IMG/VR virus record: IMGVR_UViG_3300037883_000032
Location: 1 to 53,069 of that record
Source: a virus
Length of the DNA: 53,069 nucleotides
Reading direction: 5' to 3' (one strand)
The translations under genes were made by a program, and so were the position numbers. The notes under the pieces are model-generated. The model made no database searches and was not told the origin of the DNA. It saw only the letters and a program-made list of their open reading frames with translations. This document shows positions 1 through 53,069 of the stretch, piece after piece (position 1 is the first letter of the stretch; every line of letters begins with the position of its first letter).

Positions 1-727
1 TCGCGACGTGGTAGAGGCCTTCGGCGAGTTCGGTCGTGGTGCGCCGCATCCCGGGCGCAGCCTTCAGGACGGCCGCTTCGAGAGATTTCACGTCCTTCTC
101 GGCGTACCCGGCCTGGGTGTGCAGCCGCGACATCGCGGCTTCAAAGTCCATCCCCATTTTGATCGAGACGGCGCCGGCGGCGAGGATCGGCAGCGACAGG
201 TTGTTCATCGTCTGGGAGACCTCGTGTGTGGTGCCCTTCAGCCGTTCGAGGCGTTTCGTGTGATCGGCGACCTGGGTGGTGTGTTTGCCGAGCGCCACAC
301 CGGTGCCAGCGGCGGCGGCGCCGAGGTTGCGTTGCGCGGCGGTCTGCGCCGCGGCCTCACCGGCGGCGGTCTTCGCGGTGGCCGCCTGGCCCTTCTGCGC
401 GGCGCTGAGCTTGTCCGTGGCGGCCTGCACGCGCGCGGTCTCGAGCGCCTGGTCTTTCTGTGCCTTCGTCAGGCCCGCGGTCGCGAGCGTCGACTTGTCC
501 GTCGCGGCGGTCGCGCCCACCTGGCTGGCCTTCACCCGCTCCCCGGTAGCGGTCGCCGCGGCACCGGTCTTCGCGAACTGCGCTTCGAGGGCGTGCAGCC
601 GGGCGCCGATCTGGTCGGCGGTCGCACCGAGCGTCTTGAAATCGACCGACAGCGCCTTGAGCTGGTTAGCGCCATGCTCCTGGATGTCGATCAGGAAGCT
701 GAGGACATCCTGGCTGAGGCCCTCCAT
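1..727 (-). CDS. Tape measure protein, N-terminal part (cut by window edge)
   Basis: The tape measure sets tail length and is ejected during infection. About 242 N-terminal residues are visible and the gene runs off the left edge. The start is an ATG ten bases after the stop of the tail chaperone fusion. The sequence opens with a helical stretch (LIDIQEHGANQLKALSVDFK), followed by a long Ala/Thr/Lys/Gln-rich coiled-coil region, then a motif typical of TP901-type tape measures (MGMDFEAAMSRLHTQAG near residue 190, then KAAPGMRRTTTELAEGLYHVA). Its place directly after a frameshifted chaperone pair is the classical order in siphoviruses. The plus-strand frame over this stretch is an antisense shadow. 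Confidence 0.9.
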   Translation of the reverse strand, partial: MEGLSQDVLSFLIDIQEHGANQLKALSVDFKTLGATADQIGARLHALEAQFAKTGAAATATGERVKASQVGATAATDKSTLATAGLTKAQKDQALETARVQAATDKLSAAQKGQAATAKTAAGEAAAQTAAQRNLGAAAAGTGVALGKHTTQVADHTKRLERLKGTTHEVSQTMNNLSLPILAAGAVSIKMGMDFEAAMSRLHTQAGYAEKDVKSLEAAVLKAAPGMRRTTTELAEGLYHVA

Positions 728-736
728 CTCAGCCGC

Positions 737-1374
737 CTACACGTAGCGCGTCTGGTTCTGCTTCGCGCGTTCGCTTTCGACTTCGCGGCGCGTTTCCGCT
801 TCGCCGGCGCGAAACGCGAGCCAGTAGGCGTGGATGTCGCTCGGCAGGTCCTGCACGTCTTGCCAAGAGACCCCTCCCATGTCGCGGACAAGGACGTAGT
901 CGCTCCATGCCGGGAGGATTAATCGTCGCTCCTCTCGGGTGAGCGCCTCGAGCTTGATGCTCTTGCCGCGCGTGAGGAAGTGCGCGAGTTTCTGGGCTTC
1001 CTGGAGGAGTTTCCCTCGGCCCTCCCGCGACCGATGCGGATCGCCTGCGTCACGCAGTCGTCGACCCATTCACCCGACGGGCCGTCGAGCGTGTCGTAGT
1101 CCCCGGCGGTGGGCTTGCCCTCGCCGAGGGACCACTCGACGGCGAGCAGGTCGAACAGCGTGCGGTTGATCTCCCTGGCGTTGGTGCGAACCTCAACGCC
1201 GGCGTCGGACCCGTCCGCCTCGATCCCGAACACGGCCGCTGGGATGCGGTAGTTCGAGTTGAGGTCCTGGACGGTGTCCTGGTCGCCCTTCGTGAGAACG
1301 GTCCGCAGCGTGAGCCACGCCGCGCCGTCTTTGAAGGTCTCGGTCTTGCTCGTATCTGCCTGCGTAAGCGGCAT
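737..1374 (-). CDS. Tail assembly chaperone, long frameshift product (GT-like)
   Basis: This is the longer tail chaperone, made by a -1 ribosomal frameshift out of the short chaperone frame. The shared N-terminus of about 122 residues joins a 90-residue extension that starts LLQEAQKLAHF and ends NQTRYV. By analogy with lambda gpG/gpGT, the extension recruits tape measure and tube subunits during tail assembly. The second frame has no start codon of its own with a ribosome site, and it opens exactly at the slippery heptamer. The fused product would be 212 residues. The stop lies ten bases before the tape measure start. Confidence 0.85.
919..1374 (-). CDS. Tail assembly chaperone, short product (G-like)
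   Basis: Unshifted reading gives 151 residues. The N-terminal 120 residues look like an ordered domain (MPLTQADTSKTETFKDGAAW; later LFDLLAVEWSLGEGKP and WVDDCVTQAIRIG). After the slippery site the unshifted frame turns into Arg/Ser-rich low-complexity sequence and stops, as expected for the short form. A GGGGAGG ribosome site precedes the ATG. The late-promoter-like 12-mer lies 34 bases upstream of the start, between this gene and the tube gene. The N-terminal part resembles tail chaperones of actinophages in position and size rather than by a recognised motif. Confidence 0.8.
   Translation of the reverse strand: MPLTQADTSKTETFKDGAAWLTLRTVLTKGDQDTVQDLNSNYRIPAAVFGIEADGSDAGVEVRTNAREINRTLFDLLAVEWSLGEGKPTAGDYDTLDGPSGEWVDDCVTQAIRIGRGRAEGNSSRKPRNSRTSSRAARASSSRRSPERSDD
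1009..1015 (-). promoter_or_regulatory. -1 ribosomal frameshift slippery heptamer GGGAAAC
   Basis: Read on the minus strand, the zero-frame codons are GAG GGA AAC, which makes the heptamer G GGA AAC (X XXY YYZ). GGA is codon 121 of the short chaperone. A -1 slip gives GGG AAA CTC and enters the downstream frame ending before the tape measure gene. It differs from the lambda GGGAAAG site only in the last base. Confidence 0.85.
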
Positions 1375-1408
1375 GTAAGGGGCCTCCCCAGGTCGTATGG
1401 ACCGGGGG

Positions 1409-1420
1409 ATCGTAGACCCC
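1409..1420 (-). promoter_or_regulatory. Repeated 12-mer GGGGTCTACGAT (copy 1), upstream of tail chaperone
   Basis: This is one of four identical copies on the minus strand. TACGAT fits an actinobacterial -10 box (TAnnnT). It lies between the tube gene and the chaperone gene, 34 bases before the chaperone ATG, so the transcript would carry a leader with a GGGGAGG ribosome site. No TTGACA-type -35 is visible. Confidence 0.6.
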
Positions 1421-1442
1421 GGGGCGGCTTACATGGTGGCGC

Positions 1443-2447
1443 TCAGTTGTACGCGGAGTTGGTGCCGTTCGTCCAGACCGTTTCGACGATGTTTTCCGAT
1501 TCGCCGAGCACCGTCGACCACGTGATCTGCTCGTTCAGCACGTCGCTCGCGGCCTGGAGGTTGAACTGGCCCATCGGGCGCAGGCGAGCGAGCTTGAATT
1601 CGATCTTGTTGAAACCGGTCGGTCCGCCGCCTTCTTCGATCGTGTACGCCGTTTCGTATTTCAACGTGAACGCGGGACCGGTCGCCCAGTTGCCTGCGAG
1701 CCAGTCGTTGTAGATGTTCGCGTTGAGGAAGTCGAGCGTCGTCTGAAACTGGATCTCGCGGCGGGTCGGGACGAGCCGCACGATGTAGATCTGTTTGTTG
1801 GCGGAGAACACGCGCTGCACGTGGTTCATCATCGTGAGCGTGTAGTCCTGGAGTTCCTGCACTTCGACGCCCTTGTACATCGCGGTGAGCCGCGAGTGGT
1901 CGATCGGCTGCTGGCTGTTGAACGTCGGCGTGGCGTTCGACGGCAGGCCGTAGTTCGGTGATGCGGGCGTTTCCTCTTTCTGGCCGAGGAGCGTGAACTC
2001 CATCGTCGCGAGCGCTTGCTGCGTGCCGCGTAGGATCACCTGGTCGACGTTGCAGCCAACGAGGCGGCGAGCGACGGTCTGCACGACGGCGTCGTGGTCG
2101 ACCTCGAGCGAGAAGGACGGGACGGTGATCTTCGGGACCATCGTGTGAATGCGTCCCGTTTTCGCGGCACCGGTAAGGGTGTCCGAGTTGGTGCCGTACC
2201 AGCCGGCGAGCAGCACGGGGAGCTGCTCGGGGATCAGCTCGGCGTTGATCGTCGCGCCGACCTCGATGCCGACGAGCGCGTCCACGACGTAGTCACGGGT
2301 CTGCCCGCGTGACTGTTCGGGGCGCGCGACCTTCGTGGTCGAGTTGATCGTGCAGATCCCCGGGATGAAGTTGGTCGGCGCTTTGAACGTGCCGAACGTG
2401 GCCTCTTTCGCCACTCCGATGATCTCTGCGCTTTGGATAGGCGACAT
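1443..2447 (-). CDS. Major tail tube protein
   Basis: A 334-residue protein that probably forms the stacked rings of the non-contractile tail tube. It is rich in beta-type sequence throughout (for example VGIEVGATINAELIPEQLPV, LEVDHDAVVQTVARRLVGC and MEFTLLGQKEETPAS), with the length and late position typical of actinophage tube proteins. The start ATG has an AAGGAG ribosome site. It follows the tail terminator-like gene and precedes the chaperone pair, the canonical tail order. No sheath gene is seen beside it. The call rests on synteny and general fold character, not on a specific motif. Confidence 0.8.
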   Translation of the reverse strand: MSPIQSAEIIGVAKEATFGTFKAPTNFIPGICTINSTTKVARPEQSRGQTRDYVVDALVGIEVGATINAELIPEQLPVLLAGWYGTNSDTLTGAAKTGRIHTMVPKITVPSFSLEVDHDAVVQTVARRLVGCNVDQVILRGTQQALATMEFTLLGQKEETPASPNYGLPSNATPTFNSQQPIDHSRLTAMYKGVEVQELQDYTLTMMNHVQRVFSANKQIYIVRLVPTRREIQFQTTLDFLNANIYNDWLAGNWATGPAFTLKYETAYTIEEGGGPTGFNKIEFKLARLRPMGQFNLQAASDVLNEQITWSTVLGESENIVETVWTNGTNSAYN

Positions 2448-2480
2448 GGAGGCTCCTTCACTCGGGGACAGGGCCGGGCA

Positions 2481-3023
2481 TCAGCCGCGGCTCCGGCGTT
2501 GGCGGGCGACGAGCGTGAGGCGCGCCCCGCGATATACCTTGGTGTCCAGATCAATCAGCATGGGTCGAAGCTCGGTGATAGTAGAGGTCGCGACGGCTCC
2601 CCCAAACGTCGGCTCGATCCGCAGCGCGGCGCGGACCTTCTGCACGAGTTGCATCAGTTCGCGGTAGCCCGGCGACTCGAGGTATTCGCTCGCGCCGGCC
2701 TGTTTGGTGGGGACGGGTTCCTGGGCTTTGTGCTCAGCCTGAATGATGAGCATCGGGACGGTGTAGTCGTCCATGTCGGTGCCGTGAGGGCCACCCGTCG
2801 ACCCGCCGCGACCGTACGGGATGAGCGCGTCGTTCAGCGGGCTGATGAAGCCCACCGGCAAGCCGGGCGTCGGCCCCATCCCGATGTCGCCGAGCACCCA
2901 GTGCACGACGCTCGTGTCGGGCTGCTGCGCGAACACGGGTTTGTTCCCGAGATAGTTCGCGAGGGTGTCGAGCAGCGTCTCGTACTGGCCGGGCGCGCCG
3001 ATCACTTTGATCTGTTCAGCCAC
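2481..3023 (-). CDS. Tail terminator-like protein
   Basis: A 180-residue protein. The N-terminus (MAEQIKVIGAPGQYETLLDTLANYLG) and the mixed alpha/beta pattern suit a tail terminator or minor tail subunit that caps the tube and joins it to the head. The middle holds a Gly/Asp loop (GRGGSTGGPHGTDMDDY) followed by strands VPMLIIQAEH and LRPMLIDLDTKVYRG. It sits just upstream of the tube gene and downstream of the tail completion gene, where the terminator normally lies. The function is inferred from order; no family motif was recognised with certainty. Confidence 0.55.
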   Translation of the reverse strand: MAEQIKVIGAPGQYETLLDTLANYLGNKPVFAQQPDTSVVHWVLGDIGMGPTPGLPVGFISPLNDALIPYGRGGSTGGPHGTDMDDYTVPMLIIQAEHKAQEPVPTKQAGASEYLESPGYRELMQLVQKVRAALRIEPTFGGAVATSTITELRPMLIDLDTKVYRGARLTLVARQRRSRG

Positions 3024-3035
3024 AGGTCCTCCTCG

Positions 3036-3572
3036 TCATGGCAGTGGGGGGGTGTTCGCGCCGGCCCACGTCCCGCCGGCGCCGCCAAGCGCGAGCGGTT
3101 CGACGGGTGCGCGCACCCAGTTGCGGATGATCCGCGACACGCCGTTGACGACCGCGCGCTCTTTGGGCCAGATCGGGCGGGCGGGAATGTTGCCGGCGCC
3201 CTCGCTGAGGACCACCGGGATCTGCCAGCCGTTCACCTGCCAGTCGACGCCGATCACGACGAACGTCGAGGTCAGCTCAGTGAAGCTGTACGGGCCGTGC
3301 GCGGACGTGACCGACTCGAACAGGTTGCCGCTCGCGTAGAGCTGCCGAGTCGGGTCAGCGTAGCCCTGGCTCGCCTTACGCGCGACGGTCGACTCGGCGA
3401 GCGGCGGCCATTCCCCGAAGCCGCGCGCCTCGAAGCGCTGGCGGGTCTGCTCGCGAACGTAGTCCGCGGCGGCAGCGAGCGGCACCCGGAAGTCGGTGAG
3501 CTGGCTGGCGATCATCTCGACGCGGCGTTGCGCACCCGTGGTTCTCGCGGATTTCATCTGGACGCGCAGCAT
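3036..3572 (-). CDS. Tail completion / head-tail joining protein (HK97 gp10-like)
   Basis: A 178-residue protein. The start ATG overlaps the stop of the upstream gene in TGATG; a second ATG follows five codons later. Features include a helical N-terminus, the segment YVREQTRQRFEARGFGEWPP, an arrangement common in phage virion-morphogenesis and tail-completion proteins (bind as a protomer, then 'WPPLAESTVARK'), and FIG-like strands near the middle (TFVVIGVDWQVNGW). The C-terminus is Pro/Gly-rich. By position it should sit at the neck between connector and tail terminator. Longer in-frame extensions upstream overlap the next gene and look like shadow sequence. Confidence 0.6.
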   Translation of the reverse strand: MLRVQMKSARTTGAQRRVEMIASQLTDFRVPLAAAADYVREQTRQRFEARGFGEWPPLAESTVARKASQGYADPTRQLYASGNLFESVTSAHGPYSFTELTSTFVVIGVDWQVNGWQIPVVLSEGAGNIPARPIWPKERAVVNGVSRIIRNWVRAPVEPLALGGAGGTWAGANTPPLP

Positions 3573-3889
3573 CAGATGGTGCTCCAGACGCCGGCGCGTA
3601 GGAAGCCGTGCCAGCCGCCGGGCTTCAGGATCGCGGGTGTGACCGTGATCGTGCCGTCCGCGTGCTCGACGACCTGGTGGTGGCTGGGGCCGATCGTGCC
3701 CAGCTCGCCGGTTGGGTCCTTGATGTACCAGAAGGCGCGACTGCCGTCCTGACCGTCGCCATGAAGGACCTTCATGTAGGCGCCGAGCGGCGCGATGTTC
3801 TCGCAGTACTCCTCGCCCATCTTCTCCCAGGCATCCCAGCCCGCGCCAGGCTCGCCGAGCACCGCGTCGGGGAGGCGTGTGCCCTGCAT
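3572..3889 (-). CDS. DUF6527-like protein, paralogue 1 of 3
   Basis: A 105-residue protein that shares a C-terminal signature with the next two genes: H(H/D)xVxEHxDGTI(T/S)Vxp, then WHG(F/Y/H)hxxGxW. Here it reads HHQVVEHADGTITVTPAI, then WHGFLRAGVW. The pattern matches what I recall of DUF6527 (conserved TVSPSI and a final aromatic block); no function is established for it. The start and end are TGATG overlaps, so the three genes are translationally coupled. The position between head closure and tail completion genes suggests virion or late-expressed roles. This copy lacks the cysteines present in the other two. Confidence 0.6.
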   Translation of the reverse strand: MQGTRLPDAVLGEPGAGWDAWEKMGEEYCENIAPLGAYMKVLHGDGQDGSRAFWYIKDPTGELGTIGPSHHQVVEHADGTITVTPAILKPGGWHGFLRAGVWSTI

Positions 3890-4149
3890 CAGGCGAGCCT
3901 CCAGACGCCGCGCTCGAGGTAGCCGTGCCACAGCTCGCCGGTGCCGTCGCTGACCCGGATCGACGGGCTGACGGTGATCGTCCCGTCGTCATGCTCGGTC
4001 ACGTCATGCGCGCCGAGGTTGCCCAGGTGGCCGTTCGGTGTGCAGGCGTACCAGGTCCACTCGCCGTCGCTCATCACGCGCCCGTAGGCGCCCGGGCGGA
4101 AGCACGACTCGCCGCGCATCTCGCCGTCGGCTACACGGTGACCGTTCAT
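3889..4149 (-). CDS. DUF6527-like protein, paralogue 2 of 3
   Basis: An 86-residue protein with the same architecture as its neighbours: a short MNGHRVADGE start, a WTWYACTPNGHLGNLG segment, the HDVTEHDDGTITVSPSI block and a final WHGYLERGVW. It is the closest of the three to the DUF6527 consensus as I remember it. The ATG overlaps the preceding stop (TGATG). Two cysteines (SCFRPG and YACTPNG) could bind metal together with the histidines, but this is speculative. Confidence 0.6.
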   Translation of the reverse strand: MNGHRVADGEMRGESCFRPGAYGRVMSDGEWTWYACTPNGHLGNLGAHDVTEHDDGTITVSPSIRVSDGTGELWHGYLERGVWRLA

Positions 4150-4424
4150 CAGCAGGGCACCCACTCGCCTTTGATGATGTGCCCGTGCCAGCGTTCACCG
4201 GGCGCCATGATCGAGTTGCCCGGCGGGCACACGCTGATGGTCCCGTCATCGTGCTCGTCGACGACGTGGTAGTTGCCCTTGCTGTCGGGCGATTGCGGAG
4301 AGGCCAGGTGAAACCGCTGGCCCGTCGGGCAACACACGACCCATTCGACGGGGCCGTTCGTCAGCTTGCTGTACTCGCCGGGGTTCTCGGGGAACGTGTT
4401 GTCGGGCACCCGCTTGCCTTGCAT
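4149..4424 (-). CDS. DUF6527-like protein, paralogue 3 of 3
   Basis: A 91-residue protein that starts MQGKRVPDNTFPEN, very like paralogue 1 (MQGTRLPDAVLGEP). This supports tandem duplication. A VVCCPTGQRFHL segment is followed by HVVDEHDDGTISVCP and then RWHGHIIKGEWVPC. A GTG one codon earlier is an alternative start, but the TGATG overlap with the head closure gene favours the ATG. The function is unknown. Confidence 0.6.
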   Translation of the reverse strand: MQGKRVPDNTFPENPGEYSKLTNGPVEWVVCCPTGQRFHLASPQSPDSKGNYHVVDEHDDGTISVCPPGNSIMAPGERWHGHIIKGEWVPC

Positions 4425-4759
4425 CACTCACGCTCCTCGCAATACGCCGCGATGTGCCGCAGCCCGAACGTCCCGAAGCGCCGGATGCCTTTCACGACGT
4501 AGCGGCGCGCAACGCGCGTGCCGTCCGCAGCCACAAAGCCGCTCAGCCGGATCTCGTCCTCGTGACGCAGCCGCGTGACCCAGTAGGGCAGGTAGATGAC
4601 GTGCGTCGACTGGAGCGCGAACGGGACGGTGAGATCGACGGAGCTGATCGGCTCCAGGTGGCAAAGCACGTTGCGCCGCCACACTTTCATGTCGCTGCGC
4701 CCGGGCTTCGAGGGGACCGGCAGCAGCCGCCAGATGTCCGCTCGCTCGGTCAGTAACAC
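4424..4759 (-). CDS. Head closure / head-tail stopper protein
   Basis: A 111-residue protein resembling the small head-tail connector (stopper) family of siphoviruses. It has an N-terminal RADIWRLLP, a central strand pair LQSTHVIYLPYWVTRLRHEDEI that matches the 'DRLLV' loop region of such proteins, and a C-terminal VVKGIRRFGTFGLRHIAAYCEE. Stoppers plug the portal after packaging and bind the tail. The GTG start stands eight bases after the 12-mer ending TACGAT, which suggests a leaderless transcript and marks the gene as the head of a tail/neck operon. The divergent gene on the other strand has a mirror promoter. Confidence 0.65.
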   Translation of the reverse strand: MLLTERADIWRLLPVPSKPGRSDMKVWRRNVLCHLEPISSVDLTVPFALQSTHVIYLPYWVTRLRHEDEIRLSGFVAADGTRVARRYVVKGIRRFGTFGLRHIAAYCEERE

Positions 4760-4765
4760 GGCGGC

Positions 4766-4777
4766 ATCGTAGACCCC
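4766..4777 (-). promoter_or_regulatory. Repeated 12-mer GGGGTCTACGAT (copy 2), upstream of head closure gene
   Basis: The same 12-mer as at the chaperone, protease and portal genes. Here TACGAT is followed by GCCGCC and then the GTG start, six bases after the box. Transcription would begin at or next to the start codon. Confidence 0.65.
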
Positions 4778-4790
4778 GCCTCGGCGCGCG

Positions 4791-4796
4791 CTACGA
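4791..4796 (+). promoter_or_regulatory. Divergent -10 box TACGAT for the plus-strand gene
   Basis: On the plus strand CTACGAT is followed by CCCGCC and then GTG. This mirrors the minus-strand arrangement (CTACGAT, GCCGCC, GTG) thirty bases away. Both starts are six bases from their box. The GGGGT prefix of the minus-strand 12-mer is absent. Confidence 0.5.
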
Positions 4797-4803
4797 TCCC
4801 GCC

Positions 4804-5136
4804 GTGCCGCGCGCCCCGAAGGCGAAACCGACGTTGATCGCGCCCATTCCGGTCACAGCAGCCCAGGCGACGCCGGCGTTCCTCACCGATGACCAGCTCG
4901 CGCAGCTCGGGCTATCGGGCGACACCGCGGCGGACGTGCTCCTCGACGCGACCGCCGTCTACGCACACGTGACCGCGAACCCGTACGTGAAGCGGGACGA
5001 GCTGGTCGCATGGGCGCAGAGCCACTGGGGCCACACGCCGCCGCCAGCGGGACAGCCCGGCCCAGTGGATCGCCTGAATGCCGCGATCGCGTTCCTCGAA
5101 GCGGCCGGGAAGCTCGCGGCCGTCAGCGTCGCCTAA
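4804..5136 (+). CDS. Plus-strand hypothetical protein with wHTH-like helices
   Basis: A 110-residue protein, one of only three plus-strand genes seen. It has an N-terminal Pro/Ala/Lys-rich linker (about 25 residues). A helical domain follows: LTDDQLAQLGLSGDTAADVLLDA, then VTANPYVKRDELVAWAQSHWG and a final helix LNAAIAFLEAAGKLAAV. The spacing suggests a small winged-helix or DNA-binding-like fold, but no family is recognised. The GTG start sits six bases after a TACGAT box. The last codons overlap the end of the convergent winged-helix gene by four bases. Its reversed orientation inside the late region suggests separate control. Confidence 0.6.
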   Translation: MPRAPKAKPTLIAPIPVTAAQATPAFLTDDQLAQLGLSGDTAADVLLDATAVYAHVTANPYVKRDELVAWAQSHWGHTPPPAGQPGPVDRLNAAIAFLEAAGKLAAVSVA

Positions 5137-5591
5137 GCCGCCTCTGGCCGCCAGCGGCGCTCGAGCGCCGCTTCGCCCTTCTCGCTCACGACGAGCACGT
5201 GTGCGAGTTTGCCCGCTCGCGTCGCGCGCTTGCGTGGGCTATCGACGACGAACCCGCCGCGCTTCAGCTCCCACACGCGCGGACCGACCGTTTTGTCGGG
5301 CATGTTCAGGCGTTGCACCAGTTCGTCGCGGGTCGCGGGACGGTCGGCGATCGCGCGCAGCACACGCTCGCGGTCACCGCTGACCTTCGGGGCCTGCGCG
5401 ATGGCCGCGGCCTCTGACGTGTCGGAGTCCTTCGTTCGAGGCGTGCCCGGCACGTCCTCGTCGCTGAGAACGGCTGGGTGCGCGAGCAGAAACTCGTCGC
5501 CGTCATGGATGCCGAGTTCGTCGCACGCCTCGGCGAGATCCCGGGGTGTGGCGGTGCCGCGTGTGAAGGTCCTCACTCGCTCACCTGTCAC
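5133..5591 (-). CDS. Winged-helix DNA-binding-type protein
   Basis: About 152 residues from GTG; a second GTG five codons on, with AGGTGAG before it, is an equally good start. The N-terminal half is helical and acidic (RDLAEACDELGIHDGDEFLLAH). The C-terminal half is a clear winged-helix pattern: RVLRAIADRPATRDELVQRL, then DKTVGPRVWELKRGGFVVDS, and a wing ending HVLVVSEKGEAALE. It probably binds DNA or acts as a regulator. It follows a VRR-NUC nuclease gene and ends convergently against the plus-strand gene. The N-terminus is uncertain because the frame stays open upstream into the nuclease gene. Confidence 0.6.
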   Translation of the reverse strand: MTGERVRTFTRGTATPRDLAEACDELGIHDGDEFLLAHPAVLSDEDVPGTPRTKDSDTSEAAAIAQAPKVSGDRERVLRAIADRPATRDELVQRLNMPDKTVGPRVWELKRGGFVVDSPRKRATRAGKLAHVLVVSEKGEAALERRWRPEAA

Positions 5592-5605
5592 ACCACGAAT
5601 GTTCG

Positions 5606-5923
5606 CTATTTGCGAGGACGACCATGTTTCGCCCGCTGCAACTTGCGTTCGATTTCCGGCCAGTCGCTCGGGCGCCACACACAAACGTCGATGTCGCTCG
5701 CGATCTCGGCGAGCAGGTCCAGCCACTCCCGCTGCGCCGGCGAGACCCTGCCCTTCTCGGTCTTCAGCTCGGCGACGATCAGCCGGCGGTCGACCTTCGC
5801 GAGAACCAAATCGGGAAATCCCGGCGTGCTGCGACGACTATCGAACGTGTGATACGCCCACCAGCCGCATGCGCCCGCGAGGTCGAGAACCGCCTGCTGA
5901 AACTCGCGCTCGCTCTCACCCAT
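5606..5923 (-). CDS. VRR-NUC family nuclease
   Basis: A 105-residue protein with the core of the VRR-NUC (PD-(D/E)XK) fold: N-terminal helix EREFQQAVLDLAGACGWWAYH, then GFPDLVLAKVDRRLIVAELKTEKG with the catalytic pattern PD...ExK, and SPAQREWLDLLAEI for the following helix. Stand-alone VRR-NUC proteins of this size are common in phages and act as structure-specific nucleases, sometimes resolving branched DNA. The start overlaps the stop of the glycosyltransferase upstream (TGATG). Its place at the end of a sugar cassette in the late region is unusual. Confidence 0.85.
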   Translation of the reverse strand: MGESEREFQQAVLDLAGACGWWAYHTFDSRRSTPGFPDLVLAKVDRRLIVAELKTEKGRVSPAQREWLDLLAEIASDIDVCVWRPSDWPEIERKLQRAKHGRPRK

Positions 5924-6657
5924 CAGCGCACGAACGGCTCGCGGGACGCCGCCGCCAGGATCGACTCGATGTGCGCGAGGCTGTGATATTGCCCGCCGTC
6001 GAGCCGGACGTAGCGCCGGTATTTGGCGATGCGGTCCTCCTCGTGGGCGTACCCCCAGTGCGCAACCCGCAGTCGCGTGTGCGCGCGCGGCAGCGCTGAC
6101 TCGGGGATCGCCTTGCATGCCATCCGGCGCTGCTGGATGCGGGCGCCCTGGTCGTGCTTGTAGATGCGGAACTGCGGCGCGGGCCACCACGCGCCGTCGG
6201 TGCGGTACGTCTCGCCAGCAGCGTCCCACAGGTGGTAGAACGTCGCGCTGAAGGCCTCCGCGGGCAGCGCCGCTAGGTCTCCGAGCACGGTGCGCAGATT
6301 GACGGCCTGTGGGCCGTTCTGGGGCGCTAGAAGCTCCTCGTCGGCGTCCAGGACCACGACCAGGTCCCCGGTGTCGAGGTGCTTGTCGCATAGGCGCATG
6401 AGCGCGTTGCGTACGTACGACTCGTCCTGGCGGAAAGACGGGGCTGCCCCGTTGGACCACCACACGTCGACCGCGTTGCCTTCCGCTTCGCTGGTGCCCA
6501 GCTTCAGCTCGCGTTGCAGCATCGCCTCGGTTCTCTCGTCGACGTGGTCGGCGACGGCGAGGAGCGTGTCGGCCCACTTGCTCGCGCGGCCGAGCACGAG
6601 GTCAAGGTGGCGATCTGCCTCGCCTGGCCCGACGATCATCGCGCAAGCTATCCGCAT
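5923..6657 (-). CDS. Glycosyltransferase, GT-A fold (GT2-like)
   Basis: A 244-residue protein. The N-terminus MRIACAMIVGPGEADRHLD resembles small GT2 'glycan biosynthesis' transferases. The metal-binding motif is LVVVLDADEELL near residue 100, followed by FSATFYHLWDAAGETYRTDG and a C-terminal WGYAHEEDRIAKYRRY typical of this type. It starts with an overlap of ten bases with the upstream glycosyltransferase. It is part of a run of five sugar genes co-transcribed with virion genes, so virion or cell-surface glycosylation is plausible. The acceptor and donor cannot be read from sequence. Confidence 0.8.
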   Translation of the reverse strand: MRIACAMIVGPGEADRHLDLVLGRASKWADTLLAVADHVDERTEAMLQRELKLGTSEAEGNAVDVWWSNGAAPSFRQDESYVRNALMRLCDKHLDTGDLVVVLDADEELLAPQNGPQAVNLRTVLGDLAALPAEAFSATFYHLWDAAGETYRTDGAWWPAPQFRIYKHDQGARIQQRRMACKAIPESALPRAHTRLRVAHWGYAHEEDRIAKYRRYVRLDGGQYHSLAHIESILAAASREPFVR

Positions 6658-7238
6658 CGCCTTGTGGCCTCCTCGTAGATCAGCCGGTCGCGCTCGAGCT
6701 TCGCCGGTTCGTCGCCGCGGCCCTCGCTCGCCCAGTGGTGCATGAACCGATACGGCAAGCGAACGACGACCTCGCACCCGGCCCGCCGGCACTGGTCGGT
6801 GAACCAGTCGTCGGTGTAGTAGTGGCACTCCAGGCTCGGACCGATGTTGGCTTCCCAGTCCCGCCGGCGGCAGAACGGCACGACGCAGGTGTTCGTCGTG
6901 GGTGCCCAGTCGACGGGCACGCGGTCCCACCAGCCGCCGGCGCTCTCGATGCCGCCTTTGGGGGTGAGGATCAGCGGCGCAGGGATCTTGCACGCCCGGA
7001 GCGTCTCGAGAGCCGCGTCGTCCCACCCCTCGAGCGGCTCGAGGTCATCGGCGGTGAGGTGCAGGTACTCGCCGCCGGCTTTCGCGGCGCCATCGTTCCA
7101 CGCGATGCCGCACGTCGGGCGGCCGGGGATCACGATCAGCTCGATCTCCGCGTGCGAGCGCTCCGTGTAGGCGTTCACGCAGCGCTCCAGGTGCGCCTCG
7201 CGGCCGGGGATCGTGGGGATGACGACGGAGATCGTCAC
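6648..7238 (-). CDS. Glycosyltransferase family 2-like protein
   Basis: A 196-residue protein with a GT-A start (MTISVVIPTIPGREAHLERC), EIELIVIPGRPTCGIAWNDGA, and the nucleotide/metal region YLHLTADDLEPLEGW, where a DD pair stands in for DxD. Later come LECHYYTDDWFTDQCRRAG and FMHHWASEGRG. The GTG overlaps the preceding stop (GTGA). It is short for a complete GT2 enzyme but keeps the nucleotide-binding half and an acceptor-side aromatic cluster. Confidence 0.8.
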   Translation of the reverse strand: MTISVVIPTIPGREAHLERCVNAYTERSHAEIELIVIPGRPTCGIAWNDGAAKAGGEYLHLTADDLEPLEGWDDAALETLRACKIPAPLILTPKGGIESAGGWWDRVPVDWAPTTNTCVVPFCRRRDWEANIGPSLECHYYTDDWFTDQCRRAGCEVVVRLPYRFMHHWASEGRGDEPAKLERDRLIYEEATRRCG

Positions 7239-8071
7239 AGCAGGTGGGCGAAGCGATCGCGATTCGCTAGCGCGTAGGGAGGCAGCTCGTCGTCGCCAGC
7301 GCGAAGGGCGTTGCGGTCCTGGCGGCCGAACAGGTCGCGGCCTGTCGCGAGACTGTCGCCGATCGTGCTCGGGTTGTTGTAGGCGTCGGTGTCCAGCTCG
7401 TGATGCGCTGCGCTGCGCAGCTTGTACGCGACGGCGTCGGGGCCACCCATGTAGCTCAGGTGCCAGCCGAGGCCGGGTGCGGCCTGCTCACCGATTTTCC
7501 ACGCTTCCGCTTCGCGGACCCGTTGCAAGCTGTTGTCGTAATAGCGCAGGATCGCGGGGGGAAAGAAGCTCGCGATCGGGATCATCGTGTCGTGCCAGCG
7601 CCACCGCAGCCGGTACACGAACTGCGTCATCCGCGGCCTGACGATCCGCGGCTCGAGGTTCGGCACCCACGTCGCGCAGTCCGCGACCACGTGCGGGAAC
7701 GGGATCTCGTCGAGATCGCTCAGGAGCAGCAGGTCGTCGTCCTTGAGGTCCCACAGGCCCGCTGAAAGCGCGTCGCGCTGGTGATGCTCGCGCCGCCAGC
7801 GGTCTGAGTCGCCTTCGCAGCCGATCGCGTGCGGCTCCCGGTAAACGCTCTCGCCGGCGGGCATGTCCTCCACGACGATGTAGCGGATCTTGTCCTCCCA
7901 CTGCCGGAACCGGCTCCAGTTCTCAGCCAGGTACAGCGGCTTCGGGTCGCCCGAGTAGGTGACGGGCGCCTCGGCGATGACGTGCACGTCGACGACAGGG
8001 TCTAGTTCGGCGAGACGGATCTCGAGCACGTCCAGCTCATTGAAAAACGGGGTGAGACTGTAGGTCTTCAT
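7235..8071 (-). CDS. Glycosyltransferase family 17-like protein
   Basis: A 278-residue protein. The N-terminus (MKTYSLTPFFNELDVLEIRL, then VVDVHVIAEAPVTYSGDPKP) is diagnostic of GT17, the family of beta-1,4-N-acetylglucosaminyl transferases that is also found in phages and bacteria. A DLKDDDLLLLSDLDEIPFP block gives the acidic metal site, and LGWHLSYMGGPDAVAYKLRSAAHHE closes the domain. The length is usual for microbial members. It is coupled to both neighbours. It would add a sugar to a glycan or virion protein, with the exact substrate unknown. Confidence 0.88.
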   Translation of the reverse strand: MKTYSLTPFFNELDVLEIRLAELDPVVDVHVIAEAPVTYSGDPKPLYLAENWSRFRQWEDKIRYIVVEDMPAGESVYREPHAIGCEGDSDRWRREHHQRDALSAGLWDLKDDDLLLLSDLDEIPFPHVVADCATWVPNLEPRIVRPRMTQFVYRLRWRWHDTMIPIASFFPPAILRYYDNSLQRVREAEAWKIGEQAAPGLGWHLSYMGGPDAVAYKLRSAAHHELDTDAYNNPSTIGDSLATGRDLFGRQDRNALRAGDDELPPYALANRDRFAHLL

Positions 8072-9036
8072 CGGTGGCCTTTCCTGATGCTGCTGTGAGT
8101 GGCGTGGGACGGCTCCTCGCTCTCGGTCCAGTCACCGTTCGCGTCGAAGCGGGTGACCCACTCGAGGACCTGGGGGAGGCCCTCGCTCAGCTCGACCGTT
8201 GGTCGCCACCCGAGCCTGCGCAGCTTCTCCGTCGAGAGGCGCTTCACGACGGTCTGCGCGGCGGGCGCGGGGATCAGGTCGATCAGCTCGGTGCTCGCGC
8301 CGGCGAGCTGGCAGCAGCGCTCCGCGAGGCTCAGCATCGACAGCGGACGGTCGTCGCGGCCGATGTTGTAGATGCCGGTCCCGGGCACCCGCGCGTCGTA
8401 CCCGGCGCCCTTCTCGAGCACGAGGCGGATCCCGCGGACGGTGTCTTCGATCCAGCACCAGGACCGCTCGGCGCCGTCGTGGATCGGGATCGGCTTGCCG
8501 TGATGGGCCTGCCAGAGAATGTTGTCGAGCGCGCGGCGACCCACACCCGGCGGCGCACCCGGCCCGTACGGCATCGAGAGGCGCACGATCTTCAGCCCGT
8601 CGGGCGCGTAGAGCTGCAACGCCTCCTCGCCCCAGCGCTTCGTAAGGCCGTAAAGGTTGTGGGGCAGCACGCAGCTCGAGGTCTCGTGGCAAACACTGTC
8701 GCGGTGGTCGCCGTAAACCTCGCTGCTAGACGCGTACAGCACGGGGACGCCGCGCTGCCCGCACTCCTGCGCGACGACAGCGGTCAGCTCGGCGTTGCTG
8801 CTGATCGTGTGGCGCAGGTCACGCTCGCCAAACACGCGGCCGACCTGGGCGGCGAGATGCACGAGCGCGTCTGGTTCGGTGATGCGGTCGAGCCAGCCAG
8901 CGAGACGACCCGGTTCGCGCAGGTCGTAGCCGTGCTCGAGGATGTCGGCGCCGTGGATCGTGTGGCCGTTGTTCTTCAGCTCGCGGACCAGGTGAGCGCC
9001 GATGAAGCCGCGGTGGCCGGTGACGAGGATCTTCAC
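8068..9036 (-). CDS. NAD-dependent nucleotide-sugar epimerase/dehydratase (extended SDR)
   Basis: A 322-residue protein from GTG (GTGA overlap with the upstream stop). The Rossmann motif is VTGHRGFIGAHLVREL near the N-terminus. YASSSEVYG carries the catalytic Ser/Thr region and YGLTKRWGE holds the Tyr-x3-Lys pair. C-terminal motifs are SWCWIEDTVRGI and GIYNIGRDDRPLSM. Such enzymes make activated sugars (UDP-glucose/galactose type or dehydratase type), so the gene would supply a donor for the four glycosyltransferases around it. Substrate class is not decided by these motifs. Confidence 0.9.
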   Translation of the reverse strand: MKILVTGHRGFIGAHLVRELKNNGHTIHGADILEHGYDLREPGRLAGWLDRITEPDALVHLAAQVGRVFGERDLRHTISSNAELTAVVAQECGQRGVPVLYASSSEVYGDHRDSVCHETSSCVLPHNLYGLTKRWGEEALQLYAPDGLKIVRLSMPYGPGAPPGVGRRALDNILWQAHHGKPIPIHDGAERSWCWIEDTVRGIRLVLEKGAGYDARVPGTGIYNIGRDDRPLSMLSLAERCCQLAGASTELIDLIPAPAAQTVVKRLSTEKLRRLGWRPTVELSEGLPQVLEWVTRFDANGDWTESEEPSHATHSSIRKGHR

Positions 9037-9704
9037 GACGCCAGCTCGGCTTCCCATGCTTCGCGGCCCTCGCGTGCCAGGTCCGCTCGTTGCCCGCTCG
9101 GGCTGGAGGCGTGGCGGTGCAGGAACGTGAACAGGCCGCTGTAACCGACCTCCCAGCCCGCCTTGCGTAGGCGGTGGCAGAAGATCGCGTCCTCGTAATA
9201 CAGCCGAGGCATGTTGCTCATCCCACCCACCTGCTCGTACGCCTCGCGGCGGATGAGCATGATCGAGCCGCTGACCTGCGCGACCACCTCGAACGGCGTG
9301 ATGTACTGGCCGATGTCGGCCTGGCCGTAGGAACGTCCGCCGGCGGGACTGCCCGCCTCGAGGATCCCGGCGTGCGCGATGAAGCCGCGCGGGTCGCGCT
9401 GGCGTGGTCCTAGCACGCCGAGGCGGGGATGCTCGTGGAATAGCTCGAGCAGCGGCCCGATTCCCTCCTCGGGGAACTCCACGTCAGCGTTGCACGCGAT
9501 CAGGATCGGGGTCTTCGCGAGGTCGAGGTCGCGCGCGAGCGCGGCGGCGTAGCCGATGTTCGTCGGCAGGTTCTCGACGTAGGTCGTGTGGACCGCCTTG
9601 AGCCATGTTGGTCGGCCGATGCTCTCCCGGCAGCGCGCGGCCAGCTCGGTGGTCTTGTAGCTCACGATCGCGACGGTCGCGGTGAGCGGCGTGTGCTCGT
9701 TCAC
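9033..9704 (-). CDS. Glycosyltransferase family 2 (rhamnosyltransferase-like)
   Basis: A 223-residue protein. The GT2 start is TATVAIVSYKTTELAARCRESI, followed by the NxGYAAALARDLDL block and ILIACNADVEFPEEGIGPLL with the metal-binding D-x-E. GVLGPRQRDPRGFIAHAGI and then SGSIMLIRREAYEQVGG and RLYYEDAIFCHRLRKAGW (the ED...R acceptor motif) are standard for rhamnosyl/glucosyl transferases. It is coupled by GTGA to the gene before it. Confidence 0.88.
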   Translation of the reverse strand: MNEHTPLTATVAIVSYKTTELAARCRESIGRPTWLKAVHTTYVENLPTNIGYAAALARDLDLAKTPILIACNADVEFPEEGIGPLLELFHEHPRLGVLGPRQRDPRGFIAHAGILEAGSPAGGRSYGQADIGQYITPFEVVAQVSGSIMLIRREAYEQVGGMSNMPRLYYEDAIFCHRLRKAGWEVGYSGLFTFLHRHASSPSGQRADLAREGREAWEAELAS

Positions 9705-10474
9705 AGCGCGTACCGGTCCCAGACGTGGCGGGCGTACGTGCCCGGCAGCCAGCCAGCGGTGTAGCCGGCGAGCTTCAGGTTGATCCCGAAGCCGATGTCC
9801 TCCCCCGACTGGTGCCAGCGGTAGCGGACCTTCGAGAACACATAGCGTGGCATAAGGATCGCGCCCATCGGGATGTCGATCGGTTGGACGCCGCCGGCTT
9901 CGCGGGTCGCCTCATCGACTTCAGCGCGTTTCCATGCCCACGTGCCGAGGTCTTGCGGGCGGCCCGCTTCGAGCGCCTCGCGGGGGTGGTGACGCTCGTT
10001 GCCGAGGATCCCGGCGTTGCACGTCCATGTGGCCGTTGGGTGAAAGCTGAGGCGCGGCGCGACCACGTCGACGTTCTCAGCGTCGCAGCCCGGCGGCAGC
10101 GTTGCGATAGCCGCCAGGAGCCGCTCGATCGTGCGGGCGTCCTCGAGCATGATGTCGGTGTCGAGCGACAGCAGGTGTGTCGCGTCGGTGCAGACGGTCG
10201 CCTCGGCGAGCATCAGGTTCCGCAGTCGCGTGAGGGTGTGGAACCGCTCGTTGTCCTGGCGGTCATGCGGTGGCGTGCTCTCGTGGTGGCGGATCGTCGG
10301 GATCTCCCAGTCCTGCGCACAGTCACGGATCGCCTTCCATGTGTCGTCGCCGCGCTGGCCACCGTGGATCAGCAGCACCTGGTCGGGCTTGACGGTCTGC
10401 TGCGCCAGGTACCGGTACCAGTGGGGGAGCGCCCAGTCTCTATCAGCCACCGGCGCCGCTACGACGAGCTTCAT
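9701..10474 (-). CDS. Glycosyltransferase, GT-A type
   Basis: A 257-residue protein: MKLVVAAPVADRDWALPHWY, then KPDQVLLIHGG, ATHLLSLDTDIMLEDARTIERL (DxD site) and a C-terminal GEDIGFGINLKLAGYTAGWLPGTYARHVWD. It belongs to the GT2-like enzymes found in actinophage genomes. The ATG overlaps the stop of an HNH gene (ATGA). The first thirteen residues are repeated almost exactly at the start of that HNH protein, although seven of the thirteen codons differ. The glycosyltransferase itself looks complete. Confidence 0.82.
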   Translation of the reverse strand: MKLVVAAPVADRDWALPHWYRYLAQQTVKPDQVLLIHGGQRGDDTWKAIRDCAQDWEIPTIRHHESTPPHDRQDNERFHTLTRLRNLMLAEATVCTDATHLLSLDTDIMLEDARTIERLLAAIATLPPGCDAENVDVVAPRLSFHPTATWTCNAGILGNERHHPREALEAGRPQDLGTWAWKRAEVDEATREAGGVQPIDIPMGAILMPRYVFSKVRYRWHQSGEDIGFGINLKLAGYTAGWLPGTYARHVWDRYAL

Positions 10475-10842
10475 GCCGCCGCCCGTTCGCGCTGCTTCGC
10501 CTCGCGCTTACACGTGCGGCAGTCGCGTCCTATAACGCGCCCGTCGCGGTAGACCAAACGCGTGTTCGCCTCGTCATAAGGATGCCCACGCTTGCAGTGA
10601 GTGCGCCCACGATTCCAGCGCGGCGGCTCGACGCCATCGAAGTCCGCGTGGCAGCGTTTGCACAACTCCAACCAGTCCTCACGCTTGCGGGTGTAGACGT
10701 GGTCGATGCTGGCCCACTCCGTCCGGCCGACGTGGCCGCACCGCTCGCAGCGCCCGCGGCGCTCGAAGTGCCGCTGGACCCACCGGTGGAGCGTGCTATA
10801 GCCGTCGCGGTCGGCGACGGGCGCGGCGACGACGAGCTTCAC
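10471..10842 (-). CDS. HNH homing-type endonuclease with borrowed N-terminus
   Basis: A 123-residue protein. It starts with GTG coding VKLVVAAPVADRD, which copies the N-terminus of the downstream glycosyltransferase, then GYSTLHRWVQRHFE and the HNH core: CERCGHVG...SIDHVY...DWLELCKRCHADFDG. A second zinc module follows (CKRGHPYDEANT and CRTCKREAKQ), usual in phage free-standing HNH enzymes. Overlapping stops and starts on both sides keep the operon intact. The shared N-terminus suggests insertion at the glycosyltransferase start, with the target duplicated and recoded. A relative with the same core and second module sits near 27.3 kb. Confidence 0.88.
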   Translation of the reverse strand: MKLVVAAPVADRDGYSTLHRWVQRHFERRGRCERCGHVGRTEWASIDHVYTRKREDWLELCKRCHADFDGVEPPRWNRGRTHCKRGHPYDEANTRLVYRDGRVIGRDCRTCKREAKQRERAAA

Positions 10843-11330
10843 TTGCCCTTCTTCGCGCGCCGCGCGTTTTCGCGGCGCACCTTCCGGGGTGGCTCGGGGG
10901 CCGCCATGAGCGGGGTCTCGCCGTCCGGCCCGTAGAGGCCGGTGTCGCTCGCGGCGTGCTGCTCGGCGCTGGTGGCGACCTGCTCGAAGATCTCGGCGAG
11001 GGCCTTCATCTTGCGCAGGAACAGGTCCTCGAGGGTGATGAGGCCTGTGTCGACGAGGATGTTGGAGATCGCGTTGACGAGGGCGTTGCGTTCGGCGTCC
11101 TCCGGCACGCCGTATTCGCGGCCTGGTTTGCTGATCTCTTGCAGTCGCTCCAGCGAGGCCTTGATGCGATCCTGGCAGGCCTGCGCGATCGCCCGCTGGC
11201 CGGGTGTCATCGTGACGCCCTGCTCCTCCTCGCCCTCCTCGCCCTTCTGCGCGTCCGCCTCCGGCTCGGCCTGTGGCTCGGCCTGCTGGTCGGCTTCGTC
11301 GCGCTCTCGCTCGTCTGTCAAGTCTGCCAT
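10839..11330 (-). CDS. Hypothetical acidic, helical protein
   Basis: 163 residues. The first 38 are almost all Glu, Asp, Gln and Ala (disordered acidic tail). A helical domain follows: PGQRAIAQACQDRIKASLERL, NALVNAISNILVDTGLITLEDLFLRKMKALAEIFEQVA. The C-terminus is basic (PRKVRRENARRAKKGK). No family was recognised. An acidic head, helical middle and basic tail could suit a scaffold-like or DNA-mimic role, but this is conjecture. An operator-type palindrome and a GC-rich hairpin lie in the 198 bases upstream. Confidence 0.6.
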   Translation of the reverse strand: MADLTDERERDEADQQAEPQAEPEADAQKGEEGEEEQGVTMTPGQRAIAQACQDRIKASLERLQEISKPGREYGVPEDAERNALVNAISNILVDTGLITLEDLFLRKMKALAEIFEQVATSAEQHAASDTGLYGPDGETPLMAAPEPPRKVRRENARRAKKGK

Positions 11331-11372
11331 GCGCGCACCCTCTCAACGGCAGCGGATAGAACGCTTGCGGAG

Positions 11373-11395
11373 GCCCCGCGGGGGGACCGCGGGGC
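11373..11395 (-). terminator. GC-rich hairpin, possible attenuator
   Basis: A perfect nine-base stem (GCCCCGCGG / CCGCGGGGC) with a five-base loop lies 40-85 bases before the acidic protein gene. No U-rich tract follows on either strand, so it may be an attenuator or RNA structure instead of a terminator. Confidence 0.35.
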
Positions 11396-11495
11396 ACTCG
11401 AATCGGACCAGTCGGGCAACCCCCACGAGACCCAGCGGCGAAACTCCACGGCGGCGGGCCAGAGCAGGAGAGGGGCGATCAGGACACGCCTACAA

Positions 11496-11514
11496 GTGTC
11501 GCACGCTGCGACAC
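11496..11514 (-). promoter_or_regulatory. Operator-type palindrome, site a (perfect GTGTCGCA/TGCGACAC)
   Basis: Two perfect eight-base arms around CGC, the most symmetrical member of the GTCGC-N5-GCGAC family. On the minus strand a TTGACA lies upstream, 17 bases before GACACT, so the palindrome fills the spacer of a plausible sigma-70-type promoter for the acidic protein gene. Confidence 0.6.
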
Positions 11515-11528
11515 GTTTGTCAAGGGCG

Positions 11529-11645
11529 TCACAGGACCCAACGGTGCTCGCGCCAGTCCTCCCATTTGGCCCGCACTAGCCAGTACCAAGGCAGCAGCGC
11601 GATCGCGCCGAGGATCACGCTGCCGATCCAGCCAACGATCGTCAT
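11529..11645 (-). CDS. Small single-span membrane protein
   Basis: A 38-residue peptide starting MTIVGWIGSVILGAIALLPW, with one hydrophobic span (about residues 3-23) and a basic/aromatic tail (RAKWEDWREHRWVL). The ATG overlaps the stop of the upstream gene (ATGA). Such peptides in phages can be holin-like or spanin-like, but nothing here is specific. Confidence 0.5.
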   Translation of the reverse strand: MTIVGWIGSVILGAIALLPWYWLVRAKWEDWREHRWVL

Positions 11646-12421
11646 CGACGCGGCTGGTAGGGCACACCGACCGAGAGCGCCGACGCTTCCGCGGCCGGCG
11701 CGAGCGGCTGGTCCGCGCGGCTGTAGTAGCTCTTGCGGACCGCTTCCGCGTTCTTCTGCTGTTCGTTCGCCTGGAGCGTGTACGCCTTCGCGAGATCGGA
11801 GAAGCTCATCTCGCTGTCGCCGGCGCGCGCGGTCGCGAGCGCACATTTCGCGGCGAGCGCGCGCAGCGCTCGAGCTGCCGCGTTGCCGATCACGGCGGGC
11901 ACCAGGCCGTCGGGCACTTCCCCCAGGTTCGCGAACGTGACCGGCCCCGCGACCCACGCGCGCGCTTCGTCGAGGAACCCTTCGAGGGACTTGTCTTGGA
12001 AGTACGCCCACGCGTACGTGACCTGGAGCTGTTCGACGGGCGCCACGGCGAGCGCGAACACGCCGCTGGTGTTCACATCTTCGCTCGGCGTGACGGGCGC
12101 CGGGTTGCTGTCGACGAACGCGACGAGCGACCCGGGCACAACGAACACGGGCGCGAAGTTCTGTGTCGGCACGGCCGTGAAGCGGACCTGGAACTTCGTG
12201 GCGGTCGGGGTGGCTTGCTGCATCACCTGGTCGGAGAGATCCTCGAGGCGCGCGATGCCGAGCGTCTCGCCGTCTGAGGTCTTGCCGTCCTGGATCGCGC
12301 GCTTCAGGCGGTCCAGGCCGAGTGCGACGGTGGTGAGGATCAGCGTCGGCTTCGGGTGTATGCCGGCGAGGGCCTCGTCGACGGGCGGTGGGTCGACCTC
12401 GCCACGGTGACGGATCGGCAT
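11642..12421 (-). CDS. Putative minor virion protein, unknown family
   Basis: 259 residues. Mixed sequence: an alpha/beta N-terminal half (PTLILTTVALGLDRLKRAI, KFQVRFTAVPTQNFAPVFVV), a middle with VTYAWAYFQDKSLEGFLDEA, and a helical Ala/Gln-rich C-terminus (AARALRALAAKCALATARAG, then AKAYTLQANEQQKNAEAV). Its position among virion genes and coupling to the BppU-like gene suggest a structural or assembly role. No family recognised. Confidence 0.55.
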   Translation of the reverse strand: MPIRHRGEVDPPPVDEALAGIHPKPTLILTTVALGLDRLKRAIQDGKTSDGETLGIARLEDLSDQVMQQATPTATKFQVRFTAVPTQNFAPVFVVPGSLVAFVDSNPAPVTPSEDVNTSGVFALAVAPVEQLQVTYAWAYFQDKSLEGFLDEARAWVAGPVTFANLGEVPDGLVPAVIGNAAARALRALAAKCALATARAGDSEMSFSDLAKAYTLQANEQQKNAEAVRKSYYSRADQPLAPAAEASALSVGVPYQPRR

Positions 12422-12774
12422 CAGACTGCTCCGAGGTCTTCGATGATGACGATTTCCTTGTAGCTTTCGTTCGGGAACGTCTCGAGCTGTTTTTTACCGC
12501 CGACTTCGGGCCATTCAACCTCGACCTCCGCTTTCCACGTGCCCGTCGTGGCGGTGTCTTCAGCGAGGAGCTGCGCTTCGATCTTGCCTTCTTTGGCTTT
12601 GGCGATCGTGCACGGGATTTCGAGGACCGTCGACCCGGACTTCATGATGAGCGTTACTTTCAGCGCCGCGGTCAGGTCCACCGCTTCTTTTTTGCCGGTT
12701 TCTTCGTTGACCTGTTCCAACACCATCTTGATGGTCGGGAACGTGTCGTGGCGCTTGAGTGTGAGATCAGCCAT
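12421..12774 (-). CDS. BppU N-terminal-like virion protein
   Basis: 117 residues with the beta-sandwich pattern of baseplate/upper-receptor N-domains: TLKRHDTFPTIKMVLEQ, then KEAVDLTAALKVTLIMKSG, AKEGKIEAQLLAEDTATTGTW and a closing ETFPNESYKEIVIIEDLG. Such domains anchor receptor-binding or peripheral proteins to the virion. It precedes the repeat-bearing protein in the reverse sense (that gene is upstream), so the two may form one peripheral structure. Family call is from pattern only. Confidence 0.6.
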   Translation of the reverse strand: MADLTLKRHDTFPTIKMVLEQVNEETGKKEAVDLTAALKVTLIMKSGSTVLEIPCTIAKAKEGKIEAQLLAEDTATTGTWKAEVEVEWPEVGGKKQLETFPNESYKEIVIIEDLGAV

Positions 12775-13488
12775 TTAGCCTCCGCTCAGGGACAGTAGTC
12801 GTGAGACCGGCGCGAACTTCACGTCGGTCTTGTAGTTGGCGACCTTCGCTTCGCGCTGCTGCGCGGTGAGCTGCACTAAGCGCTGCTGCGCGGTGATCGC
12901 TACGCCGCGTGACTGCGCTGTGACGCCCAGAGCGCGCTGCTGCGCTGTGACACCCAGACTACGGCCGGCTGGTGCGAAACCCACGTCCGTGGGCGGCGTG
13001 ACCGCGAACGTCGTTTCCGTTTCGAGGTCGAGGTACCAGAAGTACAGCTTGCTCGCCGCCGAGGAGCCTTTGTTCTGGCTGAGGCGAAGCTGGAGGTTTT
13101 CGAGCATCGTCGCGCTGATCGCTCCGACGTGCGTGATCGAGTGCCACGCGGCAACCGACGGCCCCACTTTCAGGGGGGCGAATTCGCCGCCTTCGGAGAT
13201 CCAGGCGTGCAGGGACACTTCGCCACCGGTACCCACCGAGCAATACGCGTAGAGCGTCACCGACAAGATCGTCTCGCCGGGCAGCGGCGAATAGATGTCG
13301 ACCTTGAGGTACTCGTTCTTCCCTTCGGCCGAGTTTTCGACGCCATTTTCGAGCTGTTCGGCGTTCGGCGCGGTTGGGTAGAGCAGGCCAAGTCGCTTCG
13401 TGCGTTCCCAGCCTTTGGCGCCCGTCGGGAAGTGCGTCCACTGGTCCTTGAAGTCTTCGCGCGGGTAAAGGATCCGGTGGTTTATCAA
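12775..13488 (-). CDS. Virion-associated protein with C-terminal TAQQR repeats
   Basis: 237 residues. The N-terminal 165 residues look like a beta-sandwich carbohydrate-binding or jelly-roll domain (EYLKVDIYSPLPGETILSV, VSLHAWISEGGEFAPL, LYFWYLDLETETTFAV). The C-terminus holds at least four imperfect nine-residue repeats: GVTAQQRAL, GVTAQSRGV, AITAQQRLV, QLTAQQREA. These predict a short beta-solenoid or helical stalk. The start appears to be TTG with a weak ribosome site, so the true N-terminus is uncertain. Neighbours suggest a peripheral virion role, perhaps adhesion. Confidence 0.6.
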   Translation of the reverse strand: MINHRILYPREDFKDQWTHFPTGAKGWERTKRLGLLYPTAPNAEQLENGVENSAEGKNEYLKVDIYSPLPGETILSVTLYAYCSVGTGGEVSLHAWISEGGEFAPLKVGPSVAAWHSITHVGAISATMLENLQLRLSQNKGSSAASKLYFWYLDLETETTFAVTPPTDVGFAPAGRSLGVTAQQRALGVTAQSRGVAITAQQRLVQLTAQQREAKVANYKTDVKFAPVSRLLSLSGG

Positions 13489-13489
13489 C

Positions 13490-14023
13490 TCAGAACACGT
13501 CCACGGCCGGCCCGAGTGCCTTGCGCCACGCTGGTTCAGTCGCCGCGAGTTTGCCGGCGAGCACCCAGTCGATAAATTCGCGACAGCGCGTGGCGGGCAG
13601 CGGCGTTCCCCAGTCGCCGTTCGGCAGCTCGCGGAAGCCCGCGGATCGCAGCGCCTTCTCGCCGAGCGAGCCTGGTGCGACGCTCATCGTGTTCCTAAGC
13701 AGCCCGACGGAGGTCCACCACGGCTCCAGGCCGACCATCAGGTGAATGAGGAGGCCTTTCGCGCGGAACGCCGGTTCGATGCTCAGGTCGGCGCAGTGAA
13801 CGTGGCGGGGGTAGTAGTCGAGCTTGTAGACGCCGATGCGGGCGCCCAGGTTGCTCGTCCAGATCACTTCGACGCGGAGCGTGCCGTCTTCGCCGGGGTC
13901 TTCGGTGATCGCTGCGGTTGAGCCGGGGAAGGCGGTGGTGAGGTCGACGATCGCCGCGAAGGCCGCCGCTGCACCTTTGCCGTAGCGTTTGTCCAGCGGC
14001 GGGAGAGCCAGCCTGCGCGTCAT
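13490..14023 (-). CDS. GNAT-like acetyltransferase
   Basis: 177 residues from an ATG eight bases after the previous stop. The middle has a GNAT-type pattern: CADLSIEPAFRAKGLLIHLMVGL (strand, then an R-x-K-G type acyl-CoA loop), MSVAPGSLGEKALRSAGFREL (helix and terminal strand). It could acetylate a small molecule, protein or a toxin-like target. It lies among virion genes. The acyl-CoA loop is not the textbook Q/RxxGxG/A, so the call is moderate. Confidence 0.5.
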   Translation of the reverse strand: MTRRLALPPLDKRYGKGAAAAFAAIVDLTTAFPGSTAAITEDPGEDGTLRVEVIWTSNLGARIGVYKLDYYPRHVHCADLSIEPAFRAKGLLIHLMVGLEPWWTSVGLLRNTMSVAPGSLGEKALRSAGFRELPNGDWGTPLPATRCREFIDWVLAGKLAATEPAWRKALGPAVDVF

Positions 14024-14030
14024 CCGTCGC

Positions 14031-14720
14031 TCAGCCTTTGCGGGGGTGCTGCACCTTGCCACGCCCCCGGCGCCGCCCGGGCTTCGCCTTCGCCTCTGGC
14101 GCAGGCGCGGGCGCGTCCACCTCGAGCTTCGCGTCGCTCATGTCGATCGTCTCGACAGCGATCGGATTCTCCTGTAAACCGGGTTCGCCGGGTTCGCCCG
14201 ATTCGCTGGGATCCGCGGTGGTCGCTGCCGGCTGGTCGCCCATCAGCTTCGCGCGGAGGTCCTGCGTCGAGAGCAGCGTGTCGTCGGTGTCGTGCAGCAC
14301 GACGTAGCGGATGCCCTGCTCGGCGCACCACTGCGTCTTGAAGGCGACGTTCTTCTCCGCGCGTTCCTCCTCCTGCACACCCGGGTCGTCGCTGTGGAGA
14401 ATGTCGATCAGGATCGGGGCTGGCCCGTCGTATGGCCGGTCGCCGGGCGGGAAGTAGTAGCGCTCGAACTCCTCCGGCTCGGTCGACGCGCCGTCGGGCG
14501 TCACGATCCGGCAGTCCTGGACCATGTGGCGTTCCATGAAACCGGCGGTGCCGACAGCGGCCGAGATCGGGTCGCCGGTGTCCTTGTACGTCGAGTCGTT
14601 CGGGTCCGGCTCGTCGTCGTAGAAGTCTTCGCCGATCGTCAGCCCGGCCTCCGGCAGCGGGTTGCCTTCGGCCAGGTGCTCCATCAGGTCCTGCTCGCTC
14701 ATGACGGTGTCGGGCGGCAT
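14031..14720 (-). CDS. Hypothetical protein with acidic N-half and basic tail
   Basis: 229 residues with an AAAGGAGA ribosome site. The middle contains a compact alpha/beta segment (PAPILIDILHSDDPGVQEEERAEKN, then AFKTQWCAEQGIRYVVLHDTDD), which could be a small Rossmann-like or nuclease-like fold but matches nothing recognised. A long disordered Ala/Pro/Glu linker leads to a basic tail (KPGRRRGRGKVQHPRKG) suited to binding nucleic acid. It lies just downstream of the capsid block in transcription order. Confidence 0.55.
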   Translation of the reverse strand: MPPDTVMSEQDLMEHLAEGNPLPEAGLTIGEDFYDDEPDPNDSTYKDTGDPISAAVGTAGFMERHMVQDCRIVTPDGASTEPEEFERYYFPPGDRPYDGPAPILIDILHSDDPGVQEEERAEKNVAFKTQWCAEQGIRYVVLHDTDDTLLSTQDLRAKLMGDQPAATTADPSESGEPGEPGLQENPIAVETIDMSDAKLEVDAPAPAPEAKAKPGRRRGRGKVQHPRKG

Positions 14721-14732
14721 GCTGGGTCTCCT

Positions 14733-15089
14733 TTACTTGAGGACGCGCGCGTTCGCGCCGTCGGGCACGTTGAGAATATCCTGCGTCCGGTCGGAGCTTT
14801 CGCGGTACGCGGCGAGCTGGCCGGCGTAGCGCTTCTTCAGCTCGAGCAGCTTCGCGAGCTGCACATCGGAAAGCAGCAGGCCCGACTGCACCGATTGGAC
14901 GAACGCACGGGCGAGTTCGTTCTCGACGTTCGGCGAGCCGCTCGCGGCCTCCTCCTTCAGGATCGCGTAGAGGTCCGCGACATCGCGGACGGTGCTGGCG
15001 TCCTGGTAGTAGACGACGTGGCTCTCGCCGGCCTGGTAGGTGCCCTCACGCAGCCGTGCGATCGCCTCGCGCAGGTGCGCGGCGTTCAC
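14733..15089 (-). CDS. Hypothetical helical protein of the capsid block
   Basis: 118 residues from a GTG two bases after the stop of the DUF6582-like reading frame. It is helical: AAHLREAIARLREG, VRDVADLYAILKEEA, ENELARAFVQSVQSGLLLSD, AKLLELKKRYAGQLAAYRES. No family recognised. The size and place, just after the major capsid region, suit a head completion or connector protein (adaptor), which is an inference. Confidence 0.55.
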   Translation of the reverse strand: MNAAHLREAIARLREGTYQAGESHVVYYQDASTVRDVADLYAILKEEAASGSPNVENELARAFVQSVQSGLLLSDVQLAKLLELKKRYAGQLAAYRESSDRTQDILNVPDGANARVLK

Positions 15090-15091
15090 GG

Positions 15092-15456
15092 TCAGCTCCC
15101 GGCACTGGACTTCATGTCGGGGTATTTCCGGTAGACCGCGGCCTTGACGCGCGCCTCCTCCCCGCTGAGCGCGCGAGCGCGTTCGCAGCATGCGCGCGGT
15201 CCTGGATCGGGTAGCTCCCCGGCCCCGGTGCCTTCTCCGGGATCGCGAACTGCGACTTGTCGAGCGCCTTGCGAGCGCCCGTGGTGAGTTCCGCCTCGCG
15301 GAGCGCCCACTCGATCTGTTCGGCGGTCGGGACCGCCGGCTCGGGTAGCGCCGGCGGCGCCTGCGCCTCGCGGAGGTGGGCAAGGTAGACCGCCGCCCCG
15401 ACCGGGGAGGAGGCCGAGGCGGCGGTCTCTACTGGGGCAGCGCCGGTGTCAGACAC
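15092..15456 (-). CDS. DUF6582-like capsid-region protein, frameshifted as read
   Basis: Two overlapping frames make one recognisable protein. The first frame (from MSDTGAAPVETAAS) carries KSQFAIPEKAPGPGSYPIQD and RAHAANALAR. The expected continuation, ALSGEEARVKAAVYRKYPDM, lies one base back in the -1 frame. The FAIP...YPIxDRAHAxNALAR...RVKAAVxRKYP signature is the short phage domain I recall as DUF6582. The switch falls in a GCGCGC run near 15165-15180. The -1 frame ends two bases before the next gene, while the first frame ends earlier inside it. This favours a single gene with a one-base error, a true lesion, or an unconventional frameshift. Confidence 0.6.
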
Positions 15457-15471
15457 GCGCAGCCGCCGCCT

Positions 15472-16596
15472 TCAGTTGATGCGGAACAGGTACCTGGACT
15501 CGATGACGGCCGTGTTGAAACGCCGCCTGATGCGCCACCGGTACTGGTCCCGGTTGAATGATTCGCCGGCGTTCTGCGCCTCCTGTGCGACCTCGAGCGC
15601 GGCGCGGTCCTGGAAGACGAGGGACTTCTTCGCCTGCATCAGGAACGCGGCTCCGTGGACGCCGTCGAGGCCCTTCGTGGCCGCGAACGCCGAGGGGAGG
15701 AAGCGGCTGACCTTCAGGCTGAACAGGCCCTGGAGCGGGTTGGTGGACATCGTCCATCCGGTCCCGCCGGACGTGGCGGTGTTCGCGGTCTGCCCGGCGG
15801 CGCCCGGCACCGAGGGCTGCAACGCGGACTGGAGCAGCACGGCCGCGTTGAACTCGTCGGTGGGGGACACGAGGAGCGTGTCGGGCTGCACCATGATGAG
15901 CTGACCGAGGGGGTCTTTCATCACGTGCAAGCGGATCGTGGCTTCTTCGAGCGAGGCGCGGGTCAACCCGACTTTTTCGCCTTCGATCGTGCCGCTGATC
16001 TTGTTGCCGATCGTCGTGTTGTATTCCGCCGCGAGGATCGCGTTCATGACGGCCAGCTCCTCGACGTAGCGGACGCGCTCGCCCATCGTGGAGGCCTTCT
16101 GGATGATCTGCCCGGTCTGGTCGTCTTCGACCAGCTCCCGCTCCACTTCGAGCATGCGCCCGAACTTGATGTTCTTCAGGCGCTTGTCGAGGCCCGCCAG
16201 GCGGCTGCCCTCGAAGCGCTGCGACGGGTTGACCTGCTTCGGCAGCTCAGCACCGTAGAGAGGCCCGTACAGCTCCTCGAATTTGTCGCTGTTCACGACA
16301 CGAACGAGGTCGGGGTAGATCACGGCGACCTGCTCGTACGCGTCGAACAGGAAGTTCTGCACGCCGGCGCGCAGGAGCGTCGGGAAGCTGGTCTCGGCGA
16401 CCGCCTCGCGGAGTTTCCGTACGGACAGGGTGCGGTGACGCCAGTTGATCTTGTCGCCACCCTCGACGACCGCGGCGGCCTCGCGTAGCGCGACCTGTTC
16501 CGCGTTCTGACGGTCTTCGCGGTTGCGAAGGATCAGCTCGTTGTTGTCCGGGTCATCGACCCCGAACGGGTTACCTGGGCGGAGTGCGAAATCCAT
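15472..16596 (-). CDS. Major capsid protein (HK97-fold)
   Basis: 374 residues; the shell subunit. An AAAGGA ribosome site precedes the ATG. The N-terminal arm is charged and helical (residues 1-60), followed by SFPTLLRAGVQNFLFDAYEQ and a region with the spacing of P-domain helices (RYVEELAVMNAILAAEYNTT). LIMVQPDTLLVSPTDEFNAAVLLQSALQ and the C-terminal RWRIRRRFNTAVIESRYLFRIN are typical of actinophage HK97-fold capsids. It sits immediately after decoration and protease/scaffold genes in transcription order. The long N-terminal arm may be the delta domain cleaved by the protease, though no cleavage site can be named. Confidence 0.85.
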   Translation of the reverse strand: MDFALRPGNPFGVDDPDNNELILRNREDRQNAEQVALREAAAVVEGGDKINWRHRTLSVRKLREAVAETSFPTLLRAGVQNFLFDAYEQVAVIYPDLVRVVNSDKFEELYGPLYGAELPKQVNPSQRFEGSRLAGLDKRLKNIKFGRMLEVERELVEDDQTGQIIQKASTMGERVRYVEELAVMNAILAAEYNTTIGNKISGTIEGEKVGLTRASLEEATIRLHVMKDPLGQLIMVQPDTLLVSPTDEFNAAVLLQSALQPSVPGAAGQTANTATSGGTGWTMSTNPLQGLFSLKVSRFLPSAFAATKGLDGVHGAAFLMQAKKSLVFQDRAALEVAQEAQNAGESFNRDQYRWRIRRRFNTAVIESRYLFRIN

Positions 16597-16634
16597 GTCA
16601 GGTCAGTCCTTTCTCTACTCAGGTTCCGTAGGGG

Positions 16635-17234
16635 TCAGATCGCCGCTGCCGGCGCGAATTTGGGGGCGAGCAGAACACGGATCCGTAGACCGGTGGTGCC
16701 CACGATTTCCTCGGGGACGGGGGTCGCCTGGCCTGGCCGCGGGACGGCGGGCGGGTCGACGATCACGTAGCCGACGAGGTTGTTGGCGGTCACGCCCGCG
16801 TTGCTGATGGTCTGAGCGTCCGCGCCGAGCGTGACTTTTTCGTAGGGCTTGTACGTCTGCCCGTTCGTCGCCTGGAGGAACACGATCGCCTTGCAGAGCA
16901 CGGGGACCTGCGCCATCGGCGGTTCGAGGGTTTCGCCGCCGCCGTACACTTCGGGTTTGTTCCCGCCGACCGCGCACCCGATGAGGCCTTCGGAGTTATG
17001 CGCCGTTTTGCCCGTTTCCACGTCTTTCGGTTCGATGCATGGGCGGGCCGTGAAGTTCACGGCGTCCCAGAAGACGAGGTCGCCCTCGTTGATCGTGAAT
17101 TCCGTGGTGACGACGACGGACTGTCCTAGCTCGTCGTGGTCGATGATGCTGACCGGGTTCGTGTACGCCGAGGTTGCACCGGCGAGTCGGGGCAGCACAC
17201 CGTCGTTCGCGGCGATTATGTCCTTGAGCTTCAT
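16635..17234 (-). CDS. Capsid decoration protein-like
   Basis: 199 residues. Ribosome site AAAGGAG. The sequence is beta-rich with few helices: SVVVTTEFTINEGDLVFWDA, GLIGCAVGGNKPEVYGGGET, VPVLCKAIVFLQATNGQTYK, VGYVIVDPPAV. This matches DUF2190-like or gpD-like decoration proteins, which lie beside the major capsid gene and stabilise the shell. The position between protease and capsid genes is canonical. The MKL start is shared with several neighbours. Confidence 0.65.
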   Translation of the reverse strand: MKLKDIIAANDGVLPRLAGATSAYTNPVSIIDHDELGQSVVVTTEFTINEGDLVFWDAVNFTARPCIEPKDVETGKTAHNSEGLIGCAVGGNKPEVYGGGETLEPPMAQVPVLCKAIVFLQATNGQTYKPYEKVTLGADAQTISNAGVTANNLVGYVIVDPPAVPRPGQATPVPEEIVGTTGLRIRVLLAPKFAPAAAI

Positions 17235-17269
17235 GGCGGTGTGGCTCCTTTACGCTCGGATTGGGAGGG

Positions 17270-17890
17270 TCAGGCCGCGGCCTGCTCGGGAAGGATGGGG
17301 ATGCCCGCCTCGGCGAGCCGCTCGGCGCCTCCACCGGTGGGGGTGGCTGAGCCGATTGGACGGAGCGCGCCGGCGCCCTCGACGCTGGCGGGCGCGCCGA
17401 TGCCGAGGCTCTCGCGGAACCTCGCGAACAGGTCCTCCTCGTACGCCTTGACGCTCTCCAGGTGGGCCTTCATCGCGTCCTCGCCGTCGAGCGTCACGAG
17501 GGTGTTGAATAGGCTCGTCGCTTTGTCGGCGGGCACCTCGGCCTCGCGGAGCACCTTCGCCGCGAGCTGCGCGCGCTCGAGCGACGTGTTCTTCGACCGC
17601 AGCTCGTCGCGCTCGGTCGTCAGCTCGGTGACCTTCGCCTCGGCCTCCTGGAGCTTCACTTCGACCGCGGCGGCGTCGCCGGCGCCCTCAGCCTCGCGGA
17701 ACTCGACCTTGACCTCCTGCTCGATCTCGGCTTTCGCGAGATCAGCCAGCTCGGCCTCGGCCTCACGGAGGCCCGTGACGGCACCCTTCACGTCCTCGTC
17801 GCTGGCGCCCTCTTTCGTGAGCGCCGCGAAGCTCTCGCGGATCTTGGCGTGGGCGGCGGTGAGCTTCGGGGTGAAGTCGGCGAGCTTCAT
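17270..17890 (-). CDS. Nested scaffolding protein (internal start in protease gene)
   Basis: The ATG at residue 299 of the protease gene (MKLADFTPKLTAAHAK) has a strong AGGAGG ribosome site eight bases upstream. It would give a 206-residue Glu/Ala/Lys-rich coiled coil. This mirrors lambda C/Nu3, where the scaffold is the C-terminal part of the protease gene. Heptad-like segments include AEAKVTELTTERDELRSKNT. It should be an abundant assembly core removed during maturation. Confidence 0.7.
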   Translation of the reverse strand: MKLADFTPKLTAAHAKIRESFAALTKEGASDEDVKGAVTGLREAEAELADLAKAEIEQEVKVEFREAEGAGDAAAVEVKLQEAEAKVTELTTERDELRSKNTSLERAQLAAKVLREAEVPADKATSLFNTLVTLDGEDAMKAHLESVKAYEEDLFARFRESLGIGAPASVEGAGALRPIGSATPTGGGAERLAEAGIPILPEQAAA

Positions 17891-18784
17891 GGTGTGAGCC
17901 TCCTGTGGGCTAGGTAGATGCGTCCGTGCCACGCTCTCGCGTAGCCGGCGAACGATGGTGCCGCCCGCGGCGGCCCTGGTCACCACATCGGCGCTCGGCG
18001 CCTCCGTGATCTTGCGGCAGATGTTCATCCGCTGCCCGGCGACTTCGCCGGCTTCGACGAGGCCACCACCGTCGATCGAGATGCCGCAGAGCTGCACACC
18101 GTCGCCTCTCGCGGCGATCGCGCTCTCGAGCAGGTCGACGAACCACTTCTGGCCTTTGTTGACGACGAGTTCGGCGACCGCGGCCGGCTTGCCTTTGCTG
18201 CCGGACTCCACGAATCGCACGTTGCGGTAGTAGCCGACGAGGGTACGCACGCTGCGCTCCGGCCGGTTGGCCTCCTCGTCCTTCCCGGGATGATCGGCGT
18301 ACGCCTGCATCCCGTTGAAGACCCCGCTGGACACGGCCTCGCGCAAAGCCTGCGCGGTGTAGAAGACGTTGTCGCGCTTGTTGCCGGGGCCTTCGCTGAG
18401 CAGCTCAACCTCGTACACGGGGCCGCCCGTCATGCCGTTCGCCTCGCGTAGCTTGAAGGTGCCCTCGGTGAGGGGGTTCAGCGCGACGCTCTCCTGGATC
18501 GCGGCCTTGATGAGACCGGACCCTTCGCACGTCGGGCAGATGTCGCCGTCTTTGATGCCCGTCGCTTCGCAGGTCGGGCAGTCTTTGGTGGCGCGGTTCC
18601 CGTCGTCGCCGTCACCGTCACCGTCGCTACCGACGGACGTTCCGCCGCCGGCGCCGCCGCGCACGAGCTGCGGTGCGCTGGTCTCCGCGACGGCCTCGAG
18701 GAGACGTACTTTGCGGAGCCTGCGCGCGAGGGTCGGGGTCGATCCCCGTAGGCGCGCAAACATTCCCGGAACGATGAGCTTCAT
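17270..18784 (-). CDS. Prohead protease with fused C-terminal scaffold domain
   Basis: 504 residues. The N-terminal part (about 105-290) is a prohead protease: AYADHPGKDEEANRPERSVR with His165, LCGISIDGGG with Ser236, then ADVVTRAAAGG, all usual in this phage protease type. Before it lies a pair of DnaJ-like zinc motifs, CPTCEATG and CPTCEGSG (residues 69-90). The C-terminal 200 residues are a charged coiled coil (scaffold), which also has its own start. The chosen ATG, MKLIVPGMFARLRG, lies eleven bases after the TACGAT of the late 12-mer; longer frames upstream overlap the LuxR-type gene. Confidence 0.82.
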   Translation of the reverse strand: MKLIVPGMFARLRGSTPTLARRLRKVRLLEAVAETSAPQLVRGGAGGGTSVGSDGDGDGDDGNRATKDCPTCEATGIKDGDICPTCEGSGLIKAAIQESVALNPLTEGTFKLREANGMTGGPVYEVELLSEGPGNKRDNVFYTAQALREAVSSGVFNGMQAYADHPGKDEEANRPERSVRTLVGYYRNVRFVESGSKGKPAAVAELVVNKGQKWFVDLLESAIAARGDGVQLCGISIDGGGLVEAGEVAGQRMNICRKITEAPSADVVTRAAAGGTIVRRLRESVARTHLPSPQEAHTMKLADFTPKLTAAHAKIRESFAALTKEGASDEDVKGAVTGLREAEAELADLAKAEIEQEVKVEFREAEGAGDAAAVEVKLQEAEAKVTELTTERDELRSKNTSLERAQLAAKVLREAEVPADKATSLFNTLVTLDGEDAMKAHLESVKAYEEDLFARFRESLGIGAPASVEGAGALRPIGSATPTGGGAERLAEAGIPILPEQAAA

Positions 18785-18795
18785 GAGCGCCGGGC

Positions 18796-18807
18796 ATCGT
18801 AGACCCC
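18796..18807 (-). promoter_or_regulatory. Repeated 12-mer GGGGTCTACGAT (copy 3), upstream of prohead protease
   Basis: Identical to the three other copies. The TACGAT box is followed by eleven bases and then the protease ATG, so a transcript would have at most a few leader bases. It lies in the 44-base gap after the LuxR-type gene. Confidence 0.65.
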
Positions 18808-18828
18808 GGGTGCGGCGGCGAGTTGGTT

Positions 18829-19299
18829 TCAGGCGCTCGTCAGCATCGCGAGGAGACCCTCTAGCCGCGGGTTGTGCTGTGACGGTTCGCGCGGGCTTTG
18901 CGGCAGCTTCTGAAGACCACGCTCTAGGCACATCGAGCCGAGGTGGTAGCTCATTTCCTTGCGAGCGCGACGCTGCGCTATCTCATCGCGGTGAGCGTGC
19001 GTGTAGCGTTCAAACGCGTCGAGGTAGAGACGCTGCGCAGGCGTGACGCGATCGTCGCCCCACGCGCAGCCCACCGGGTCCATCCATCCGGCCTCCCACG
19101 CCACCGCGATCGCCTGGTGCCCGTTGTGAACATCGAGCTTGAGGTAACAGGCATGCAACGCCGTCCGCACGGTGCTTACCGTGACGCTCATATCGAGCGC
19201 GATCTGCGCGTAGGTGCCTCCCGCCGCTAACAGCCGCAGCGTGTTCCACTGGCCCGGGTGGAGCGGGCAACCGTCAGGGACCGGGGTCGCGACGTACAT
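18829..19299 (-). CDS. LuxR-type (GerE) HTH protein
   Basis: 156 residues. The HTH spans about residues 12-65: HPGQWNTLRLLAAGGTYAQIALDMSVTVSTVRTALHACYLKLDV, with the recognition helix STVRTALHACYLKL matching the LuxR/GerE pattern. There is no receiver or autoinducer domain; the C-terminal half is charged helix (DAFERYTHAHRDEIAQRRA). A regulator in the middle of the head genes, just before the third late 12-mer, might act on late transcription; that is inference. Confidence 0.8.
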   Translation of the reverse strand: MYVATPVPDGCPLHPGQWNTLRLLAAGGTYAQIALDMSVTVSTVRTALHACYLKLDVHNGHQAIAVAWEAGWMDPVGCAWGDDRVTPAQRLYLDAFERYTHAHRDEIAQRRARKEMSYHLGSMCLERGLQKLPQSPREPSQHNPRLEGLLAMLTSA

Positions 19300-19302
19300 C
19301 GC

Positions 19303-19644
19303 TCACCCGACGACCTTCGGCCACCGCCACGAGCCTGGCTCGATGTCCTCGCCGACGAGCGGCTTTGCCTGGGGGATGTCCCACTCCTGGTACACGCCTC
19401 CGACGTTCTCGGCGATGCCGTGTGGCGCGGGGACCTTGAAGTCTTCGGCGGTCGCGCGCTTGCCGGGCGGTCCTGGCGTGAAGACGACCAGGTGCACGTT
19501 CGTCGACGAGCTGCACCCGGGCAGGAGACCAGCGTCGACGTTCTTCTGGTTGAGCGTGTCGATGGTGCCCGCGACGATCGCCGGGCAGTCGTAGTCACCG
19601 GTGCGAGACCGGTAGATGACGATGCGGCCGATCGTGGGCTTCAT
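19303..19644 (-). CDS. Conserved phage hypothetical protein
   Basis: 113 residues: MKPTIGRIVIYRSRTGDYDCPAIVAGTID, then NVHLVVFTPGPPGKRATAED and a C-terminal GGVYQEWDIPQ...GSWRWP. The sequence is beta-rich and its type is widespread in actinophage genomes (a small SH3-like or OB-like fold is possible). Function unknown. It ends three bases before the LuxR-type gene starts. Confidence 0.7.
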   Translation of the reverse strand: MKPTIGRIVIYRSRTGDYDCPAIVAGTIDTLNQKNVDAGLLPGCSSSTNVHLVVFTPGPPGKRATAEDFKVPAPHGIAENVGGVYQEWDIPQAKPLVGEDIEPGSWRWPKVVG

Positions 19645-19883
19645 GCTGGTGCCTCCTCGGCAGTGACGGCGAAGCCCTCGAGGCCCAGCGCGCGGCCCGC
19701 GCCGACGAGCAGCTTCTGCCCCAGCCGCATGGCTTGCTCGGGCGACAGCGACCAGTAGTCAGCGCGGCCGTCGCTCGCGCCGGCGGGCGTGCCGGCAATG
19801 TAGAGCGTCAGGAACCGGTGCTGGCCCTCGTCGTCGGGTGCCCAGGACTGGATCACGTCGGTGTGCGTCTCCGGGTAGTCCAT
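19641..19883 (-). CDS. Hypothetical small protein
   Basis: 80 residues from MDYPETHTDVIQSWAPDDEGQHRF, coupled to the next gene by ATGA. The segment YWSLSPEQAMRLGQKLLVGAGRALG looks like one strand and a helix. Family unknown. Confidence 0.6.
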   Translation of the reverse strand: MDYPETHTDVIQSWAPDDEGQHRFLTLYIAGTPAGASDGRADYWSLSPEQAMRLGQKLLVGAGRALGLEGFAVTAEEAPA

Positions 19884-19885
19884 GC

Positions 19886-20170
19886 TCAGTGCCTCCAGTT
19901 TTGTCGGACGATGATGATGTCGGTCGCCTCGTTGTAGGAGACGTTCCGTTCGACTTCGGCCATCTGCCGCTTGCTCTGGATGCTGTAGCGGCGGTGAAAC
20001 AGGTCGAACCCCGCGAGAATGTCGGCGAGCGTCGCTGCTGAGCCGGGCGTGTCGTTGATCGCTTTCGCGACGCGGGGCGCGCGGTTCAGGAGCCACGCCC
20101 AGGCGTTCAGGATCTCCGGTCCCATCTCGATCGACGCGCGGCGAGGGGAGGCTGCGGCGGGGGCGCTCAC
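19886..20170 (-). CDS. Hypothetical helical protein
   Basis: 94 residues from GTG, which overlaps the upstream stop (GTGA). The sequence reads as helices: ILNAWAWLLNRAPRVAKAIN, LADILAGFDLFHRRYSIQS, then strands RQMAEVERNVSYNEATDIIIV. No family recognised. Confidence 0.55.
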   Translation of the reverse strand: MSAPAAASPRRASIEMGPEILNAWAWLLNRAPRVAKAINDTPGSAATLADILAGFDLFHRRYSIQSKRQMAEVERNVSYNEATDIIIVRQNWRH

Positions 20171-20274
20171 GCGGTTTCCACCAGCACGACCGCAGTGCAG
20201 ATGATGGCCGCGACCGCGATGCAGATGATCGTGAAGCAGATCCAGCCGAACTTCGTGTCGTCGAGGTCGTTCAT
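20167..20274 (-). CDS. Small membrane protein next to endolysin
   Basis: 35 residues: MNDLDDTKFGW, then one hydrophobic span (ICFTIICIAVAAIICTAVVLV). The ATG overlaps the endolysin stop (ATGA). Next to an endolysin, a small single-span protein is a reasonable holin or holin-partner candidate, but one span and no charged tail is weak evidence. Confidence 0.5.
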   Translation of the reverse strand: MNDLDDTKFGWICFTIICIAVAAIICTAVVLVETA

Positions 20275-21251
20275 GCCGCGAGTTCCCGCTTGACTTGCTG
20301 GCCTTCGCGCTCCCACTTCAGGCACCGCGGTCCGCGGTGTTCGTGGTTGTGCTCCCGCCGGCGGCAGCCGTACACCACGAGCACACGACGCAGGGTGCGC
20401 TGACGAGCGACAAGCGCGCGCTTGTCGACGGGGCGCTTGCGGACGATGCTGGTGAGGCCTTCGTCGCGGCTCAGGTCGCTCGCGCCGATCCCCGGGATCG
20501 AGTGGGGGAACGCGCCGATTTCTCCGTCGGTGTGCTGCCACGCGACGCGGTGCCCACGACACAGGAAGCACCCGGGCGAGCTGCCGTACGCGGCGTCCCA
20601 CTCGGGGTCGTTCGGGCGGGCGCCACCGGGATAGGTGCCGCTGCTGGAGTAGTCGGGGCTGGGCAGCCCGGTCTTCCGTTCGACCTCGCGACTGAAGGCA
20701 CCCATGCAGCCGGATGGCAGGGGGACCTCGCCGTCGCCGATCAGCGGCCCGCTGTCGAGACCGCCCGGGATGAGACTGAGGGCGTAGTCGGCCTCGCTCG
20801 CGCAGTTCGACCAGGGCCGCTCGAAGAAGTAGACGGCGTGCCAGATGTGCAGTTCGCGGACTTCGCGGAGGTAGCGCAGGAAGACCGTGTCGTGGTGGCT
20901 GCCGTCGGCGACGCGGATCACGACACCGCAGATGTGGGAGCGGGCTTCGCGCCAGTTGATGTGCGGCTGGAATTCGCTCACGTCGGGGACCTGGCAGCCG
21001 CCCGTCGCCGTCGGTGCGACTGGCGAGAGCTGTGATGCGGTCGCGCGCGCCGGCGTGCAGACACCCATCACGCCGTGGCCGGCGTTCGGCACGCATGAGT
21101 GCGGGGCCGCTTCGAGCGGCGCCGTGGTGGGCGCGGGAACGGTCCTGGTGATGGTCCGCGTCGAGGTGGTGCTGGAGTCGATCGCGGCGCCGATGATGCC
21201 CGCGCCGATGGCTGTAGCGATGAGCGGTGCGACTAGCTGGCTGCGCTTCAC
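20271..21251 (-). CDS. GH25-like muramidase endolysin with N-terminal signal-anchor
   Basis: 326 residues from GTG with a GGGGAGG site; a TTG thirteen codons earlier is possible. Residues 7-25 are a hydrophobic signal-anchor (LVAPLIATAIGAGIIGAAID), so the enzyme may be exported by the Sec route (SAR-type or signal-peptide lysin). The GH25 core starts VPDVSEFQPHINW (Asp90), then VVIRVADGSHH, PLIGDGEVPL (Asp173, Glu175) and VAWQHTDGEIGAF. It cleaves the glycan backbone of peptidoglycan. A Cys-rich basic C-terminus follows (YGCRRREHNHEHRGPRC). A possible hairpin masks the ribosome site. It lies among head genes, not in a lysis block. Confidence 0.85.
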   Translation of the reverse strand: MKRSQLVAPLIATAIGAGIIGAAIDSSTTSTRTITRTVPAPTTAPLEAAPHSCVPNAGHGVMGVCTPARATASQLSPVAPTATGGCQVPDVSEFQPHINWREARSHICGVVIRVADGSHHDTVFLRYLREVRELHIWHAVYFFERPWSNCASEADYALSLIPGGLDSGPLIGDGEVPLPSGCMGAFSREVERKTGLPSPDYSSSGTYPGGARPNDPEWDAAYGSSPGCFLCRGHRVAWQHTDGEIGAFPHSIPGIGASDLSRDEGLTSIVRKRPVDKRALVARQRTLRRVLVVYGCRRREHNHEHRGPRCLKWEREGQQVKRELAA

Positions 21252-21256
21252 GGAAT

Positions 21257-21284
21257 GCCTCCCCGCAGTGGTTTCGAGGGAGGC
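21257..21284 (-). promoter_or_regulatory. Anti-Shine-Dalgarno hairpin before endolysin
   Basis: On the transcript GCCTCCC, 14 bases, then GGGAGGC can pair perfectly over seven bases, hiding the endolysin ribosome site. The leader shares CGAAACCAC and GGGGAGGCA(T/C)TCC with the leader of the gene at 29.4-29.7 kb, which has only a four-base version of the stem. Confidence 0.45.
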
Positions 21285-21304
21285 TTTCAAGCCCGTCGGA
21301 CGGT

Positions 21305-21517
21305 CTACGTGCGGCGCAGCCGGGTGTAGCCCTCCTTCTCCATCCGCTTGATGACCTGTGGGCCTGGCTCGCCGTCCGGGTAGTGGCCCTTCGGCACGGC
21401 GATCCGTGGCCCGTCCGTGACGCCCGGCTCCAGGTCGAGCCGGGCAGCCTCCTCGTGCCGCAGGCGGTCGGTGAACGACGGGAACTCGACGGTCTCGAGA
21501 GCGCCGCTGCGCGTCAC
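21305..21517 (-). CDS. Hypothetical small protein
   Basis: 70 residues from GTG, overlapping the upstream stop. Recognisable bits are RLRHEEAARLDLEPGVTDG and a C-terminal GPQVIKRMEKEGYTRLRRT, reminiscent of short conserved actinophage proteins. No function known. Confidence 0.5.
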   Translation of the reverse strand: MTRSGALETVEFPSFTDRLRHEEAARLDLEPGVTDGPRIAVPKGHYPDGEPGPQVIKRMEKEGYTRLRRT

Positions 21518-21762
21518 CAGTCGCCTCCCGTGTTGTCGATGTCTACCGTTGCCATCGAGAAGCGCGGATCCAGGCCATCACCGGGACCGACCTCGACGTG
21601 CTCGCCGTCGAGTCCCTTGCGCATGACGTGGAGACTACCTCCCATCGAGGCGAGGTAGAGGGTGTCAGGCCATCGCCGAGCTAACCGCTGTAGCGATTCG
21701 ATCGCGCGACGCTCATCCTCAGTGCGGACGAGGATGCGCACGCTTCCACCGGGCGGCAGCAT
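21514..21762 (-). CDS. Hypothetical small protein
   Basis: 82 residues. The ATG overlaps the preceding stop (TGATG). Alternating strands and one helix: GSVRILVRTEDERRAIESLQRL, then DTLYLASMGGSLHVMRKG. A ferredoxin-like small fold is conceivable. Family unknown. Confidence 0.55.
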   Translation of the reverse strand: MLPPGGSVRILVRTEDERRAIESLQRLARRWPDTLYLASMGGSLHVMRKGLDGEHVEVGPGDGLDPRFSMATVDIDNTGGDW

Positions 21763-22031
21763 CAGAGGCCGTGCTTGGCGAGGTTCGCGCGCGTGACCTG
21801 CTGGTAGCGCTCGTCGTCGGCCAGGTCGTACAGGTGCTCGCCGGCGATCTCGCGCGCTTCGCTTTCCTCGAGCTGCGACATGCTGGCCGTGAACGGGTCC
21901 AGCTCGACCGTGTGCCACAGACCAGCGGTCTGCTCGGTGGGGAGCCACGCCTCGAAGTGCAGGCTCCCCGCGGGCTGTTCGCGGAGGAGGCCGTAGTCGA
22001 AGTGCTGGTGGAAGCGGGCTGGGGCTGTCAT
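21762..22031 (-). CDS. Hypothetical small protein
   Basis: 89 residues from MTAPARFHQHFDYGLL. It has a beta segment SLHFEAWLPTEQTAGLWHTVEL and a helical, acidic tail (EESEAREIAGEHLYDLADDE). A GTCGC-N5-GCTACACT promoter-like element ends nine bases before the ATG. This is the only copy of that family in the head region. Confidence 0.55.
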   Translation of the reverse strand: MTAPARFHQHFDYGLLREQPAGSLHFEAWLPTEQTAGLWHTVELDPFTASMSQLEESEAREIAGEHLYDLADDERYQQVTRANLAKHGL

Positions 22032-22036
22032 GGTGC

Positions 22037-23857
22037 CTAAAGTGTAGCCCCCCGCGACAGCGAAAGCACGCGTTTCAGGCGGTCCAGGAGCGATGGTTTC
22101 TTCGGTGGTTGCAGCAACGCGGTGCGCTCGGCGGGGGTGAGGCTCCGCTCGATCCCGGACGCTTGCCCGGCGACGACGTACCGGAAGTGCACGCGGCCGT
22201 CCTGGTCGATGCGGGTGATGAGCGCGGGTTTGCCGGGCCACTCGGAGATCTCGCCGGCGCGTGGTGGGCCGCCGGCGACGCGCTCGGGGAAGATCACGGC
22301 GTCGGCTTTGGCTGGTGGTGTGGCACGCTCCGCTAGACCGTACACGCGTCGGCTTTCGACCGTCGCTTTGTCGAGCTGGCGCTGCTCCGCAAGGGTGCGG
22401 TCCCCGGTTTTCTTCTCCAGGATGGGGCGGACCTGGTCGTAGAACTGGTGGCCGCCGCCCTGCTCCTTCGCGACCATCAGCGGGATCGTGTTGATCTGTA
22501 GCTCCGCGACGTGCCCGTCGGGGCTGACCAGGTGCATCGAGAGGTCCTTGTAGCCGAACGTGTTCGCGCCCGTGTTGATCTTGCTGCCCTGCTCGCGGGT
22601 GAAGCGGTTCTCGAGGCCGGTGACTTTCCAGCCGGCGGCGTCGGCCTCCTTCACGATGGCGTGGAGTGCGGCGGGCAGCTCCTCCATGCTGGGCACGGCG
22701 ATCGTGCCGCGAACGATGTCCTTCAGCTTCGTGAAGTCACCCGCGTACTTCGTCTTGACCTTTTCGAGACCGCGGCCGTCTTTCGCCTTCAAGGGTGCGG
22801 TGATGACGAGGGGGTGCTGGACCTGGCTGGCGGCGGCGCGGGCGCCTGGGCTGACCTGCTCGATCGCGCCGAGACGGTCGCCGGCACGCTGGAGGATCTG
22901 GTCGAACGCGGGCTTGACCTTCTCGCCCTGCGCCCAGAGCTTCTCGGGGTCCGCGATCTTCTGCCCGGGGTCTGTGTGGAAGTTCTCGCGGCTCATGCGC
23001 CCGAGCTGTGTCACCGCGGCTTGCTGTGAAGCGGTCGGCTCGAGCACGGGCACGCTCGCGCCGAACAACGCGGGTGGTGGGCTGGTGAGCGCTGCGCTCC
23101 ACTCGCCGGGTTCGCGGGCTTCCGCGATCCGCGCGATCGTCGCTTCCTCGTCCTGGCTGAGTGGTGGGAGTTCGCCTTCGGGGCCGACCTGTTCGTCTGA
23201 GGCTTGCATCACGCACCGGCAGCCCGCGTTGCAGATCGTGTCGCCCGCACCGGGACGTGTGGGCCAGTCCGCGAGCGGCATCGGTGGGAGGCCTGCCAGC
23301 TCCTCGCAGTCGCCGCAGACGCGCTCGTCGGCCTCCGGGAGCCATTCGAGGAGCTGCCCGTCGGCGTTCGCTGCCTGTGCGTAGCCGTCTTGCTCGCCGG
23401 TCCAGGCGACGCTGTCACCGGCGTTGAGCCGCCACGCGTTGCTGTCCGCCCATTCTTCGACGGCGAGGGCCTCGGCGTGCTGCATGATCTCGCCGGGCGG
23501 GATCTCGCCGGCCCTGGCGAGATCCGTGCTCTGCTGGAGATGGTCTGAGGTGGGGACGGTCGCGAGGAGTTCGCCGACCATCCGGTCGAGGCCTTTGCGG
23601 GCGCCACCGAGCGCTTCAGCTTGCGCTTCGGGGTCCGGCAGGGCTGGCGGCCGGTAGGGGCGCAGACGCACGGCGAGGAGGACCGCGCCGGCGCCGGCCG
23701 CTAGACCGATGTCGGCTTCGTCTTCGGACGGCCCCGGCTGGGCGGGGTCCTCGTCGGGTTCGTAGCTCGCGACGCCGTGATGCCACGCCTGGACGTACGT
23801 CTCGTCGAGCAGCCGTGCCTGTGCAGCGTGAAACTGCTGCACGGCGCCGGGGTCCAC
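22037..23857 (-). CDS. MuF-type head protein fused to RelA/SpoT-like domain
   Basis: 606 residues from GTG. The N-terminal third is MuF-like: after a helical lead, VAWTGEQDGYAQAANADG and the cysteine set CGDC (181-184) and CNAGCRC (209-215), as in SPP1 gp7/Mu gpF relatives that enter the capsid with the DNA. Residues about 330-490 resemble a RelA/SpoT (ppGpp synthetase, toxSAS-like) domain: FTKLKDIVRGTI (Asp380, Arg383), TFGYKDLSMHLVSPDG, and AELQINT (Glu452), then GGGHQFYDQVRPI. The two acidic catalytic positions are present. MuF proteins with C-terminal toxin domains are known in temperate phages. Reaction here untested. Confidence 0.75.
   Translation of the reverse strand: MDPGAVQQFHAAQARLLDETYVQAWHHGVASYEPDEDPAQPGPSEDEADIGLAAGAGAVLLAVRLRPYRPPALPDPEAQAEALGGARKGLDRMVGELLATVPTSDHLQQSTDLARAGEIPPGEIMQHAEALAVEEWADSNAWRLNAGDSVAWTGEQDGYAQAANADGQLLEWLPEADERVCGDCEELAGLPPMPLADWPTRPGAGDTICNAGCRCVMQASDEQVGPEGELPPLSQDEEATIARIAEAREPGEWSAALTSPPPALFGASVPVLEPTASQQAAVTQLGRMSRENFHTDPGQKIADPEKLWAQGEKVKPAFDQILQRAGDRLGAIEQVSPGARAAASQVQHPLVITAPLKAKDGRGLEKVKTKYAGDFTKLKDIVRGTIAVPSMEELPAALHAIVKEADAAGWKVTGLENRFTREQGSKINTGANTFGYKDLSMHLVSPDGHVAELQINTIPLMVAKEQGGGHQFYDQVRPILEKKTGDRTLAEQRQLDKATVESRRVYGLAERATPPAKADAVIFPERVAGGPPRAGEISEWPGKPALITRIDQDGRVHFRYVVAGQASGIERSLTPAERTALLQPPKKPSLLDRLKRVLSLSRGATL
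22042..22060 (-). promoter_or_regulatory. Operator/promoter element, site b
   Basis: On the minus strand GTCGC-GGGGG-GCTACACT. TACACT is a TAnnnT -10 box; the ATG of the downstream small gene follows after TTAGGCACC. It overlaps the last codons of the MuF gene. Confidence 0.6.
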
Positions 23858-23860
23858 GGG

Positions 23861-24187
23861 TTACCCGTCTGTGGGTGCGGCGGTGCCCTGCGCGACCATC
23901 GGGTCGCGTTCGTTGCTCGCGATCTGCGCGCCGGCCAGCTCCGCGCCGCCGACGGCCAAGGCAGGCTCGCTGTCCTGTTTGTCCTGGATCAGCGTGGCGG
24001 CCTGGTCCTCGATTGACTCCGCGGGACGCTGGCCGGGCAGCTCGAGCGTGGGCGGGTCGGCGCTCGGGAAGTTGTCGCCCTTCGGCTCGGCCGGCTTCGC
24101 GGCGGCCTTCGGAGCAGCGGCTTTCTTCGGGGCCGCTTTCTTCGCGGCGGGCTTCCGGGCTTTCGCGGGTTTGCTTGCGGTCGGCAT
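23861..24187 (-). CDS. Histone H1-like basic/acidic small protein
   Basis: 108 residues. The first 36 are Lys/Ala/Pro-rich (repeated PAKKAA, PKKAA, APKAA), like H1-type tails that bind DNA. The remainder is acidic and disordered-looking. It lies between portal and MuF genes, so it could be an internal head protein or DNA-condensing factor. Inference from composition only. Confidence 0.5.
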   Translation of the reverse strand: MPTASKPAKARKPAAKKAAPKKAAAPKAAAKPAEPKGDNFPSADPPTLELPGQRPAESIEDQAATLIQDKQDSEPALAVGGAELAGAQIASNERDPMVAQGTAAPTDG

Positions 24188-24250
24188 GTGGCCTCCAGTC
24201 TGAGAGCGGTCCTCTAGCTTGCGTGAGCGTACGGGTTCCTCACGACGGCA

Positions 24251-26452
24251 TCACCCGTCCCCGTTGCGGCCGTGAGGGTGAATGGCACGCGCGAGCCTGC
24301 GGATATTGACCCTGCTCTCGGCACGGTACTGCTCGCCCGCGTCCACATACTCGGGGTCATCGGGCCTGCGGCGTGGGATGCGAGCGCCGGCGCGCGCGGC
24401 CTCGCGGATCGCGACCTGCACGATCTCGACGAGCGTCGGGTCGGCCTCGCGCATCTGCCCGCCGCCGCCGGAGTCCCGGCGAATGTTCGCCTTGCCGGCC
24501 TGCGTCATGACGTTCTCGTCGCCCGGGATGCCCGAGCGGCCGGGTGCGCGTGGGCCTGGCGGCGTACCCGGTGCACCACCGCCCGCTTCCGCGCCTGGGG
24601 GTGCGGCTTCGCCCGGACCGGGCATCAGCAGGCCTGGCGGCTGGTCCTCGCTCGAGCCGGCCTTCGTCGGGTCGAGCTTCGGCGACTGGCGGTACTGGGC
24701 GTTCACCATCGGCCGGCGGATCGTGCCGTCGCCCTGCTTCGGCTTCGTTTTCTCGATCGGTTTGCCGTCCGGGCCGAGAACCTGTGGGCCGCTGTCGTCC
24801 GGCTCGTCCTCCTGGGCGTTGGTGAACTCCTCCGCGATTTTCTTCTGCTCGTCGTCCCAGTCGAACGTCTCGATGTCGAGCTGGCGGGCGCCCATCGCGG
24901 CGGCCGTGTCCTTCGAGATCCAGTCCATGCTCTCGGCGAACGCGATGTCCTTCAAGGCGGCGGAGCGTTCCTCGACGGCGATCGCGGGGAAGATGAACTC
25001 GATCTCGGCGTCCTCGCCAGTGAGGTTCGCGGCGGCGAACACGCGGCGCGCCATGTCCTGAAGGATGCGCTGCGAGAACCGCTGGCGGCGCTCGAAGCGC
25101 TTCTGGCCCGGCTCGGTCGCGACGAGCGCGCCGGCGCGCGCGGTGCTGCCGCCGTGCGCGGCGGTCCACAGCCACTGGCGGCTCACACCGGTGCCGAGGC
25201 AGCACATCTCGACCAGCTCGTCGACGCTGGTGTCGCTCGTGGCCGTCGAGCTGGTGAATTGGAATGCGTCCAGCTCCACCTGGTCGTTGTGCCCGATAAT
25301 CGAGCCAGCTTCCGGGGTCTTGCCTTGCGGGAACAGCTCGTTGCGGACGGTCGCTACGTCGCCGGCGTGACCTTTGACCATCAGGTTGAACACCATCCGG
25401 GCTTCCATGTCGGACCGGATGACCTTGCTCGTCAGGAGGTCTTGGAGGCGCTTGAGGTAGCCCAGGCTGGGGAACAGGTCTGAGCGTCCGCGGACCTCCT
25501 GGCTGCGCACGTTGAGGCGGTAGTGGTCGACCTCCTCCGGCGGGATCTGCCGGATCGTGTACCGCGTGACCGCGCCCGGGTCGGTCGGGCCGGTCGGCGC
25601 CTGGTCGCCGGCGGGCGGCGCGAATAGCTGCGAGCGCTCCTGCTCCTGCTGGTGGTAGAAGTAGACGGTCTCGCGGTCCTCCTGGTCGGTCACGATCTCG
25701 TAGATCCCGGCCGGGTCGAGCGACCGGACGACGAGCGGGCAGCCGTACTCGGGGTCGGGCGGCACGTCGAAGTAGCGCAGGAACAGCTCGCCGTAGCTGA
25801 ACGCGTCGCCGAGGATTTCCTCGAGGCGCTCGTCCATCTTGTTGCGTTTCGCGAACGCGTCCCACACCTTCTGGCCCGCCTCGGTTTTCGCGACGGCTTG
25901 CACGCCCCGGCCGATCACGAACTCCGTGGCGATTTCGATCGCGCGGTGAGCGATCGGGTTGTGGTGGAACGCCTCGAACGCCTTCGCGTTCTGCGCGAAG
26001 TAGTCAGCCCAGTAGAGCTGCCGCGTCGCGGGGCCGGGGATCAACGGAATGTAGGGGCTGGTGACACCACCGCCGAACGGGAGGGTGGTATTGACGCCGT
26101 AGCTCCACCAGTCGAGCGGTTCGGCCTCGCGGAACTTGACCTTGTGCAGCTCGCCGTAGTGCAAGCCCGCGAGCTTCGGCTCAGCCTCGCGCAGGCGCCT
26201 CACGGTCGCCTGGATCGCGCGGCGGTCGTCGTAGCGCTTGATGCGATGCTCCACGAGACGACCCTCACGGAAGCGGCCCTCCCAGAAGCGGCCGGAGAGC
26301 TGCCAGTCGCCCGTCGGCGCAGCGTCCGGGCAGGGCGGCAGTTCCTTCGCGATGTCGTACTGGTACTGGTCCGCCGGTGGCCTGACGAGGAAAGCGTGCG
26401 CGCGGCCGGGGTCGCGGTCGCGGCGCGGCTGGCTCGGGCTTCTACCTGGCAT
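24251..26452 (-). CDS. Portal protein with long N-terminal extension
   Basis: 733 residues. The portal forms the dodecameric ring for DNA entry. Core signs are AKAFEAFHHNPIAHRAIEIA (stem helix region), DAFSYGELFLRYFDVPPDP, SLDPAGIYEIVTDQEDRETV, then EVDHYRLNVRSQEVRGRSDL and LVEMCCLGTGVSRQWLWTAAHG. The C-terminus is a long Pro/Gly-rich tail followed by PTLVEIVQVAIREAARAGAR. The N-terminal 90 residues (KELPPCPDAAPTGDWQLSGR) are extra compared with usual portals. The ATG lies eleven bases after the late 12-mer and overlaps the end of the zinc-finger gene. Confidence 0.88.
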   Translation of the reverse strand: MPGRSPSQPRRDRDPGRAHAFLVRPPADQYQYDIAKELPPCPDAAPTGDWQLSGRFWEGRFREGRLVEHRIKRYDDRRAIQATVRRLREAEPKLAGLHYGELHKVKFREAEPLDWWSYGVNTTLPFGGGVTSPYIPLIPGPATRQLYWADYFAQNAKAFEAFHHNPIAHRAIEIATEFVIGRGVQAVAKTEAGQKVWDAFAKRNKMDERLEEILGDAFSYGELFLRYFDVPPDPEYGCPLVVRSLDPAGIYEIVTDQEDRETVYFYHQQEQERSQLFAPPAGDQAPTGPTDPGAVTRYTIRQIPPEEVDHYRLNVRSQEVRGRSDLFPSLGYLKRLQDLLTSKVIRSDMEARMVFNLMVKGHAGDVATVRNELFPQGKTPEAGSIIGHNDQVELDAFQFTSSTATSDTSVDELVEMCCLGTGVSRQWLWTAAHGGSTARAGALVATEPGQKRFERRQRFSQRILQDMARRVFAAANLTGEDAEIEFIFPAIAVEERSAALKDIAFAESMDWISKDTAAAMGARQLDIETFDWDDEQKKIAEEFTNAQEDEPDDSGPQVLGPDGKPIEKTKPKQGDGTIRRPMVNAQYRQSPKLDPTKAGSSEDQPPGLLMPGPGEAAPPGAEAGGGAPGTPPGPRAPGRSGIPGDENVMTQAGKANIRRDSGGGGQMREADPTLVEIVQVAIREAARAGARIPRRRPDDPEYVDAGEQYRAESRVNIRRLARAIHPHGRNGDG

Positions 26453-27164
26453 CGACGGGCTGCATCGTAGACCCCCCCTCGGCAGGTAGCCCCAGCAGGC
26501 GCTCCAGGCGGTCGAAGACGTGCGGCGGGCACGCCGGGTCGCTCTGCACCCGCTGCCATAGCAGGATCAGGTAGTCGCGGCCCAGCTCGGGCAGCCGGCC
26601 GCCCATGCGCTGCTCGAGCGCGTCGATCTCCGCGATTGCCTGCTGCGTGTCGGGTGACGGCTCCGGGACGCGGTGCGCGCTGCGCCGCTTCTGTTTGCGT
26701 AGGGCCTCCGCGCGGCACTCCGGGCTGTGGTAGCTCGAGCGGGAATGCTCGGGCACGAACTCCTCCTCGCACCCCTCGAGCGCGCATTCGCGGGTGACGG
26801 GCTTGCCGCCGCGTGCCGCTTCCTCGCGCTCCTTCCGCTTGCGGCGCTTGCGCTTATCGGTGATGCGCCGCTGCCCGCGCACGGCCTCGTCGCGACACTC
26901 AGCGCTGTGGTACGCCTGCGCCGGCGCGGAGGGCAGGAAGATCTCGCTGCACCCGTCCCGCCGGCATTCCTTCTCGCGTGGCACCCACCCCGGGTATTGC
27001 GGCGTCTCCTCCTCCTGCGCGAGCTGCTTCTTCGTACGGCGGCGCTGCGGCTCCTGGTGGCGAACACGAACCGTGGTGTCATGGCCGGGACGCCTCGCGC
27101 TCGCTCCCAGCTCCGCGATCTTCCTATCCATCTCCGCGGCAGCCGCGCCCGTCGGTCGCGGCAT
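26442..27164 (-). CDS. Twin zinc-finger-like protein upstream of portal
   Basis: 240 residues from MPRPTGAAAAEMD (TGATG overlap with the HNH stop). Two similar modules: ECRRDGCSEIFLPSAPAQAYH...SAECRDEA and ECALEGCEEEFVPEHSRSSYH...SPECRAEA, each a possible Cys-Cys-His-Cys site, separated by a very basic stretch (KRKRRKRKEREEAA). The C-terminus is a helical domain (IAEIDALEQRMGGRLPELGRDYLILLW). It may bind nucleic acid, and its position before the portal suggests packaging or late control. No family recognised. Confidence 0.6.
   Translation of the reverse strand: MPRPTGAAAAEMDRKIAELGASARRPGHDTTVRVRHQEPQRRRTKKQLAQEEETPQYPGWVPREKECRRDGCSEIFLPSAPAQAYHSAECRDEAVRGQRRITDKRKRRKRKEREEAARGGKPVTRECALEGCEEEFVPEHSRSSYHSPECRAEALRKQKRRSAHRVPEPSPDTQQAIAEIDALEQRMGGRLPELGRDYLILLWQRVQSDPACPPHVFDRLERLLGLPAEGGSTMQPVDAR
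26464..26475 (-). promoter_or_regulatory. Repeated 12-mer GGGGTCTACGAT (copy 4), upstream of portal
   Basis: The identical 12-mer is embedded in the last codons of the upstream zinc-finger gene. The portal ATG follows eleven bases after TACGAT. A run of six G stands before TCTACGAT. Confidence 0.62.
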
Positions 27165-27505
27165 CAATGGCCCCTGCGTCGGCGCATCTTCTCGCGGCAG
27201 CAGCGGCGACATTCGCGGGCGCCGTCAGCACGCCAACGCGTATTCTCCTCGTCGTAAGGATGACCGGCCGGGCAGTGCGTCTTGCCGCGCTGGTGGCGCG
27301 CTGCGCCGTTCCCACCGTCAAAGGCCTGGTGGCATGGCCGGCACAGCTCGAACCAATCGTGCCGCCAACGACTGTAGCTGTGACCCACGCTCGCGTATTC
27401 CGTCGGGCGGTCGCCGTGCGCGCAGAACTCACAGCGACCCGTGCGTGGAAAGTCCGCGTTCAGCCGTTTGTGAAGCCTGCTGACGCTCGGCACGGATGGC
27501 GACAA
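27164..27505 (-). CDS. HNH endonuclease (homing type), second copy
   Basis: 113 residues. Core: LHKRLNADFPRTGRCEFCAH, then VGHSYSRWRHDWFELCRPCHQAFDG. The second module is CPAGHPYDEENTRW and CRRCCREKMRRRR. It is the same type as the HNH gene near 10.6 kb. The canonical 'DH' is replaced by GH (SVGHSY), and a TTG or an internal GTG must serve as start, so activity is uncertain. It sits between the GroES/terminator region and head genes. Overlaps suggest insertion. Confidence 0.78.
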   Translation of the reverse strand: MSPSVPSVSRLHKRLNADFPRTGRCEFCAHGDRPTEYASVGHSYSRWRHDWFELCRPCHQAFDGGNGAARHQRGKTHCPAGHPYDEENTRWRADGARECRRCCREKMRRRRGH

Positions 27506-27572
27506 TAGTCAGATGACCGGCGGAAACGGTAAGCTGCGCGGGCTGCGTGAAGTCGAACGCGGGGACCTGCAT
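27429..27572 (-). CDS. Small ORF overlapping the HNH start (possible interrupted gene)
   Basis: 47 residues from MQVPAFDFTQPAQLTVSAGHL. The opening looks like a real protein start, but the frame becomes low-quality where it overlaps the HNH gene, and no strong ribosome site precedes the ATG. A good AAAGGAGG lies about 60 bases upstream without a start codon at the right distance. It may be the 5' remnant of a gene broken by the HNH insertion. Confidence 0.3.
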   Translation of the reverse strand: MQVPAFDFTQPAQLTVSAGHLTIVAIRAERQQASQTAERGLSTHGSL

Positions 27573-27638
27573 GGTCTGCCCACCGCCCTGTGCGCGAGAG
27601 CGACCTTCGGGAAGGGCCTTACGGTGGGACCTCCTTTC

Positions 27639-27686
27639 GCACATACGCCCCGGCGCCAGAAGCACAACACCGGGGCGTTTGTGTGC
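27639..27686 (-). terminator. Terminator-like hairpin downstream of groES
   Basis: Long inverted repeat GCACA-x-ACGCCCCGG and CCGGGGCGT-x-TGTGC with a 15-18-base loop, in the gap after the GroES gene. It can fold on both strands. A purine-rich AAAGGAGG follows on the minus strand instead of a U tract. Confidence 0.5.
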
Positions 27687-27692
27687 TCGAGG

Positions 27693-28145
27693 TCAGTGAA
27701 CCTGCGCGGCCTCCCGGCCAGGCGCCGGCTCAACCGCTGACTCGTCCGGCTCCTCCTCGTGTGACGCGTCGTCGTGCGTCTCGACGCGCTGGAGGTGAGA
27801 GACGCTGCCGCCCTCCTCGCCGTCGCCTTCGACGACCCTGCCGAAGATGTCAGCCTCGCGCAGCAGGACGATCTCGACCAGGTCGACCTTTAGCTCGGTC
27901 CCGCCGTATTTGCTGTATAGGACCTCGTCGCCGACCTCGAGCGGCTGGTAGCCGTGGGTGATCTTGAGACGCTCGCGTTCCTGCGCGGCCTCGACACCGA
28001 CCATCGGTCCCATCGCGATGATCCTGCCGCGGTGCGGCTTCTCGCGGGCCTGCTCGGGCAGGATGATCCCGGACTTCGTGACCAGCTCGTCGCTGATCGG
28101 CTCGACGACTACGCGGTCGCCCATCGGTTCTAGCGTGGCGCTCAT
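27693..28145 (-). CDS. groES: Co-chaperonin GroES (Cpn10)
   Basis: 150 residues. Residues 5-95 follow Cpn10: EPMGDRVVVEPISDELVTKS, GIILPEQAREKPHRGRIIAMG (mobile loop region), LEVGDEVLYSKYGGTELKVD and LVEIVLLREADIFGRV. The C-terminal 50 residues are an acidic extension absent from bacterial GroES. With GroEL of the host it would fold capsid or other phage proteins, as T4 gp31 does for gp23. Ribosome site GGGGAGG. It lies between terminase and portal genes. Confidence 0.9.
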   Translation of the reverse strand: MSATLEPMGDRVVVEPISDELVTKSGIILPEQAREKPHRGRIIAMGPMVGVEAAQERERLKITHGYQPLEVGDEVLYSKYGGTELKVDLVEIVLLREADIFGRVVEGDGEEGGSVSHLQRVETHDDASHEEEPDESAVEPAPGREAAQVH

Positions 28146-28201
28146 GTGTGAGCCTCCCCGTTCGTGTTTAGAGCGGGCGATGCTATCGGACGAGCCGGGT
28201 C

Positions 28202-28312
28202 TCAGTAGCGGCGCGTGTTGCGCCGGCGGTTGCGCTTCAGGTAGCGCGCGAGCAACTCCACGCCGCCGGCGTACAGCACGATGCAGAGGAGGATGATCGC
28301 AGCGACGGTCAT
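28202..28312 (-). CDS. Small single-span membrane peptide
   Basis: 36 residues: MTVAAIILLCIVLYAGGVEL, then a basic tail (ARYLKRNRRRNTRRY). One hydrophobic span plus positive tail is a common form of phage membrane peptide. The strong hairpin 17 bases before the ATG belongs to the upstream coiled-coil gene. Confidence 0.5.
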   Translation of the reverse strand: MTVAAIILLCIVLYAGGVELLARYLKRNRRRNTRRY

Positions 28313-28328
28313 GGGTCTAGGACAGACT

Positions 28329-28367
28329 GAGGGAGCGGCCGGACGGATGGCGAAGGGCCGCTCCCTC
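28329..28367 (-). terminator. Hairpin after coiled-coil gene
   Basis: Perfect twelve-base arms GAGGGAGCGGCC and GGCCGCTCCCTC with a 15-base loop, downstream of the coiled-coil gene on the minus strand. No clear U tract. Confidence 0.55.
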
Positions 28368-28425
28368 AACTCGCATCGGCGCGCCCCGGGGGGACCGTGA
28401 GCGCGCGTGTCCTAACCCTCTCGGG

Positions 28426-28788
28426 TCAGCCCTTGGCGGCTTCCTCAGCCGCCGTGAGATGTGTTGCCGCTTCGCCGAGATGCCCGGCGATCGCGGACGC
28501 TTCGCCCTGCAAGGCGGTGATCTCGGCGTCCGTGAGCGGCTGGCCCGCACGGAGACCTTCGATCACTTTCTGGAGGTCGGCGAACTTCGTGCCGGCGGTC
28601 GCGACGACACCTTCGAGGGTGCCCTCCTCGGTGGCGAGGGTGGCGATCTCGTTCTTCAGTTCTTCAGCGGTTTTGTCCATGCTTCCGACCTTTCGTGAGA
28701 GGGTGTTCAGCACCCGGGTGACCGGCGACAGCCGTGCGTCAAGCAGATCGCCGATCGCCTCGAGGTCCTCCTGGTCCAGGGTTGCCAT
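28426..28788 (-). CDS. Coiled-coil protein, alternative internal start
   Basis: 120 residues, almost wholly helical: DQEDLEAIGDLLDARLSPVT, LNTLSRKVGSMDKTAEELKN, EIATLATEEGTLEGVVAT, then AGQPLTDAEITALQGEASA. The first ATG lies eight bases after a TAGGGT box, which favours it. A second ATG (MDKTAEELKNEI) has a GAAAGG site and would give an 84-residue protein. Heptads suggest oligomerisation. Function unknown; a tail fibre, spike or scaffold-related piece is possible. Confidence 0.6.
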   Translation of the reverse strand: MATLDQEDLEAIGDLLDARLSPVTRVLNTLSRKVGSMDKTAEELKNEIATLATEEGTLEGVVATAGTKFADLQKVIEGLRAGQPLTDAEITALQGEASAIAGHLGEAATHLTAAEEAAKG

Positions 28789-28795
28789 TCCCCGG

Positions 28796-28801
28796 CACCC
28801 T
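28796..28801 (-). promoter_or_regulatory. -10 box TAGGGT before coiled-coil gene
   Basis: TAGGGT is followed by GCCGGGGA and the ATG. A TTGCGC lies 14 bases before it. This is another TAnnnT-plus-start arrangement. Confidence 0.35.
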
Positions 28802-28834
28802 ACCGGCCGCCGGCGAGCGCAACCGGCGGGTTTC

Positions 28835-28851
28835 TGTCGCTAATTGCGACT
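28835..28851 (-). promoter_or_regulatory. Operator-type site c
   Basis: GTCGC-TAATT-GCGAC inverted repeat between two small genes, ahead of the coiled-coil gene. It has no TACACT -10, so it is an operator-like member only. On the minus strand it reads GTCGC-AATTA-GCGACAGA. Confidence 0.5.
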
Positions 28852-29076
28852 TCCGGTGATGGACAGCCGAGAGCAGTCGCACTCCAGCGACGGCATGCGG
28901 TCGTCGATCTCCAGCGTCACGCGCAGGCTGCGCGGACGCACGTCGTACGCGAGCACCTTGGCAAGCACCGGCTCATCGCGACCCTCGAGCGCGACCGGTA
29001 GCCGGTCGGGTAGCTCGATGTCGTCAGCGAACCGGTTAAACGGCCCGGACGGGATTTCGAGGCTGATGACGGACAC
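28840..29076 (-). CDS. Hypothetical small protein
   Basis: 78 residues from GTG (SVISLEIPSGPFNRFADDIEL). Beta-rich: RLPVALEGRDEPVLAKVLAY, then RSLRVTLEIDDRMP and a C-terminal ECDCSRLSITG. The GTG stands seven bases after a TAGAAT box, so it may be made from leaderless RNA. Function unknown. Confidence 0.6.
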   Translation of the reverse strand: MSVISLEIPSGPFNRFADDIELPDRLPVALEGRDEPVLAKVLAYDVRPRSLRVTLEIDDRMPSLECDCSRLSITGSRN

Positions 29077-29083
29077 GGCCCAT

Positions 29084-29089
29084 ATTCTA
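29084..29089 (-). promoter_or_regulatory. -10 box TAGAAT before a GTG start
   Basis: TAGAAT is followed by ATGGGCC and the GTG start. The distance puts transcription on or near the start codon. Operator-type site d lies about twenty bases upstream. Confidence 0.5.
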
Positions 29090-29108
29090 GGGCGCGCCAG
29101 GCGGAAAA

Positions 29109-29125
29109 GTGTCGCACGCTGCGAA
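29109..29125 (-). promoter_or_regulatory. Operator-type site d
   Basis: GTGTCGCACGCTGCGA on the plus strand: the GTCGC-ACGCT-GCGA(A) form, one mismatch from the symmetrical repeat. It sits between the tRNA 3' end and the small gene with the TAGAAT box. Confidence 0.5.
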
Positions 29126-29127
29126 GG

Positions 29128-29223
29128 TGCGCACGACGGGAATCGAACCCGCGACCGCCGGCTTGAAAGACCGGAACTCTTTGCTCACCCGAGAGTGAAC
29201 GTTGACCACTGAGCTACGTGCGC
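29128..29223 (-). tRNA. tRNA-Glu (anticodon UUC) with extended D-arm
   Basis: Acceptor stem GCGCACG/CGTGCGC, anticodon stem CCGGT/GCCGG with loop CTTTCAA giving UUC, five-base variable loop, T arm GCGGG-TTCGATT-CCCGT, discriminator A. No encoded CCA. The D-arm is about 23 bases longer than normal: after TAGCTCAGTGGTC comes an insert (AACGTTCAC...GTGAGCAA) before AGAGT. Removing it leaves an ordinary D arm (GCTC...GAGT). The insert can fold (TTCAC/GTGAG). It could be a processed insertion, a defect, or an unusual tRNA. It may support phage codon use. Confidence 0.75.
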
Positions 29224-29232
29224 CCGGTCATC

Positions 29233-29263
29233 CTACAACGACAACGAGCGTCCCGAAGGACGC
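29233..29263 (-). terminator. Intrinsic terminator with UUCG loop
   Basis: On the minus strand GCGTCC-TTCG-GGACGC, then TCGTTGTCGTTGT, giving a tetraloop stem and U-rich tail. It lies between a 28-residue membrane peptide gene and the tRNA, so tRNA transcription needs read-through or its own promoter. Confidence 0.7.
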
Positions 29264-29326
29264 CCGTGTGCCGTGGTGGCAGCGGCCCTTCAAGCCGCCG
29301 CAGTCTAGCGTGCCGGCCCGGCGCTC

Positions 29327-29413
29327 TCAGCGCCGAGCCGTGCGCGGTTCAAGGATGACCGCGGCCACAATGACCACGGCAAGAGCAACCCCCAAGATCA
29401 GTATGTATCGCAT
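29327..29413 (-). CDS. 28-residue single-span membrane peptide
   Basis: Reads MRYILILGVALAVVIVAAVI, then LEPRTARR: one hydrophobic span with a short basic tail. The ATG lies six bases after TACGCT (TAnnnT), matching the leaderless pattern. It ends 64 bases before an intrinsic terminator. Too short for family assignment; could be a membrane-disrupting or regulatory peptide. Confidence 0.5.
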   Translation of the reverse strand: MRYILILGVALAVVIVAAVILEPRTARR

Positions 29414-29419
29414 CGGCAG

Positions 29420-29425
29420 AGCGTA
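29420..29425 (-). promoter_or_regulatory. -10 box TACGCT before membrane peptide
   Basis: TACGCT is followed by CTGCCG and the ATG, the same six-base spacing as in the head closure and plus-strand genes. Confidence 0.45.
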
Positions 29426-29433
29426 GCCGAGCG

Positions 29434-29736
29434 CTACGACAGCTTGATGTTGTGCTGGCGGACGGTGACGACCATGCCCTCGATCGTCTTCTCCGGGAAC
29501 GCGAGCGTCACCCGGCCGCGGGCCTGCGCGATGACCTGGCCGTCAGCGTCGGTCAGCACGACACCGACTTCCTCGCCCTGGTCGAGCTGCGGCAGGCCTT
29601 CCGAGGCGTCCATCGTCTCGAGTGCACCCGAGACTTTGATCGAGGACACCAGCGGACGTGCGACCTCACCGCGGTCGCCCCACGGGGGGGGGCCGCCCTT
29701 GTACGCGTCGAAGCTGAGCTGGCCTACTCGCTGCAT
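29434..29736 (-). CDS. Hypothetical protein near terminase
   Basis: 100 residues from MQRVGQLSFDAYKGGPPPWG. Beta-rich second half: LPQLDQGEEVGVVLTDADGQV, ARGRVTLAFPEKTIEG. The leader shares CGAAACCAC and GGGGAGGCACTCC with the endolysin leader. No family recognised. Confidence 0.6.
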   Translation of the reverse strand: MQRVGQLSFDAYKGGPPPWGDRGEVARPLVSSIKVSGALETMDASEGLPQLDQGEEVGVVLTDADGQVIAQARGRVTLAFPEKTIEGMVVTVRQHNIKLS

Positions 29737-29801
29737 GGAGTGCCTCCCCTGGTGGTGGTTTCGCGGGGACGCTACGCGCGAGCGCGGACGGCCAGGTTGC
29801 G

Positions 29802-31262
29802 CTACCCGAATTCGCTCTTGCTGTATTTCCGGCCGCCCGTCGCGCTGCCCTTCGGCTTGCCCGTCTTCGCCCCAGCCGGGCTGCCCAGCACCGGGAACTG
29901 GTTGATGAGGAGGTACCCGAGCGTGTCGAGCGGATGCTCGTAGTAGCCGTCCTTCTCGTACGTCTCCTGGAGGATCGGCTCGTTCCCGCTGCTGCCCATC
30001 GGCGGGCCAACCTTCTTCCACTGGGCTTGCTCGAGCGCCTCGATCAGGAACTCGCACGAGCTGTGAATGTGAAGACGGTCGTCCTTCAGGAGCTGCTTGA
30101 TGAGCGTCACACGGTCCTTCGGTGCGACTTCCTCGGCGAGCACCCGGATCCCGAACTGTTCGACGGTGAAATGATCGGACTGTGTCGCGACGCTCGTCTG
30201 TGCCTTGCCGGCCGGGTCGCAGCCCGCCGGCGCGTCCTGGGTCTTTACGCCGAGGTCGAGGTCCATCACGACGACCTGCTCCATCATGTCTTTCGTCGTC
30301 GTCTTCTCGGCGTGCAGTTCGGCGTACACGAACACGTGGCGGCGCTGCTCGATCGACGCCCACAGGTGAACGCCGTGGTGGTAGCCGAAGTCGATGCCGC
30401 GCACTTGCGGCCAGTTCGCGTTCGGGTCTCTGGTCGCGTTCGTGACGTGCCGTTTGCGGTCGAACTCCTCGCGGAACACGCTCGCACCCGGGAGCTGGAA
30501 AGCGTCGAGCCACTCGGCGGGATACTCCTGGAGCAGGTCACGCTCGGTCGCCATTTCTTCGCGCTTGCGCTGATACCAGATCTCGTCGCGGTCGGGGTGC
30601 GCGTCCCACGGGATGAACACCGGGAAGAACCGGCTGGTGCCACTGATCGCGCGGCGCCATTCCGCGGCGTACGGGTTGTGAAACCCGACGGCAGTCGACA
30701 CCCCGATGAGCCTCCCGCCGGCGCTCAAGGTCGGCAGCAGGCTCGTCAGGATCTTCTGAACGCCGCGGATCTTCGCCCACTCATCGACGAGCACGAGCTG
30801 CGCCGTCGCGCCGGACCCGGCGAATTCGGTCGCGGCGAGGCTCCAGATCTTGCCGCCGTTCGCGAACTCGAGTTTGTCGACCACGTCCTTCGTCTTGACC
30901 GGGCGCAGCTCGTGCGGGAGCCGTTTGTGCATGAACCGCACGCGATCGAGCAGCTCGACGGCCTCGCGAAGGCCACGGTTGAGGATCAGCGCGGTCATGC
31001 CCAGATTGCAGCTCGTGTGCCACAGCATGTACGCGAGCGCCAGCCAGGACAGGCCGAGCTGGCGGGCCTTCAGGAAGATGATGCGGTCGTGGTCCTCGAT
31101 GTCGTGCAGCGCGTCGACCTGGAAATCCCAGAGGTCGAACGGGATGGGTGGGCCGCCCTCGCCGTCTTCGATCTGGCAGTGCGGGATGAAGTGCTCCGGG
31201 AGCAGCCGGGCCTTCGCGATCTGCCGCGGGGTGAGCGGCCGTTTAGCTCCCGGCGGCAGCAC
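29802..31262 (-). CDS. terL: Terminase large subunit
   Basis: 486 residues from GTG (MLPPGAKRPLTPRQIAKARLL); the upstream frame is also open and overlaps the GpgS gene, so the start is chosen for least overlap. ATPase: FLKARQLGLSWLA is a Walker A variant (residues 64-74), LVLVDEW Walker B with Asp160-Glu161. Nuclease: IDFGYHH (Asp291), later CDPAGKA (Asp349) and LDTLGYLL near 455. The enzyme packages and cuts DNA at the portal. The C-terminus is basic (KTGKPKGSATGGRKYSKSEFG). It is separated from the small subunit by about 3 kb. Confidence 0.9.
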   Translation of the reverse strand: MLPPGAKRPLTPRQIAKARLLPEHFIPHCQIEDGEGGPPIPFDLWDFQVDALHDIEDHDRIIFLKARQLGLSWLALAYMLWHTSCNLGMTALILNRGLREAVELLDRVRFMHKRLPHELRPVKTKDVVDKLEFANGGKIWSLAATEFAGSGATAQLVLVDEWAKIRGVQKILTSLLPTLSAGGRLIGVSTAVGFHNPYAAEWRRAISGTSRFFPVFIPWDAHPDRDEIWYQRKREEMATERDLLQEYPAEWLDAFQLPGASVFREEFDRKRHVTNATRDPNANWPQVRGIDFGYHHGVHLWASIEQRRHVFVYAELHAEKTTTKDMMEQVVVMDLDLGVKTQDAPAGCDPAGKAQTSVATQSDHFTVEQFGIRVLAEEVAPKDRVTLIKQLLKDDRLHIHSSCEFLIEALEQAQWKKVGPPMGSSGNEPILQETYEKDGYYEHPLDTLGYLLINQFPVLGSPAGAKTGKPKGSATGGRKYSKSEFG

Positions 31263-32067
31263 CCGCCCGCTCCAGCGCCCACGCGAGCGGCGGGCGTTTC
31301 TCCGTCGCACCGCCGAGCTGCGGCTGCCGGTCTTCCTGGCGGGCGCGCTCGAGCACGGTCTCGAGGACTTCGTCGCAGCGCTTCGCGAGGTCCCGTAGCG
31401 GCCAGTGGCGGTGTTCGTGCACGCCGAGGTTCGCCTGCGCCATGCGGCTCACTCCGACCGCTAGGAACGCGTCGATCGTGAGTGCCGGCTCGATCGCCCA
31501 CCGTGACTCGAACGGCAGGTGGACCGCTAGCTCGCGTGTCATGGCGGTCTCGCCGGCGAGCGGCTGCTCGAGCCATGCCAGCTCGGGGAAGTACGCGCGC
31601 ATGATGGGACGCCCGAACAGGTGGTTGAGCCGGCCGCCGCCGTCGGGGTCGCCGCCGAGGGGACGCTTGTAGTAGCCCTTCACGAAATCCGCGTCGCCCT
31701 TCAGGATCGGCTCGCACATCGCGAACACGTAATGCCGCTGGATCGATCGGCTGTCAGCGTCGAGGAACAGGACGATGTCGCCAGTGAGAACGGATAGGGC
31801 GCGCCACATCGCGTCGCCCTTCCCGAGTACCGGTCCCATGCTCGGCATCAGGGTGCTCTGCCGGTGAACCTCGGCGCCTTGGCTCGCCGCGATGTCGGCC
31901 GTCCAGTCGGTTGACTCGTCGACGACGACGACCTGGTGAATGTAGCCGTCCTCGCGCATCTTGATGAGCGGCGCGAGGGCCGCTCCGATCGTGGACTCCT
32001 CGTCGACGGCGGGGAAGCACACGCTGATCGTTTTGCCGCTGGTGAGAAACTCCTCGTGTCGTTGCAT
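31243..32067 (-). CDS. Glucosyl-3-phosphoglycerate synthase-like glycosyltransferase (GpgS/GT81)
   Basis: 274 residues. Matches the GpgS type: KTISVCFPAVDEESTIG, VVVVDESTDWTADIAASQGA, then LGKGDAMWRALSVLTGDIVLFLDADS (DxD), FVKGYYKRPLGG, GGRLNHLFGRP and LPFESRWAIEPALTIDAF. GpgS makes glucosyl-3-phosphoglycerate, first step of methylglucose lipopolysaccharides in mycobacteria and of compatible solutes elsewhere. A phage copy directly upstream of the terminase is unusual. Its acceptor may have changed. The gene overlaps the terminase start. Confidence 0.82.
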   Translation of the reverse strand: MQRHEEFLTSGKTISVCFPAVDEESTIGAALAPLIKMREDGYIHQVVVVDESTDWTADIAASQGAEVHRQSTLMPSMGPVLGKGDAMWRALSVLTGDIVLFLDADSRSIQRHYVFAMCEPILKGDADFVKGYYKRPLGGDPDGGGRLNHLFGRPIMRAYFPELAWLEQPLAGETAMTRELAVHLPFESRWAIEPALTIDAFLAVGVSRMAQANLGVHEHRHWPLRDLAKRCDEVLETVLERARQEDRQPQLGGATEKRPPLAWALERAGAAAGS

Positions 32068-32097
32068 GGCGCGGCAGGCTACCCGTATGCCCGGCGG

Positions 32098-32355
32098 TCA
32101 GGCGTCGCGCCAGCCGTGCATGGTGACCGTCTTGCCGAACCCTGCGTCGATCTCCCTGGTGAACGGCACCTGGCGACGAGGGACGCGCCCGCGCTGGTCG
32201 AGCGTGCCGCCGGCGAGCACGTGAGCGACGCTCGCCTCGAACTCCTCGATCGTGAGGCTGCCGTCGACGAACGCGGCGCGCGCCATCCCCAGGTGGAAGC
32301 TCTCGCGTGACGGTGGCGATTCGGCCTTGCGCCGGCGCGGCGGAGCGTGGCCCAT
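32098..32355 (-). CDS. SHOCT/DUF1707-like small protein
   Basis: 85 residues from MGHAPPRRRKAESPP (TGATG overlap). The middle LGMARAAFVDGSLTIEEFEASVAHVLAGG matches the short SHOCT or DUF1707 helix pair (R-x-A-x-x-DG-x-L-s-x-EEFE). The tail is basic. Likely a small oligomerising or membrane-associated module. No functional context is visible. Confidence 0.6.
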   Translation of the reverse strand: MGHAPPRRRKAESPPSRESFHLGMARAAFVDGSLTIEEFEASVAHVLAGGTLDQRGRVPRRQVPFTREIDAGFGKTVTMHGWRDA

Positions 32356-32498
32356 CAGCGTGACGGTGGCGGGCGGCGTCGGCGTGGCTTCGGTGGCGCC
32401 TTGCGCAAGCGGTCCATGATCTCCTTCGGCGACGCGACTTGCTCGCCGTACCCGCGCGGGCGCTTTTTCCCCTTCGGCACCTGGCGCTTGCGGTTCAT
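32355..32498 (-). CDS. Small basic Pro/Arg-rich peptide
   Basis: 47 residues, MNRKRQVPKGKKRPRGYGEQ to PKPRRRRPPPSR. Highly basic and probably disordered except KEIMDRLRKA. Coupled on both sides (ATGA, TGATG). May bind nucleic acid. Confidence 0.5.
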   Translation of the reverse strand: MNRKRQVPKGKKRPRGYGEQVASPKEIMDRLRKAPPKPRRRRPPPSR

Positions 32499-33145
32499 CG
32501 ACGGCGCCCTCGTGCGTCGTTGACGAACAGCCCGGTGGCGTAGCCCACCACGGCGAGCATCCACGCCACGAGGATCCAGAACAGCGGCGCGCCTTCGTGG
32601 CTGCCGCTATGCAGGATGATCGCGAGGACGAACATCCACGGGAACGTAGCTTTCCACAGCCGCATCGCGCGCTGGCGGTGCGTCGCCCAGTTCTCCGCGC
32701 GCTTGTAGATCGCGCTCGGAATCTCCATGCCGCCGGCAAGCTGAGCGACGAGAACGAGCTGGTCGGGCTTTACGGCCAGCACGCCGTACTCGGGCGCCCA
32801 CACCTGCCCGAGTGGGTTGTCCGCGAGAGCGACGATCTCGGCCTTGTAAGCGCGCCACCCGTTCGGGTGGATCTGGATGTCGTCGTAGCCGAGGACGACG
32901 CCGTAGACGGGCGGCATCGTGCCTCCCCATAGCTCGCGTAGCTCCTCGAGGCTGGAGCAGGCGTTCATGCCGCAGTGACAGCCGGGGTGCGGCGCGACGT
33001 GGCGCGTGTTCCCCCAGCAGCTCGCGCGGTTCTCGCCCGGTATCCAGGCGTAGTCGTTAGCGCTCGAGAGGAGTTGCAAGCGCTGGTCGTTGGGCCGCCA
33101 CCCGCGGTAGCCGATGATCGGCTCGTTAAAGCTGACGCCTTTCAC
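32495..33145 (-). CDS. Hypothetical protein with Cys-rich N-half and membrane spans
   Basis: 216 residues. The N-terminal half is YRGWRPNDQRLQLLSSAND, ASCWGNTRHVAPHPGCHCGMN, GVVLGYDDIQIHPNGWRAYKAE: a Cys/His set (C-x-W...H...PGCHCG) seen in other actinophage proteins. The C-terminal half has one or two hydrophobic spans (TFPWMFVLAIILHSG and LFWILVAWMLAVVGYATGLFV). GTG start with GTGA overlap. Function unknown. Confidence 0.65.
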   Translation of the reverse strand: MKGVSFNEPIIGYRGWRPNDQRLQLLSSANDYAWIPGENRASCWGNTRHVAPHPGCHCGMNACSSLEELRELWGGTMPPVYGVVLGYDDIQIHPNGWRAYKAEIVALADNPLGQVWAPEYGVLAVKPDQLVLVAQLAGGMEIPSAIYKRAENWATHRQRAMRLWKATFPWMFVLAIILHSGSHEGAPLFWILVAWMLAVVGYATGLFVNDARGRRR

Positions 33146-33267
33146 GCCGGTGTCGGCTCCGGTGTCTTCACTGGCGCGGGTGTCTCGCGCACGGGTTCCT
33201 CAGCCGGTGGTGGTAGGCGGCGCGGTGGTGGTGCGACGGCGGGGACCTCTCCAGGACGCAGGCCCAT
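33142..33267 (-). CDS. Small Pro-rich peptide
   Basis: 41 residues, MGLRPGEVPAVAPPPRRLPP and then PAEEPVRETPAPVKTPEPTPA. It is disordered and coupled on both sides. No function suggested. Confidence 0.4.
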   Translation of the reverse strand: MGLRPGEVPAVAPPPRRLPPPAEEPVRETPAPVKTPEPTPA

Positions 33268-33464
33268 CAGTCGCTCACCAGGATCCAGACGGCGAGTGCG
33301 ATCAGCGCCGCGTCGAACACGACGACGAATGTGATGCCGGCCGTCCAGCCGGCGAAAGTGACGTGCTGTGTGCCGTTGAGGTTTTCGATCACGCCAACAC
33401 TCATCGGCACGGTGCACCAGATCAGGAACACCGCGGCGACGGCTCGCCTGACGATCGCCCACAT
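33267..33464 (-). CDS. Two-span small membrane protein (holin-like)
   Basis: 65 residues, MWAIVRRAVAAVFLIWCTVP, loop SVGVIENLNGTQHV, then FAGWTAGITFVVVFDAALIA and LAVWILVSD. Two hydrophobic spans with a short loop suit a class II holin, and no better holin candidate appears in the window. An alternative GTG lies one codon upstream. The endolysin is 12 kb away, so the link is weak. Confidence 0.5.
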   Translation of the reverse strand: MWAIVRRAVAAVFLIWCTVPMSVGVIENLNGTQHVTFAGWTAGITFVVVFDAALIALAVWILVSD

Positions 33465-33823
33465 CACGCTGCCTCCTGTCTGATCGCGTAGTCCAGCTCA
33501 CTGTCAAGTATCCGCGCGCGGCGGACGACCTCGAGCGTCTCGTTGAGGCGCAGCTCGGTCTCTGGCAGCAGCGGCACTTCGGGTCGGTGGTCCGGCTCGA
33601 AGTGGCTGTCGCGGGCATCGCGGAACGCGGTCTTCACCTTCTCGAGGTCCTCCGGGCTGAGCAGCTCGCGAGCGAGTTTCATCGCGGCGAGCAGCCCCTC
33701 GTGCTCGTCGAGGCGCGTAACGACGTGGTCGGGATAGGGCATCTCCATGTCTTGCGCTGCCTCGATGTCGCCGGCGACAGCGTCGAGCGTTGAGAGCACC
33801 ATCGCTAGCAAGTCAGCGTCCAC
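33464..33823 (-). CDS. Hypothetical helical protein
   Basis: 119 residues from GTG. Helical throughout: ADLLAMVLSTLDAVAGDIEA, HEGLLAAMKLARELLSPEDL, NETLEVVRRARILDSELDY. The final part overlaps the membrane gene start (TGATG or GTG). Unknown family. Confidence 0.55.
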   Translation of the reverse strand: MDADLLAMVLSTLDAVAGDIEAAQDMEMPYPDHVVTRLDEHEGLLAAMKLARELLSPEDLEKVKTAFRDARDSHFEPDHRPEVPLLPETELRLNETLEVVRRARILDSELDYAIRQEAA

Positions 33824-33828
33824 ATGGG

Positions 33829-33993
33829 TCAGTCTCGCCGTGGCGCCAGATAGAAGGCTTGCGCCAGGTATACGCGGATCGCGCGCCTGATTTCAGCGGA
33901 GACGGTGCGGTCGTTCTCGCGCGCCAGGCGCTCGAGCTTCTCGAAATGCGCGCGCGGGATCCGCGCGCTGATCTGCACGTCGCTGTCAGGCAT
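33829..33993 (-). CDS. Ribbon-helix-helix (CopG/Arc-type) regulator
   Basis: 54 residues: SDVQISARIPRAHFEKLERL, then ARENDRTVSAEIRRAIRVYL. The strand VQISARIP followed by two helices is the RHH fold; the RTVSAEIRRAIR second helix is typical. It probably binds DNA as a dimer. It overlaps the upstream gene by eight bases. Candidate partner for the operator-type repeats, together with the small HTH at 44.5 kb. Confidence 0.75.
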   Translation of the reverse strand: MPDSDVQISARIPRAHFEKLERLARENDRTVSAEIRRAIRVYLAQAFYLAPRRD

Positions 33994-34183
33994 CGGTCAT
34001 CCGTTTCAGCGCGACCCACAGCTCGTCTCGTCCTCCACGTTGAAAGGATCGCGATACCTCGTCCGTGAGCGGGTCGCGCGCGGCGTTCCCGATGATCTGC
34101 CCGAGACGCTGGTCGGGGTACGTGAGCCACGCCTGGCGAAGCAGGGCGAGCATCGGCTCGATCCGCGCGACGGGCCTACCCAC
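33986..34183 (-). CDS. Conserved small phage protein
   Basis: 65 residues: LALLRQAWLTYPDQRLGQII, then GNAARDPLTDEVSRSFQRGG. The 'LR..W..YPDxRLGQIIxNA' signature occurs in many phage and plasmid proteins of unknown function. It overlaps the RHH gene. Confidence 0.6.
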   Translation of the reverse strand: MGRPVARIEPMLALLRQAWLTYPDQRLGQIIGNAARDPLTDEVSRSFQRGGRDELWVALKRMTDA

Positions 34184-34520
34184 CGCGCGCCTCCTCGAGC
34201 GCCGCGATCATTCGCTCGCTCAGCGCGAAGCCCTCGGGCATCTTCACCATGTGCGGGCCACGGATGCTGAAGATCGACATTCCGCTGTGGTCGGCCTCCC
34301 ACTTGTCGGCCTTGCGGGCGACCGGGAGCAAGATCACCTGGTGACCGTCGATAGGCGCATAGGCGAGCACGAACAGCTCGGGCCACGGGTCGATAGGCGC
34401 GCACCGCCACGCGAGATGCTGGCCCGTACGGAAGTGCTCGACGCCGGCACGTCGCTCGATCAGCCAGACGCGCCGGGCGGCCTCAACCACCACGTCCTCA
34501 AAGGTCGGCAACTCAGCCAT
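34176..34520 (-). CDS. Hypothetical protein
   Basis: 114 residues from MAELPTFEDVVVEAARRV. Later LAWRCAPIDPWPELFVLAYAP, DGHQVILLPVARKADKWEAD and a helical end ALSERMIAALEEARG. Overlaps the small terminase stop by eight bases. No family recognised. Confidence 0.55.
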   Translation of the reverse strand: MAELPTFEDVVVEAARRVWLIERRAGVEHFRTGQHLAWRCAPIDPWPELFVLAYAPIDGHQVILLPVARKADKWEADHSGMSIFSIRGPHMVKMPEGFALSERMIAALEEARGG

Positions 34521-35145
34521 CCTCAGCCTCCAGCACCTCGATGCCCTCATCCTCATCCAAGATCGCCACGATCCGCTCACGCTTCCCACGCGGCAACTGC
34601 GCCGGCTGGCGGTCACCCAGCAACGCCTCGATCTCCACCGTCCCCGTGTGTTCGATCAGCTTCGCGTCACGGCGGCCGTACTCGTTCGGGAACATCCGCT
34701 CGAGCAACACCATCGCCGCTTTCCAATCTTCCGCCGCGGCCTTCGTGACCTGGCCCACCAGATAAACCTTGTGCTTCACCTGCGTCACGCGCACGGCAGC
34801 CGAGAACTCGGTCAACTCGTTCGCCTCGCCTAGCTCCTCGTACTTCGCGGCGCGGGCGAGCCATTCGTCGAGGGTGGTGGGTGCGATGCCGGCGTACACG
34901 GCGGCATCCTTCTTCCACACGCCCGCTTTCAAGGCCTCGATGATCTTGTGCTTCACGTCGTCGGTGAACAGGCTGGGGCGGTGTGCGGTGCCGGCGTGGC
35001 TGGCGCACACGTCCATGCCTTTCTTGCGGTGGCGTTTGCATGGCTCGCCGTTTTGCTTGCGGCGTGTGCATAGGAGCGGCTTGGGTTTCCTGGCCGGCTT
35101 GGCGGGTTTCTTCTTCGCGGGTCGTTTCGCCACGGCGGTGCTCAC
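34513..35145 (-). CDS. Terminase small subunit-like protein (phBC6A51 type)
   Basis: 210 residues from GTG. Basic lead (AKRPAKKKPAKPARKPK) and a Cys cluster (LLCTRRKQNGEPCKRHRKKG, VCASHAG), then the helix-turn-helix: IIEALKAGVWKKDAAVYAGI, APTTLDEWLARAAKYEELGE, and TEFSAAVRVTQVKHKVYLVG...AAEDWKAAMVLLERMFPNEYG, the diagnostic C-terminal part of small terminases of this class. It recognises the packaging site. It lies about 3 kb from the large subunit. Confidence 0.82.
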   Translation of the reverse strand: MSTAVAKRPAKKKPAKPARKPKPLLCTRRKQNGEPCKRHRKKGMDVCASHAGTAHRPSLFTDDVKHKIIEALKAGVWKKDAAVYAGIAPTTLDEWLARAAKYEELGEANELTEFSAAVRVTQVKHKVYLVGQVTKAAAEDWKAAMVLLERMFPNEYGRRDAKLIEHTGTVEIEALLGDRQPAQLPRGKRERIVAILDEDEGIEVLEAEDG

Positions 35146-35342
35146 TTGCGCTCCCAGATCGTGAACCGGTTGCAGCCGGGGCACCGGCGCTGCGTGTGGG
35201 TCTTGCCGTTGCGCTCCGCCCAGTTGTGCCAGGCGATGTAGCCGGCGGGGCCTTCGGTGTGCGCGGCGCGGTTGGGGCAGTCCTCCGGCTTGATAGTGCC
35301 GGGCGCTGGTGCGTCCGCGAGCGGCGCTTGCATCCGGCTCAC
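35142..35342 (-). CDS. Small zinc-finger-like protein
   Basis: 66 residues from GTG. KPEDCPNRAAHTEGPAGYIA, then WHNWAERNGKTHTQRRCPGC and NRFTIW: a Cys-His-His-Cys pattern seen in short actinophage proteins. Likely structural zinc binding. Confidence 0.6.
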   Translation of the reverse strand: MSRMQAPLADAPAPGTIKPEDCPNRAAHTEGPAGYIAWHNWAERNGKTHTQRRCPGCNRFTIWERK

Positions 35343-35668
35343 GACGATACCGTCCGCGCGTCGGGCTGACGGCCAGCCAGGACGCGATCGCGGACGTGCT
35401 CGGCGATGCGCTTGTCCACGATCCGGCAGACTTTGCGCAGCAGGGCTGCGCGGCTCCGCCCGTAGAAGCCGGCTTCGTGGTACATCGCGAGCGGTATACC
35501 CTCGATGCGATCGGCGCGGCGGTCGGGGTAGCTGATGTCCTGCGGGATCGAGATGCCGCCGTCGACCCTCCACACGCATGCTCGGTTTCTCACGACCGTG
35601 AATCGGGAGCGGCGGTAGACCCACGTGCTGCTGCCGTCGCTCGCTTCCGCGATCAGTGTGGGGGTCAC
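35339..35668 (-). CDS. Hypothetical protein
   Basis: 109 residues: STWVYRRSRFTVVRNRACVW, DRIEGIPLAMYHEAGFYGRS, ALLRKVCRIVDKRIAEHVRD. GTG start with overlap. Unknown. Confidence 0.5.
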   Translation of the reverse strand: MTPTLIAEASDGSSTWVYRRSRFTVVRNRACVWRVDGGISIPQDISYPDRRADRIEGIPLAMYHEAGFYGRSRAALLRKVCRIVDKRIAEHVRDRVLAGRQPDARTVSS

Positions 35669-36024
35669 GCGGGGCGCTCCTGTCTCGGCTTGTACCAGGA
35701 ATCGCGGAACCGCTGGAGCTGGCAGGGGTTGAACTCGATGCGCCAGAAATGTTCGACGGGGCGGCCGTCACGGATGCCGAAGATCTCGCTGACCGTGTCG
35801 ACTTGCGCGGCGTACGTGTTCGCGATGTCAAGCGCCTTCCACGGCTCGCCGAGCACGTCGATCGTCGGATGCTCGTAGGAGTGGCCCGGGCCGCCCTCGC
35901 AGGACTGGCACGTCTCGATGCCGTGGTCTTTGAAGATGCGGAGGATGCGAACGATGCCGGGGTCCAGCGTTTCGTGAGGGAAGTGCTCTTTCGCCCACGC
36001 GAGATCCTCACCGAGTTGGGTCAT
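35665..36024 (-). CDS. Hypothetical protein with CxxC and acidic/His-rich middle
   Basis: 119 residues from MTQLGEDLAWAKEHFPHETL. PGIVRILRIFKDHGIETCQS, CEGGPGHSYEHPTIDVLGEP and VEHFWRIEFNPCQLQ are recognisable in phage proteins of unknown function. A single CQSC pair could bind metal. Coupled by ATGA. Confidence 0.6.
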   Translation of the reverse strand: MTQLGEDLAWAKEHFPHETLDPGIVRILRIFKDHGIETCQSCEGGPGHSYEHPTIDVLGEPWKALDIANTYAAQVDTVSEIFGIRDGRPVEHFWRIEFNPCQLQRFRDSWYKPRQERPA

Positions 36025-36203
36025 GGTTTCCTCACCACCTCCTCGATCGTGCGCACGATCCGGTCGACGGCGTCCGGGCGCGTCGTCGCGATCCCGTCGT
36101 AGCGGCGGTCGCCGGCGACCTGTACTTCCCACTCCCAGCCCGGCGCGGCGTGCACCGGGTCGAGGCTGATCCGCACGGCGAGATCCTTGACGCCGAACTT
36201 CAC
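36021..36203 (-). CDS. Hypothetical small protein
   Basis: 60 residues from GTG (MKFGVKDLAVRISLDPV), then WEWEVQVAGDRRYDGIATTR and a terminal helix DAVDRIVRTIEEVVRK. A small beta-beta-alpha fold is likely. Unknown. Confidence 0.5.
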   Translation of the reverse strand: MKFGVKDLAVRISLDPVHAAPGWEWEVQVAGDRRYDGIATTRPDAVDRIVRTIEEVVRKP

Positions 36204-36403
36204 GGCGCCCGCTCCCCGGAGCCACCACAGTCAGGGCAGGGCTTTGGCCCAACCACGCCGCCCGTCTCCGGGTCAACGATGTCGAGGTAGCCGTCCCCAT
36301 CGCAGCGAGCGCACGGGCGCTTCCGGATAGGCCGGACGCCGCGCTTCGCCTGGTGCGAGAGCGGCTCGCCACCGCGACGCAGGTGTGGGGAGATCCGGCT
36401 CAT
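36200..36403 (-). CDS. DnaJ-type zinc-finger small protein
   Basis: 67 residues. Two CxxCxGxG motifs, CARCDGDG and CPDCGGSG, separated by YLDIVDPETGGVVGPKP, form one half of a DnaJ central zinc module. There is no J domain. Likely a small metal-bound fold. Confidence 0.7.
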   Translation of the reverse strand: MSRISPHLRRGGEPLSHQAKRGVRPIRKRPCARCDGDGYLDIVDPETGGVVGPKPCPDCGGSGERAP

Positions 36404-36693
36404 GGAAGTCGCTCGCCTAGGAACTCGACGCGTACGTCCTGGAGCGCGACCTCGCGGTTCGAGCCGCGGCGCTCATCCTCGGTCGAGAAGCCGCGCTTCA
36501 GCTCCCGCGCGGCACCTATCCGCCGGTCGAGGAACGCTGCGAGCTGCTCACGCTCGACGACCTCCGCTGGCCGTGGTGTGAGCCACGGCGCGACGACCAA
36601 GGCCAGCACAGTGCGCAGTTCCCGCCAAGCCGCGCGCGCGGCCGCGACCGCGGCCTCCATGCTGCCCATCGGGGTCATCTCGGGCTGCTTCAC
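36400..36693 (-). CDS. Hypothetical protein, one hydrophobic span
   Basis: 97 residues from GTG. AAVAAARAAWRELRTVLALV and VAPWLTPRP suggest one membrane-associated helix; the remainder is charged (ERRGSNREVALQDVRVE). Unknown. Confidence 0.5.
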   Translation of the reverse strand: MKQPEMTPMGSMEAAVAAARAAWRELRTVLALVVAPWLTPRPAEVVEREQLAAFLDRRIGAARELKRGFSTEDERRGSNREVALQDVRVEFLGERLP

Positions 36694-37658
36694 TCGCCCA
36701 CCGCGACCATGCGCTCGAGCAGCTCCAAGGCGGACCCCTTGATGCTGGTGGTGGTCGGCTCGAACCTCTCGCCCCAGACCTCGAGGATCTTGGCGCGCAC
36801 GGCCTCGCGGACCTGTTTACGGAAAGCCGCCCCAGCCGCCCAAGCCGCCTCAGCCGCCCCAGCCGCCCAAGCCGCCTCAGCCGCCCCAGCCGCCTCAGCC
36901 GCCCCAGCCGCCCAAGCCGCCTCAGCCGCCTCAGCCGCCCAAGCCGCCTCAGCCGCCCAAGCCGCCTCAGCCGCCCAAGCCGCCTCAGCCGCCCCAGCCG
37001 CCTCAGCCGCCCCAGCCGCCCAAGCCGCCCCAGCCGCCCCAGCCGCCCAAGCCGCCCCAGCCGCCTCAGCCGCCCCAGCCGCCCAAGCCGCCCCAGCCGC
37101 CCCAGCCGCCTCAGCCTTGTCTTTAAGCGCCTTGGCGACGGCCTCGCGAACGCGTCGACGGAGATCTTCACGGAGCGGCAGCCAGTCGGGCAGGCCCTTC
37201 TGAATCTCGACAATCGCGAGCCGCATCGAGCGCGCGTCAGCGCGGTCGAGAATCTCGCTACGCGTGCGTAGCGATGCGGCGGCCTCGGTCGCGCCAGCAA
37301 GGTCAAGCCAGAGAGGCAACGCGACGCGGGTAGCCCAGTCCGTCGCGAGGAAGCCGCGGGCCTGCTCGTGGTCGTCGTGGGCGGTCGCGGCGACGCGGTC
37401 CGCGTTTTCAAACACCCAGTAGTCGAGCGCGTCGCGTCCCGCCTGGTCGGTGAGGTCCTGGAAACGTCGCAGGAACGCGGCGATGACCTGGCTGCAATTG
37501 TCGGGGTGGTCCGTCCATTCTTCACCTGTGACCCATGCCCACTTCTCCATCAGGCAGAAGCCGCACGGCTTGCCGTCGGCCGGGGGTCTCGAGTGACCGC
37601 CGGTGGATAGGGGGATGTCGCGGACGGCCTCTAGCCGGTCCTTCAGGATGACGCTCAT
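36690..37658 (-). CDS. Tripeptide-repeat protein with conserved N-terminal domain
   Basis: 322 residues. The N-terminal 90 residues match a family known in actinobacteria and their phages: KPCGFCLMEKWAWVTGEEWT, DHPDNCSQVIAAFLRRFQDL (two Cys in the FCLME and NCSQVI blocks). Residues about 180-276 are 32 copies of (E/G/W)AA encoded by 9-base units. A C-terminal helical segment follows (FRKQVREAVRAKILEVWGE). The repeat may form a stalk or Ala-rich helix bundle. Role unknown. Confidence 0.7.
   Translation of the reverse strand: MSVILKDRLEAVRDIPLSTGGHSRPPADGKPCGFCLMEKWAWVTGEEWTDHPDNCSQVIAAFLRRFQDLTDQAGRDALDYWVFENADRVAATAHDDHEQARGFLATDWATRVALPLWLDLAGATEAAASLRTRSEILDRADARSMRLAIVEIQKGLPDWLPLREDLRRRVREAVAKALKDKAEAAGAAGAAWAAGAAEAAGAAWAAGAAGAAWAAGAAEAAGAAEAAWAAEAAWAAEAAWAAEAAEAAWAAGAAEAAGAAEAAWAAGAAEAAWAAGAAFRKQVREAVRAKILEVWGERFEPTTTSIKGSALELLERMVAVGE
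36824..37116 (-). repeat. 32 tandem 9-base units coding (E/G/W)AA
   Basis: The unit is a variable first codon (GAG, GGG or TGG) followed by two Ala codons. Units differ almost only in that first codon, so divergence is held to one position while the Ala codons stay. The run is in frame and keeps the downstream helical domain. Slippage could change copy number. Confidence 0.85.
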
Positions 37659-37683
37659 CGGCTTGCTCTCCTATTCGTAGTGT

Positions 37684-37863
37684 TCATATCGGCCACAGGT
37701 TCTGGTAGCTGACGACGATCTCGAGTGCCTGCTCCTCGGTGAAGTTGTTCTCGACGAGCGCGACGTAGTAGCCGCGCAGAATGTGCGCGCGGGTCGCGAG
37801 GCCCGCGATGGCCTGGTCGATGTTCGCGAGCGGGTCCGGGATCTCCGGGTCCTCATCGCTCAC
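37684..37863 (-). CDS. Hypothetical small protein
   Basis: 59 residues from GTG: DPEIPDPLANIDQAIAGLAT, then RAHILRGYYVALVENNFTEE and ALEIVVSYQNLW. A helical fold; the last part is typical of small phage proteins ('NGFTxxQALxLV'). Overlaps upstream stop. Confidence 0.55.
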   Translation of the reverse strand: MSDEDPEIPDPLANIDQAIAGLATRAHILRGYYVALVENNFTEEQALEIVVSYQNLWPI

Positions 37864-38291
37864 TTGCGCTCCCGTGGTTGTGGTGGCGTGCCGAGACCGA
37901 TCCACGTCAGCATCAGTTCCGGCTTCGGCTCCTCGGCTTGCTCCGGGTGGTGCAGCTCGACCCAGTGCTTGCCGATCGTGCCGACGTTGATGTCCATCGG
38001 GAAGTGCAGCCGGCACTCGCGGCAGGTCATGGCCCAGTTGTCATCGTCGGCGGCGTCGGATGTGGCGCCTTCGCGTGGCTGGTCCCAGCACTCGTCGCCG
38101 TCCCACGGCCACGCGATGTTGCTGTAGTCGCGCGGGGTCTGGAGTTCCTCCGCGCGGATCGCGGACAGCGCCGCGACGATCGCATCGTGCAGGCCCTGGC
38201 GCTCGCCCCAGTTCTCACCCTCATACCCCGGGCCGTCGTACGCGGCCTGCGCGGCGGCGAGGACCGCGTCGCTGAGTTTCCGGTCGGGCAT
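37860..38291 (-). CDS. Hypothetical protein with Cys/His site
   Basis: 143 residues: LSDAVLAAAQAAYDGPGYEG, LHDAIVAALSAIRAEELQTP, then the Cys/His set MTCRECRLHFPMDINVG, IGKHWVELHH, suggesting one zinc site. Unknown family. Confidence 0.55.
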   Translation of the reverse strand: MPDRKLSDAVLAAAQAAYDGPGYEGENWGERQGLHDAIVAALSAIRAEELQTPRDYSNIAWPWDGDECWDQPREGATSDAADDDNWAMTCRECRLHFPMDINVGTIGKHWVELHHPEQAEEPKPELMLTWIGLGTPPQPRERK

Positions 38292-38300
38292 AGGACCAGG

Positions 38301-38807
38301 CTACCCGGGCGGCTGGCTGTCGACGAACACCGCGCGGCGCGCCGCGCTAAACAGGCCGTCCTGCACGAACCGTCGACCATCGGTGCAGCGGTAGTCGACG
38401 CTCGTCCACGTGTCGCCCGTGACCTCGACAACGATCGCGATCGTGCCGATCTGCGCGTCGCCCTCGATCTCCTCGTACTTCGTCGCCATGTCCTCCATCA
38501 GGCCCATCGCCATCGCACCGAGCTTCGTCGTGTCGTCGTAGTCGAGGTCGCGCGACCAGCTCCCGCCGGCGAGCATGAAGTCGACGTAGCTGTCGGGGTC
38601 GAGATAGGGAAGACCCGACTCGAACTCGTCGAACGGGCCGTCGCTCCGGTTGACGTAGACGGGCGTGCTCGATCCGGTGATGAAGATCCCCTCGCCAATG
38701 TTGAGGTTCGGGTCGAAGCCGTGGCCGGTCACGCGCTGCGCTGCCCACTTCGCGATGTCCGGGCCGCCGAGCGCGATCTTGACATCGGCGCGCGTCACGA
38801 CGCTCAC
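38301..38807 (-). CDS. Hypothetical protein
   Basis: 168 residues: IAKWAAQRVTGHGFDPNLNI, GEGIFITGSSTPVYVNRSDG, LPYLDPDSYVDFMLAGGSWS, MATKYEEIEGDAQIGTIAIV. Beta-rich C-terminus. Ends before an inverted repeat containing a parS-like half. Unknown. Confidence 0.5.
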   Translation of the reverse strand: MSVVTRADVKIALGGPDIAKWAAQRVTGHGFDPNLNIGEGIFITGSSTPVYVNRSDGPFDEFESGLPYLDPDSYVDFMLAGGSWSRDLDYDDTTKLGAMAMGLMEDMATKYEEIEGDAQIGTIAIVVEVTGDTWTSVDYRCTDGRRFVQDGLFSAARRAVFVDSQPPG

Positions 38808-38810
38808 GGT

Positions 38811-38837
38811 GTTTCACCGTCAAGTGCCACGTGAAAC
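38811..38837. repeat. Inverted repeat GTTTCAC / GTGAAAC with parS-like half
   Basis: Seven-base arms with a 13-base gap between two minus-strand genes. On the minus strand GTTTCACGTG matches ten bases of the parS palindrome TGTTTCACGTGAAACA, but the other half does not. Weak evidence for a partition site. Confidence 0.3.
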
Positions 38838-38838
38838 G

Positions 38839-39054
38839 TCACCGGCCTTCCGCCGCGGCGATGCACGCCTCGCGCGCGTCGTGGTAGGCCTCGCCGAGGA
38901 TCCCCTCGTCGCTGCGGAACGCGCGCCACAGCTCGTCACGCAGCGGCTTCGGGACCGAGAACCAATGGCCCTTGCACATCAGCAGATCGCGGCTGTGCTG
39001 GATCGTGCAGCCCTCCACAGGGCACTCCCGGGTGTGCTGCACCGTGCGGCTCAC
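38839..39054 (-). CDS. Small Cys-rich conserved phage protein
   Basis: 71 residues: CPVEGCTIQHSRDLLMCKGH, then WFSVPKPLRDELWRAFRSDE. The 'C-P-x-x-G-C...LMCxxHW.xxP..LRD.xW' signature is common in phages and some bacteria; probable zinc site. GTG start, GTGA overlap. Confidence 0.7.
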   Translation of the reverse strand: MSRTVQHTRECPVEGCTIQHSRDLLMCKGHWFSVPKPLRDELWRAFRSDEGILGEAYHDAREACIAAAEGR

Positions 39055-39278
39055 GGTTCGACCCCGAAGAACGCTGTGACGACCGACCGCGCAAGCTCTG
39101 GCGATCCGGCTGCCTTTGCGGCGCGCGCGAACGCCGTGTTGTCGCGAAGCATCGCCTCTACACCAGCCTCCAGGTGCGCGTGCGCGAGGTCCAGGTCGAG
39201 GTCGTCGTAGCGGTTCGGGAAGCTACGCCCGCCGCGCGCCGCGGCCCTGACGACCGCCTTGCGGGGCTTGTATTTCAC
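39051..39278 (-). CDS. Hypothetical small helical protein
   Basis: 75 residues from GTG: KAVVRAAARGGRSFPNRYDD, LAHAHLEAGVEAMLRDNTA, AGSPELARSVVTAFFG. Basic N-terminus, helical remainder. Confidence 0.5.
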   Translation of the reverse strand: MKYKPRKAVVRAAARGGRSFPNRYDDLDLDLAHAHLEAGVEAMLRDNTAFARAAKAAGSPELARSVVTAFFGVEP

Positions 39279-39538
39279 GTGGCTTCACCCGGAACCTCGA
39301 TCGAGGCGGCGACCGCGCTCGTCGACTCGCTCACCGTCAGCTCGGCGAGGACACGCTCGGCCTGGCTGAACAGCGAGTCGGGGATGTCCAGCGCGATCGC
39401 GAACGCGACCGTCGGCACGTGCCCGTCGGCATTCTCCAGCGGCGAGTGATCCGGCTTCGTGCTCGCCTTCGTGTACGTTCGGCCGCGCAGGCTACCGCTC
39501 ACGCCGCGGCCAACCCGGACGTAGATCTTCGTCTTCAC
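39275..39538 (-). CDS. Hypothetical small protein
   Basis: 87 residues from GTG: KTKIYVRVGRGVSGSLRGRT, HVPTVAFAIALDIPDSLFSQ, ERVLAELTVSESTSAVAASI. Alternating strands and helices. Unknown. Confidence 0.5.
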   Translation of the reverse strand: MKTKIYVRVGRGVSGSLRGRTYTKASTKPDHSPLENADGHVPTVAFAIALDIPDSLFSQAERVLAELTVSESTSAVAASIEVPGEAT

Positions 39539-39756
39539 GTGCCCTCCTCGGTCTCGCGGTCGGGGTCGCGCCATTCGAGGACCGCCGTCCAGTGCCAGTC
39601 GACGGTCTTACGGTCGCGGCGCGGGAAGATCGCGGGCCTGAAGTCGATCGAGATCACACGCTGCCCGGGTTTCAGGTGCAGGTCGATGAACGGCTCCTCG
39701 CCCTCCTTCACGCGCTTGACGACACCGGTCCGCTGGCTGATCTGGACGAGCGTCAT
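39535..39756 (-). CDS. Hypothetical small protein
   Basis: 73 residues: TLVQISQRTGVVKRVKEGEE, FIDLHLKPGQRVISIDFRPA, VDWHWTAVLEW. Likely an all-beta small fold. Unknown. Confidence 0.5.
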   Translation of the reverse strand: MTLVQISQRTGVVKRVKEGEEPFIDLHLKPGQRVISIDFRPAIFPRRDRKTVDWHWTAVLEWRDPDRETEEGT

Positions 39757-40037
39757 CGCATCCGCTCCAGCCTGCCGCGCCGGCGCTTCGGTGCCGGCCG
39801 GCGCGCCTTGCGCTGCGCGTGGCGCCCATCACCGTGAGCGGTCCCGACCGGCGGCATCCGGTGCCGTGTCGGCCGGGTGCGCTGTGGCGCGGTGAACTGC
39901 TTCACCGCCCGCTGAAGCTGGCCGCCCTTGCCGTACTTAAACTTGCGTCGCCGGAGAGGCTCGACCGGGACGCCGTCGACCTCGACGAGCTGGACCGGCT
40001 CGCCGCGAATCTCCTCGCCCCGCCTACCGCGCGCCAC
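39753..40037 (-). CDS. Basic small protein
   Basis: 94 residues, strongly basic: RGRRGEEIRGEPVQLVEVDG, PLRRRKFKYGKGGQLQRAVK, RKARRPAPKRRRGRLERM. May bind DNA or RNA. Unknown. Confidence 0.5.
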   Translation of the reverse strand: MARGRRGEEIRGEPVQLVEVDGVPVEPLRRRKFKYGKGGQLQRAVKQFTAPQRTRPTRHRMPPVGTAHGDGRHAQRKARRPAPKRRRGRLERMR

Positions 40038-40040
40038 GGC

Positions 40041-40322
40041 TCAACCCCCGGAAGGCTCGCCGGCGGCGCTCGACGCGGCGGGCGCGGCGGGCGGCGCGGT
40101 CTCGCCGTGCACGTGTTTGAGGATCTGCTCCTCGAAGCCCGCGATCGCGTCACGGAAGCGGTCGAGCAGCGTCCCGTCGTCCTGCGCGGGGAGCTGGACG
40201 GTGCGCGCGAACTGCTCGCCGGCGCCGTCTGACCCCTGAAGGCTCACGCCGAAGCGGACCTTGTCCGCGCGGCGCGTGACGCGCAGCGACGCGACCTGCG
40301 TGGTGGGAACGGTATCGGTCAT
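40041..40322 (-). CDS. Hypothetical protein under operator site e
   Basis: 93 residues: TTQVASLRVTRRADKVRFGV, then QGSDGAGEQFARTVQLPAQD, LLDRFRDAIAGFEEQILKH. Ribosome site in the stereotyped ACCGAAGGAGGC leader. It is divergent from the papain-like/ParB pair, with operator site e between. Unknown. Confidence 0.55.
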   Translation of the reverse strand: MTDTVPTTQVASLRVTRRADKVRFGVSLQGSDGAGEQFARTVQLPAQDDGTLLDRFRDAIAGFEEQILKHVHGETAPPAAPAASSAAGEPSGG

Positions 40323-40349
40323 GTGGTGCCTCCTTCGGTGGGTGAGCGA

Positions 40350-40364
40350 GTAGCTGCCTGCGAC
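40350..40364 (-). promoter_or_regulatory. Operator-type site e between divergent genes
   Basis: GTAGC-TGCCT-GCGAC on the plus strand. The minus strand reads GTCGC-AGGCA-GCTACTCG, so the -10 is imperfect. It lies in the 125-base gap shared by the plus-strand protease/ParB operon and the minus-strand gene, a good place for a switch. Confidence 0.55.
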
Positions 40365-40392
40365 AATATCAGCCGTCCGGACGGGAAAGTTT

Positions 40393-40427
40393 CCGCCGCT
40401 CCGGCGGCTACGGTCGGGCCTCCCGAC
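40393..40427. other. Two adjacent hairpins before the plus-strand protease gene
   Basis: CCGCCG-ctc-CGGCGG and GTCGGG-cct-CCCGAC lie 21-55 bases before the protease ATG. They could fold in the 5' leader of that transcript. The AAAAGGAGG ribosome site follows directly. Confidence 0.4.
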
Positions 40428-40447
40428 GCCCCTAAAAGGAGGCCCGA

Positions 40448-41230
40448 ATGACCGTCGCTGACCTGGTAGCACCCGCCCGCGCGCACGTCTACGGCAAGCG
40501 CTGGCCGCACCCCGGCATGTCCTTTCCGCAAGCCGACACGAGCACCCTCAAGATCCTGACAGAGGTCGACCCGCGCTCATGGATGTGGCCCGCGCTCAAC
40601 CAGCTCCAGATCGGCTCGTGCACCGCGAACGCCACCAGCCGGTGCTTCCGCGCCGACGCACACATGGACGGCCACGACTGCGGCGAGCTGTCCCGCCGCT
40701 GGATCTACCACTTCGAGATGGCGATCGAGGGCACCCTCGGCCAGGGCGACGTGGGCGCCATCGGCCACGACGCGTTCACCGTCGCGAAGCACGGCATCCC
40801 CGACGAGGCGCTCTACCCCTACAGCGACAACATCGAAGACTTCGAGATCAAACCGCCCGACGTTGAGCCGCGCGCATACCGGCTCGGCAAACCCGTCCGG
40901 TCGGTCCCTCAGACCCTCGAAGCGATCAAGCAAGTCCTCTCGAACCGGCAGACGATCCCGCTCGGCTTCACGGTCTACGAATCCTTCGAGGACACGTCGT
41001 GGTGGGCGTCGGGTGAGATGCCGATCCCGGCACCCGGCGAGGAAATCCTCGGCGGCCACGAGGTCCTCGCCTGCGGCTACCTGAAGGAATACCCGCACCA
41101 CATCCTGATGCTGAACTCGTGGGACACGAGCTTCGGGATCGGCGGGTACTTTTTGATGCCGCTCGCGTACGTGCTCGACCGCTCCCGCGTGAGCGACCTG
41201 CGCACGATCCAGCGCCCCGCCGGCAAGTGA
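40448..41230 (+). CDS. Papain-like cysteine protease (C1A type)
   Basis: 260 residues. The papain triad is complete: PALNQLQIGSCTANATS (Gln52 and Cys58, six apart as in papain), LGGHEVLACGY (His204), LMLNSWDTSFGIGGYFLMP (Asn223). No signal peptide; presumably intracellular or packaged. Phage C1A proteases are rare; it might cleave a host or phage protein. Ribosome site AAAAGGAGG. Plus-strand, coupled to a ParB-like gene by GTGA. Confidence 0.88.
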   Translation: MTVADLVAPARAHVYGKRWPHPGMSFPQADTSTLKILTEVDPRSWMWPALNQLQIGSCTANATSRCFRADAHMDGHDCGELSRRWIYHFEMAIEGTLGQGDVGAIGHDAFTVAKHGIPDEALYPYSDNIEDFEIKPPDVEPRAYRLGKPVRSVPQTLEAIKQVLSNRQTIPLGFTVYESFEDTSWWASGEMPIPAPGEEILGGHEVLACGYLKEYPHHILMLNSWDTSFGIGGYFLMPLAYVLDRSRVSDLRTIQRPAGK

Positions 41231-41742
41231 AGCTGCTCAAGACCGCCCAGGTCCCGATCGAACAGCTCCAGCCGTACCCCGGCAACCCCCGGAACGGCGA
41301 CGTGGACGCGATCGCTGAGAGCCTCGCCGTGCACGACCAGTACCGCGCGATCGTCGTGTGGGCCGTCAACCCGACGACGCGCGCCGAGCCGATGCAGGTG
41401 CTCGCCGGGAACCACACGTTCCTGGCGGCGCACCAGCTCGAGCGGCCGAAGGTCCTGTGTCACCTGATCGAATGCGACGACGACGAGGCGCGACGGATCT
41501 GCCTCGTCGACAACCGCACGAACGACCTGGCGGGGTACGACAGCCAGCAGCTCGCGGACCTGCTGAAAGACCTCGAGGGTGACTTCTCCGGCACCGGCTG
41601 GGACCAGGACGGCCTGGACCGCCTGCTGAAGCAGATCGCGACGGACGAGGCGCAGCAGCTCGACCCGCAGCAGGAGGCAACGCTGACGTGCCCGAAGTGC
41701 GGGCACGAGGCGCCGTCCGGGAAGTTCAGGCCCGAGAGCTAG
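41227..41742 (+). CDS. ParB-like nuclease-domain protein
   Basis: 171 residues from GTG. ParB/Srx fold: AQVPIEQLQPYPGNPRNGDV, IAESLAVHDQYRAIVVWAVN, then AGNHTFLAAHQLERPKVLCH (G-N-H active-site loop) and DEARRICLVDNRTNDLAGYD. A C-terminal zinc ribbon CPKCGHEAPSG is added. Phage ParB-type proteins may act as nucleases, regulators or DNA-modification partners. It ends four bases inside the next minus-strand gene. Confidence 0.85.
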   Translation: MKLLKTAQVPIEQLQPYPGNPRNGDVDAIAESLAVHDQYRAIVVWAVNPTTRAEPMQVLAGNHTFLAAHQLERPKVLCHLIECDDDEARRICLVDNRTNDLAGYDSQQLADLLKDLEGDFSGTGWDQDGLDRLLKQIATDEAQQLDPQQEATLTCPKCGHEAPSGKFRPES

Positions 41743-42056
41743 CGCCGGCGGGCGCGGCGACGGCGGCAGGCCTCGTCCGAGACCTCCTTCGAGATCAGCT
41801 CGCCCCACACGGTTCCGGACAGGCCGTCCTTCGCCTCGGCCGCCTCGATGCCCACTCCGAGCAGGACGTTGATCGCGAGCCACATCTCCCTGTCGGGGTC
41901 GATCTTGTCTTCGTCGCCGAGGTTCGGGTGCCGGTCGCATTCGTGGTTGTACCGGTCGATGTAGGCGAGCACCCGCCGCCATGTGCCACCGTCGATCTCG
42001 AGGGTGACCTCGTGGCTCTCGCCGAGCCAGCGCCGCATGCGCTCACCGAGATCCAT
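41739..42056 (-). CDS. Hypothetical protein
   Basis: 105 residues: RMRRWLGESHEVTLEIDGGT, WRRVLAYIDRYNHECDRHPN, MWLAINVLLGVGIEAAEAKD, and a basic tail CRRRRARRR. Convergent with the ParB gene. Confidence 0.55.
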   Translation of the reverse strand: MDLGERMRRWLGESHEVTLEIDGGTWRRVLAYIDRYNHECDRHPNLGDEDKIDPDREMWLAINVLLGVGIEAAEAKDGLSGTVWGELISKEVSDEACRRRRARRR

Positions 42057-42318
42057 GCCTGAACTCCCCGCGCTGCTCCATCGCCTGCTGCGCCTTCTCG
42101 GTCGCGCCGGCCGGCATGAAGCCGTGCTCCTCCAGCTCGCGCGTCATGTCGACCTCGGTCGCGCCGTGGTAGATGACGACCTCGACGCCCAACCCGATCG
42201 CGTCCCTGGCGTCGATACGGATCGGCTGCCCCGCGCGCAGGCGCGTGAGGTTCATGTCAGAGAGGCCGAGGAACACGATCGGCTTGCGGCCCTCCGGCTC
42301 GGCGCGGAAGCGGATCAC
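42043..42318 (-). CDS. Hypothetical small protein
   Basis: 91 residues from GTG: GRKPIVFLGLSDMNLTRLRA, GQPIRIDARDAIGLGVEVVI, YHGATEVDMTRELEEHGFMP. Beta-rich. Unknown. Confidence 0.55.
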   Translation of the reverse strand: MIRFRAEPEGRKPIVFLGLSDMNLTRLRAGQPIRIDARDAIGLGVEVVIYHGATEVDMTRELEEHGFMPAGATEKAQQAMEQRGEFRHGSR

Positions 42319-42701
42319 GCCGGCAGCCTGTAGAGGGATTTGGGTCGCGGGTCGCGCGGATCGGGGGTCTCGTGCACGACGCGTTTGCGGACAAGCGAGC
42401 GCATCGTGGTCCCGAGCACGAACCCCTCGGCCTGGTAGCCCGACCACGACTGCGGCCCGTGCGCCTGCCGGCCATGGCGGATCACGGGGGGGAGACGTAT
42501 CCATTCGCCGATCTGCTGCGCGGTCACCCAGCGGCCACCATCGCGGACGGCGCCGTTGTCGAGCATCGCCTGGCACGCTTCGCGCTGGCGCTCCGTGAGC
42601 CGGGTGCCCGTGCCAACGCACTGCTCGCACCGGGCGTAGTTCGTTCGGGCGTGCACGATGGTCATGATGCCCTCGCCGGCGCAGCGCTCACAGTCGGGCA
42701 T
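42315..42701 (-). CDS. DnaJ-type zinc module plus winged-helix-like protein
   Basis: 128 residues. N-terminal CERCAGEG and CEQCVGTG (DnaJ-like zinc motifs), then TERQREACQAMLDNGAVRDG, RWVTAQQIGEWIRLPPVIRH and SLVRKRVVHETPD in a winged-helix-like order. Possible DNA-binding protein. TGATG overlap with the next gene. Confidence 0.6.
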   Translation of the reverse strand: MPDCERCAGEGIMTIVHARTNYARCEQCVGTGTRLTERQREACQAMLDNGAVRDGGRWVTAQQIGEWIRLPPVIRHGRQAHGPQSWSGYQAEGFVLGTTMRSLVRKRVVHETPDPRDPRPKSLYRLPA

Positions 42702-43012
42702 CAGCCCGGCTCCCGCTGCGCCAGCTCCCAGCCGACCATCAGCGCTTGCGTCGACAGGCCCTTCATCGCCGAGATCACCGCGCCCTTCGGGTCCTCGCCC
42801 TCGGCGATCCGTTCGCCCATGATCGCGTGGAACGTGCTGACGAGCTTCGCGAGGAAGTGATCGACCTCGACCGCGTCGATGTCCATCCCGACGTACACGA
42901 GGCGGTTGCGGGGATCGTCCGGCTCGAGGCTCTCCCCGGTCTCGTCCTGGTCGAGGCCGGCGCGCTGAAGACGCAGCACGACGGCCTGCCAGGCGTCATC
43001 AACGGCGCTCAT
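42701..43012 (-). CDS. Hypothetical protein
   Basis: 103 residues, MSAVDDAWQAVVLRLQRAGL, then GMDIDAVEVDHFLAKLVSTF and AMKGLSTQALMVGWELAQRE. Helical. Unknown. Confidence 0.55.
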   Translation of the reverse strand: MSAVDDAWQAVVLRLQRAGLDQDETGESLEPDDPRNRLVYVGMDIDAVEVDHFLAKLVSTFHAIMGERIAEGEDPKGAVISAMKGLSTQALMVGWELAQREPG

Positions 43013-43018
43013 CGCAAC

Positions 43019-43690
43019 CTACGATGCCTTCACCGTCACTAGGCCCTGTTCGTTGTACTCCTGCACCTTTTCTTCGCCTTCGACCGTCGCCACGGCCAGC
43101 GGCTCGCCCGGTGTGCCCACCGCTTCGAGTTCGCCCGTCGCCGCGCCGCTCCATTCGAGGAAGCTCGGATGCAGTGCGCTTGTGCCGTTGTGCCACACGG
43201 GCCGCAGCGGCACCCCGAAGGATTCGCGGTTCCGCGCCTCCCACGTCGGTTCACGTTCCCTCGGTGTGTGGCACCGTTCGAGCGTATGGCTCGGTCGCAA
43301 CGCTTCGGCGTACGGCTTGCCGCCCGCGAGCTGCCCGAGTTCATACCCAAGCCACGGTTCCGGGAGTTCCATAGACACCCAACCTTTGCACTGGTTGGTG
43401 CCTCCCCCGACCTGTTCACAGTCGTAGCTCGCAGACGCGCCAACCACAAACATCGACCGTTCGGGGTCGTTGCGAATGACGCCCGCGTTGACGTAGCGAC
43501 AGGTAAGTTCACCTTCGATGCCGCTGCTAAACCGCGCTTCCGCCTTGATCGTCTTCGATCCCCACGACACGACCGTCGTCGGTTCGACCATCTTGGCGCC
43601 GTTGACGTACCAGTGCGGCTGCGCCGCCCCAGCGGGCGCCACTCCAAGCGCGGCGATCGCCACGACCGCTGCTGCTATTGCCTTGCGCAT
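43019..43690 (-). CDS. Secreted Cys-rich protein, Thermoleophilia-type
   Basis: 223 residues from ATG with AGGAGG upstream. The N-terminus is a Sec signal peptide (MRKAIAAAVVAIAALGVAPA, cut after GAA or similar). The mature part has HWYVNGAKM...VVSWGSKTIK, CRYVNAGVIRNDPERSM, YDCEQ...CKGWVSME. This 'HWYxNG...VSWG' layout resembles secreted proteins of Solirubrobacterales, from memory. Paired cysteines may form disulphides. Probably exported from the host cell; role unknown. Confidence 0.65.
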   Translation of the reverse strand: MRKAIAAAVVAIAALGVAPAGAAQPHWYVNGAKMVEPTTVVSWGSKTIKAEARFSSGIEGELTCRYVNAGVIRNDPERSMFVVGASASYDCEQVGGGTNQCKGWVSMELPEPWLGYELGQLAGGKPYAEALRPSHTLERCHTPREREPTWEARNRESFGVPLRPVWHNGTSALHPSFLEWSGAATGELEAVGTPGEPLAVATVEGEEKVQEYNEQGLVTVKAS

Positions 43691-43718
43691 CAGCCCAGCC
43701 TCCTCTTTCGTTGCTTGT

Positions 43719-44411
43719 TCATGACGTGCAGACGATGATGACTTTGGCCTGCACCGCGGTGTTACCGCCCTGTTCCACACTGAAGGCCCAGCCGCCACCC
43801 GGCAGCGGCCGGGATGAGTACCACTCCACGTGAAAGCCTTCACCTTGACCACCACCCGTGAGGCGATTCTTCCCGGTGCCGCAGTAGATGGTCGCAATGG
43901 AGAGCGTGCCGGGGCCGTTCGAGGGCACGCCGTTTTCAGTGAGTTCTTCCTGGCTGCCGAGGGAGCCGGTGACGCCTGTAGCGCCGGTTGCACCCGTGTG
44001 GCCGGTCGGCCCGGGTGGCCCTCCAGGCGTGCCGGATGCGCCAGTGGCTCCCGTTGCGCCCTGTGGTCCTGTCGGGCCGCCCGCGGGACCAGTCGCCCCG
44101 GTCGTGCCCTTTTCGCCGCGTTCACCCGTCGCGCCCGTTGCTCCGGTCGCGCCCGTGACGCCGTTGTAGCCTCGTTGGCCTGTCGGGCCTTCAGGTCCGC
44201 GCGGGCCTCGTTCCCCGGCGACGCCAGTCGTGCCGACGTTCGACGGTCCCTCTTTGCCTTCTCGTCCTTCCGGCCCCGTCGGGCCAGTCGCGCCACGCAG
44301 GACCTGACGCACCGGCGCCTTCGAGTGATGACGCGAGGCGGCGAGCGCCCCGCCCGTCATTGAGAATACAAGCGTCACGATTGCCGCGACGCTCGCATAG
44401 CTGCGTTTCAT
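43719..44411 (-). CDS. Secreted collagen-like protein
   Basis: 230 residues. Signal peptide MKRSYASVAAIVTLVFSMTG, then about 35 Gly-x-x triplets rich in GATGATG and GPTGP (residues 48-160), then a C-terminal globular domain (IATIYCGTGKNRLTGGGQGE, WYSSRPLPGGGWAFSVEQGG). The FSMTGGALAA style of leader fits Thermoleophilia. Collagen-like domains also occur in phage fibres, but the signal peptide points to export. Confidence 0.75.
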   Translation of the reverse strand: MKRSYASVAAIVTLVFSMTGGALAASRHHSKAPVRQVLRGATGPTGPEGREGKEGPSNVGTTGVAGERGPRGPEGPTGQRGYNGVTGATGATGATGERGEKGTTGATGPAGGPTGPQGATGATGASGTPGGPPGPTGHTGATGATGVTGSLGSQEELTENGVPSNGPGTLSIATIYCGTGKNRLTGGGQGEGFHVEWYSSRPLPGGGWAFSVEQGGNTAVQAKVIIVCTS

Positions 44412-44449
44412 GGTCTGCCTTTCGTTGTGGTGTTGGCGCTTCACGATGT

Positions 44450-44662
44450 TCACGGCTTGCCGTTCCGCAGCGCGCGGTGGACCGTCGCGCGGTGCACGCC
44501 GGCCAGCTCCGCGATCTCCGTCACCGTCAGCTTGCCCTTCTCCTTCGCGTCGCGCGCGATCTTCGCGAGCTGCCCGTTGACTTTCGCCAGCTCACGCTCG
44601 CTGTGCTCGCGTTCCTGACGGTGCTTGCTCAACTTGAAGCGGTACGTGTCTGCCCGGCTCAT
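44450..44662 (-). CDS. Small HTH protein
   Basis: 70 residues. A coiled N-terminus (RFKLSKHRQEREHSERELAK) and a clear HTH: LTVTEIAELAGVHRATVHRA. It sits between collagen-like and lipoprotein genes; candidate regulator for the operator family. Confidence 0.75.
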   Translation of the reverse strand: MSRADTYRFKLSKHRQEREHSERELAKVNGQLAKIARDAKEKGKLTVTEIAELAGVHRATVHRALRNGKP

Positions 44663-44874
44663 TCTTCTCCTCTCAGCCGTTCGGCTTCGCGGACGGCTTC
44701 GTGCTGCTGGGTCGCTTCGCGTTCGCGCGCTTCGGTGTTCTTCCGTTCGTCGTTGAGCTGCTGGCAGCCTTCGTTGTGCTGGACGCACGCTTCGCTCGCG
44801 GGGGATTCTGACCCGCAGCCTATTGCGCCAGCGGACAGCGAAAGTACGGTGAGGATGATCGCGAGGGCCTTCAC
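44659..44874 (-). CDS. Putative lipoprotein
   Basis: 71 residues from GTG. Signal ALAIILTVLSLSAGAIGC with lipobox LSAGAIGC-G; the mature part has two more Cys (EACVQHNEGCQQLND) and a charged coiled coil. A membrane-anchored exported protein, possibly for superinfection exclusion. Position within an exported-protein cluster. Confidence 0.7.
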   Translation of the reverse strand: MKALAIILTVLSLSAGAIGCGSESPASEACVQHNEGCQQLNDERKNTEAREREATQQHEAVREAERLRGEE

Positions 44875-45182
44875 GGGTCGACCCTTTCGTAGTTGACGTT
44901 GAAGCTCGTCAGCGGCCTGTTGGGCATGCCGTCGGTGTCACGGACGGGGTGTGTCGGGTCGACCGCGCGCACGTACTCGAGGGCCTCGCGGAAACCGGGG
45001 AAGCGGCGCGCCTTGTCGCGGTCGGGGGTGGTGACCAGGTGCGGGTATTGCCAGCCGAGGGGCGGGCAGCCCTCCGGGACGTGCATGGCGTAGCGGCCCG
45101 GGTCGTACTCGATCAGATAGTGGCCGTCGAGCGCCGTAGCGATCGGGGTGCTGAGGCCCACGAGCTGCACGATGGTGCTCAC
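44871..45182 (-). CDS. Hypothetical protein
   Basis: 103 residues: IVQLVGLSTPIATALDGHYL, IEYDPGRYAMHVPEGCPPLG, FPGFREALEYVRAVDPTHPV. Beta plus helix. GTG start. Confidence 0.5.
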   Translation of the reverse strand: MSTIVQLVGLSTPIATALDGHYLIEYDPGRYAMHVPEGCPPLGWQYPHLVTTPDRDKARRFPGFREALEYVRAVDPTHPVRDTDGMPNRPLTSFNVNYERVDP

Positions 45183-45538
45183 GAGATCGCCTGCTCAAGT
45201 CGCTGCTTGCATGCCGGGAGGAACGCCGCCTCGACGCCCTCGGCCCAGGCGGCGCCGAGTTCGTCGTACGCGACGGCGGAGAGCGGCGGCTTGCCCTCGC
45301 CGATGAGGCCCACTGCGTCGCCGACGATGCCCAACTCCTCCGCCAGCTCGCCCTGCTGGATCGTTGGGCGGGCCGGGATCACCTGCGCGCGTTCGCTGCG
45401 CGTCGCGGTCCGGCTGGCGAGGGTGCGCAGCGCGAGCTTCGCCTTCACCGGGTCGGTCGTGGTCCAGGACGCGGCGGCGCGCGCGGATCGTTCGCCGTGC
45501 GCGCGCGCGGCCTCGAGCTGCGCCGGCGTGGCGCTCAT
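45179..45538 (-). CDS. Hypothetical helical protein
   Basis: 119 residues: TPAQLEAARAHGERSARAAA, DPVKAKLALRTLASRTATRS, GELAEELGIVGDAVGLIGEG. Overlapping genes on both sides. Unknown. Confidence 0.5.
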   Translation of the reverse strand: MSATPAQLEAARAHGERSARAAASWTTTDPVKAKLALRTLASRTATRSERAQVIPARPTIQQGELAEELGIVGDAVGLIGEGKPPLSAVAYDELGAAWAEGVEAAFLPACKQRLEQAIS

Positions 45539-45741
45539 GCCTTCGCTCCGCGGTCGTGGTCGCGCTCGTCGAACTCTCGCTCGGCCAGCTCGCCGAGGTC
45601 CTCGAGGGCGCCCGCGTAGTAGGGCTTCAGCATGGTGCCGACCGGGTTGGCGAGCTTCATGAGCACGTCCAGCTCGTGCTCGGTCAGCTTCGCGAGCGGG
45701 CGCTCGACGGCGTGCCGGCGGGTGATCTCGGCCGCGTTCAC
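45535..45741 (-). CDS. Hypothetical small helical protein
   Basis: 68 residues from GTG: AEITRRHAVERPLAKLTEHE, LDVLMKLANPVGTMLKPYYA, LEDLGELAEREFDERDH. Unknown. Confidence 0.5.
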   Translation of the reverse strand: MNAAEITRRHAVERPLAKLTEHELDVLMKLANPVGTMLKPYYAGALEDLGELAEREFDERDHDRGAKA

Positions 45742-46100
45742 GGCGCGCTCCAGAAGCGGTCGACGCACAGCGGCGTGATGTCGATGCCACTGTCGAGCAC
45801 GTACACGCGGGCGAGGCCCTGCGCGTAGCTACCCTGGATGCCGTAGAGCGAGTAGTGCGCCATTCCCTCCGGCGGGTCGGGCACGTCAACGAGACCGTCG
45901 ATCGCGACGCCGGAGACCTTCGGAATCTTGAGCTGCTCGATGCAGGCTTTGATGCCGAGTGCGGGCATCATCGCGAGCTGCTCCGGTGGCGGTGACTGCC
46001 AGGTCAGCTCGGCGATCTGCTGCTCGATCTGCTCGCGGTATGGCGCGAACTCCTCGCCGATGTTGAGCCAGTCGCGCTCGGGCGCGATGGTCGTGGTCAT
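45738..46100 (-). CDS. Hypothetical protein
   Basis: 120 residues: NIGEEFAPYREQIEQQIAEL, ALGIKACIEQLKIPKVSGVA, YSLYGIQGSYAQGLARVYVL. ATG has GAAGGAGGCGAAGC upstream. Unknown. Confidence 0.55.
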   Translation of the reverse strand: MTTTIAPERDWLNIGEEFAPYREQIEQQIAELTWQSPPPEQLAMMPALGIKACIEQLKIPKVSGVAIDGLVDVPDPPEGMAHYSLYGIQGSYAQGLARVYVLDSGIDITPLCVDRFWSAP

Positions 46101-46774
46101 GCTTCGCCTCCTTCGGTCGGGCACTGGACGCAGCGCGCGCCGGCGGCGCGGGTGTACCGGATCGCCTGGCCGCGCTCGAGCGCGGCGCCGCAGTCAGCGC
46201 ACGCGCCGGCGAACCGCGCCGTGATGATCCGATCGACCGGGCCGCTGACCTGCTCGCGCTGAAGCTGCTCCAGGCGCTTGCGCTGCCGGCTGATGTTCCC
46301 CGACAGGTTCGTCAGCACGTAGCCGCTGTAGGGCTGCGCCTGGTCGCGCTCGTACGCGGTCATGGTCTTCAGCTCGGCGCGGTGCTCCTTCCGGTAGGCC
46401 GCGTTCGCCGCCTTGACCTGCTCGCGCTGAGCCTCGAGGGCCGCGATCTTCGCGGTCAGTTTCTCGACCGCGTCGGGGTCGTCGCTGTAGATCGCGCGGT
46501 CGGCTGCTGCCTCGATGTGGTCCGCGCGTGAGCGCATGCTCGCCGCCTTGTTGGCGTGCTCGAAGCCCTGCTCGGCGTGCGCGATCATGCGGTCGCGGTC
46601 GCGTTCCGCGCGGCGCTGCGAGTGGTGGCCGGCGAGGATCGGCTGGCCGAACGGGATCAGCGCGCGGAGCTGGTCGTCGGCGTGGTGCGCCTGGTCGGCC
46701 TTGATCTCGCGGCCGTCAGCCCAGCCGCGCAACCGGTCGGCCTTCGCCAGCCTGCGCTCGCGGTAGGTGGTCAC
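46097..46774 (-). CDS. DUF3560-like protein with C-terminal zinc ribbon
   Basis: 225 residues from GTG (GAGGGAGG site); an upstream ATG overlapping the previous stop is an alternative. N-terminal RRLAKADRLRGWADGREIK, then the DUF3560 block IPFGQPILAGHHSQRRAERD. Long coiled-coil (KLTAKIAALEAQREQVKAAN) and C-terminal zinc ribbon CADCGAALERGQA...CVQC. Found on plasmids and phages; function unknown. Confidence 0.75.
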   Translation of the reverse strand: MTTYRERRLAKADRLRGWADGREIKADQAHHADDQLRALIPFGQPILAGHHSQRRAERDRDRMIAHAEQGFEHANKAASMRSRADHIEAAADRAIYSDDPDAVEKLTAKIAALEAQREQVKAANAAYRKEHRAELKTMTAYERDQAQPYSGYVLTNLSGNISRQRKRLEQLQREQVSGPVDRIITARFAGACADCGAALERGQAIRYTRAAGARCVQCPTEGGEA

Positions 46775-46794
46775 TGTGCCTCCCTCGGTGGTGG

Positions 46795-46995
46795 TCATGC
46801 TGCCACGTCCAGGTTCCACGCGACCGTCTTTTCCTCGAACTGGAGGACGGTCGCGCTCGACTTGAAGGCGGGCAACTCGAGCGACACGCGCTCGAAGTGG
46901 ACCCGTCCGCCAGCGATCTTCGTGATGCGGACCTCGTTAACGCCCACGAGCTGCGACATTTTCAAGATCTGGCCGACGTGGTGGCTGCTGGTCAT
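46795..46995 (-). CDS. Hypothetical small protein with leaderless start
   Basis: 66 residues: TSSHHVGQILKMSQLVGVNE, VRITKIAGGRVHFERVSLEL, VLQFEEKTVAWNLDV. Beta-rich. TACACT lies six bases before the chosen ATG; another ATG directly abuts the box. It also overlaps the upstream gene's stop (ATGA). Confidence 0.6.
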   Translation of the reverse strand: MTSSHHVGQILKMSQLVGVNEVRITKIAGGRVHFERVSLELPAFKSSATVLQFEEKTVAWNLDVAA

Positions 46996-47387
46996 AGACA
47001 TAGTGTAGCAGCTTGCGACACTCTGCGGGACCGGTCGAACTCCTGCTGGGCAGCGATCTCCGCGTCGAGTGCCGCGACCGCCCGGAGCCTCGGCTCCTCG
47101 GTCAGCATGATGGAGTCCGGCCCGTTGTAAACGACCAGCGTGCCATCGCTGTAACGATGCACGGCGTACAGGTTGACCCCCGCAGTGTCTTCGTTGAGCA
47201 GCCGCGTGATGCGGCCCCACACGACCTTCCGAAGCGCGCGCGAGTCGCTGTAGTCGTCGGCATTGTAGAGCCGGGTCGCCAGCCAGTATGAGCTGTCGGC
47301 CCACGAGAGTGCGACGATCACGGCTCCCGGCTCGGTAAGCGCCGGCCGGGCCGTGTCTGCGATGCGCTGAATCCAGTCAGCGTTCAT
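46992..47387 (-). CDS. Hypothetical protein
   Basis: 131 residues: NADWIQRIADTARPALTEPG, AVIVALSWADSSYWLATRLY, GVNLYAVHRYSDGTLVVYNG, LRAVAALDAEIAAQQEFDRS. Unknown. Confidence 0.55.
   Translation of the reverse strand: MNADWIQRIADTARPALTEPGAVIVALSWADSSYWLATRLYNADDYSDSRALRKVVWGRITRLLNEDTAGVNLYAVHRYSDGTLVVYNGPDSIMLTEEPRLRAVAALDAEIAAQQEFDRSRRVSQAATLCL
47003..47021 (-). promoter_or_regulatory. Operator/promoter element, site f
   Basis: Minus strand GTCGC-AAGCT-GCTACACT, then ATGTCT and ATG. The -10 is perfect (TACACT). It lies in the end of the preceding gene. Confidence 0.7.
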
Positions 47388-47686
47388 CAGCCGGCCTGCA
47401 CGATCTTGCGGCTGACGGAGTCCAGCCAGCCGTGGAAGGCCCGGAACGCGACACCGGCCCGCAGCTCCCACCGCTCGCAGTAGACCTCGCCGGCGACCTC
47501 GCCGTCGTGCCACTGGGCGATGTAGCTCTTGCCGTCGCCGGTGGCGACGATCTCCTGGACGGCGGCGGTACCCGCGAGCACGTCGGCCACGGGCACCTTG
47601 CCGTACGAGAGCTGATTCACGATCAGGGCCTCCCCGTACTCCGTCGACGGGAACTGGTCCCGGCACTTCAGAGCGGAGAGATCCAT
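47387..47686 (-). CDS. Hypothetical protein
   Basis: 99 residues: MDLSALKCRDQFPSTEYGEA, VPVADVLAGTAAVQEIVATG, SYIAQWHDGEVAGEVYCERW. The stereotyped ACCGAAGGAGGC leader and site g precede it. Unknown. Confidence 0.55.
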   Translation of the reverse strand: MDLSALKCRDQFPSTEYGEALIVNQLSYGKVPVADVLAGTAAVQEIVATGDGKSYIAQWHDGEVAGEVYCERWELRAGVAFRAFHGWLDSVSRKIVQAG

Positions 47687-47724
47687 GTGGTGTCTGCCTC
47701 CTTCGGTCGCGTGGTGTCCTTGAA

Positions 47725-47743
47725 GTGTAGCACGCTGCGACAG
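47725..47743 (-). promoter_or_regulatory. Operator/promoter element, site g
   Basis: Minus strand GTCGC-AGCGT-GCTACACT, followed by a 38-base leader with ACCGAAGGAGGC and the ATG of the 99-residue protein. Confidence 0.7.
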
Positions 47744-47744
47744 C

Positions 47745-47987
47745 TTATGCGTCGCGCTCCCACGCAGTCGTGTACCCGACGAGTTTCCCCCACTGGTTCC
47801 ACAGGCGCCGCTCGACCTTCGTGACCTGCGAGACCAGCAGCGACCGGTCGTCTAGCCACCAGTCCGGTGACGGCCCGGGCAGCGAGCTGCGTCTGAGCCG
47901 GCCGAGTTTCGCTACGCCCTCGACCGTGACCCTTACCTGCTGGCCTTGCAGGCGGGCGAGCGTCGCGAGCAACTCGGGGTCAATCAC
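47745..47987 (-). CDS. Hypothetical small protein
   Basis: 80 residues from GTG: IDPELLATLARLQGQQVRVT, then GRLRRSSLPGPSPDWWLDDR and LVSQVTKVERRLW. OB-like or beta fold. Unknown. Confidence 0.55.
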   Translation of the reverse strand: MIDPELLATLARLQGQQVRVTVEGVAKLGRLRRSSLPGPSPDWWLDDRSLLVSQVTKVERRLWNQWGKLVGYTTAWERDA

Positions 47988-48328
47988 TCGAAGCTCTCCC
48001 CGTATATCGCGGCGAGCACGTCCTGCGCCGACGCGCGCGACGGCCCGAGCCGCGTGACGAACACGTCGAGCGCGTTGTCCGGTCCGGTGGTGCCCGGACG
48101 GATGCCGGTCCCACCACAGCGCTTGCAGTCGGGACGAGCCTCCTCGGTGCAGTTGCAGTAGTCGTCGGGCGGATCCTCGTAGGTTTCCGCGAGCCGTCTG
48201 ATCGTCGCGGCGCGCTGCTCGGCCCTCTCGCGAGTGCGGAACGGGCCGACCGCGACCTGTTCCTGCCACTCGACGAGAGGGGCCAGGTCCATCCCCGAGC
48301 GCTGGAGCACGACGACGTAGCGGCTCAT
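47984..48328 (-). CDS. Hypothetical protein with one CxxCxGxG motif
   Basis: 114 residues: SRYVVVLQRSGMDLAPLVEW, FRTRERAEQRAATIRRLAET, DYCNCTEEARPDCKRCGGTG, ALDVFVTRLGPSRASAQDVL. The Cys set CNC...CKRC looks zinc-binding. TGATG overlap. Confidence 0.6.
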   Translation of the reverse strand: MSRYVVVLQRSGMDLAPLVEWQEQVAVGPFRTRERAEQRAATIRRLAETYEDPPDDYCNCTEEARPDCKRCGGTGIRPGTTGPDNALDVFVTRLGPSRASAQDVLAAIYGESFE

Positions 48329-48555
48329 CAGGCCTCCTCGTCGAACCGTTTCCAGAGGGCGTCCTTCACCGCGATGCGCTTGCACGCGCTGTCGTCGTCC
48401 GTCAGGCCCTTCAGGTCGCGCAGCGCCCGGTGGAGATCCTCCCGGGACGCGGCGAGGTACGCCCACTGCGCGGCCATATTGATTTCCAGCAGCCGGATGT
48501 CCTTCCGGGGCCGGCGTGGCTCGCGCGGGCGAGCTGGCGGGCGAACGCGCGACAT
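48328..48555 (-). CDS. Small basic/helical protein
   Basis: 75 residues: SRVRPPARPREPRRPRKDIR, INMAAQWAYLAASREDLHRA, LRDLKGLTDDDSACKRIAVK. Basic start then helices. Coupled on both sides. Confidence 0.5.
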   Translation of the reverse strand: MSRVRPPARPREPRRPRKDIRLLEINMAAQWAYLAASREDLHRALRDLKGLTDDDSACKRIAVKDALWKRFDEEA

Positions 48556-48722
48556 CACTTGCGGCGCGCCCAGTGCGCTTCGACCTGACACGCCTTCGCC
48601 CATCGGTAGGCGCTTCTGCCGATAGGCCGAACGTGCAGGCGGCCTTTCTCGACGGCTATGACATGGCAGTGCTGCTGGTCGACGCGCGCGATGTCGCCGA
48701 CCTTGATACCGGTGAGCCTCAT
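48555..48722 (-). CDS. Small hypothetical protein
   Basis: 55 residues: MRLTGIKVGDIARVDQQHCH, VIAVEKGRLHVRPIG, then RWAKACQVEAHWARRK. SH3-like beta pattern with a basic end. ACCGAAGGAGGC leader and site h upstream. Confidence 0.6.
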   Translation of the reverse strand: MRLTGIKVGDIARVDQQHCHVIAVEKGRLHVRPIGRSAYRWAKACQVEAHWARRK

Positions 48723-48757
48723 GGTGGTGTCGCCTCCTTCGGTGTGGTGTGGCGGGA

Positions 48758-48774
48758 GTGTAGCAGGCGGCGAC
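48758..48774 (-). promoter_or_regulatory. Operator/promoter element, site h
   Basis: Minus strand GTCGC-CGCCT-GCTACACT, then CCCGCCACACCACACCGAAGGAGGC leader. It lies just after the methyltransferase stop, at the head of a run of small genes. Confidence 0.7.
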
Positions 48775-48776
48775 GG

Positions 48777-50021
48777 TCACGCGTCGAACATCGACGGTGT
48801 CACGCCCGCCAGCCGGCGCTCAGCGAGCCGCACGTACTCGGGGTTCAGCTCGAGGCCGATCCCCCGTCTACCGTTCGCCACGGCGACTTCCAATGTCGTG
48901 CCGGAGCCGGCGAAGGGATCTAGCACGATCCCAACTCCCGAGCCATCGTCGTGATCGCACGCCGACTCGAAGCCCAACGTCTCTGTCGTCGTGCGGTTCC
49001 CGGGATTCTCATATGTTATCTCGACTACTCGCTCCCACGGTGCCCCGCACACGCCGCAGGCCTGGCGGGGGGTACCCGCGAGCACCATCGGCTCGATCAG
49101 CTTCGGCGGGAACGTGGCGAAGTGCGCGTCCGGGTAGGGCTGGGTCGCGATCTCCCACACCGAGCGCTTATTGCGCCCCCGGCCTTGGCGGCCATCCGCG
49201 CGTCGGATGCCTCTGTTGGGCGCCATGAGGCCACCGGACGGCTCCGGTCGATCCAGGACGGTACGCACGTGATCGGTGCCCGAGTCGGGCTCCCGGATGG
49301 CCACGGCGTCATAGAAGTAGCGGGCACTCTTGGTGAGCAGGAAGACGTACTCGTGCGCGGTGGTGGGCCGGTCCGTCACGCTCTCCGGCATCGGGTTCGG
49401 CTTGCTCCAGATGATGTCCGAGCGCAGGAACCATCCGTCCGAGCGCAGCGCGAGTGCGACCGTCCACGGAATCCCCAGCAAGTCCTTCTCCTTCGCCCAC
49501 GGCCTGACGCGACGTGAGTCGCGATCCTCGGGGATGCCCACGCCCTTCGCGGACCGGCCAAAGTTGCCCTTGCGCGGGCCCGCCGACCGCGCATAGCTGT
49601 CGCCTAGGTTCAGCCAGAGAGTGCCGTCGATGCGGAGGACGCGGCGGACCTCACGGAAGATCTCGACTAGCTTCTCGACGTACTCGGCCGGCGTCTCCTC
49701 AAGCCCGACCTGTTGGTCGATTCGCCGCGCGCCGCACTTGGGGCATTCCCCGCTGTACTGCGGACGGCGGTCAGCGACCTTCTGGCGGATCGCCTCGTCC
49801 GTCAGCCTATTGTCGTAGTCGCCCAGCGTCGAAGCCGCCGTACCCCCGGGCATCGGCGCTAGGTGGTCACAGCTCGCGCTGCCGCTCGTCCACTCGCCAG
49901 TCCCGTAGTCCCGCAGCCCGAAGTAGGGCGGCGAGGTGATGCAGCAATGCACCGACCCATCCGACATCTCGCGGAGCCGCTCGCGCACGTCGCCCTCGAA
50001 GATCTCCCAGGTGCCGCTCAT
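48777..50021 (-). CDS. DNA methyltransferase, beta class (N4/N6 amino type)
   Basis: 414 residues. TSPPYFGLRDY (residues 29-39) is motif IV, LWLNLGDSYARS follows, and the AdoMet motif LDPFAGSGTTLEVAV (368-382) sits near the C-terminus, the beta order. Two CxxC pairs (CPKCGARR; CGVCGAPW) give a zinc ribbon. TSPPY suggests N4-cytosine or a variant, not certain. It modifies DNA, perhaps to escape host restriction. It sits beside a wrecked C5 enzyme. Confidence 0.88.
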   Translation of the reverse strand: MSGTWEIFEGDVRERLREMSDGSVHCCITSPPYFGLRDYGTGEWTSGSASCDHLAPMPGGTAASTLGDYDNRLTDEAIRQKVADRRPQYSGECPKCGARRIDQQVGLEETPAEYVEKLVEIFREVRRVLRIDGTLWLNLGDSYARSAGPRKGNFGRSAKGVGIPEDRDSRRVRPWAKEKDLLGIPWTVALALRSDGWFLRSDIIWSKPNPMPESVTDRPTTAHEYVFLLTKSARYFYDAVAIREPDSGTDHVRTVLDRPEPSGGLMAPNRGIRRADGRQGRGRNKRSVWEIATQPYPDAHFATFPPKLIEPMVLAGTPRQACGVCGAPWERVVEITYENPGNRTTTETLGFESACDHDDGSGVGIVLDPFAGSGTTLEVAVANGRRGIGLELNPEYVRLAERRLAGVTPSMFDA

Positions 50022-50447
50022 GCCGCTAGTCGATCTCGTTCGAGCCCCAGGATGTATTCGCCGACGAGCCTTCCGAGTTGGACTTGAACTCCGTCGCCGA
50101 GAGCCGACAGTCGGGATCGCTCCACCCGGCGGGCGCGCCGATCATCCACTCGACGAATGAGGGGCTCAGGCGCAGGTCCGTGAACCTGCTCCCAACGTCG
50201 GATTGCGGGTCCGTACTCGCCCCACTCCACTGGTATGCCACGTCGGTCAGTGTCGTCCCCGAGTGGTGTCGGCTGTCTGCGCGACGCCCCGACAGTCGCC
50301 GACGATGGTGACACCGGGGTATCGGATCCCGAGGACTTCTCTACGCCACGCGTCGACCTCGCAGAGCCACTCGTGTCTCCACCCGGCGAGGGTGAGGCCG
50401 TAGGCGAGGAGCCCGATGCCGAGTCCGCCGACCGTCGGGGCATTCAT
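50018..50447 (-). pseudogene. Truncated, frameshifted C5 cytosine methyltransferase
   Basis: Pieces of a Dcm-type enzyme in three frames: N-terminal GGLGIGLLAYGLTLAGWRHE, WLCEVDAWRREVLGIRYPGV, then stop; WGEYGPAIRRWEQVHGPAPE in another frame; DLRLSPSFVEWMIGAPAGWS in a third; and the expected C-terminus ALGDGVQVQLGRLVGEYILG. The PCQ catalytic region is missing. It has an internal deletion plus at least two frameshifts. The remaining 66-residue N-terminal ORF may still be translated (ATGA overlap). Confidence 0.8.
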
Positions 50448-50947
50448 GTCGCCATTCGCGTTTGAAAGTGCGCGGGGGTCTCGGCCTCGGGGTGAGCGCC
50501 AGCGGCGAGGCGCAACACGACGAGGCCCCGGTCCTTGGTGAGCCGGTCGAGGCGCTTGAAGCCGGCGCGCAGGAAGCACCGGCCCGGATCGCGCTTGCGG
50601 CGAATCTTCGAGGCGTCGACGAACGTGAGCGTCCCTCCGGGGGGCGGTGCGCCCCACTCAGCGCGGGTCGCAGCGACGGCCTCGCAGATCAGCTCGCTCG
50701 ACAGGTGTTCGCTCTCGTTGCGGAACAGCGTGCAGATCCACGCGTCACCAAGACCGTGCATCGTGTACGCGTGCAGCGGCCAGCTCGTTACCCAGCCAGC
50801 GTCGCCGGCGGCCGTGATGAGCGGCAGGCACCGGCCGGGCGGCGCGAACTGCGCAGCTCCGACCGTCTTGCGACTGTAGTGACGGTCGGCGAGGGCTGCC
50901 AGGCGTGGGTCGGCGCGCCACGTCCGCTGCCAGCGTGGGGTGCTCAT
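50444..50947 (-). CDS. Conserved phage protein, Ser/His-rich GNAT-like
   Basis: 167 residues: LAALADRHYSRKTVGAAQFA, LPLITAAGDAGWVTSWPLHA, NESEHLSSELICEAVAATRA, GTLTFVDASKIRRKRDPGRC, FLRAGFKRLDRLTKDRGLVV. The 'ADRHYSRKTVG' and 'LSSELIxEAVAATR' blocks are widespread in actinophages; a GNAT-like fold is plausible. ATGA overlaps. Confidence 0.75.
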   Translation of the reverse strand: MSTPRWQRTWRADPRLAALADRHYSRKTVGAAQFAPPGRCLPLITAAGDAGWVTSWPLHAYTMHGLGDAWICTLFRNESEHLSSELICEAVAATRAEWGAPPPGGTLTFVDASKIRRKRDPGRCFLRAGFKRLDRLTKDRGLVVLRLAAGAHPEAETPAHFQTRMAT

Positions 50948-51348
50948 GTGTAATCCCGCTCGAGTGCCCACTCCAGGTCCAGCTCGCGCGCGAAGTCGAA
51001 CACCCACCGTGCGAACCGCAGCAGGAGCTCCTTCGAGAACCGCCGGTAGCCGCTGTGATGGTTCGCGTGGCAGCGTTTGCAAACCGCGAGCCGGTTACGG
51101 GTGTCGAAGCGGACGGTCTCGAAGTCGTAGCCGCGCTGCCGTGCGTATTTGCGTAGCGTCTGCTCCTTCACGATGTGGTGGCCTTCGGTCGCTGGGCGTT
51201 CCCGGCAGGCGACGCAGATGCTGCCGCGCACCGCGGCGTTCCACAGGATCTTGCGCTTGTCGACCTGGCGGTGGCCGATCGCCTTGCCGCCCGTCATCAC
51301 GACGACGCGGCGTAGTGGCTTGCCGCGTTTCAGCGCGGTGCGCTTCAC
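50944..51348 (-). CDS. HNH nuclease, NinG-like start
   Basis: 134 residues from GTG. KRTALKRGKPLRR start, GGKAIGHRQVDKRKILWNAA, then CVACRERPATEGHHIVKEQT and TRNRLAVCKRCHANHHSGYR. HNH core with zinc cysteines. Likely recombination or DNA-repair nuclease, distinct from the two homing-type HNH genes. Confidence 0.82.
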   Translation of the reverse strand: MKRTALKRGKPLRRVVVMTGGKAIGHRQVDKRKILWNAAVRGSICVACRERPATEGHHIVKEQTLRKYARQRGYDFETVRFDTRNRLAVCKRCHANHHSGYRRFSKELLLRFARWVFDFARELDLEWALERDYT

Positions 51349-51956
51349 GTCTTCAGGGTCACCTTCGCGCGGCGCGGGCCCGGGGAGCCGGGGACCTTCG
51401 CGCGGTCCAGGGCAGCGCCGGTGCCGGCCACCTTGCGCAGCGCGTTGATCCCCGCGGCGATCGCGCCAGCGCTGTGGTCGGCCTTCGCGATCGGCAGCTC
51501 GTTCTCGCCGAGCGTCAGCTTGATCTGCGCGAGGCCTTCGGCGACGCCCTTCAGCGGCAGGTTCAAGGGCACGTCGAGGGTTAGCGTGACCTGCCGGCGG
51601 AGCGCTTTGCCGGCGGCCTCCGCGGTGATCGTGCCGCGCTCGACGAGCGCGAGCAGCTCGACCTCCAGCAGGTCGGGCGGGTAGGTCTCTGTGCCGGCCG
51701 TCGGCGAGCTGCCCTTGATCTCCCACTGGCGGCCCTCCTTCGGGTCGCCGACGCGCAGCGTCCAGGACGCCTCGCGGTCCATGCGGGCGACCAGCTCATC
51801 GCTGACCGCGCCGGCGGCCTCGGCGAGGGCCGTCCGCACTTCGTCCAGGTTGCTCATGTACTCCGCGAGGCGCTCTGTCGACGCGTCTAACGGGACGATC
51901 TCACCGGTCTTGAAGTCGACGACCTCGGTCGTGACGACTGCGATGGCCTCGGCCAT
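51345..51956 (-). CDS. Hypothetical protein of replication/recombination region
   Basis: 203 residues: AIAVVTTEVVDFKTGEIVPL, DEVRTALAEAAGAVSDELVA, SWTLRVGDPKEGRQWEIKGS, LLEVELLALVERGTITAEAA. Helix and sheet mix. It is coupled to HNH by GTGA and follows the recombination-type gene. Unknown. Confidence 0.6.
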   Translation of the reverse strand: MAEAIAVVTTEVVDFKTGEIVPLDASTERLAEYMSNLDEVRTALAEAAGAVSDELVARMDREASWTLRVGDPKEGRQWEIKGSSPTAGTETYPPDLLEVELLALVERGTITAEAAGKALRRQVTLTLDVPLNLPLKGVAEGLAQIKLTLGENELPIAKADHSAGAIAAGINALRKVAGTGAALDRAKVPGSPGPRRAKVTLKT

Positions 51957-51957
51957 G

Positions 51958-53069
51958 TCAGCTTCCCTGCTCGGCGACGCGTTCGCCGTACTCGCGGTCG
52001 AGTTTCTCCTGCTCGCTCTCGCCCTTCGGGGTCGTCGCTGGCGCGGGCTGTGTCTCGTCGCGCTCGGCCATCTTGCCGAGCGTTTCGCGGCGCTTGCGGA
52101 CGGCCGCGGCGACCCTCGTGACCTGTGCGAGCGCGAAGTGCGGAAGATACGCCTCGCGGCGGGCGCCGGCGCGGTCGACGCCGGCGGCCTGTTCGATCTC
52201 GTTCAGGATCGCGCCGATCGAGTTGTGGTCGGGCGCCACGTCGGGCTTGCCGAGCAGGTACGCGATCGCGTTGCGCGCGTTCGTGACCTGCGCCTCGGTC
52301 GCCGCCGGCCCGTACGGCGGACCGGCCGCCGGCGCTGCCTCCGAGGTCTCGCCGTTCTCGGTGGCCTCGGCGGTCGCCTGGTCCTCCATGTCCTGCGTGA
52401 ACAGCGCGCTCGCGCCGGTGACGAGGAGAACAGCGTCGACGAGCGCACGCTTGCGCGCCATCTTGATGACCGTGTTCCACAAGTCCGGCAGGTCGGGGTT
52501 GTCGATCTCGCCGACCTCCTGACCCTCGATGTCGTGGTTGCCGACCGCGAACTTCGCGTCACAGCCGCCGCGCTTCTTCCAACACACCCAGCCGCCGCCG
52601 AACTGCGGCTTGCCCTTGATGATCGCCTCGACGCCGCACGTCGGGCATTTCCGCTCCTGTTTGCGGTAGGCGTACTTCCGCTCACGGGTCGTGCAGAGAC
52701 CCTCGCCGCGGCCGAGGCGCGCGCCCGTCACGGCGTGAAAGATCGTGCAGTACGCGGGGACCGTCAGGTGGTCACCTGGGCCGTAGCGCTCGTCGTGGGT
52801 GATCTGCACGTCGAGCTGGAATAGGACGGCGAGCTTCTCGGCGCCGGGCTTCAGCAGCGTGGGCTTCTGTGTGCCGGGGATCACGCCGTAGTCGACATCG
52901 ACCTGCATCGCGTCCTCCATCGCTTCCTTGATCGTGTCGAGGCGCTTGACGAGATCGCCGGCGTTCACGTCCGTCGTCGCGGGAACGGGCGCGGGGGTGG
53001 CTGGCATCAGTGCCTGGCCGACGACCTGGCCCGGCTCGACGACGGTCGCGTCCTGGATGTGCTCCTCGG
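51958..53069 (-). CDS. Zinc-ribbon DNA-metabolism protein, 5' end beyond window
   Basis: At least 349 residues from ATG at 53007, and the frame stays open to the edge (EEHIQDATVVEPGQVVGQAL), so the start may lie outside. Conserved in actinophages: KPTLLKPGAEKLAVLFQLDV, RKQERKCPTCGVEAIIKGKP, GGGWVCWKKRGGCDAKFAVG, LPDLWNTVIKMARKRALVDA. The zinc ribbon and position near HNH suggest single-strand annealing or replication. The C-terminal 100 residues are an acidic linker and helices. Confidence 0.7.
   Translation of the reverse strand, partial: EEHIQDATVVEPGQVVGQALMPATPAPVPATTDVNAGDLVKRLDTIKEAMEDAMQVDVDYGVIPGTQKPTLLKPGAEKLAVLFQLDVQITHDERYGPGDHLTVPAYCTIFHAVTGARLGRGEGLCTTRERKYAYRKQERKCPTCGVEAIIKGKPQFGGGWVCWKKRGGCDAKFAVGNHDIEGQEVGEIDNPDLPDLWNTVIKMARKRALVDAVLLVTGASALFTQDMEDQATAEATENGETSEAAPAAGPPYGPAATEAQVTNARNAIAYLLGKPDVAPDHNSIGAILNEIEQAAGVDRAGARREAYLPHFALAQVTRVAAAVRKRRETLGKMAERDETQPAPATTPKGESEQEKLDREYGERVAEQGS

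What the first reader, a model, noticed from the sequence alone, without database searches (positions are those of the whole stretch)
9701..10842. HNH gene starts with a recoded copy of its neighbour's N-terminus
VKLVVAAPVADRD of the HNH enzyme repeats residues 1-13 of the downstream glycosyltransferase, yet seven of thirteen codons differ. Simple recent duplication would keep codons. One reading: the HNH inserted at the glycosyltransferase start, and codon changes in the second copy removed the cleavage site, keeping the host gene immune. It is a possible snapshot of homing with self-protection.
Basis: partly seen in the sequence, partly recalled or inferred. Interest (0 to 1): 0.65.

Follow-up and report, generated by a model that had tools for sequence, protein, structure and literature searches.

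The report
Phage nuclease that captures gene starts
A small selfish DNA-cutting gene in this phage begins with the original start of the gene next to it and is followed by a differently spelled copy of that start, so the neighbouring gene stays whole; several other phages show the same arrangement, most clearly one whose uninvaded relatives are known.

Summary
The HNH gene (10842..10471, minus) opens with 13 codons encoding VKLVVAAPVADRD. Residues 2-13 are identical to those of the downstream glycosyltransferase (GT, 10474..9701), yet 7 of the 12 internal codons (8 nt) differ, all synonymously. Neutral drift after a simple duplication would do this about once in 100,000. Removing 10803..10436 (368 bp) leaves an intact GT that starts on the upstream gene's stop codon.

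The key evidence is an unrelated case. In locus L071 an HNH gene sits before a head-tail adaptor gene. Its first 12 codons match the adaptor start of an HNH-less relative at 34 of 36 nt; the downstream adaptor start matches at 24 of 36 and carries changes shared by both HNH-bearing phages. There the leader is the native start and the downstream start is the altered one. L031 (Rad52-like gene) is a third clear case; L057 and L121 are weak. Most HNH genes examined lack a leader.

Best reading: a splice-free homing cassette that takes over its host gene's start and hands back a respelled one. Immunity to self-cleavage is plausible but untested; in the window itself, which copy changed is unresolved. 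Closest known kind: fungal mitochondrial mobile ORFs that duplicate host-gene C-termini.

The parts
10804..10842 (-). Leader: first 13 codons of the HNH ORF, read as the original 5' end of the GT gene
   Evidence: Residues 2-13 identical to GT, 8 synonymous nt differences; AlphaFold pLDDT below 50 for residues 1-12; absent from the HNH of relative G001
10471..10842 (-). HNH endonuclease ORF, 123 aa
   Evidence: PHROG 1492 (5e-7) and 826 (1e-4), HNH endonuclease; shared Cys/His pattern in four homologues
10436..10803 (-). Inferred inserted segment (368 bp): HNH body, stop codon, and the respelled copy of GT codons 1-13
   Evidence: Sequence: removing it joins leader codon 13 to GT codon 14 (TGG) in frame and leaves an intact GT
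10436..10474 (-). Second (downstream) copy of GT codons 1-13, with different codons
   Evidence: shares AGA, GTG and GCG codons with the GT of relative G001
9701..10474 (-). Host gene: glycosyltransferase-like protein, 257 aa
   Evidence: Weak Anp1 match (window 0.05; G001 orthologue 5.8e-6); lies in a glycosyltransferase/epimerase cluster; start overlaps the HNH stop (ATGA)
10839..11330 (-). Upstream gene of unknown function; its stop overlaps the leader start (GTGA)
   Evidence: Homologue in the same place in G001 (36% identity)
27164..27505 (-). Second HNH of the same family, without a leader, next to a gene of unknown function upstream of the portal gene; site empty in G001

Best explanation
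This is a small homing-endonuclease cassette that inserted inside the 5' coding end of a phage gene, here between codons 13 and 14 of a glycosyltransferase gene. The native first 13 codons, with their start codon and translation signals, now begin the HNH protein. After its own stop codon the cassette carries another version of the same 13 codons, fused in frame to the rest of the host gene. The HNH stop and the restored start overlap, so ribosomes can pass from one gene to the next and the host protein is still made without splicing. Different spelling of the restored start probably keeps the cassette's own nuclease from cutting the filled site and limits loss by recombination between the two copies. 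Shown: the architecture, the synonymous divergence, a native leader in the L071 case, and recurrence in other host genes. Inferred: homing activity, translational coupling, and immunity.
For: Window: 12/12 residues with 8 synonymous changes, sharp boundaries at the start codon and codon 13, both junctions overlapping. L071 and L107/L082: the L071 HNH leader MAAPPVEVPCEP equals the adaptor start of HNH-less L101 (34/36 nt); other HNH-less starts are MAAPPVQVPCEPW (L103) and MAAPPTTVPCEPW (L104-L106); both HNH-bearing phages have MAAPPEQVPCSPW downstream. Five sites in codons 1-12 separate both HNH+ downstream copies from L101 and L103, none does in codons 13-24, and the L071 leader carries the native base at all five. 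Their HNH bodies are 91% identical in protein with 63% third-position identity, so the nuclease is under selection. The L071/L107 HNH 3' end carries AGGAGGTCGCCTGATG, a likely ribosome-binding site for the restored gene. L031: HNH MTEEVSLAEKLAW before a Rad52-like gene MSEKDYTLAEKLEW. Survey of 86 HNH cases against shuffled pairings. Mobility of the family: second HNH in the window, site empty in G001.
Against: No close HNH-less relative of the window's GT was found, so the window's own empty site is inferred. G001 has the HNH at the same place without the leader. Most HNH genes examined lack a leader: about 80 of 86 viral-contig cases, about 18 sampled HNH genes in cultured phages and about 30 HNH_3 loci in bacterial genomes. 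L057 and L121 have leaders of only 8 and 6 codons, and in L057 the HNH profile already starts at residue 2. No cleavage data exist. The site-pattern test in L071 is small (5 sites, P = 0.015).
Confidence: 0.62

Rival explanations
1. Two-allele recombination without an immunity role: HNH plus an adjoining gene start arrived from a divergent phage, and the resident gene's first codons were left behind and fused by chance to the HNH. Codon differences are ordinary divergence between alleles.
For: Explains sharp left boundaries, synonymous-only differences and shared changes in the two HNH+ adaptors. Two HNH-less adaptor alleles themselves keep only 4 of 10 synonymous codons in codons 1-12.
Against: Does not predict an E-to-S replacement at a residue invariant in the five closest HNH-less adaptors, nor a dip in identity confined to codons 1-12 while codons 13-24 stay at 78-86%. 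In-frame fusions in separate host genes suggest selection.
Confidence: 0.25
2. Local duplication of the GT start upstream of an already resident HNH, followed by divergence.
For: G001 has the HNH in the same place without a leader; leader and GT agree in all 12 residues although G001's GT agrees in only 7.
Against: All 8 changes being synonymous is very unlikely if the leader drifts freely (P about 1e-5). The copy begins exactly at the start codon and exactly on the upstream stop. The L071 leader matches an HNH-less phage.
Confidence: 0.1
3. The leader is a functional part of the HNH protein or a translation-initiation enhancer kept for that purpose.
For: Amino-acid sequence is fully conserved between the two copies.
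Against: G001's HNH, window HNH-2 and L096 lack it; the model gives residues 1-12 pLDDT below 50; in L071 the HNH profile starts at residue 12.
Confidence: 0.03

Closest known systems
Fungal mitochondrial mobile ORF gene hybrids (Allomyces atp6; Glomus atp6, atp9, cox2, nad3; PMC3630166)
   Same: An endonuclease ORF inserted in a gene together with a second version of a host-gene end. The native end is nearly identical to relatives in DNA; the inserted end is diverged in DNA but similar in protein.
   Different: There the C-terminal end is duplicated and the native end is displaced and often silent, with LAGLIDADG or GIY-YIG enzymes. Here it is the N-terminal end, in phages, with HNH enzymes, and the displaced native end is used as the start of the nuclease.
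Free-standing phage HNH homing endonucleases (PHROG 826/1492; T4 Mob, Skunavirus and actinophage HNH genes)
   Same: Same protein families, same habit of sitting next to essential or conserved genes with overlapping start and stop.
   Different: No captured host-gene start is described for them in the papers searched, and none was seen clearly in the cultured phages sampled.
Group I introns and inteins with HNH endonucleases
   Same: Element inside a coding sequence that leaves the host product intact.
   Different: No RNA or protein splicing is needed; the host gene is restored by a second start. No Rfam intron match in the window.
Engineered home-and-rescue gene drives (for example PMC7968924, seen)
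   Same: Nuclease placed in a target gene together with a recoded segment that restores it.
   Different: Synthetic and CRISPR-based; resemblance in principle only.

Membership tests
HNH homing endonuclease | HNH / zinc-binding sequence motifs | tested here: met
   PHROG 1492 5.3e-7 and 826 1e-4; conserved Cys/His pattern. Pfam HNH far below its cut-off
HNH homing endonuclease | HNH fold | tested here: inconclusive
   Best nuclease match 4h9d HNH nickase, Foldseek probability 0.77 but E 0.48
HNH homing endonuclease | Presence and absence at a site among relatives | tested here: met
   Family member at 27164-27505 absent from G001; L071-type HNH absent from L101, L103-L106. Not shown for the window GT site in a close relative
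HNH homing endonuclease | Site-specific cleavage of the uninvaded allele | not testable with these tools
   Needs biochemistry
Mobile-ORF gene hybrid (fungal mitochondria) | Second version of one end of the host gene carried next to the endonuclease ORF | tested here: met
   12-13 codons in window and L071
Mobile-ORF gene hybrid (fungal mitochondria) | Native end close to relatives, carried end diverged in DNA but similar in protein | tested here: met
   L071: 34/36 against 24/36 nt to L101; carried end 9/12 residues. In the window, residues 12/12 but polarity unresolved
Mobile-ORF gene hybrid (fungal mitochondria) | Duplicated end is the carboxy-terminal end | tested here: not met
   It is the amino-terminal end
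Intron or intein element | Splicing element around the endonuclease | tested here: not met
   HNH ORF has its own stop; complete GT ORF downstream; no Rfam intron in the window

The most novel reading that the evidence does not exclude
Phages carry a class of splice-free, self-restoring homing cassettes of about 370-500 bp. Each takes the start of its host gene as its own start and returns a respelled start that its nuclease cannot cut: a natural version of a home-and-rescue drive.
Probability: 0.4. Interest if true: 0.78.

Novelty: new variant of a known kind. Interest (0 to 1): 0.62.

Why it matters
It would show how an endonuclease gene without intron or intein can invade the coding sequence of an important phage gene at little cost: it borrows the host start and gives back a working one. 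It gives a sequence signature (nuclease N-terminus equal to the next gene's N-terminus in other codons) that marks exact insertion points, and so candidate recognition sites, of otherwise uncharacterised HNH genes. The immunity idea becomes directly testable because native and altered target sequences lie side by side in one genome.

Tried and rejected
Chance match: rejected (about 6e-15). Recently recoded GT start shown by odd codons: not supported, because the GT start is in the 5th percentile of all 12-codon stretches but only about 6th lowest of 17 gene starts. A leader remnant in G001: weak, P = 0.03 against random G001 segments. A leader in window HNH-2 and in L096: absent. Leaders in cultured actinophages: none clear. 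Leaders in bacterial HNH_3 loci: none clear (one 40-point hit in L170 was not examined further). HNH-HNH gene pairs such as L008 and L020 score highly because both proteins are HNH enzymes; excluded. HNH-less relatives of the L031 and L057 host genes in the phage collection: none; two distant relatives of the L031 host gene in bacterial genomes were not used. Close GT relatives in phage and bacterial collections: none.

Full report
What is there. The window is a phage record of 53,069 bases. On the minus strand a 163-aa gene of unknown function (11330..10839), an HNH gene (10842..10471) and a glycosyltransferase-like gene (10474..9701) follow one another with four-base overlaps, GTGA and ATGA. 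The first 13 codons of the HNH gene encode VKLVVAAPVADRD; the GT begins MKLVVAAPVADRD. Eight nucleotides differ in codons 2-13 and none changes an amino acid. Random change of eight bases would be wholly synonymous with probability about 1e-5. So the two copies diverged while both were constrained as GT starts, or only the functional copy changed; the leader did not drift freely.

Boundaries. The similarity begins at the start codon and ends at codon 13, where the GT continues with TGG. Taking out 368 bp (10803..10436) joins leader codon 13 to GT codon 14 in frame and gives the same GT protein, started by a GTG that overlaps the upstream stop. This is read directly from the sequence. The order upstream gene-HNH-GT is shared with a colinear relative, G001 (locus L001, most genes 50-70% identical), but that HNH begins VDVNYSTAHRW without the leader. 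HNH-less GT relatives exist only at 36% and 34% identity (L002, L084). The leader is closer to them in DNA (28 of 36 for L084, 26 for L002) than the GT copy is (24 and 25), but the difference is too small to decide.

A second, unrelated case. A scan of HNH loci for N-termini equal to the next gene's N-terminus brought up L071. There an HNH_3-type gene starts MAAPPVEVPCEP and the following head-tail adaptor (PHROG 783) starts MAAPPEQVPCSPWTT. HNH-less relatives were then fetched. L101 starts MAAPPVEVPCEPWTT, L103 MAAPPVQVPCEPWTT, and L104-L106 MAAPPTTVPCEPWTT. The L071 leader is identical to L101 at 34 of 36 bases, while the downstream copy is identical at 24 of 36. A second HNH-bearing phage (L107/L082) has the leader MAASPAQVPCEP and the same altered downstream start MAAPPEQVPCSP. 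In codons 1-12, five sites separate both HNH-bearing downstream copies from L101 and L103, and none support other groupings; over the rest of the gene all groupings occur (25 against 37; P = 0.015). At all five sites the L071 leader has the native base. The 60 bases upstream of the L071 leader match those upstream of HNH-less L103 at 48 of 60. So the left part is the native gene start, and the piece after the HNH is an altered start that is shared among HNH-bearing phages.

More cases and how common it is. Among 86 distinct HNH cases with an abutting downstream ORF, the window, L071, L082 and L031 stand out; L057 (8 codons) and L121 (6 codons) are possible. L031 has MTEEVSLAEKLAW in the HNH and MSEKDYTLAEKLEW in a Rad52-like gene. 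In shuffled pairings about 1% reach a score of 35, some of them probably because both partners are HNH proteins. About 18 HNH genes sampled from cultured phages and about 30 HNH_3 loci in bacterial genomes gave no clear leader. The arrangement is therefore a minority form.

How it probably works. The HNH uses the host gene's own start and translation signals. Its end provides the new start for the host gene: in L071 and L107 with AGGAGGTCGCC just before TGATG, in the window by an ATGA overlap. Many HNH genes abut the next start in this way (26 of 86 with a four-base overlap). The HNH in the L071 group is under strong protein-level selection (91% protein identity, 63% third-position identity), as expected of an active enzyme. 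In the window's HNH the leader is predicted disordered and the rest folded. Different spelling of the restored start would protect it from the cassette's own nuclease and would reduce deletion between repeats. The E-to-S change two codons before the L071 junction, and four of eight changes in the last four codons before the window's junction, fit this, but nothing here tests cleavage.

Relation to known systems. The nearest description is of fungal mitochondrial mobile ORFs that carry a second C-terminus of their host gene, with the native end nearly identical to relatives and the carried end about 64-81% identical in DNA (PMC3630166). The phage form is its mirror image at the 5' end. Papers on phage homing endonucleases that were searched for the relevant terms do not report such duplicated host-gene starts (PMC2988022; PMC12724721; PMC10448857). 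PMC12724721 does state the general idea that recipients become resistant because the cleavage sequence is replaced by donor sequence. Absence from this library is not proof of novelty.

Noticed in passing
window 27565-27695 (-) and L088 8080-8240 (-): A conserved, structured-looking non-coding stretch (AAAGGAGG..ACCG..GGCCCTT..GCTCTCGC..CAGGGCGGT) lies upstream of the same gene of unknown function (27212 or 27163..26442 in the window) in both relatives; predicted hairpins with 7 two-sided compensatory pairs between the two sequences and no Rfam match.
   Followed up: partly
window 29128-29223 (-): Rfam reports a full-length tRNA of 96 nt (60.6 bits) that ARAGORN does not find; possibly a long variable arm or an insertion.
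   Followed up: no
L146, L148, L150, L156, L157: In several annotated actinophages an HNH gene sits directly before the single-stranded DNA-binding protein gene; a recurrent insertion neighbourhood.
   Followed up: no
L141 (Gordonia phage Smoothie) 2363-4385: An HNH gene lies between two genes both annotated as endolysin.
   Followed up: no
L084 3714-4313: A different HNH gene follows the GT in one HNH-less-start relative, where L002 has an epimerase-like gene.
   Followed up: no
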